A DNA stretch of 23,730 nucleotides from a virus. Each line of letters starts with the position of its first letter. Position 1 is the first letter of the stretch. Below, one piece after another: positions 1-23,730 of this stretch. The translations under genes and the position numbers were made by a program. Under the pieces are notes generated by a model. That model saw only the letters and a program-made list of their open reading frames with translations, did not search any database and was not told where the DNA came from. The stretch lies in the IMG/VR virus record IMGVR_UViG_3300013006_000126, positions 1 to 23,730 of that record. One strand, 5' to 3'.

Positions 1-897
1 AGTTATTGTGCCTGGTTTTGCCAGTTCAATCCAGGTAACGGCAGCATTGATGTGGTATGCATATACTTCACGAAACCCTAATTCAGTAGCAAATGCCCTA
101 ATCATGACAGCAGGGGTATAACAGCTATAGTAGTTTTCTGCTAGCCTAACCCCTCCGGGGCGATCACAGTCATTAATAGTAAACCCAACCACACCGCCAG
201 GCCTCAATTTAGAATACAGTTCTTTCAGATACTGTTGTACTACCAGTAGTGGTCGGAAATTAAAAAAGTTATACACCAGGCAAAATCCAAGTTGGTTATC
301 TGGCAACCGTTGTAGTAAATTTTCAGTTTGATTGGCATCAACTACTATTTGTCTTAATCTTGATTGATACTGGCTGTTAAACTTTTGAACCGCTGGAGAT
401 ATTAAAGACTTTGATTCATCGAGAATATACAATGGATCTAGTGCAACCAAATGTTCAATCCAAGCTTCACGACCAGGTCGAATTATTGCACCGGGACATT
501 GCCAATTGGCACGTGTACCAATTCTAGCGGCCAATATGTATTCTGTTTCTTTGCTTAGTTCTATTTTACGACTTAGTATAGTCTCAGGGTGTTCGTGGAT
601 TCGTACACCTTCATCATATAACTTATCGCTCTCAACAAAGTATTCGGGTTCTTGCAACTTTATTTTTTGTATGATGTTTTCTTTTGTGGCTTTGACTGTA
701 TTATCAAATTGTGCAACTGCTGATTGCACTGCATGATACTGCTGTTGTAATGCTTCGTGCATATCAATCGCAACTTCGGCATATCCCCTCACTGCGGGTA
801 GCAACCACTCTAGTTCAGTTGATACAGATGTGCTAGCTTGACCAATATCAAACTTGTTAACTTCTTCCAACAAAGCAACTAATTCGCTGATTTTCAT
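1..897 (-). CDS. SAM-dependent methyltransferase-like protein, 3' end cut by window edge
   Basis: The reading frame is open from the ATG at 897 to the left edge, giving 299 residues with no stop, so the C-terminus is missing. The first ~115 residues are mostly helical. From about residue 130 the sequence looks like a class I (Rossmann) methyltransferase: a glycine-containing turn RPGREAW (140-146), a strand ending in an acid at D160, a hydrophobic strand FCLVYNFF (205-212), and the LRPGGVVGFT segment (231-240) that usually precedes motif VI. The glycine-rich motif I is not canonical, so the substrate cannot be guessed. The start codon overlaps the polymerase stop codon by one base (TAATG), which implies translational coupling. 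I am confident it is a gene and moderately confident of the methyltransferase fold. Confidence 0.72.
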   Translation of the reverse strand, partial: MKISELVALLEEVNKFDIGQASTSVSTELEWLLPAVRGYAEVAIDMHEALQQQYHAVQSAVAQFDNTVKATKENIIQKIKLQEPEYFVESDKLYDEGVRIHEHPETILSRKIELSKETEYILAARIGTRANWQCPGAIIRPGREAWIEHLVALDPLYILDESKSLISPAVQKFNSQYQSRLRQIVVDANQTENLLQRLPDNQLGFCLVYNFFNFRPLLVVQQYLKELYSKLRPGGVVGFTINDCDRPGGVRLAENYYSCYTPAVMIRAFATELGFREVYAYHINAAVTWIELAKPGTIT

Positions 898-3554
898 TAC
901 CACTCAAACAAATTTTGGAATGTATTTGATGTGTTGGTAGACGATGGCAAGTCCCACGCCAATACACTCAGTAAGTTATCAATCTTGCCATCAATTACAG
1001 TATCTTCCATACCGGTGTCATCAAACGGCAATTCTTTAAACCATGTGGGCAAGTGTAATTCATCAGTGGGATAAGCAATGCTGGTCCATCCAAGTGGATT
1101 TTGTTTTAGTTTACAAACAATAACCTTCATACCGTCTACAATTTGCAATGCATAGTTGTCTGAATTCATTCTGCGCATAGTATTCCAATTCATGCCAGCA
1201 CGAACGTGCCCTGGCATGTTGGCTTTACCAAGCCTTGCTTCTTCTGCTGAGTACTTGGTCAAGTTGTTCACACGCTTAGGTGAGCCTTTTTCCCACCCCG
1301 GGCGTTCCATGAATGTATACTTAAAATCTCGAATTTTCTTTATAATATCTTCTTTGCTGATACCAGTTAGCACATCATTAAGAATATCACTAAGAAACTC
1401 TTGAATAATTTTTGGAGTATCACTGCGTTTTAGGTCAAGCCCCATGGCCTTTACCTTGCCCGGCTTGCCGTTAACGTCTATGCGCTTGCCTTCTTTGTCT
1501 ATGATCATTACCGCATATCGCTTCTTGGTAATAAACAAACCTTTGCTGGCAACTAATTCTCGACCGCCTTTGATGATTGATCCCATGTCTCTAGGGCAGT
1601 GAAACGCTTGTTCCATAAATCCCGGGAAGCTCATGTTAACTTGTTCAGCAATTGAATCATACAAAGCAATACAAGTTTCCTTGCTCCATTCCATACGACC
1701 TTCTTCTACTTCTTTCTTTAGCACACCCCATGCTGAGAAATAACATGAGTCAGTGTCACCATAGATGATTGTTTCGCCAGTGTGATCATACTTGCCAGTA
1801 ATGCACTCATTCACATAAGAGTCCATGTGTTTAGCAATAGCACGACCTGTTAGCGTTGTTGACTGTCCGATACGCTTGTCAAAGAATCTGCAACCAGGAT
1901 TCAAAATAGCACCATACAAACTATTCAAGTTAATCTTCTTGACCAACTGTCGCTTGTCCCAGTACTCTTCATCTTCTTTGTTGGTGCATTCTTTGAGTTT
2001 GGCCTGCATGTCCTTGCGTTCTGCATACCAGCGTTTGAGCAAGCCTGGGATAATAGCTTCTTTCTCGTAAGTAAAGATTGTGCCATTGGCACTGAGAATC
2101 CAAGGACGATTGTTGTCAAATACCAAGGGCCAGATCTCGGCAGCCGAGTGTACACTTTCTTCACCATTGCTCCAGTCAATTGTAATCTCTGTGCCACGCT
2201 GTTGTTCCATCACAGCAGTGTATTCTAAACTACCAAACAAGCCCTCCCACGCACCAGCAAAGCTAGTACCTCCTGCTATTTTTTCTTTGATATACCTATC
2301 AGTCATTATGGGCCTCAACTGACCTACAATTGTTTCTGGCCCCATGTTCAGTGCACGAATAGCCGATGGGTACAGAGAGTTAATGTCAATTGACCCAATG
2401 TATTCGTGTATGCCTTTTTTGGGATACGCAACATACGCACCGGCCGCCTGCGTATCCTCATCGGTATATCTCTCTTTACGGTTAGGTACAACCATGCCAC
2501 GTTCATGCGCTTCATTAATAATAGCCTGCTCAGTTACTGCCACGGCACCCATTGTGGTAGGCAATAATACTGTGTTTTCGTGCGCCAGTGTATTGGCCAA
2601 GGAAAGGAATCTCAACTTCTTGTCAATATTTGCTAAACCATTAACGTCTTGTCTGTTGTATTCAATAAAAGTTTTCCAATTTTGATTGTACAATTGATCT
2701 AGAGTACCTTCAAATTTGGTCTTAGAACCCAAATCTTCGTATTCCAAAATAGCATCAAGACTGTAACTGTGTCGCTCTTCATAAGTGTATTTGCGATACA
2801 ATTGCATATAGTCCATGTGAACACGACCAATTAGGTCATATGTTTGATTCTCTGCACCGAACCGTTCAAACATACGTTGTTTGGGAAGTTGTCCCCAGAG
2901 GCAAAAGTTGCGAGTGTCGTCTTTGGACAATAACCTAGTGCATCGATTTACAGTATATGGTATATCGTAACCCTCGCTATTCCATCCGGTAAGAACATCA
3001 CTGTCTTGTATTAAGTCTAAAAAAGTTTTTAACAATTCTGCTTCTTCCCAAAATACAAATGTATTTGGAAACTCTGCCGCAATTTCTTGAGCAGTCTCGG
3101 GGCTCATATGCTTGGGCGGTATCACCAAGGTAACCAGTTGATCCAACCAGTCCATGTATACCGAAATTGCAGTAATAGGATTAAACGGGTCACTTGGTGG
3201 ACTAAATCCTCGCTCAGGATCAAAGTCCACCTCAATGTCAAAAAATACTGTGTTCAATTTAGGAGCGTCATGCCCTTTGTAATTTTCTTCTAGACAACGA
3301 AACACAGGATTGATATCACTTTCGTAAATATTTTTACCTGAATGCATGTGCAGTTCTTTGCGGAACTCTTTGTTGTTGCGTGTGCTAAATCTTGTAACTG
3401 GGGTTCCAAAAATGCTACGGAACTTACCACGAGCATCGTCGTGATAAAAAACATAGTTTGCTGGAAATTCTTCGTAGTAACGTTCGCCCTTGCGGCGACC
3501 TACAATATGAATACGATCGTGCTGACGATCGTAAAGTGCGTCAATATAACTCAA
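897..3554 (-). CDS. 43: Family B DNA polymerase (T4 gp43-like) with 3'-5' exonuclease
   Basis: This is the replicative DNA polymerase, 885 residues, close to T4 gp43 in length. Exonuclease motifs: Exo I FFDIEVDF (D106, E108), Exo II GWNSEGYDIPY (D197), Exo III YNRQDV (Y299, D303). Polymerase motifs: A DINSLYPSAIR (D390), B KKINLNSLYG (539-548), C YGDTDS (598-603), followed by a KKRYA segment. All catalytic carboxylates are present, so both activities should work. The C-terminal TFQNLFEW resembles the clamp-binding tail of RB69/T4 polymerase. The start is TTG at 3554: no ATG lies upstream before an in-frame TAA, and CGGAG sits 5 nt before it. The 3' end overlaps the methyltransferase start by one base. 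No sigma70 or late promoter is visible just upstream, so it is probably co-transcribed with the acyltransferase gene. Confidence 0.97.
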   Translation of the reverse strand: MSYIDALYDRQHDRIHIVGRRKGERYYEEFPANYVFYHDDARGKFRSIFGTPVTRFSTRNNKEFRKELHMHSGKNIYESDINPVFRCLEENYKGHDAPKLNTVFFDIEVDFDPERGFSPPSDPFNPITAISVYMDWLDQLVTLVIPPKHMSPETAQEIAAEFPNTFVFWEEAELLKTFLDLIQDSDVLTGWNSEGYDIPYTVNRCTRLLSKDDTRNFCLWGQLPKQRMFERFGAENQTYDLIGRVHMDYMQLYRKYTYEERHSYSLDAILEYEDLGSKTKFEGTLDQLYNQNWKTFIEYNRQDVNGLANIDKKLRFLSLANTLAHENTVLLPTTMGAVAVTEQAIINEAHERGMVVPNRKERYTDEDTQAAGAYVAYPKKGIHEYIGSIDINSLYPSAIRALNMGPETIVGQLRPIMTDRYIKEKIAGGTSFAGAWEGLFGSLEYTAVMEQQRGTEITIDWSNGEESVHSAAEIWPLVFDNNRPWILSANGTIFTYEKEAIIPGLLKRWYAERKDMQAKLKECTNKEDEEYWDKRQLVKKINLNSLYGAILNPGCRFFDKRIGQSTTLTGRAIAKHMDSYVNECITGKYDHTGETIIYGDTDSCYFSAWGVLKKEVEEGRMEWSKETCIALYDSIAEQVNMSFPGFMEQAFHCPRDMGSIIKGGRELVASKGLFITKKRYAVMIIDKEGKRIDVNGKPGKVKAMGLDLKRSDTPKIIQEFLSDILNDVLTGISKEDIIKKIRDFKYTFMERPGWEKGSPKRVNNLTKYSAEEARLGKANMPGHVRAGMNWNTMRRMNSDNYALQIVDGMKVIVCKLKQNPLGWTSIAYPTDELHLPTWFKELPFDDTGMEDTVIDGKIDNLLSVLAWDLPSSTNTSNTFQNLFEW

Positions 3555-3612
3555 TTTTTCTCCGATTATGGCCGGTTAGCCGTGTTGCATGCTCGTAACG
3601 TGAGCGACTCAT
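3541..3612 (-). CDS. Possible 23-residue coupling or leader ORF before the DNA polymerase
   Basis: A 23-codon frame begins with an ATG that forms an ATGA overlap with the stop codon of the acyltransferase gene. It ends with TGA 13 nt inside the polymerase gene, so it bridges the two. The predicted peptide starts MSRSRYEHAT and is strongly basic. No Shine-Dalgarno sequence precedes it, and it matches nothing I recognise. It could carry ribosomes to the weak TTG start of the polymerase, or it could be chance. The overlap geometry at both ends is the only support. Confidence 0.25.
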   Translation of the reverse strand: MSRSRYEHATRLTGHNRRKIELY

Positions 3613-4196
3613 TCTTGTTTATTTACACGCCTGGCTGGTTGCCCCAGATATAACCCAGGCTGCTCAATGTTTTTTGTAACCAAGGCCGAGGCTCCTACCT
3701 CTACCCAATCACATATAGAAAGTTTGTCAATGACATTGCTTCTCATTCCCAACACACACATAGATCCTATTGTGGTACTGCCGGCTATCATGGCACCAGG
3801 TTGCATAAGACTTCCTTGTCCAAGATTGCTTTGATGGGCAATCATACAGTAAGGTGCAACTAAACAATCTTGTTCAATGGTACTACGCCAAAGCGCACTG
3901 GCAAATTGAGAAATTACAGAACCTTCGCCAACTTCAGCATGTGGATCAATTACAGAAGTTGGATGAACTAGTGTAGCACGTGATAACAATCGGTCGTCTA
4001 GTGCAGTAATCAATTGTTTTCTCAATTCAAGATCACGAGTCACTGCAACCACAAATCGATCATTGTCTTTATAGTTACCTTGCAAAAAGTCATCTGGTTC
4101 TAGTATATCAATAGACTGCCCGTGAGTACGAAACAATCCAACAAAGTCATTGGCTAGCGTGGCTTGATTATACCCGATTATTTTTATCTTGCTCAT
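3609..4196 (-). CDS. NeuD/PglD-like left-handed beta-helix acyltransferase
   Basis: The protein has 195 residues from the chosen start. An N-terminal Rossmann-like segment begins MSKIKIIGYN. From about residue 75 hexapeptide repeats follow (VHPTSVIDPHAEVGEGSVIS and similar), then IAHQSNLG with the likely catalytic H121, and the typical end GLYLGQPARRV. This is the layout of sialic-acid or bacillosamine acetyltransferases (NeuD/PglD), which acetylate sugar nucleotides. In a phage it might modify glycans on the virion, host or DNA, but the substrate is unknown. An ATG at 4238 has a better Shine-Dalgarno (GAAAGG, 6 nt away). Using it would add 14 residues that do not fit the fold and enlarge the overlap with the upstream gene to 71 nt, so I prefer 4196. 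Confidence 0.82.
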   Translation of the reverse strand: MSKIKIIGYNQATLANDFVGLFRTHGQSIDILEPDDFLQGNYKDNDRFVVAVTRDLELRKQLITALDDRLLSRATLVHPTSVIDPHAEVGEGSVISQFASALWRSTIEQDCLVAPYCMIAHQSNLGQGSLMQPGAMIAGSTTIGSMCVLGMRSNVIDKLSICDWVEVGASALVTKNIEQPGLYLGQPARRVNKQE

Positions 4197-4434
4197 GCTG
4201 TTGTCGTTGGTCTTCTGCATCAAATAGTTTCTGTGCATGGCGTACCTTTCGCATGTCCTTGAACACTCGATATATGCCTACTGGGCCTTTATTGGCCCAG
4301 ACCCCCGGAAACACCCCATGAATAAACCCCAACACCGCAATTTTAATAAGTTGGTAACCCACTACAATACTGTGATGTAGGTGTTGCCAATAAGTCCAAC
4401 CGGTGTCTTTAAGATGTTGTTGATGTTTGTTCAT
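4168..4434 (-). CDS. Small membrane-associated phage protein (DUF6356-like)
   Basis: The protein has 88 residues. After a short polar start it has the pattern TGWTYWQHLHHSI, then a hydrophobic stretch (about residues 24-44, including IKIAVLGFIHGVFPGVW), then a basic, Gln-rich tail. This order resembles the small DUF6356 proteins common in cyanophages and other T4-like marine phages, whose function is unknown; I assign the family by memory of the pattern only. AGGA precedes the ATG at a good distance. The 3' end overlaps the acyltransferase start by 29 nt, so the two genes share a transcript with dsbA upstream. Confidence 0.75.
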   Translation of the reverse strand: MNKHQQHLKDTGWTYWQHLHHSIVVGYQLIKIAVLGFIHGVFPGVWANKGPVGIYRVFKDMRKVRHAQKLFDAEDQRQQHEQDKNNRV

Positions 4435-4458
4435 GGCTATCCTGGGGCACGGTCACTG

Positions 4459-4719
4459 TTATAGCGTTTTGCCCACAGTTTCTAGAATTGTTTCCAACAA
4501 TTCATGATCTTGTTTGGCTTTTCCAAATTCAGCTTTGTGTGCAAGCTTGATAGCTTTTTTAAGCACAGCTGGTTTGATTTCTAATTCTTCGGCAATGGCC
4601 TTGATAGTATCATTAAGCCCACCGTTTAATGTCTCTACTTCGTGCATGATTTGCATACCTTCGTTGATGATCTGTATGAGTTTGAGCTTTTGCTCGCCAT
4701 TGAAAGATTTGTTATCCAT
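4459..4719 (-). CDS. dsbA: DsbA-like double-stranded DNA-binding protein
   Basis: The 86-residue helical protein resembles T4 DsbA, a small dsDNA-binding protein reported to act on late transcription. The likeness lies in the order: an N-terminal helix, a polar linker (NGGLNDTIKAIAEEL), then a helix-turn-helix-like part (KPAVLKKAIKLAHKAEFG) and an acidic C-terminal helix. T4 DsbA has the comparable IKDIRIRAKDELGVDGKMFN region. Sequence identity is low, so this is a family call and not proof of function. AAAGGAA precedes the ATG, and a good sigma70-type promoter lies 23 bases upstream of it, so the gene and those downstream (membrane protein, acyltransferase, polymerase) may be an early or middle unit. 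Confidence 0.7.
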   Translation of the reverse strand: MDNKSFNGEQKLKLIQIINEGMQIMHEVETLNGGLNDTIKAIAEELEIKPAVLKKAIKLAHKAEFGKAKQDHELLETILETVGKTL

Positions 4720-4741
4720 GATAGAATTCCTTTAGTGTGTT

Positions 4742-4770
4742 AGTATAACGCAATTTTGATCCCAAGTCAA
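4742..4770 (-). promoter_or_regulatory. Sigma70-type promoter before dsbA-like gene
   Basis: Read on the minus strand: TTGACT, a 17-nt spacer, then TATACT. This is nearly consensus in both boxes with the optimal spacing. It lies in the 67-nt gap between the radical SAM gene and the dsbA-like gene, with a Shine-Dalgarno site between it and the ATG. It should be read by unmodified host RNA polymerase and would drive the leftward genes down to DNA polymerase. Confidence 0.8.
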
Positions 4771-4786
4771 TACAAAGTTTGCCGGT

Positions 4787-5854
4787 TCAAGATAATCCAC
4801 CATGTATATAAACATCAGGCAAGTGTTTTACCTGATCTAACATGAATTGTGCCTGTGTATATTCTGCATGTGCAGGATCAAATACATCGTGCTGGTGGAA
4901 CTCGGATTTTGAATAGGTATTCCAATCACTAAGTTTGGTGTACTCCACACCGTCTGCATTGTACCGTTTGGCCATCTCATAAAACTCTACAATTTCTTCA
5001 TAGTTGTCTCGTTGAGCTACCATACGAAGCACATACTCCATGCCGTTTTCTTTTTTCTTGTTGCGCAACCATGCAAGTGCATTTGTTATTTTATCCCAGG
5101 TGCCACCTCGACGAAGCTTGACATAAGTATCCGGCCTGGCAGCATCTACTGTGACAGTAATCTTGGCCACCCGCTGTTGTATTTCACCTAGTTTGTGCCA
5201 ATTTTGTGGAGCCATGATGCCATTGCTTTGGATACACAATGCCAAGTTAGGGAAGTCATTGATTCTGATTCCACTAACAAAAGCCAGTAACAGTGGGCTG
5301 GCAAATAATTCCCCGCTAGTACTAACATGCAGTCTGATGTCAGTTTTGCTTGGTCGAGAAAATAAATTTTCCGTCAAGCGTGTTCCTAGCAATTGATTTC
5401 GTTTGGCTTCTTCATCTGTATTTTTAATTATTTTGGTACGACAACTGGGACAACTGAGGTTGCAAGTAGCATCACCGGCTACAACAATTTCATTGGGAAT
5501 GTTATACAGTGAAGGATTGTGTAGTATAGATAACACAGCAGGAGGAACAGTATCTGTGGTGTTTAATTGATCGGAATTTATTATTCCACAAGTGTTTTCG
5601 TTACAGTATTCATATGTGCCATCAATAATACTACGGCGTATGTCTTGACTGTATGCGTTGCATAGTATTTCATCAATTGTTTGATTGAATATGTTTCCCA
5701 CGGTAGAAGGCATCCATCCTATACAGCCACACAAGCTCACAGTGCCATGTGGGTCAATTGCAATAGACACAAACGGGCTAAGACAAATTTTCCCTTGTAA
5801 TGATTTTTTGGGGAATTTTTTTATTACAGCAGGAACAATAGCAAAAGTTTTCAT
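4787..5854 (-). CDS. Radical SAM protein with N-terminal SPASM-like cysteine region
   Basis: The protein has 355 residues. The radical SAM cluster motif is CNLSCPSC (C131, C135, C138), followed by a TSGELF glycine-rich SAM contact (179-184) and a VDAARPDTYVKLRRGG segment (236-251) typical of this TIM-barrel family. Before the barrel, residues 20-90 read like a SPASM or twitch domain, which normally sits after it: C24 with LSPFVSIAIDPHGTVSLCGC, VGNIFNQTIDEI, then C84 and C89. These cysteines could bind an auxiliary Fe-S cluster. Substrates of SPASM enzymes are usually peptides or proteins; none can be named here. The start is the ATG at 5854, with only a weak Shine-Dalgarno; an in-frame TGA lies 18 bases upstream. 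Confidence 0.85.
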   Translation of the reverse strand: MKTFAIVPAVIKKFPKKSLQGKICLSPFVSIAIDPHGTVSLCGCIGWMPSTVGNIFNQTIDEILCNAYSQDIRRSIIDGTYEYCNENTCGIINSDQLNTTDTVPPAVLSILHNPSLYNIPNEIVVAGDATCNLSCPSCRTKIIKNTDEEAKRNQLLGTRLTENLFSRPSKTDIRLHVSTSGELFASPLLLAFVSGIRINDFPNLALCIQSNGIMAPQNWHKLGEIQQRVAKITVTVDAARPDTYVKLRRGGTWDKITNALAWLRNKKKENGMEYVLRMVAQRDNYEEIVEFYEMAKRYNADGVEYTKLSDWNTYSKSEFHQHDVFDPAHAEYTQAQFMLDQVKHLPDVYIHGGLS

Positions 5855-5945
5855 AGTTGATGTTAGTGCTCACTTTGTGTTGCAAGGTAGCGAATCCATT
5901 CACACAGGCAGCAGCCGCCCTCCACCACGGTAACAAGTACCGGTC

Positions 5946-6179
5946 CTAAGGTGAATTCTTTAGTGTATGGTAAATTTCAATTTGGTCAAGCATTTCTTGC
6001 AACACTGGATCAGTTTTGGCGGCACGATGAATATTTCCCCATAGTTTGCTGTGTTGCAGTTCTTGCTGTAGATTTTTGTGTGCATAACTAGACCAATGCA
6101 GTTCTCGGTCAAGTTTTCCCGACTCTCTTTGATATACAGTGGCGCCACCATCAGGTGATTCGTAGATGTAAGTTGTCAT
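5946..6179 (-). CDS. Small phage protein of unknown function (TTYIYESPDGG type)
   Basis: The protein has 77 residues and starts MTTYIYESPDGGATVYQR. A short beta-type N-terminal section is followed by a helical half with many Gln, Leu and His residues. Proteins with a YIY-SPDGG-TVYRR opening recur in marine T4-like phages, but I know of no function. The frame stays open to 6281, but I chose the ATG at 6179: it lies four bases after the stop of the upstream gene, and the residues before it would lie wholly inside that gene. It is the last gene of the tagged cluster. Confidence 0.75.
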   Translation of the reverse strand: MTTYIYESPDGGATVYQRESGKLDRELHWSSYAHKNLQQELQHSKLWGNIHRAAKTDPVLQEMLDQIEIYHTLKNSP

Positions 6180-6183
6180 GCAG

Positions 6184-6531
6184 TTACTTACCAGCGGCCT
6201 TGAGTGCGGCTCCTTTATTGAAGCTGGGGCTATGGGAATTTGGATTGCGTTGTTTACGAGCATACCACTCATATCCAGCACGATGTCCTGAACAGTCTTT
6301 GGTACATTGGCTGCCTAAAAAAGTAAGTTCGTCTAGTTGTTCCTTGGACCAGTTGTCTGGGATAACGCCATGTTTGTCCACAAACTTGTCGTGTAGCTCT
6401 TTTGCAGATATACCATGTTCACGAGCAATGGTTTGCATCATGTGATCAATGGCTTGGTAACTGTCAGGGTGCTCAAGATCCTGTTCAAGATCTTCTACTG
6501 AGTCTTCGTTTATAAATTCATTTGCTCTCAT
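6184..6531 (-). CDS. Probable internal head protein with capsid-targeting tag, 115 aa
   Basis: The protein starts MRANEFINED, matching the T4 capsid targeting sequence MKTYQEFIAE in length and in the EFI-x-E core. Cleavage after E9 by a gp21-type prohead protease is therefore predicted. The body is acidic and helical (residues 11-80), followed by a compact C-terminal segment: C-x3-C, then SGHRAGYEWYARKQ and NSHSPSFNKGAALKAAGK. I recall similar Cys/His-plus-SPSFN-GAA endings in other phage structural hypotheticals; the role is unknown. The start makes an ATGA overlap with the 651-residue gene upstream, so it is translationally coupled. I infer that it is packaged in the head and ejected with the DNA. 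Confidence 0.8.
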   Translation of the reverse strand: MRANEFINEDSVEDLEQDLEHPDSYQAIDHMMQTIAREHGISAKELHDKFVDKHGVIPDNWSKEQLDELTFLGSQCTKDCSGHRAGYEWYARKQRNPNSHSPSFNKGAALKAAGK

Positions 6532-8483
6532 TTTTTAACAGGTTGTTGGGAAACAGGTACAGTCTTGTACACACGTTTCACAGGATCCCACACAGTTTTA
6601 CGTGGACCTTCAGCCGCTAATTTTTTCAAGCGATCAACAATGGCATCAAACTCTTCAGGATCATGCCGTCCGGCAATTTTTTCATTTTCCGCTACACCTT
6701 GTAATTTTTTTCTTGCAGCCAACTCGGCTCTCTTCTTGAGCAGTTGAGCATAACCTGAATTGGGGTCTGCGTCTTCGTCTGTTATTTTGGGATCAATGCC
6801 TTGTGCTTCTTGACTTTCCAAATAGTCCCAGGCAGTGACCATCATGCCTTGTACCTTGGCAATTTTTTCTTGTACCCACTCTGGCAAGTTTTCTTGATCG
6901 TCTATAGTGTCTAGCAAGCCCTGTGCGGCTCTGGCAATGGTCACTAGATTGGTTTTGGCCATGCCTGCTTCGTCGTCGTACTCGCCGTTGAAGCCTTCTG
7001 CTAGACCTTTAGGCTTGGCATAAGCGGCCTTGCGTTGTGCAATTCTGGATTTAACTCGTTCAACAGCAGTGTCAAGTCGTTTGTTTAATGTGATGTAACT
7101 GTCTCTTGCACCATCTCTTGCGTACATAGATGTGTCAATATCGGCACGCAATCCAGGCTCGTTGAGCAAGCCAAGTTTTTCTGCTTGTACACTCAACATG
7201 TCCAAGTATTGCTGTTTTTGTATGGCTTGATTCAAGCTGACTAATTTGGTTTTGAGTGCACCGTACCCTTCGCCAGGTGCTGCCACAGGTGCTGGTGCAA
7301 ATGCTTTTTTCAACTGTTGACTGGCTCGCTGTGCAGTGTTCTTTTCAAAGTCCTGTCGCCAAGAATCTATTTCAGCCGCACGTTGTTGTTCAATAGCTTG
7401 TTTGGCTTTTTGCAACACGGCTATACTATTGTTGCCTAGACCTTCTGCAACTTTTTGAATTCTTTCGCCTGGGGGTGCTGGTGCGTCCAGTGGTAAGTTA
7501 AGTTGTTTGCTTTTTTTCTTTTTAGACGATATAGGCACAACATTGTCTGCGTCAGTTGTGCGTGGTCTTGAAATAGTACTAATGTCAATTGGCTCAACCT
7601 CAGTAGCAGGCGGTGCCGAAACAGGCTTGGCAGCCAGCTGGTTGGCCATTTGCCCAAATGCGTTGGGTTCTACGTTGGGTTGCGCACTTGGTTGAGGTAC
7701 CGGCGCTGGTGCTACAGTGGCAGCAGATACTGGTGCAGTTGATACTACATTAGGGGTAGTAGAAACTGTGGCTCCAAGATCATCTAGAGCTTGTTGTTGC
7801 GACTGATCAATCTGTATAATTTTATTAATGATCTGTTGTTGTTTGTCAGTAGTGGCTTTTATCTGTTGTAATGCAGGCCCTGAACGACCTTTAGTTTGCC
7901 CCAAATTAGATATTCTATTTTCGATATCTTGTTTGACATCTTTTTCTAATTCATCAGCTTGCTTTTCTAATTTGTTAATTTCTTCTTGCGACTTGCGTTG
8001 AGTATCAGCTACGGCATACATCATGGCTTCATCATTGTTACGTGCATCTGGATAACGACTACGCAATTGTGTAGTTAGTCTGGCAATACGAGGAGACATG
8101 TTGTCGCCATCATCTTCCACAAGGTCATATTGAGTTGGTTTTTGAACATACTTCTGTCCGTATTTTTGTCGCCCTTGACCTCCGGCAGCGGCTTGTTGAT
8201 CAAGCTTGGCATGATATTCTGCAAATTGATCCAGCAAACTTTCAAACCCTTGCAAGGTACCCATTTTTTCTAAAAAGCGAATTTCTTGTCCAGTTTTACG
8301 ATAACCGGACCAGGCTTGTAAAAACCATTTTTTGTCTTCGGGGTTGCTGATACGAAATTTTTGTGTGCCAAAGTCCAATAGAACAGGCTCAGTGGTGCTA
8401 CGTGTTTTTTCTATCATGCCAATGTTGCGTGTGCCCATGGCCTTGGCCGGTGGCAGTTGCTCATTAAGTTCGTGTGATCTCAT
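6528..8483 (-). CDS. Large multidomain internal head protein (candidate polyprotein), 651 aa
   Basis: The N-terminus MRSHELNE is a variant of the tag, ending in L-x-E. Segments in order: a globular N-terminal part (30-115); an SPRIARLTTQLRSRYPDA segment (130-147); coiled coil rich in Glu, Lys and Gln (160-235); a Pro/Ala/Val-rich linker (235-340) with a KKKKSK patch; a helical region (350-480); a conserved-looking domain MAKTNLVTIA to WDYLESQEAQG (508-562); and a basic C-terminus. Candidate protease sites sit in linkers: KVAE-G (347), GLAE-G (496), GVAE-N (599), possibly LVE-D (123) and AAE-G (625). No catalytic motif is visible. It overlaps both neighbours by ATGA. Confidence 0.82.
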   Translation of the reverse strand: MRSHELNEQLPPAKAMGTRNIGMIEKTRSTTEPVLLDFGTQKFRISNPEDKKWFLQAWSGYRKTGQEIRFLEKMGTLQGFESLLDQFAEYHAKLDQQAAAGGQGRQKYGQKYVQKPTQYDLVEDDGDNMSPRIARLTTQLRSRYPDARNNDEAMMYAVADTQRKSQEEINKLEKQADELEKDVKQDIENRISNLGQTKGRSGPALQQIKATTDKQQQIINKIIQIDQSQQQALDDLGATVSTTPNVVSTAPVSAATVAPAPVPQPSAQPNVEPNAFGQMANQLAAKPVSAPPATEVEPIDISTISRPRTTDADNVVPISSKKKKSKQLNLPLDAPAPPGERIQKVAEGLGNNSIAVLQKAKQAIEQQRAAEIDSWRQDFEKNTAQRASQQLKKAFAPAPVAAPGEGYGALKTKLVSLNQAIQKQQYLDMLSVQAEKLGLLNEPGLRADIDTSMYARDGARDSYITLNKRLDTAVERVKSRIAQRKAAYAKPKGLAEGFNGEYDDEAGMAKTNLVTIARAAQGLLDTIDDQENLPEWVQEKIAKVQGMMVTAWDYLESQEAQGIDPKITDEDADPNSGYAQLLKKRAELAARKKLQGVAENEKIAGRHDPEEFDAIVDRLKKLAAEGPRKTVWDPVKRVYKTVPVSQQPVKK

Positions 8484-9004
8484 GTTCTTTCTTCCACGTA
8501 GTCAGCTGACTGATTGGCCAGTTGTTGTCTGCGACTGCAAAACATTTCACATGCCATGTGAGCTTCGTCGAGGCTCCGGAATGTTGATTTCATAGGACGG
8601 TTACGCACAGTGATACGGAACCCATCATCTTCATTGCCGTGAATTTTAATTTCATGTCCATCATCTGTTGTGATAGTTTTAACAGCAGGTCCCACCATGC
8701 CATGACCGTTGGCAACTTTGTCAATCAAGTCAGGATCTTTTTTCACAGCATCAGCTACGCTTTGAAAGTAATCACCTAGGCTTTTGCGATCTTTAGTAAC
8801 AACATCTTCTTTGGCAACATCTTTGCTTTCACCGCCTACAAAATAGTCATGTGTGGGATGTTGTTTTTCACGTGCGCCCAGCACAGGACTAATTTTTTTG
8901 GCCTTGAACAGTGCAGGCAATTGGGGCACAGACTTTTGTTGTGCATTTTGCCCTTCGGTGATAGTGTCAAACCGTTTTAAGATTGAATAAATGTCGTTGC
9001 TCAT
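8480..9004 (-). CDS. Probable virion protein, 174 aa, with cleavable N-terminal segment
   Basis: The chosen start is the ATG at 9004, which forms an ATGA overlap with the Dps-like gene. The N-terminus MSNDIYSILKRFDTITEGQ has a short amphipathic helix ending in ITE-G, an (I/L)-x-E type site that could be cut after E17. Then come a QQKSVPQLPALFK segment, a Gly/Lys-rich linker (HPTHDYFVGGE), a helical region with DYFQSVADAVKK, and a C-terminal beta-type domain (TTDDGHEIKIHGNEDDGFRI) with two cysteines near the end. The frame extends to 9040, but those 12 extra residues lie inside the upstream gene. I do not recognise a function; the context points to a head or internal protein. Confidence 0.78.
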   Translation of the reverse strand: MSNDIYSILKRFDTITEGQNAQQKSVPQLPALFKAKKISPVLGAREKQHPTHDYFVGGESKDVAKEDVVTKDRKSLGDYFQSVADAVKKDPDLIDKVANGHGMVGPAVKTITTDDGHEIKIHGNEDDGFRITVRNRPMKSTFRSLDEAHMACEMFCSRRQQLANQSADYVEERT

Positions 9005-9441
9005 GCTCGCTGGTCTTTCAAGTAAGACTTTAATTGCCACAGATATTTGCCATGAGCATCTTGACGTTCAGCCATGAAGTTGGCAACATCTTCTCTGCGT
9101 TCTTGTGTGGCAGTTTCAAACACTTGAGCAACAATGTTCAACATGGTTTGTGTGTCAGCAAGTAATTCTTCCAACATGAGTCTAGCACGTGGTACTTTGA
9201 TCTGGCCAGGTATCTGCGATAATTCTTGAAAGCGTTCAAGGCTTCCCGGAGCATATTCTTCTGTGGTGCGAATGTACTCAGCCATCTTGTCAACTGCCCC
9301 ATAGGAATCTGCATAAATTTCAGCAAAGAATCCGTGCAACTCAGAAAAGTCTGGACCTTCTACATTCCAGTGGAACATCTGGGCTTTTAAATAGTATGCA
9401 AAATTGCTTGCAAGCAGGATTTTAAGATCATCGGACAACAT
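9001..9441 (-). CDS. Dps-like ferritin-fold protein lacking one ferroxidase ligand
   Basis: The protein has 146 residues. The Dps signature HWNVEGPDFSELH (24-36) is followed by VDKMAEYIR (50-58), giving the four-helix ferritin fold of DNA-protecting, iron-oxidising Dps proteins. By spacing against E. coli Dps (H51, H63, D67, D78, E82), the ligands are H24, H36, D51 and E55, but the D67 position is A40, with E41 beside it. Iron oxidation may be altered. There is no long basic N-terminal tail like that of E. coli Dps for DNA binding. It overlaps the tagged 59-residue gene by 14 nt and the next gene by ATGA, so it is made together with internal head proteins. It carries no tag of its own. Confidence 0.88.
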   Translation of the reverse strand: MLSDDLKILLASNFAYYLKAQMFHWNVEGPDFSELHGFFAEIYADSYGAVDKMAEYIRTTEEYAPGSLERFQELSQIPGQIKVPRARLMLEELLADTQTMLNIVAQVFETATQERREDVANFMAERQDAHGKYLWQLKSYLKDQRA

Positions 9442-9607
9442 GAGATTTCTTTCGTTGGGCTACAGGAGCACTATTAGCATATTTAGCCGGTTTCTTGATT
9501 TGTGTTCTAGTAATTACTTCACCCATGGGCTGTGCAAAAACCGCCATGTTGCCTGCACAGCTGGCACCCGATGACGCATCTTCTCTTATGAATTCTCTTG
9601 CTCTCAT
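9428..9607 (-). CDS. Small tagged internal head protein, 59 aa
   Basis: This short gene begins MRAREFIRED, one of the clearest copies of the MRA-x-EF-x-x-E tag, with predicted cleavage after E9. The remaining ~50 residues are polar and basic near the end (VITRTQIKKPAKY, QRKKSHVVR), with one cysteine (C17). A processed product of this size and charge could be a DNA-condensing internal peptide, but that is inference. The ATG overlaps the stop of the 92-residue gene (ATGA), and its own 3' end overlaps the Dps-like start by 14 nt. No other homology is recognised. Confidence 0.75.
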   Translation of the reverse strand: MRAREFIREDASSGASCAGNMAVFAQPMGEVITRTQIKKPAKYANSAPVAQRKKSHVVR

Positions 9608-9882
9608 GATTGTACTACCAGTTTATTTTGTGCTTGCCAAACAGCAGGTCCATGCGCAATTGCATGATTTCTAGTATCGAATACATCAGCTGGCTCTACC
9701 CTTACTGTGTACTCACCACAGGTGGCTTGTATTTGAAGTGTTTGCTCAAGGTAAAATGCCGAGCCCCATGTCCAGGTACGCTCGGCAAATATTTCATCAT
9801 TAACGTAAATTCTGTATGAAGGAAGAGAGTCTGGCTGCAAACAGTCTAAATTAAAAACAGCACGTACATAATGAGTTTCCAC
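9604..9882 (-). CDS. Small beta-rich phage protein, 92 aa, GTG start
   Basis: The protein has 92 residues and alternates hydrophobic and polar residues, as in a beta sandwich: YVRAVFNLDCL, YRIYVNDEIFAERTWTW, LEQTLQIQATCGEYTVRVEP. Function is unknown. The start is GTG at 9882. It is supported by a TAAATA late motif ending exactly 4 nt before it, the same spacing as the next gene upstream, and by the absence of an ATG in frame nearby. There is no Shine-Dalgarno site. The stop overlaps the next tagged gene by ATGA. Confidence 0.72.
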   Translation of the reverse strand: METHYVRAVFNLDCLQPDSLPSYRIYVNDEIFAERTWTWGSAFYLEQTLQIQATCGEYTVRVEPADVFDTRNHAIAHGPAVWQAQNKLVVQS

Positions 9883-9886
9883 GCAG

Positions 9887-9892
9887 TATTTA
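9887..9892 (-). promoter_or_regulatory. T4-like late promoter motif before the 92-aa gene
   Basis: Minus strand GCTAAATACTGC. The TAA of the motif is also the stop codon of the upstream 64-residue gene. The last A lies 4 nt before the GTG start, so a T4-type start site would make the mRNA leaderless. Confidence 0.6.
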
Positions 9893-10084
9893 GCGGGTAG
9901 CTAGTTCGCGTGGTTGTCCCACGACTACGTTATGATTGTTGTATTGAGCACGTAAAATACTACGTGCTTGGTTGGCTGTGCGAGCTTGTACTGTGGTGTC
10001 AAACTGTTGGGAATACCCTTGCTGTTTTAATTGTAAACGTACAGCAAAGGTTTTTAACCCAGTAATAAAGTCTTGTGCTCGCAT
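9890..10084 (-). CDS. Small tagged protein with degenerate cleavage site, 64 aa
   Basis: The chosen start is the ATG at 10084, giving MRAQDFITGLKTF. The tag core MRAQ-[ED]-FI matches its neighbours, but residue 9 is Gly instead of Glu, so protease cleavage there may be lost and the tag retained. The rest is a small domain (AVRLQLKQQGYSQQFDTTVQ, then RTANQARSILRAQYNN and VVGQPREL). Function is unknown. The frame extends upstream to 10141 inside the SAH hydrolase gene; I reject that extension because of the tag and the late motif just before 10084. The stop codon is embedded in the late motif of the next gene. Confidence 0.78.
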   Translation of the reverse strand: MRAQDFITGLKTFAVRLQLKQQGYSQQFDTTVQARTANQARSILRAQYNNHNVVVGQPRELATR

Positions 10085-10088
10085 CCAG

Positions 10089-10094
10089 TATTTA
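10089..10094 (-). promoter_or_regulatory. T4-like late promoter motif before the 64-aa tagged gene
   Basis: Minus strand ACTAAATACTGG followed at once by ATG. The TAA is the stop codon of the SAH hydrolase gene, and the motif ends 4 nt before the start codon. No Shine-Dalgarno sequence is present. Confidence 0.65.
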
Positions 10095-11378
10095 GTAGCG
10101 ATACGTTTCGGACTTGAATGGGCCCGAAACAGTAACACCAATGTACTGCGCCTGATCGTTAGTCAAGGTTGTAAGTTGCGCTCCAAGTTGGCCAAGATGT
10201 AATTGTGCAACTTTTTCATCCAGTTGTTTTGGTAGCAAATACAACTGTCCTGCTTGATACTTGTCTGTATTGTTAAACATCTCAATTTGTGCCAACACCT
10301 GATTAGTAAAGCTGTTGGACATAACAAAGCTGGGGTGGCCTGTACCGCAACCCAAGTTCACCAAGCGGCCTTTGGCCAACACAATGATCTTGCGACCGTT
10401 GATCAAGGTCACATGATCCACTAGAGGTTTGATCTCGTCCCACTTGGCATCCTGAATGCCTGCAATGTCAATTTCACTGTCAAAGTGTCCAATGTTACAC
10501 ACAATGGCATTTTCTTTCATGCACAGCATGTGTTCACGTGTGATAACACCAATGTTGCCTGTGGCTGTTACAAAGATGTCGGCCTTGTCTTTGGCATAAT
10601 CCATGGTAACTACACGGAAGCCTTCCATGGCAGCTTGTAGTGCGCAAATAGGATCAACTTCTGTGACCCAAACTTGTGCGCTGAGTGCTCGTAGAGCTTG
10701 TGCTGAACCTTTGCCCACATCACCATAGCCACACACCACAGCAACTTTGCCAGCAATCATGACGTCTGTGGCACGTTTAATAGCGTCCACAAGACTTTCA
10801 CGGCAACCATACAAGTTATCAAACTTGGTTTTAGTTACAGAGTCGTTGACATTGATGGCTGGGATCAACAGAGTACCAGCTTGAATGCGTTCCAGCAACT
10901 TGTGAATACCTGTAGTGGTTTCTTCTGTAACGCCCTTAATGTCAGCAATGAGTTCAGGGTGCTTGTCGTGGATATAACCCGTTAGGTCATGTCCGTCATC
11001 TAGAATCATGTTGGGAGTCCAACCATCGGGGCCACGCACAGTTTGTTCAATGCACCACCAGTATTCCGCTTCTGTTTCGCCCTTCCAGGCAAACACAGGA
11101 ATGCCTAGGTCAGCAACGGCAGCGGCTGCTTGATCTTGTGTGGAGAAAATATTGCACGAGCTCCAACGCACACTTGCACCTAGTGCAACCAACACCTTGA
11201 TCAGCACAGCAGTTTGTATCGTCATGTGCAAACTGCCCACAATACGTGCACCTTTGAGTGGTTTTTTGTTCTGGTATTCCGCTAGCACAGCTCGCAAACC
11301 AGGCATTTCATGTTCAGCGATCTCAATTTCTTTGTGACCCCAAGCAGCCAAGGCAATGTCTGCAATTTTATAATCCAT
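10092..11378 (-). CDS. ahcY: S-adenosyl-L-homocysteine hydrolase (auxiliary metabolic gene)
   Basis: The 428-residue enzyme converts S-adenosylhomocysteine to adenosine and homocysteine, relieving product inhibition of methyltransferases. Visible signatures: [12 protein letters not shown] (H51), [24 protein letters not shown] (D128), TEETTTG (E153), [17 protein letters not shown] (K183, D187, C192), the NAD site GYGDVGKG (217-224), [15 protein letters not shown] and the C-terminal ETYRY. All expected catalytic residues are present. Only about 25 residues separate DDG from EETTTG, so it lacks the ~40-residue insertion found in many bacterial forms. AAGGAT precedes the ATG, and a TATAAT box lies upstream, so it may be expressed before the late genes around it. 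A methyltransferase gene at 1-897 is a possible beneficiary. Confidence 0.97.
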
Positions 11379-11411
11379 GGTTATCCTTAAAAAGTAGTGT
11401 AGTAGTTAGTG

Positions 11412-11440
11412 ATTATACTAGCCGCAATTATTTTTTGCGA
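11412..11440 (-). promoter_or_regulatory. Probable sigma70-type promoter before SAH hydrolase
   Basis: Minus strand: TCGCAA, 17 nt, TATAAT. The -10 box is perfect; the -35 box is weak, matching TTGACA at three positions but differing by one base from the TTGCAA box before the clpA-like gene. It overlaps the 3' end of the 64-residue tagged gene. The -10 box ends about 34 nt before the start codon, with AAGGAT in between. Confidence 0.5.
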
Positions 11441-11622
11441 CCAGCTTTCATGTTGGCACACCAGTGTGCCATGCGTTGTCTTTCGCCAGAACTGTTGGCA
11501 GCAATACTACGCAGTTTGGTCACGCTTTGTTTACAGTTCACACCTGAGCGTTTGGCCAGGCCTTTACGTCCAGGTTTTTTACCATCTGCAAAGTTTTCGT
11601 TAACAAACTCTTGTGCTCTCAT
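11428..11622 (-). CDS. Small basic tagged internal head protein, 64 aa
   Basis: The protein begins MRAQEFVNEN, with predicted cleavage after E9. What remains is a very basic ~55-residue peptide: KKPGRKGLAKRSGVNCKQ, SVTKLRSIAANSSGERQRM, AHWCANMKAGRKK. It has two cysteines and a GERQRMAHW core. Size and charge suit a DNA-associated internal protein, like the T4 internal proteins packed with the genome. This is inference; no enzyme motif is present. The start overlaps the 350-residue gene by ATGA. Confidence 0.82.
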   Translation of the reverse strand: MRAQEFVNENFADGKKPGRKGLAKRSGVNCKQSVTKLRSIAANSSGERQRMAHWCANMKAGRKK

Positions 11623-12671
11623 GCTAGTCCAATCTTGCCAGGAGCCATTGGTCCATCTTCAATTCTTTCGCCGCCGTCAAAGTAACGTATTTCAATGGGC
11701 AGGTCCGGCCAGTTTAATCTGTATGCAGCCATGATGCGATGATTGCCTTCATTGACCCAGGCTTCGCCGTTATAAGCCACCATGATGTAGGGCAAGTATT
11801 CTGCGTCTGGATTGCTACCCATGGGTGGCAACTTACCTGTCTTATCCATGTAATCCATCAACCACTTTAGGTCACCTCGACGCACATTCATTTGTTCGTT
11901 GCGCATGCCTGGTAAAGAAGCCAGACGCATTACACGTACTCTCGGAGGAGTTCCACGAACAGCGGCTGTGGTACTGCCCATGTAAGGCACACCAAAACTG
12001 TTACGACCTTTGCTTTTTGCGTAGTCAATCTTGTCTTGTAACCAATCTTCATTTGGTACGTCTACACTAAGTTTACCTTCCGCCACACCTTTTTTGTCTT
12101 TTTGTGCTTTTCTTTCAGCGGCTCTGCGGGTAGTTTCTTGCGGCGTCACTTTTGCACCGTCGGAGTAATACTTGGCACCGGCACCGTCTTTAGCTTTGTC
12201 GATGGTACTTTTTGCTTTTAAGCCTGCTATGGCGTTTTTGAACTGTTTGGTTGTTTCTATATCATCATCAGTATAGCCTTCCGCCATACCTTGTGCAATT
12301 GCTTCACGGGCCTGACGTTCGTTTTCGGCTTTGAATCGTTGCATAGCTTGTGGATCCTTAATTTGTCCACGGTCCAATGCTTGCCAGATTGGCAAATCAA
12401 ATGTGAGATATTTTTTTTGTACTGCTTGAGCATAACTAACTTCATTGCCACGACCTTGCCAATCAGGTTTATGCCCCCACACAACTGATACAGATTGACC
12501 ATTTGGCCAGTTGATGCGCATACGCTCGCCATATAATACGTATGTATTACCTTGCCATGTAAACGCAAGATCACCATTGACTGTACGTCCCATGCTCCAG
12601 CCATGCTTTTTTAACAAGGCATCAACTGCGGCTTGATCTGCGTTTTCAATTATAAACTCTTGTGCTCTCAT
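11619..12671 (-). CDS. Tagged internal head protein with ParB/sulfiredoxin-like C-terminal domain, 350 aa
   Basis: The N-terminus MRAQEFIIEN is a clear tag, cut site after E9. Domain 1 (11-125) is a small alpha/beta unit with AYAQAVQKKYL-like and WQALDRGQIKDP segments. Two candidate protease sites follow in linkers: GMAE-G (E131) and KKGVAE-G (E198). Between them is a short Lys-rich helical piece. Domain 2 (200-350) ends with MVAYNGEAWVNEGNHRIMAA (297-316) and IEIRYFDGGERI. The GNHRIMAA box resembles the G-x-H/R-R-x-x-A motif of the ParB/sulfiredoxin fold, which in other phages occurs in injected polyvalent proteins; NTPase or nuclease activity is possible but not shown. The start lies one base after the preceding stop. 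Confidence 0.82.
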   Translation of the reverse strand: MRAQEFIIENADQAAVDALLKKHGWSMGRTVNGDLAFTWQGNTYVLYGERMRINWPNGQSVSVVWGHKPDWQGRGNEVSYAQAVQKKYLTFDLPIWQALDRGQIKDPQAMQRFKAENERQAREAIAQGMAEGYTDDDIETTKQFKNAIAGLKAKSTIDKAKDGAGAKYYSDGAKVTPQETTRRAAERKAQKDKKGVAEGKLSVDVPNEDWLQDKIDYAKSKGRNSFGVPYMGSTTAAVRGTPPRVRVMRLASLPGMRNEQMNVRRGDLKWLMDYMDKTGKLPPMGSNPDAEYLPYIMVAYNGEAWVNEGNHRIMAAYRLNWPDLPIEIRYFDGGERIEDGPMAPGKIGLA

Positions 12672-12672
12672 A

Positions 12673-15600
12673 TTAGTGAAACATTAAAAACTGATTCTGT
12701 ACATCAAGTCGTGTTGCACCCAAGTCACCGTGGCCTGCTGGAAATACCACCACATTCCATTTGGGCTTGGGTCCTTCAGGGATACGATTCATTTGATCGT
12801 ATGTGATAATTGACGCTGGGTCAATGTTGTATTTTGTAGATAACTTCTGTTTAAAGTTTTCCCATGCTTCTGGGCTTTTAACCTGTGTACGGCCTTGTTC
12901 ATCCTTGACATATTTGCCTTTGGCATCAGTCACAAACAAATCGCGGAACATGTCTTTGGGAATAGTTGGTGCACCTTTCAAGTTCTTACCAGCATTTCTG
13001 TAAAGTTCAACTTTCTTGACTTCACGACTCTTGGCACCACCATCGCTAAAGTTGGGCAATGTGTTAGACGGCGTATTTGGATCAGTTACTGGATCTCCCA
13101 TTTTGCTGTAGAAGTAAAAACGTACATCTGGATTGTTAAGTTGCACTTTCTTACTAAGGTCCCAGTATTCTTTAGAGAAGAAGTCGCCAGCATCATGAAT
13201 ACGCACTAACAACTTAATACCATTTTTGTCTGCCAGTGCTTTTGTTTTTTTGATTTCGTTGTCAAACATTGCCATGTATTCGTCGGGGTGGTTAACCAAG
13301 AAGTTCAATGCTTGTGCGGCTGACATTGATGCGGCAGGGAACATGACATAGCCGCCCTTGCGAGCATAACAAAACAGTTGGCATTCACCGGCCCCCGGGC
13401 AAGTTGTGATTTCTACAAACTCCCCAGTGTCTTCATCAACAACAATACCGCTTAGTGCTGGTAGTGTCAAGTCGTATGTGATGGCACCTTCTTTTTTACT
13501 CTTGCTCATCTTGGCATTTGATCCAAGGATCGCTCTAGGCGGTGTGGTGATTTGACGTTTTAGATCTTCCAAGTCCCATTCTTCTGTGCCATCATCTTTG
13601 GTAATGGCTTTGACATTGCTGCCGTGAATAATAGGCTTAAACCGATCTTGTTTGGTTTTTGTACCTGTTTTGATACGAGTCAGATAATCCTGCATGTCTT
13701 GTTTGGACCATGACTTCTGTGGTGCATTGAGCTTGATTGCTTCCTTTACATCTTTTTTATTCTTATTGTCTTTGTACCTTGGGCCAGCGATAGCATCCAG
13801 TTGATCCTTGGATAATTTTTTTGTCCAGTTTGGTTCGTTATAGGGTTGAGGTTTTTTAGCGACAGAGCCTTCCGCTACCCCACCTTTGGTAACTACACCA
13901 ATATTACCCTGCAAGTCGGGACGATTCTTCAAGATAGCATTCATTGTGTTGATTGCGGCTTGTTTGCTAGTGAATGTAACATCTTTGCCTTGCTTGCTCC
14001 ATACTTTACCGTTGATCTTCAGACCCCAGACTTGTCGACCGGCCTGTGGATCTTGCCCTTCTGGATCTCTCGAACCACTCCGGAATCCTGTGCGATTTGC
14101 ATGATAGTTGTTGCGGACTTCGTCTACATCTTTTTTAGCAAAGTTATCATTCTGGAAGCTACCAACAATGTACCATTTTAAATCATGGTCAACATCATTG
14201 TGTTCTACGCCCATTACGTTGACATTGTAACCTTTATCGTTGAACCATGAGTTGGCATAACCCACTAGGTTTTTCTTGGCTTTTTCGCCGTAGGCATCAA
14301 TGTTAAATCCGTCGTTGCTGACATCAAAGTCTTCAAACCAATCATCACCAATGATGTCTGCAAGCTCGTCATCTGTGTACCAACGGCCCGAATCACCTCC
14401 ACCGTTACCAGGGGGAGCAAATTCGTTCACACCTTGATCTTGAATGTTCAATACCTTGACTGGGAATCCGCCCAGTGTAGTTTCTTTTAATATGTGTGCT
14501 ATCTTCATGTTGCTGTCCTGTGATTCTCTCAAGTTGCTGGCATTGCTGGTTAACAATGGTGGCTTGCCAGCCGCGTCTGTAGTCCATCCCATCTTCTTAG
14601 CTTGGCGTTGTACTTCGCCGGGCTTGATATCCTGAGTGATGGCCATGCTGTAGCGTGGGTCTCGTGCTTCTTTGTCGTTGACGGGAATGTAACCCGACGC
14701 TTCTGCTACAATTGGTTTTATTCTACTCAATTCGTACATGACTTTGTTGCCGGTGTCAGCACGGAAAGCACGAAAGCCCAAAGCCCTTGCATAACGCTGA
14801 ACCAAACTGTCATACAGACTTGCCCTGGTCAGTGCTTTCTTTTGATCCTCATCTGGTTTAACTGCTTTTGAGGCTGAAAAGTATATTTTGTTGGGTTTGT
14901 ATTTTCCCTTGGCGCCAGGCACCCTGTCAGAAACAAATGTTTCAACAGCACTTAACACAGTGGCAAACACACGCTGTTGATCACCCTCACCTGTCTTTTC
15001 TTGACTGTTGTTTCTAAAGAACTCAACACTCCATGCTTCCTCTTTTGTCTCTTGTTTAAATCCCTTGTTGAACATAACACTTAGAAAAGTTCCGTCATCT
15101 AATCGTGCTATTGCGTCTACATCACCATAGTCACCTTTTTCCCATCGAAGTATTTTATAGGGTTGGTCTAATGATTCCGTAACATCTTCGGGTACTACAT
15201 GTCCTTGGCGACGACGCAGTTCGTTTTTGAGTCGTTGCATTAGTTCTTCTTCGGCACCAGCACGACCCATGTGCTTGATAGTCTGAGCTGTGCGTCCCAC
15301 GTCTTGCACTGTACGAATGGCATCAGCGCCTGTGGTAGCGCAACCTGGAGTACCTGCTACACAAGCGGCAGCTGCCACGGCTGCTAATTTGTCTTTGACA
15401 GATTCTTCTAGCGGCACATCTTTAAAGAATTCAGGATATTCATCAACCCAGTGGCGCATGATGCGGCCTGCCATAGCGTTGGCTTCGTCTTCATAAGGCG
15501 ATCCTGTTTCGCCTGCATCCACAGGCATGTCGGCTTGTTCGTCTTGACGAGCATGTGTGAGTTCATGTGCCAAGGTACGCAAGATGTCCAATACGTGTCG

Positions 15601-16614
15601 TCCACTAACAGCCAAGGTAACTGAATATGTGTCAGGATCAAAACGACCAAACGTGCCGTTTCTACGTGTCCATTCTGGATCATGTTTTAGTATAATCTTG
15701 GGAGCCTGTTCAATGTCAAGATAGTCAACACAACTATCAATAAATGGTTGCAGTATCTGTTTGATATCTGGAGATTTTGTATTTTCTCGAACACTCTCAC
15801 CACCTCCACTGTCACCACCACCTTCGCTATCTCCAAAAGTAAATCCAGGGTACCAATACCCACCATAGCCACGTTGTGCTTGTTTTTTCTTTTTCTTGCG
15901 TTCTTGCAAACTTAGTTCTTGATCCTTCACAGCACTTCTAGCTGTGCTCAACTGATCCAGTAAGCCTTGTGTGCGCAAGGCCTTGAATGCTAGATTCTCT
16001 GGACCAAACTCGCCTGTGCTATCCAAGCCAGCCTGTCGCATGTGTTTGACCTTGGCAGCAATGGCTTCTAACTGAGCAGGATCACCTGATGCAACAGCCT
16101 GTTCAATTCTGTGTCCAATATCTTCAAACTTAGAACGCACAGACATGTCATCAACTTCGGGACGACGTCGCCGGGGTACACTTACCCAGTCGTTGTTTGA
16201 TAAAGAATAGATGCCTTGTGAGTGGTGAACTTGGTCAGCATCCTGAACATACAGCTCAACATCGTATCCGCCAATTTTGTAGTTGTGTTGATCATTGTAC
16301 TGATACTTTTTGGCGTCAAACAATTCTTTGTAAACATCACTATTTTTGCCGTCAGGTGTGTTGACCACAAGGTGCAGGTCTATGTCGCTGTGTGGAGTGT
16401 ATGTGTAGGCCGCATTGCTACCGCTTACTGTTACATCTTTAACATCAAGCCCATCAACGCCTAAAAACTCTCTAAAGTCATCAGCAATAGCCATGAGCTT
16501 TTCACGCACTTCAGGCAACAAGTGTTCGTCGCGACCCCATAATCTAGGATTAAGAGTTTTGTTAAACTTCACTGCGTCTGATAATTTGAATGATTCTAAT
16601 TCGTTGATGTCCAT
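12673..16614 (-). CDS. Giant polyvalent-type internal protein: nucleotidyltransferase, metallopeptidase, Gp88-like domain
   Basis: The protein has 1313 residues. Order: nucleotidyltransferase fold with GSNAAYTYTPHSDIDLHLVV (65-84; D77, D79; third acid in DVELYV, 118-123); Gly/Ser linker; zincin HELTHARQDEQAD (350-362) with E376 as likely third ligand; hydrophobic Ala-rich stretch (409-420); a domain with KIYFSASK (576-583) and SLYDSLVQRYARALG (599-613); an internal tag MKIAHILKE (703-711); IVAE-A (638) and GVAE-G (915) linker sites; and a C-terminal domain with CPGAGECQLFCYARKGG (1072-1088) and RIHDAGDFF (1138-1146), resembling mycobacteriophage Gp88. The start MDINELESF at 16614 is preferred because a terminator and late motif lie just upstream; an extended TTG frame at 16668 would translate the terminator. 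Confidence 0.85.
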   Translation of the reverse strand: MDINELESFKLSDAVKFNKTLNPRLWGRDEHLLPEVREKLMAIADDFREFLGVDGLDVKDVTVSGSNAAYTYTPHSDIDLHLVVNTPDGKNSDVYKELFDAKKYQYNDQHNYKIGGYDVELYVQDADQVHHSQGIYSLSNNDWVSVPRRRRPEVDDMSVRSKFEDIGHRIEQAVASGDPAQLEAIAAKVKHMRQAGLDSTGEFGPENLAFKALRTQGLLDQLSTARSAVKDQELSLQERKKKKKQAQRGYGGYWYPGFTFGDSEGGGDSGGGESVRENTKSPDIKQILQPFIDSCVDYLDIEQAPKIILKHDPEWTRRNGTFGRFDPDTYSVTLAVSGRHVLDILRTLAHELTHARQDEQADMPVDAGETGSPYEDEANAMAGRIMRHWVDEYPEFFKDVPLEESVKDKLAAVAAAACVAGTPGCATTGADAIRTVQDVGRTAQTIKHMGRAGAEEELMQRLKNELRRRQGHVVPEDVTESLDQPYKILRWEKGDYGDVDAIARLDDGTFLSVMFNKGFKQETKEEAWSVEFFRNNSQEKTGEGDQQRVFATVLSAVETFVSDRVPGAKGKYKPNKIYFSASKAVKPDEDQKKALTRASLYDSLVQRYARALGFRAFRADTGNKVMYELSRIKPIVAEASGYIPVNDKEARDPRYSMAITQDIKPGEVQRQAKKMGWTTDAAGKPPLLTSNASNLRESQDSNMKIAHILKETTLGGFPVKVLNIQDQGVNEFAPPGNGGGDSGRWYTDDELADIIGDDWFEDFDVSNDGFNIDAYGEKAKKNLVGYANSWFNDKGYNVNVMGVEHNDVDHDLKWYIVGSFQNDNFAKKDVDEVRNNYHANRTGFRSGSRDPEGQDPQAGRQVWGLKINGKVWSKQGKDVTFTSKQAAINTMNAILKNRPDLQGNIGVVTKGGVAEGSVAKKPQPYNEPNWTKKLSKDQLDAIAGPRYKDNKNKKDVKEAIKLNAPQKSWSKQDMQDYLTRIKTGTKTKQDRFKPIIHGSNVKAITKDDGTEEWDLEDLKRQITTPPRAILGSNAKMSKSKKEGAITYDLTLPALSGIVVDEDTGEFVEITTCPGAGECQLFCYARKGGYVMFPAASMSAAQALNFLVNHPDEYMAMFDNEIKKTKALADKNGIKLLVRIHDAGDFFSKEYWDLSKKVQLNNPDVRFYFYSKMGDPVTDPNTPSNTLPNFSDGGAKSREVKKVELYRNAGKNLKGAPTIPKDMFRDLFVTDAKGKYVKDEQGRTQVKSPEAWENFKQKLSTKYNIDPASIITYDQMNRIPEGPKPKWNVVVFPAGHGDLGATRLDVQNQFLMFH
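14482..14508 (-). other. Internal tag-like sequence with possible nested start
   Basis: Residues 703-711 of the 1313-residue protein read MKIAHILKE, nine residues ending in L-x-E, the same length as the N-terminal tags. AGGA lies 7 nt before the ATG, so a nested start giving a 611-residue C-terminal product is possible. It may also be a relic of gene fusion. Confidence 0.4.
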
Positions 16615-16619
16615 GAATG

Positions 16620-16625
16620 TATTTA
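16620..16625 (-). promoter_or_regulatory. T4-like late promoter motif before the giant internal protein gene
   Basis: Minus strand GGTAAATACATTC then ATG. The motif ends 5 nt before the start codon, and no Shine-Dalgarno sequence is visible. It lies just downstream of a hairpin terminator. Confidence 0.62.
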
Positions 16626-16637
16626 CCGTGTCAAACA

Positions 16638-16659
16638 AAAGCCCCTGTAAAGGGGCTTT
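16638..16659 (-). terminator. Rho-independent terminator after the glycosyltransferase gene
   Basis: A perfect 8-bp stem (AAAGCCCC / GGGGCTTT) with a TTTACA loop is followed on the minus strand by TTTTGTTTG. It lies 15 nt past the glycosyltransferase stop codon and just before the next late promoter, so it separates two transcription units. Confidence 0.85.
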
Positions 16660-16674
16660 GTGGAGCAAACTAGA

Positions 16675-17532
16675 TCAAGCTTTTTTCTTTTTGGGCTTTG
16701 CTGGCTCAGGTGCGGCTTCTTCAACAGCATTGCTGGCAATCAGCTCGGGTTCTGGAGCAGGTGTTGGCTCTGGGGCTGGACCAGCAACAGCAGGTGCGTT
16801 TTGTTGTGCAATTTCGTGCAAGGCTTTGTACAAGGGTTCTTGCTGTGCAAAGTCAAACACATAGGTTCCTGTGTGACGCAATAGCACACGCTTGTCAACC
16901 CAGACTTTACCACCTAGATCACGCCAGTTTTCACAGAATGTCCAGTCTTCTGAATAGTATCGATTTTCACGTACCGCAGTATCAAAATAGGTTTTCATGT
17001 AAGGGTTCAATGCAACAGGCAACCCAATGTCGTTGGCAAAAGGTTTTGTTGCAGGGTGTGCATCAAGCTTTTCAAACACATGGCGTTTGATCAACATGAA
17101 TCCTGTGCCTGTTTTTGACACTTCTTGCAAGCCATCTGCGCCTTCTTCTGCACCGTCAAATCCATTCACAACCCATTTAATAGGCAAGGTTTTCATGGGG
17201 TATAAGCCACCAATCACGTCCACGTCTCGGTTCAGCATGGCCAACAAGTGCCAAGGCTCCCAGCCAATGTCTGCGTCCACAAACATCAGGTGCGTTGAAT
17301 CGGGATTGTTTAAGAATTTAGCAACCAGTGTGTTTCGTGCTCGACTGATCAAGCTTTCATTTGTCATGGTTTCAATTGTCCAATCAATGCCCAATTGACG
17401 GCATGTGTTGGCCCATTTGATATAACTCATGAATGTTGATTCAGTCAGCATACCACCATAGCAGGGCATGCAGATGTGTACACGAGTGGTACGTAGATAG
17501 TCTACGTTTACTTGGATTTGTTGTTCAGCCAT
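16675..17532 (-). CDS. GT-A fold glycosyltransferase with Pro/Ala/Lys-rich tail
   Basis: The protein has 285 residues. The opening RVHICMPCYGG (17-27) is the first strand of a GT-A nucleotide-sugar fold. SRARNTLVAKFL (63-74) and FVDADIGWEPW (84-94) follow; D86-A-D88 is the metal-binding DxD. YSEDWTFC (193-200) may hold the catalytic acid, and H220 a late metal ligand. The family is widespread in T4-like cyanophages and may glycosylate virion proteins or host glycans; donor and acceptor are unknown. From residue 245 the chain turns into a low-complexity Pro/Ala/Glu tail ending KPKKKKA. AGAGGA precedes the ATG, and a TTAAATA late-like motif lies 27 nt upstream. Confidence 0.88.
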   Translation of the reverse strand: MAEQQIQVNVDYLRTTRVHICMPCYGGMLTESTFMSYIKWANTCRQLGIDWTIETMTNESLISRARNTLVAKFLNNPDSTHLMFVDADIGWEPWHLLAMLNRDVDVIGGLYPMKTLPIKWVVNGFDGAEEGADGLQEVSKTGTGFMLIKRHVFEKLDAHPATKPFANDIGLPVALNPYMKTYFDTAVRENRYYSEDWTFCENWRDLGGKVWVDKRVLLRHTGTYVFDFAQQEPLYKALHEIAQQNAPAVAGPAPEPTPAPEPELIASNAVEEAAPEPAKPKKKKA

Positions 17533-17559
17533 TTGGTCCTCTGTTAAAAATTGTACTTC

Positions 17560-17565
17560 TATTTA
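17560..17565 (-). promoter_or_regulatory. Possible late promoter motif before the glycosyltransferase gene
   Basis: Minus strand GTTAAATAGAAG in the 53-nt gap after the nucleotidylyltransferase stop. Unlike other late motifs here, it leaves room for a leader with an AGAGGA Shine-Dalgarno site. Confidence 0.45.
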
Positions 17566-17585
17566 ACAGTGTACTTAATGACCCT

Positions 17586-18506
17586 TTAATTTTCTTCCAT
17601 GTAATCTGATGCTTGATGGCTGGGAGCATCTAGAACTTTGCTTTGCATGGCTTCGTTTACATGAGCATGCAATTTCTTCATTAATTCACGCACTTCGGGT
17701 CGTGCTTGATACAATGCTTGTAACTCACTATCGGGCATGGAGTTTAAGTGTTTGACAAAGTCTTTACCGGACTGAAACACTTGCTTGATCATGTGCCGAT
17801 TGGGATCAGTTGTTTGTTCAGTAACATCATCTGGACCATTGGGCATGTTTGATGTGGGAATTTGTGCCCCACTGCCAACCGGTGCTCCAACTAGCCCACT
17901 GCCACCAAAGTTTTCTTTTATATCTGCACCCATGCCGGCATCTAGCAATTTAATGGTAACACCAGTTAGCTTGTCATTGCCTTCGGTTTGCGGGTACAAT
18001 GCATTAACTAGTCCGCCCTTTTGATCTGGTGTCATGTCCGGCCACTTGGCACGAATTTCTGTAGCCGATGTCATTCCCGGGCCAAACTGTACCACTGGCA
18101 AATAAGCCATGTAACCATGCTGACTCATGGGCTGTAGACCATTGCGTTTGTAAGGTTGTAAGTAGCTGGAAGAGCCGTCTTTTTTAACACCCCCAGCCTG
18201 CGGTTCTTGGTTGCGATCTTTTTCACTGCGAACAAAAATCAGCTGTGTTTCGTTGGGATCAAAGTGCTGTGTAATTTCTTCAGCACGAAATGGGTTTTTA
18301 ACTTGTATAAATCTATGTGCAGGAACACCGGACAATCTAGCTAGCTTTTCTTTTATTTCAAACGGAAATTTACGTGTGCTGGTGTCAGCTGTGGCTGCTA
18401 CGTAGACCTCAGCTGACGGAAATGCGGCACGTGCGGCGTTATAAAGAGCCATGTGTCCTGTGTGAAAAGGATGGAAGCCGCCCGGCATGATCACTAATTT
18501 TTTCAT
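17586..18506 (-). CDS. HxGH-type nucleotidylyltransferase with phage-specific C-terminal extension
   Basis: The protein has 306 residues. The first ~170 form a cytidylyl/adenylyltransferase fold: MPGGFHPFHTGHMALYNAA (8-26) holds the HxGH motif (15-18), RSEKDR (93-98) follows, and TSATEIR (146-152) is the S-x-T-x-x-R motif. Such enzymes join NMP to nicotinamide mononucleotide, phosphopantetheine or glycerol phosphate; the substrate is not clear. The remaining ~130 residues are not part of the fold: a Gly-rich linker with IKE-N (196-199) and VTE-Q (228-231), both like prohead-protease sites, then a helical end. A late motif lies 5 nt before the ATG without a Shine-Dalgarno site, so it is a late gene and may be a virion component. 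Confidence 0.87.
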   Translation of the reverse strand: MKKLVIMPGGFHPFHTGHMALYNAARAAFPSAEVYVAATADTSTRKFPFEIKEKLARLSGVPAHRFIQVKNPFRAEEITQHFDPNETQLIFVRSEKDRNQEPQAGGVKKDGSSSYLQPYKRNGLQPMSQHGYMAYLPVVQFGPGMTSATEIRAKWPDMTPDQKGGLVNALYPQTEGNDKLTGVTIKLLDAGMGADIKENFGGSGLVGAPVGSGAQIPTSNMPNGPDDVTEQTTDPNRHMIKQVFQSGKDFVKHLNSMPDSELQALYQARPEVRELMKKLHAHVNEAMQSKVLDAPSHQASDYMEEN

Positions 18507-18511
18507 ACCAG

Positions 18512-18517
18512 TATTTA
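18512..18517 (-). promoter_or_regulatory. T4-like late promoter motif before the nucleotidylyltransferase gene
   Basis: Minus strand GGTAAATACTGGT then ATG, almost identical to the motif before the 64-residue tagged gene (TAAATACTGG-ATG). It ends 5 nt before the start codon, with no Shine-Dalgarno site. Confidence 0.66.
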
Positions 18518-18520
18518 CCG

Positions 18521-18889
18521 TTAATAACTTAACATTACTTTCTGTATGCTTCCAGCTTCAAAGCCTTCAACGTTGGCACGTATCCAGGTAAAATTTCCGG
18601 TGATGTTAGTGGAAAAGTTGTTTGTGGTAGTGGTTGACAGACTGTCAAATTCGTACACCTTGAACCACTGACTATCGCTAGTGGGTGTAGCATCCAGTGA
18701 TGCTTCAATTTTGATCAAGCCCTGAAACGAATTAAGAAATATAGCCACTGTTTGCAATGCACCAAATCCACCATAATAATCAGCGGCTTGTTGTGGATCA
18801 CCCGACCAATCAAGACTGCTGCCATCATAGTTACCCGATGGGGTTCCAAATGAGGTGGTAGGTAGCAGTTGCCGAGTGGTGGTTTTCAT
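18521..18889 (-). CDS. Probable virion protein, 122 aa, beta-sandwich type
   Basis: The protein has 122 residues, rich in Thr, Ser, Gly and aromatic residues, with alternating strands: GGFGALQTVAIFLNSFQG, IKIEASLDATP, WFKVYEFDS, NFTWIRANVEGFEAGSI. The pattern is that of a small carbohydrate-binding or structural beta sandwich such as a decoration or tail-associated protein. I do not recognise the exact family. The ATG overlaps the stop of the 54-residue gene by one base (TAATG), with GGAAGCGGA upstream as a weak ribosome site. The stop lies 3 nt before the next late motif. Confidence 0.75.
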   Translation of the reverse strand: MKTTTRQLLPTTSFGTPSGNYDGSSLDWSGDPQQAADYYGGFGALQTVAIFLNSFQGLIKIEASLDATPTSDSQWFKVYEFDSLSTTTTNNFSTNITGNFTWIRANVEGFEAGSIQKVMLSY

Positions 18890-19053
18890 TATGCTCGTTC
18901 CGCTTCCACAACAACTCCTGTACCAGCCAGCTCTTCAGCCACGCTCTGCAAGGCAGCAACAATGTCAGCAGTGGCAATATCACTGCCAGCATCGCTATCT
19001 TTGATCAATTTTGAGAGTTTGATCACAACTACTTCTTCGTGTATTTTTGCCAT
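18889..19053 (-). CDS. Small acidic phage protein, 54 aa
   Basis: This short gene fits exactly between its neighbours. Its product begins MAKIHEEVVVIKLSKLIKDS and ends LAGTGVVVEAERA; an acidic alpha/beta peptide with no cysteine. A beta strand (EEVVVIKLS) is followed by two helices, as in small phage proteins often found beside structural genes, but I cannot name a function. The ATG comes 7 nt after a TAAATA late motif and has no Shine-Dalgarno site. The stop forms TAATG with the next start. Tight fit on both sides and a plausible composition make it a real gene. Confidence 0.78.
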   Translation of the reverse strand: MAKIHEEVVVIKLSKLIKDSDAGSDIATADIVAALQSVAEELAGTGVVVEAERA

Positions 19054-19059
19054 AGTGTA

Positions 19060-19752
19060 TTATTTAGTTAATACCGGTACGGTTTGTCGAATTAAGCCCG
19101 GGGCAATTAAATTGAACATTGTTACCGTGGCATCACTATTGTGATCAAAGAAATAGTATCGTTGAAACAAACAGGAACCACGATAATTAGCCGGCCCGTG
19201 GGCAAGAAATGCACTCAGGGCAGAACTAATTCGCACATCTGGTTGACAAGTTAGATAATCTTGTATATGTTTTGCAGTATCTACTGAGGTAAGGCGCTCT
19301 CGAAAATAACTGCGCAAAGTATAGTCACTGTGCCGTAACACCACGGTGTTTTTGGCACGAGTAATCACAGCTTCTTTAACATATTTAACTGGTACTGAGA
19401 ATTCGTCAGCAATTGATTCAATTACTGAAAAATCGTTACAGTATAGATATCCCCAGTATTGACTCACTGTTAATTTTGAGTCTGCCATGTGCGGCAGCAA
19501 GAATTTGGCCAAGGCAATTATTTTATCAATATCAAAACTAACTGCACGAGTCCGATATTTTTCCGAATAAAACAACCACTGGGCATGGCGTTGTTTTATG
19601 CGTGTTTCTAGAGCCTCTGGAGATTCCAACTTTAGTCCACGTAGAAAATAAATTCCCGGTAGTCGGAAATTCAAAACCCAGCGATAACGGTCAAAAAACA
19701 ATCGATCGCTATTGCTAGGTTGTACTTGATCAATCAATGCGGATAATTCCAT
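19060..19752 (-). CDS. Uncharacterised phage protein, 230 aa
   Basis: The product begins MELSALIDQVQP from the ATG at 19752; a TTG three codons earlier is less likely. It is basic and aromatic-rich in the first third (FFDRYRWVLNFRLPGIYFL), then helical (IDKIIALAKFLLPHM), with a helix-turn-helix-like part IESIADEFSVPVKYVKEAVI (about residues 112-131) and C-terminal YYFFDHNSDATVTMFNL. The middle could bind nucleic acid, but the match to known families is not clear. It overlaps the clpA-like gene by 23 nt and its stop codon merges with a late motif, so it ends an early or middle unit. Confidence 0.75.
   Translation of the reverse strand: MELSALIDQVQPSNSDRLFFDRYRWVLNFRLPGIYFLRGLKLESPEALETRIKQRHAQWLFYSEKYRTRAVSFDIDKIIALAKFLLPHMADSKLTVSQYWGYLYCNDFSVIESIADEFSVPVKYVKEAVITRAKNTVVLRHSDYTLRSYFRERLTSVDTAKHIQDYLTCQPDVRISSALSAFLAHGPANYRGSCLFQRYYFFDHNSDATVTMFNLIAPGLIRQTVPVLTK
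19061..19066 (-). promoter_or_regulatory. T4-like late promoter motif before the 54-aa gene
   Basis: Minus strand ACTAAATAATACACT then ATG. It overlaps the TAA stop of the 230-residue gene and ends 7 nt before the start codon; no Shine-Dalgarno site is visible. Confidence 0.6.
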
Positions 19753-22003
19753 TGTCGTCAATAATAGGAGTTGAATCTAACAAAGCAGTTGTTACGGACT
19801 GTTCAAACGTGAGTGCGTCATTCACAAAGTCCACAACAACAGCACACTCTTTCCAGCGTTCAAACAAAATGCGCCGACTCAAGGGCACACGCACCAGCTC
19901 GTCAATCTTGCGATTTAATGGGCGGGCTCCCATCTTGGGATCATATCCCACTGCTGCCAAATGATCAATCACAGCTTCGGTAAATGTCACACGAATCTTG
20001 TGATCGTTGAGACTGTTACGCACATGATCCAAGAACTTCACCACAATCTTCTTGATAGCCAATTTGTCTAGTTTGCTAAACTTGCAAACTGCGTCAATAC
20101 GATTGCGCATCTCAGGTTTGAAAAAGTCCTTTAGTGCACGGTCTTCACTGCCGGTTTTGTCAAGCCCCTGTGCAAATCCAATGTTGTTGTTTTCATTATC
20201 ACGTGCACCCAGGTTTGATGTCATGATGATAATGGTGTTTTTGCAGTCTACTGTTTTGCCATTGGCTCCTGTAATGCGTCCTTCGTCAAGCATTTGCAAC
20301 ATGATGTTGGTGACGTCAGGATGTGCTTTTTCCACTTCGTCAAACAAAATAATAGAAAATGGGTGCTTGCTGAGATCACTAATGAGTTTACCACCACTCA
20401 AGTTGCCAGATTCAAATCCCACATATCCCGGGGGTGCACCAATCAAGGTACTCACTGAATGTCGCTCTTGGTACTCACTCATGTCATAACGCAACAGCTT
20501 CATGTCTAGATTTGTGCTCAACAGCTTGGCCAATTCAGTTTTACCTGTACCAGTTGGGCCCAGGAATAAGAAACTGGCCATGGGCTTGCTGGCTGTGTTC
20601 ATGCCGGCAAAGCTAACATACACTCGTTCCAGTACTGAATCTATCACTGCGTCCTGACCGTGTAACTGTTGTTTGATATTGCTTTCTAACTCAAGTATTC
20701 GTGTGCTGTGTTTGTTTTCCAGCTTGTCTACTGGGACACCGGCCACACGACTCAATTGTGCCATGATCATGTCACGTGTGATAATCACAACACCCACATC
20801 ACGAACACGTTCGCGAGCACACGCGGCGTCAATTAAATCAATTGACTTGTCGGGATTCTTTTTGTCATGAATATAACGAGCACTTAGTTCTACTGCCGCA
20901 GTCATTGCTTCTGTTTCAATCATGACATTGTGAAATTTTTCTAGTCTTGGGCTAAGTCCAATGAGAATTTTCTCTGTGGTTTCTGGTGTGGGTTCGTCCA
21001 CTGACAGTTTATAAAAACGTCGCATGAGTGCACGATCTTTTTCAAAGCTTTCATAAAATTCTTCCCATGTGGTTGACGCAACCACCTTGAGACTGCCTTT
21101 GGTAATTGCTGGTTTGATCATGTTGGCAAAGTCCAGGCTAGACCCGCCTGATGCACCGGCACCACGCATGGTGTGCGCTTCATCAATAAACAATACACAA
21201 TTCTTTTTGGTTTCAAGTGCTTTGATAATATCCTTGAGTTTTTCTTCAAACTCTCCACGATACTTAGATCCTGCCAACAAGGATCCAATTTCCAAGCCCC
21301 ATACTTCGTGCCCTTTGAGAAATTCTGGCACAGTACCTGAATTGATGCGTTGTGCAAGTCCCTCAATCAAGGCAGTTTTACCCACACCAGGATCACCTAC
21401 CATGAGTACATTGGCCTTGAAGCGACGTGCTAGCACAGTGATCATTTCTTCAATGTCATGTTCACGCCCAATCACTGGCTCCAAGCGGTCTTGTTGTGCC
21501 AGTTCAGTTAAATTGGTGCAGTGCTCGGACAAGAATTCATTGGCTTGCTCATTGGTCATTTTTACTTCTACATGTGCATAGTTTTGTTCCCAAAACTTGA
21601 CAAATTCTACTTTGTTAACCCCGTACTTGAGCAAAAAGTAATGTGCATGACTATTGGTCTCGGCCATGGTGGCCAAGTAAAGATCTGCAGTGGTCATGGC
21701 CCTGCGACCTGTAAACAACACCTGTGTCAACGCACGGTTAAACACACGCTCTAGCCCATTGGTTTTCTTGGGCTGTAAATTGGGATTATCTCTTATTAGA
21801 TGCACAAGACTGCCTAGATAGTTTTCAAGCTCTTGTTGTAAACTAGGCACATCAGTACCAAACTTGATCAGTACCTTGCGAAATGGCTCATGTGTTATCA
21901 TGCTATACAACAAATGCTCAGTGAGAACATATTCGTGCTGTCGGTCTCGAGCAGTTTTTACTGCCTTATCAATAATGTGCTCAATTTCTGGATTGTTTTG
22001 CAT
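19730..22003 (-). CDS. clpA: ClpA-type AAA+ unfoldase with ClpP-loop-like IGF motif
   Basis: The 757-residue protein is almost the length of E. coli ClpA. An N-domain (EIEHIIDKAVKTARDRQHEY, then LTEHLLYSMI) leads to AAA+ module 1: Walker A GDPGVGKT (203-210), Walker B LFIDEAHT (271-278). Module 2: Walker A GPTGTGKT (482-489), Walker B ILFDEVEKA (552-560), sensor GARPL (692-696). There is no ClpB middle domain, so it is an unfoldase rather than a disaggregase. IGF (608-610) lies where ClpA has the IGL loop that docks on ClpP, suggesting that it can use host ClpP; no clpP lies in this window. The start is the ATG at 22003 with AAGGAG 4 nt before it; an upstream TTG at 22072 would span the promoter. 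Confidence 0.95.
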   Translation of the reverse strand: MQNNPEIEHIIDKAVKTARDRQHEYVLTEHLLYSMITHEPFRKVLIKFGTDVPSLQQELENYLGSLVHLIRDNPNLQPKKTNGLERVFNRALTQVLFTGRRAMTTADLYLATMAETNSHAHYFLLKYGVNKVEFVKFWEQNYAHVEVKMTNEQANEFLSEHCTNLTELAQQDRLEPVIGREHDIEEMITVLARRFKANVLMVGDPGVGKTALIEGLAQRINSGTVPEFLKGHEVWGLEIGSLLAGSKYRGEFEEKLKDIIKALETKKNCVLFIDEAHTMRGAGASGGSSLDFANMIKPAITKGSLKVVASTTWEEFYESFEKDRALMRRFYKLSVDEPTPETTEKILIGLSPRLEKFHNVMIETEAMTAAVELSARYIHDKKNPDKSIDLIDAACARERVRDVGVVIITRDMIMAQLSRVAGVPVDKLENKHSTRILELESNIKQQLHGQDAVIDSVLERVYVSFAGMNTASKPMASFLFLGPTGTGKTELAKLLSTNLDMKLLRYDMSEYQERHSVSTLIGAPPGYVGFESGNLSGGKLISDLSKHPFSIILFDEVEKAHPDVTNIMLQMLDEGRITGANGKTVDCKNTIIIMTSNLGARDNENNNIGFAQGLDKTGSEDRALKDFFKPEMRNRIDAVCKFSKLDKLAIKKIVVKFLDHVRNSLNDHKIRVTFTEAVIDHLAAVGYDPKMGARPLNRKIDELVRVPLSRRILFERWKECAVVVDFVNDALTFEQSVTTALLDSTPIIDDNGIIRID

Positions 22004-22028
22004 GTGGCTCCTTGTACGTATTTTGTTT

Positions 22029-22057
22029 AGTATACTAGATTTTTTATCTGATTGCAA
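22029..22057 (-). promoter_or_regulatory. Sigma70-type promoter before clpA-like gene
   Basis: Minus strand: TTGCAA, 17 nt, TATACT. Good match in both boxes with optimal spacing, placed between the DnaJ stop and the AAGGAG ribosome site of the clpA-like gene. The -10 region CTAGTATA is shared with the SAH hydrolase promoter. Confidence 0.72.
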
Positions 22058-22073
22058 CAGTATGTTGTTCAAA

Positions 22074-22080
22074 TATTTAT
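22074..22080 (-). promoter_or_regulatory. Late promoter motif (ATAAATA) upstream of clpA-like gene
   Basis: Minus strand CAATAAATATTTG; ATAAATA is the closest match in the window to T4 TATAAATA. It overlaps the TAA stop of the dnaJ-like gene and lies ~70 nt before the clpA-like ATG, so that gene may have both an early-type and a late promoter. Confidence 0.5.
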
Positions 22081-22880
22081 TGATCTCGTACTCGTCGAAT
22101 ATGATCTAGCAAGTCTTGATCTATAGATTCCGGTAATCGTGTTTGAATACGAATCATCATGTCCCCAGATTGCGTTACTGCATTCTTTCTTGGTAGGCCA
22201 TAACCGCGCAAACGTAACATAGCATTGGGTTGAGTACCTGCTGGTATTGATACCTCCACCGTGCGCCCAGTTACTGTGACCACTGTTTGTGTTTTCCCCA
22301 AAATTAAATCCCATATTGGAACCACAATCTCTGTAGAAACGTCAGCACCGTTGCGTTGCCACTGGGTTGATGGTTGTACTCTAAACACAGCAATAATGTC
22401 AGTGCCGCCCGGGCCAACACCATTATATCTCACTGCATCACCATCTTCAATTCCTGGTGGCACAACAATTTCCACGGTGCTCTGTCCCCGCCCAGTGGAA
22501 ATGCCAATTGTTCTGGGCCCGCCACGAGCAACATCGTCTATTGAGATCCATAAATTAACACGTATGGAACTCTGTTGTTGTTGTGGATTAAACCCTTGAG
22601 GACCAAACCGTGCTCCAAACATTTCAAATATGTTGTTGAAATCAAAGTTTGGGCCGCCACCTCCAAAATTGGGATGGTGCATTTGTGGTCGGGGATTGTC
22701 GTACTCGGCACGTTTTTGCTCATCACCTAGCACAGCGTATGCGGCTTGGATCTCTTGAAACTTTTGAGTATCCCCGCCCTTGTCCGGATGATGTTGACTG
22801 GCTAACTTTCGAAAAGCCTGTTTGATATCTGCGGCACTAGCAGTTCGGGCAACGCCCAATGAGGCGTAGTAATCGGTCAT
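22077..22880 (-). CDS. dnaJ: DnaJ/CbpA-type J-domain co-chaperone
   Basis: The protein has 267 residues. The J domain (3-62) reads DYYASLGVARTASAADIK with HPD at 31-33, which stimulates Hsp70 ATPase, and ends YDNP. A short Gly/Phe/Asn region (70-100, FGGGGPNFDFNNIF) is followed by two beta substrate-binding domains (WISIDDVARGG, VPPGIEDGDAVRYNGVG, VTGRTVEVSIPAGTQ, LRLRGYGLP). There is no CxxCxGxG zinc domain, so it is a type II, CbpA-like J protein. It probably recruits host DnaK. The start is the ATG at 22880 (ATGA overlap with the gene upstream) rather than the GTG two codons earlier. It directly precedes the clpA-like gene. Confidence 0.94.
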   Translation of the reverse strand: MTDYYASLGVARTASAADIKQAFRKLASQHHPDKGGDTQKFQEIQAAYAVLGDEQKRAEYDNPRPQMHHPNFGGGGPNFDFNNIFEMFGARFGPQGFNPQQQQSSIRVNLWISIDDVARGGPRTIGISTGRGQSTVEIVVPPGIEDGDAVRYNGVGPGGTDIIAVFRVQPSTQWQRNGADVSTEIVVPIWDLILGKTQTVVTVTGRTVEVSIPAGTQPNAMLRLRGYGLPRKNAVTQSGDMMIRIQTRLPESIDQDLLDHIRRVRDQ

Positions 22881-23122
22881 GACCACTTTAACATAAACAT
22901 TGTGATATCTTCTAAATCTCTAAACCAAAATTTGGCATTGTTAACATACCATCTAGCATTGGGTGTCCATGAACCATCATCGGGTCCCGGTCCATAAGTG
23001 ACAACTGCCCATGTGACCATTTTGTTCCAGTCTGCATTATCCCCTTGATACATCTGCCACAGAGGTTTTACTGTGTGGTATACACAACCATAAACGGTGC
23101 CTGTGCTTTGCTCAAGTGTCAT
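22877..23122 (-). CDS. Trp-rich small protein of unknown function, 81 aa
   Basis: The product begins MTLEQSTGTVYGCVYHTVKP and contains seven tryptophans in 81 residues, spaced regularly (LWQ, DWN, TWA, SWT, RWY, FWF, KWS). A GPGPDDGSW turn sits in the middle. The composition suggests a compact beta-rich domain or a ligand-binding surface; I do not recognise it. It overlaps dnaJ by ATGA, so the two are co-translated. Its ribosome site (AGGAC) lies inside the 3' arm of the hairpin upstream, so its translation may depend on RNA folding. Confidence 0.75.
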   Translation of the reverse strand: MTLEQSTGTVYGCVYHTVKPLWQMYQGDNADWNKMVTWAVVTYGPGPDDGSWTPNARWYVNNAKFWFRDLEDITMFMLKWS

Positions 23123-23125
23123 GAA

Positions 23126-23157
23126 AAAGTCCTGTACACATAATTATACAGGACTTT
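23126..23157 (-). terminator. Hairpin terminator that also covers the next ribosome site
   Basis: An 11-bp perfect inverted repeat (AAAGTCCTGTA / TACAGGACTTT) with a 10-nt loop ends on the minus strand in a five-T tract. It lies 15 nt after the stop of the 72-residue gene. The AGGAC in the 3' arm is the ribosome site of the Trp-rich protein, whose ATG starts 3 nt past the hairpin. It may terminate, attenuate, or mask translation. Confidence 0.75.
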
Positions 23158-23172
23158 GGAGGGCAAGTCAAA

Positions 23173-23391
23173 TTACTTCTTTACAGGAACGTCGTGGCCT
23201 TCTAGTTTTTTGTGCTGTCGAACTTCTTTGCAGTTCTGTTTGACTTTCTTGGTTTTGGGATCTACAACATCTCGGCCTTCTTTGTCTTTAACATCAACAC
23301 AAACTTTTGCAGTTTCTTTTTTGGACTCTTGAGCCAACACTGGTTGTGCCAATGTCAAACATAATCCTGCTACAAATATAACGTTTTTCAT
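23173..23391 (-). CDS. Small exported protein with signal peptide, 72 aa
   Basis: The product begins with a basic start and hydrophobic core MKNVIFVAGLCLTLAQPVLA followed by QES, a signal peptide with likely cleavage after A20. The mature part (~52 residues) is highly charged: KVCVDVKDKEGRDVVDPKTK, then NCKEVRQHKKLEGHDVPVKK. Its two cysteines (C31, C54) could form a disulfide in the host periplasm. I infer a periplasmic role during infection, such as superinfection exclusion or envelope change; no such function is shown. The ATG overlaps the upstream gene's stop (ATGA), with AAAGGA as ribosome site. Confidence 0.82.
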   Translation of the reverse strand: MKNVIFVAGLCLTLAQPVLAQESKKETAKVCVDVKDKEGRDVVDPKTKKVKQNCKEVRQHKKLEGHDVPVKK

Positions 23392-23730
23392 TTATTTCCT
23401 TTAGCTTCAGCTCGGTCTTGTGCCTTGATTGGCAAACTTACCGGATACTGATAACAAGCTTCTGGATTACCTTGACCAGCTTCTGTTAAGAACGATGTTG
23501 CTGGTGGTACTTGTCCAGCTGGGCATGAACATACTGCTATGCCGTCGGCACCTTTCTTGCAGTTCCAACTGAAACAATTGCTTGATTGTGCGCCAAGATT
23601 TAAACTAGCATCACATTTTTGTATAGTAGCTTTTTGTTTCCAAGGTAGAGGACTAAAGTTACTGGCCTCTTGTGGATAAAAGATTTTAGGTGCAAACAAA
23701 CTCCACACATGATTGCTGTCTGTTGCGGCA
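23388..23730 (-). CDS. Cys-rich protein, 5' end cut by window edge
   Basis: The frame is open to the right edge, so the N-terminus is missing; 113 residues are visible. A GTG at 23708 exists but has no ribosome site, and the frame continues upstream (ATDSNHVWSLFAPKIFYPQE), so I treat the gene as partial. Six cysteines lie in KCDASLN, SSNCFSWNCKKG, AVCSCPAGQVPP and EACYQYP, a spacing suited to disulfide bonds in an exported domain. The end is charged (QDRAEAKGNK). It is coupled by ATGA to the signal-peptide gene, so the two may act together in the periplasm. Family not recognised. Confidence 0.7.
   Translation of the reverse strand, partial: AATDSNHVWSLFAPKIFYPQEASNFSPLPWKQKATIQKCDASLNLGAQSSNCFSWNCKKGADGIAVCSCPAGQVPPATSFLTEAGQGNPEACYQYPVSLPIKAQDRAEAKGNK

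Follow-up and report, generated by a model that had tools for sequence, protein, structure and literature searches.

A putative polyprotein carried in the virions of a T4-related jumbo phage, with prohead protease-like sites between its modules

Organization of the modular reading frame

The DNA analyzed here (the window, 23,730 nucleotides from IMG/VR virus record IMGVR_UViG_3300013006_000126) contains, as originally predicted, an open reading frame of 1313 amino acids with an ATG start (12673..16614); it lies on the minus strand, as do all features described below. A TTG start at 16668 adds 18 residues, and residue numbers here follow this 1331-residue form (P0001; minus 18 for the ATG form). 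Full-length or partial homologues were recovered from 75 related IMG/VR loci, in which the same modules stand alone or are shuffled. The window and its relatives are metagenomic contigs, the window without a head operon, and the phages belong to a group of freshwater jumbo viruses of bacteria.

The ATG form opens with MDINE↓L (16600..16614; arrows mark putative cleavage positions), a possible capsid-targeting and cleavage start in which M1 is invariant, E5 nearly invariant and residue 3 mostly I or L across 37 homologues of the nucleotidyltransferase (NT) module. This module (residues 24-256, 15901..16599, ending SLQE↓) scored barely above the cut-off of 21 against Pfam NTP_transf_2 (PF01909, 21.5 bits) and matched phrog_36119 over residues 33-254 (E 8e-40). 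The GSN and D-x-D residues of the Pol-beta-type GS motif/DxD signature were invariant in the 37 homologues, in agreement with the nucleotidyltransferase first read from the catalytic residues. Matches to the NT module were also seen in Maribacter and Lak phages. The free-standing NT ORFs of two relatives (L061 and L065) terminate exactly at the LSLxE position.

A Lys-rich and then Gly/Tyr-rich linker (257-295, 15784..15900, ending SVRE↓) follows, and a related Lys-rich segment was found elsewhere behind an MRASEFVTE↓ start. It leads into a zincin-like metallopeptidase module (296-422, 15403..15783, ending PLEE↓), whose HELTH codons occupy 15553..15567. The HELTH zincin proposed earlier was borne out: no metal ligand is missing, 35 homologues retain HExxH and a downstream Glu without variation, and homologues matched DUF6782, a family of putative metallopeptidases (best E 1.6e-7). 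A sequence-profile search of the PDB returned no significant match for the NT, zincin or GP88 modules.

Directly behind PLEE↓ lies a signal-peptide-like module (SVKDKLAAVAAAACVAGTPGC..., 423-498, 15175..15402, ending DVTE↓); it has 12 homologues, and in nearly all of them a Glu stands before the module. The Ala-rich hydrophobic stretch noted earlier as possibly membrane-entering is present at 423-445, conserved in the 12 homologues and signal-peptide-like. The following KIYFSASK module (499-656, 14701..15174, ending IVAE↓) largely corresponds to a region said to match nothing known to that reader (about 475-635). AF2 modeled one confident domain at 499-655 (pLDDT about 90), GNATs were the best Foldseek matches (best E 0.006, probability 0.87), and VIA-align gave an RNase E subdomain at Z 9.7 and GNATs at Z 7-8. 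The module is thus predicted to be a folded GNAT-like or RNase E subdomain-like domain; no match to it was found in cultured phages. All 16 aligned copies have a hydrophobic-x-E site in front.

The GYIPVNDKEARDPRY module (657-715, 14524..14700, ending NLRE↓) has 30 further homologues in varied contexts, usually fronted by xxE↓[AS][ST]GYIP. For residues 494-905, the alignment that contained short GYIP fragments (A2) was incorrect, and A3 was used in its place. The window protein is an in-frame fusion at the internal MKIAHILKE↓ (14482..14508): in close relatives (L004 and L013) a second gene begins at this point and overlaps the first at ATGA. This fusion and the protease-like sites between modules had been missed in the original prediction. 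The next module (FAPPGNGGGDSGRWY..., 750-850, 14119..14421, between GVNE↓ and DVDE↓) has 13 homologues, with [VIL]xE before FA. Its core at 762-843 folds confidently (pLDDT about 90), so that the region 730-900, previously described as unmatched, is part domain, the remainder being mostly linker.

The region 851-933 (13870..14118, delimited by junction-site mapping) ends GGVAE↓G at a DNA seam encoding GVAE↓G (GGGGTAGCGGAAGGC, 13867..13881), and a spacer (934-976, 13741..13869) ends DVKE↓, with the Glu invariant in alignment A1. The C-terminal GP88 module (977-1331, 12676..13740) clearly belongs to the family of mycobacteriophage Gp88, as had been suggested from its C-x5-C-x3-C and RIHDAGDFF motifs: it matched PF17338 at E 6e-25 (88.8 bits against a gathering score of 24.4), and the three Cys and HDAGD are invariant in A1. 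In the window the family appears as one exchangeable module within a polyprotein. Its predicted structure (pTM 0.70) had no Foldseek match at E ≤ 1e-3. In fold comparison (best Z 6.4) radical SAM enzymes were among the matches, intermixed with other barrels, and a radical SAM enzyme is one plausible reading of the model and of the invariant Cys cluster.

Junction sites, DNA seam and protease

Across the 75 loci, breaks in homology coincide with [LIVM]-x-E 6.4-fold above chance. The pattern [LIVMF]xE was observed 232 times at the ends of breaks versus 36 expected, and 169 times at their starts versus 41 expected. At P1 Glu alone was enriched (other residues at most 1.4-fold), and Val was the commonest residue at P3 of break ends. 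The cleavage rule of T4 gp21 has been described as L/I-x-E, and the predicted capsid site in this phage group is LKE↓N. The boundaries here follow the T4-type [L/I]xE motif, but the prevalence of Val at P3 departs from it and speaks against the match. Sites of this type lie between all modules of the window protein, and linkers predicted by AF2 coincide with them. Some [LIVMF]xE sites also fall within folded domains and would therefore need protection if the protein is cleaved. A gp21-type (S77) protease is encoded within a T4-like head operon in nine of 11 long relatives, its His, Ser and Asp regions aligning to T4 gp21; the protease is assigned to the phage through these relatives, the window being a fragment.

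The most frequent junction is a DNA seam of 18 bp, CAAGGTGTGGCGGAAGGC, which also encodes the site QGVAE↓G; a search using only DNA found it in at least 120 viral stretches. At 69 junctions the flanks are unrelated and no more than about 19 bp is shared. GVAEG is conserved partly as DNA (the rare Ala codon GCG is used in 55% versus 7%), which recombination alone could produce. The strongly conserved synonymous sites and the sharp edges between unrelated flanks would suit a recombination hot spot or dispersed short repeat in which VAE is incidental and the protein stays whole. We consider this improbable, since in an independent viral set 146 of 148 seams kept the reading frame, whereas the frame was random in bacteria, and since the window protein has other [LIVM]xE sites without the seam at most of its junctions (e.g., SLQE, DVTE, ILKE and DVDE). 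The enrichment of Glu alone at P1 also argues against a DNA-only origin, as do internal Tat-type signals, which always lie behind sites (12 of 12 at most 12 amino acids behind; background 20%).

Capsid-targeting starts and virion evidence

Stand-alone modules begin with a T4-like capsid-targeting start, MRAQEFITE↓, while internal copies follow sites such as QGVAE↓. For 198 distinct internal homologues the site was exactly in register in 99 and off by one residue in 28, the remaining offsets holding 0-15 each. Seams and targeting starts are confined almost entirely to one locus per genome. Three neighboring genes of the window are of this putative cargo type. The gene at 11619..12671 starts MRAQEFIIE↓ and contains internal GMAE↓G and GVAE↓G seams; its GKLSVDVPNE module lies behind a seam and is free-standing in L004 as MRAQEFITE↓GKLSVDV. 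An MRANEFINE↓ start was found in the ORF listing at 6184..6531, and the seam search recovered GLAE↓G and GVAE↓N seams at 6528..8483.

In a rival reading this is a typical polyvalent protein, and any processing is done by the zincin domain that it carries. Autoproteolysis by such domains was proposed by Iyer et al. (2017), and the metal ligands of this zincin are all intact. However, the same sites occur in many seam polyproteins with no zincin family among the matches listed, as well as at the starts of free-standing genes, and their motif and position match T4 targeting and the gp21 rule, so that self-processing appears unlikely.

Virion evidence comes from phage S-CREM2, whose ORF156 is homologous to the NT module and was found in virions by mass spectrometry. 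In the window a cytidylyltransferase gene lies two genes upstream (17586..18506); a cytidylyltransferase gene of S-CREM2 lies in the same order near its NT gene, and its product was also detected in virions. T4-type targeting starts were present in five of 39 detected versus none of 94 undetected S-CREM2 proteins (p = 0.002), with a strict pattern that was picked after a looser one (p = 0.05) and whose positions follow published T4 mutagenesis. Non-structural proteins in that dataset may in part reflect co-purification, according to its authors. The proposal of a polyvalent protein that is probably packaged and injected gains support, indirect as regards delivery into the host, from the NT homologue in virions and the surrounding T4-type starts; the chain itself is probably not one working protein of 1313 residues. 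A putative counter-defence role of the modules is plausible.

The same evidence weighs on a mosaic multidomain protein that acts as a single chain, either after injection or within the infected cell, is joined by flexible, Glu-containing linkers and is not a cleaved virion component. The linkers are predicted to be disordered, and module shuffling alone does not prove cleavage. Yet a hydrophobic P3 with a fixed Glu at P1 is atypical of flexible linkers, and neither the capsid-targeting starts nor the NT homologue in virions fits this reading, which we regard as very improbable.

Proposed processing and relation to known systems

The shuffling of modules, the presence of a site wherever two modules meet and the secretion signals found within proteins of relatives together point to a polyprotein that is cut into separate modules. 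We consider it probable that the ORF encodes polyprotein cargo for the virions of a jumbo phage related to T4, which the prohead protease divides into modules that are then injected. The polyprotein would be expressed late and recruited to the prohead core through T4-like capsid-targeting starts. The S77 protease would then cut after [V/L/I/M]-x-E at module junctions, releasing the nucleotidyltransferase, the zincin, the signal-like hydrophobic module, the GNAT/RNase E-like domain, the GP88 domain and small spacers, which may be packaged with the DNA and injected. Modules are exchanged between genes at the junctions. We infer late expression, cleavage, injection and host effect; the computed support consists of the domains, their shuffling, the in-frame seams, the register and the protease in relatives. 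No T4 late-promoter consensus (TATAAATA) was found within the window, and late expression is thus not supported by this test.

In T4, the cargo proteins IPI, IPII, IPIII and Alt likewise have a short targeting peptide at the N-terminus, in which positions 4 and 7 are key, show [LI]xE cleavage and are injected with the DNA, and the portal, S77 protease and capsid genes of the relatives are T4-type. Each T4 cargo protein, however, is one effector that loses only end peptides, whereas the protein described here is a chain of many modules with sites between all of them. Polyvalent proteins (Iyer et al., 2017; PMC5512222) are likewise phage-encoded and share the mix of NT, zincin and possibly GNAT-like domains. 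The window protein combines several unrelated enzymatic domains in one chain (NT, zincin and GP88, with two further folded modules). In the passages on them, packaging and injection are proposed and processing is ascribed to embedded zincins, and those passages describe no common junction motif or DNA seam. The P1 antirestriction proteins DarA and DdrB are injected internal proteins, as proposed here, and the N-terminus of DarA is cut by the prohead protease (PMC12810830); that is one N-terminal cut, modular seams are undescribed, and the families are unrelated to those of the window. In the jumbo phages SPN3US and phiKZ, propeptides are cut at several places by the prohead protease, each time after a short Glu motif (PMC10052503), similar to the model here, but these cuts remove propeptides of internal head proteins without releasing several functional domains. 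Known prohead-protease substrates either lose end propeptides or are degraded scaffolds, and our search of the full-text literature, with most subscription papers outside its scope, turned up no example of a prohead protease that cuts a phage polyprotein or cargo protein at internal seams.

If correct, processing of this kind would be a new use of a head-maturation protease, which would unpack weapons besides shaping the capsid. The seam would provide a simple sequence tag for predicting which jumbo-phage genes without known function encode virion cargo, and would explain how effectors could be exchanged one module at a time while delivery stays intact. The question of which dark-matter phage genes are injected could then be tested directly.

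A more tentative extension, which we consider possible but hold with some doubt, is that buried secretion signals become exposed once the prohead protease has cut the chain. Modules with a Tat-type or lipoprotein-like signal at their start, directly behind a cleavage site, would then be exported by the host secretion machinery to the membrane or periplasm only after cleavage. This could cover both the Ala-rich stretch of the window protein and the putative GH19 chitinase/lysozyme-like modules elsewhere; the Pfam matches were to TAT_signal and GH19.

Module composition and relatives

The reading frame originally predicted at 12673-16614 proved real, on the minus strand with an ATG start; a TTG start extends it to 16668, and residues are numbered here on this 1331-residue form, P0001 (18 lower in the ATG form). 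The window is one complete 23,730-bp IMG/VR record, probably a piece of a larger virus. All three predicted domains were recovered: the nucleotidyltransferase (NT; PF01909 just above cut-off, phrog_36119 at E 8e-40), the zincin metallopeptidase, whose HExxH and downstream Glu are invariant in 35 homologues, and GP88 (PF17338, E 6e-25). Homologues of the zincin match DUF6782 (best E 1.6e-7).

A scan of IMG/VR yielded 75 loci related to the protein, several of them from 340-350-kb contigs with the window's gene order, the common order being DnaJ, Clp ATPase, cytidylyltransferase, the gene under study, a Dps-like protein and DNA polymerase. Across these relatives the modules separate: NT is found by itself, separate ORFs hold the KIYFSASK, GP88 and FAPPG modules, and GYIP appears in many different contexts (KIYFSASK, FAPPG and GYIP are named by sequence). 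Two loci, L004 and L013, have in place of the window's gene two genes in different frames that overlap at ATGA, and the in-frame fusion in the window buries the second gene's start as SNMKIAHILKE|TTLGGF (bar, predicted cut point). A Dps/ferritin-like protein (window 9001-9441; PF00210, E 7e-19) adjoins the putative cargo locus and is kept in relatives. Judged by eye from the sequence, an adenosylhomocysteinase-like phage gene (10092-11378) also adjoins it, and 4787-5854 encodes a radical SAM/SPASM-like protein with several CxxC motifs, which ORFs near the same locus in L004 and L013 resemble.

Sites and signals at module junctions

The T4 prohead protease gp21 cleaves after L/I-x-E. It also removes the short N-terminal capsid-targeting sequence by which T4 internal proteins gain entry to the prohead. 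Free-standing modules in the locus open with MRAQEFITE, MRAQEFVTE, MKIKDLILKE and the like, and inside longer proteins the same modules directly follow xVAE, VTE, INE or VKE. Homology breaks were taken from an all-against-all comparison in which the motif played no part; [LIVMF]xE lay at 232 of 738 end breaks (36 expected) and 169 of 563 start breaks (41 expected), with breaks inside one family being non-independent (210 distinct contexts). Glu was the sole clearly enriched residue of all 20 at P1, and V, L, I and M were preferred at P3. The 167 ORFs whose targeting start fits the strict pattern led to 198 distinct internal homologues, and we scored the register of the sites in these (exact, 99; one residue off, 28; other offsets, 0-15). 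In the window protein, 12 sites (residues 23, 256, 295, 422, 498, 656, 715, 729, 749, 850, 933 and 976) stand between all modules, and nine more [LIVMF]xE occur elsewhere, mostly within domains. Breaks, register and these positions support [LIVMF]xE sites as marks of module junctions. A small ORF at window 9890-10141 carries MRAQDFITG, which resembles a capsid-targeting start without the Glu and is perhaps decayed.

In an AlphaFold2 model of residues 494-905, the confident domains were 499-655 and 762-843, and most sites of the region fell in low-confidence linkers. For the modelled KIYFSASK domain, Foldseek points to GNATs (best E 0.006, prob 0.87), and VIA-align gives Z 7-8 for GNATs and, across 103 residues, 9.7 for the catalytic subdomain of RNase E; the domain may be GNAT-like or RNase E-like. 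For GP88, which has three invariant Cys, the model was barrel-like, with radical SAM enzymes among its middling matches.

Each of the 12 internal Tat-type signals (RRGFLKGLGAAALAG...) followed an [LIVMF]xE site within 12 residues (background 20%); several match Pfam TAT_signal, and GH19 chitinase domains come after some. Since Tat-type signals normally stand at the N-terminus, this placement suggests that cleavage may occur ahead of those deep in polyproteins. The Ala-rich stretch that was predicted as possibly membrane-entering, VPLEE|SVKDKLAAVAAAACVAGTPGCATT, is conserved in 12 homologues, one of which has a more canonical lipobox (SLVGC), and is of the same kind as the signals behind sites. 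GH19 chitinase/lysozyme-like modules in three loci (L100:3858-4493, L114:6261-6890 and L035:12827-14404) bear a Tat-type signal directly behind a site, either a capsid-targeting start or an internal [LIVMF]xE; such modules could be injected cell-wall enzymes meant for host export.

The 18-bp seam

QGVAE|G, the commonest internal site, is conserved as DNA too. At 69 junctions with mutually unrelated flanks only ~19 bp were in common, around CAAGGTGTGGCGGAAGGC, and codon use at the seam was unusual (Ala as GCG 55%, against 7% background). Searched by DNA alone, the 18-mer picked up a second, new set, at least 120 viral stretches of which a few overlap the first set of loci; in it 146 of 148 distinct occurrences were in frame within an ORF. 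Bacterial genomes (257 Gb) gave 26 matches, and the 25 that were placed (8 in frame, 6 in other frames, 11 antisense) followed chance expectation. Across 11 long viral records, almost all seams and targeting starts sat in a single locus of each genome. The DNA conservation, in-frame viral placement and one-locus clustering mark the seam as a joint at DNA level and, we infer, also as a site at protein level. Among the seam-bearing ORFs are GNATs, GP88, deaminase, DUF6321, deoxynucleotidase and ParB-like proteins, virion structural families, and a protein-kinase family annotated as host-transcription inhibitor.

Protease, virions and a proposed packaging model

A T4-type S77 (gp21-type prohead) protease scored above the Pfam cut-off in 9 of 11 long relatives. 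Its gene adjoins T4-like portal, scaffold and capsid genes, and in alignment it retains the invariant His, Ser and Asp regions of T4 gp21. In the relatives' capsid protein, YLKE|NASAG lies close to the region that is processed in T4, at a point where gap placement in the alignment is imperfect.

The NT module matches (E 4e-31) ORF156 of cyanophage S-CREM2 (126012-126725), which was detected in virions by 6 unique peptides (PMC10665884, Table 3), as were the neighbouring cytidylyltransferase and ORF155. Co-purification of non-structural proteins is a possibility raised by the authors of that proteome (PMC10665884). The order of ORF156, cytidylyltransferase and ORF155 matches that in the window. 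Targeting starts of the T4 type (hydrophobic 4 and 7, aliphatic 8, Glu 10) were present in 5 of 39 detected S-CREM2 proteins versus none of the 94 undetected proteins examined (p = 0.0018). The virion-detected S-CREM2 gp12 (L237:7704-10313), tentatively annotated Cas9/Csn1, has a late-placed targeting-like RFASFMAE|AAV ~25 residues from its provisional start.

The computations support the module boundaries, sites, seams and protease. In the model that we propose, the polyprotein would be synthesized late, recruited to the prohead core by its targeting start and cleaved at the junctions by the S77 protease; its modules would be packaged with the DNA and injected separately, presumably to act on host targets. 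By its domains the window protein is, as predicted, a polyvalent protein, but for that class processing has been proposed to run through an embedded zincin. The known prohead-protease cargo of T4, P1 (DarA) and SPN3US is trimmed of end peptides or has its propeptides cut up. In the literature searched we found no precedent for effector modules strung together with a single protease site at each junction and a common DNA seam that stays in frame. Potential culturable models are the jumbo phages PA5oct, Vibrio phage 2.275.O and Sinorhizobium phage Phosso, to whose major capsid proteins that of the relatives (L086:8301-9518) is 65-66% identical.
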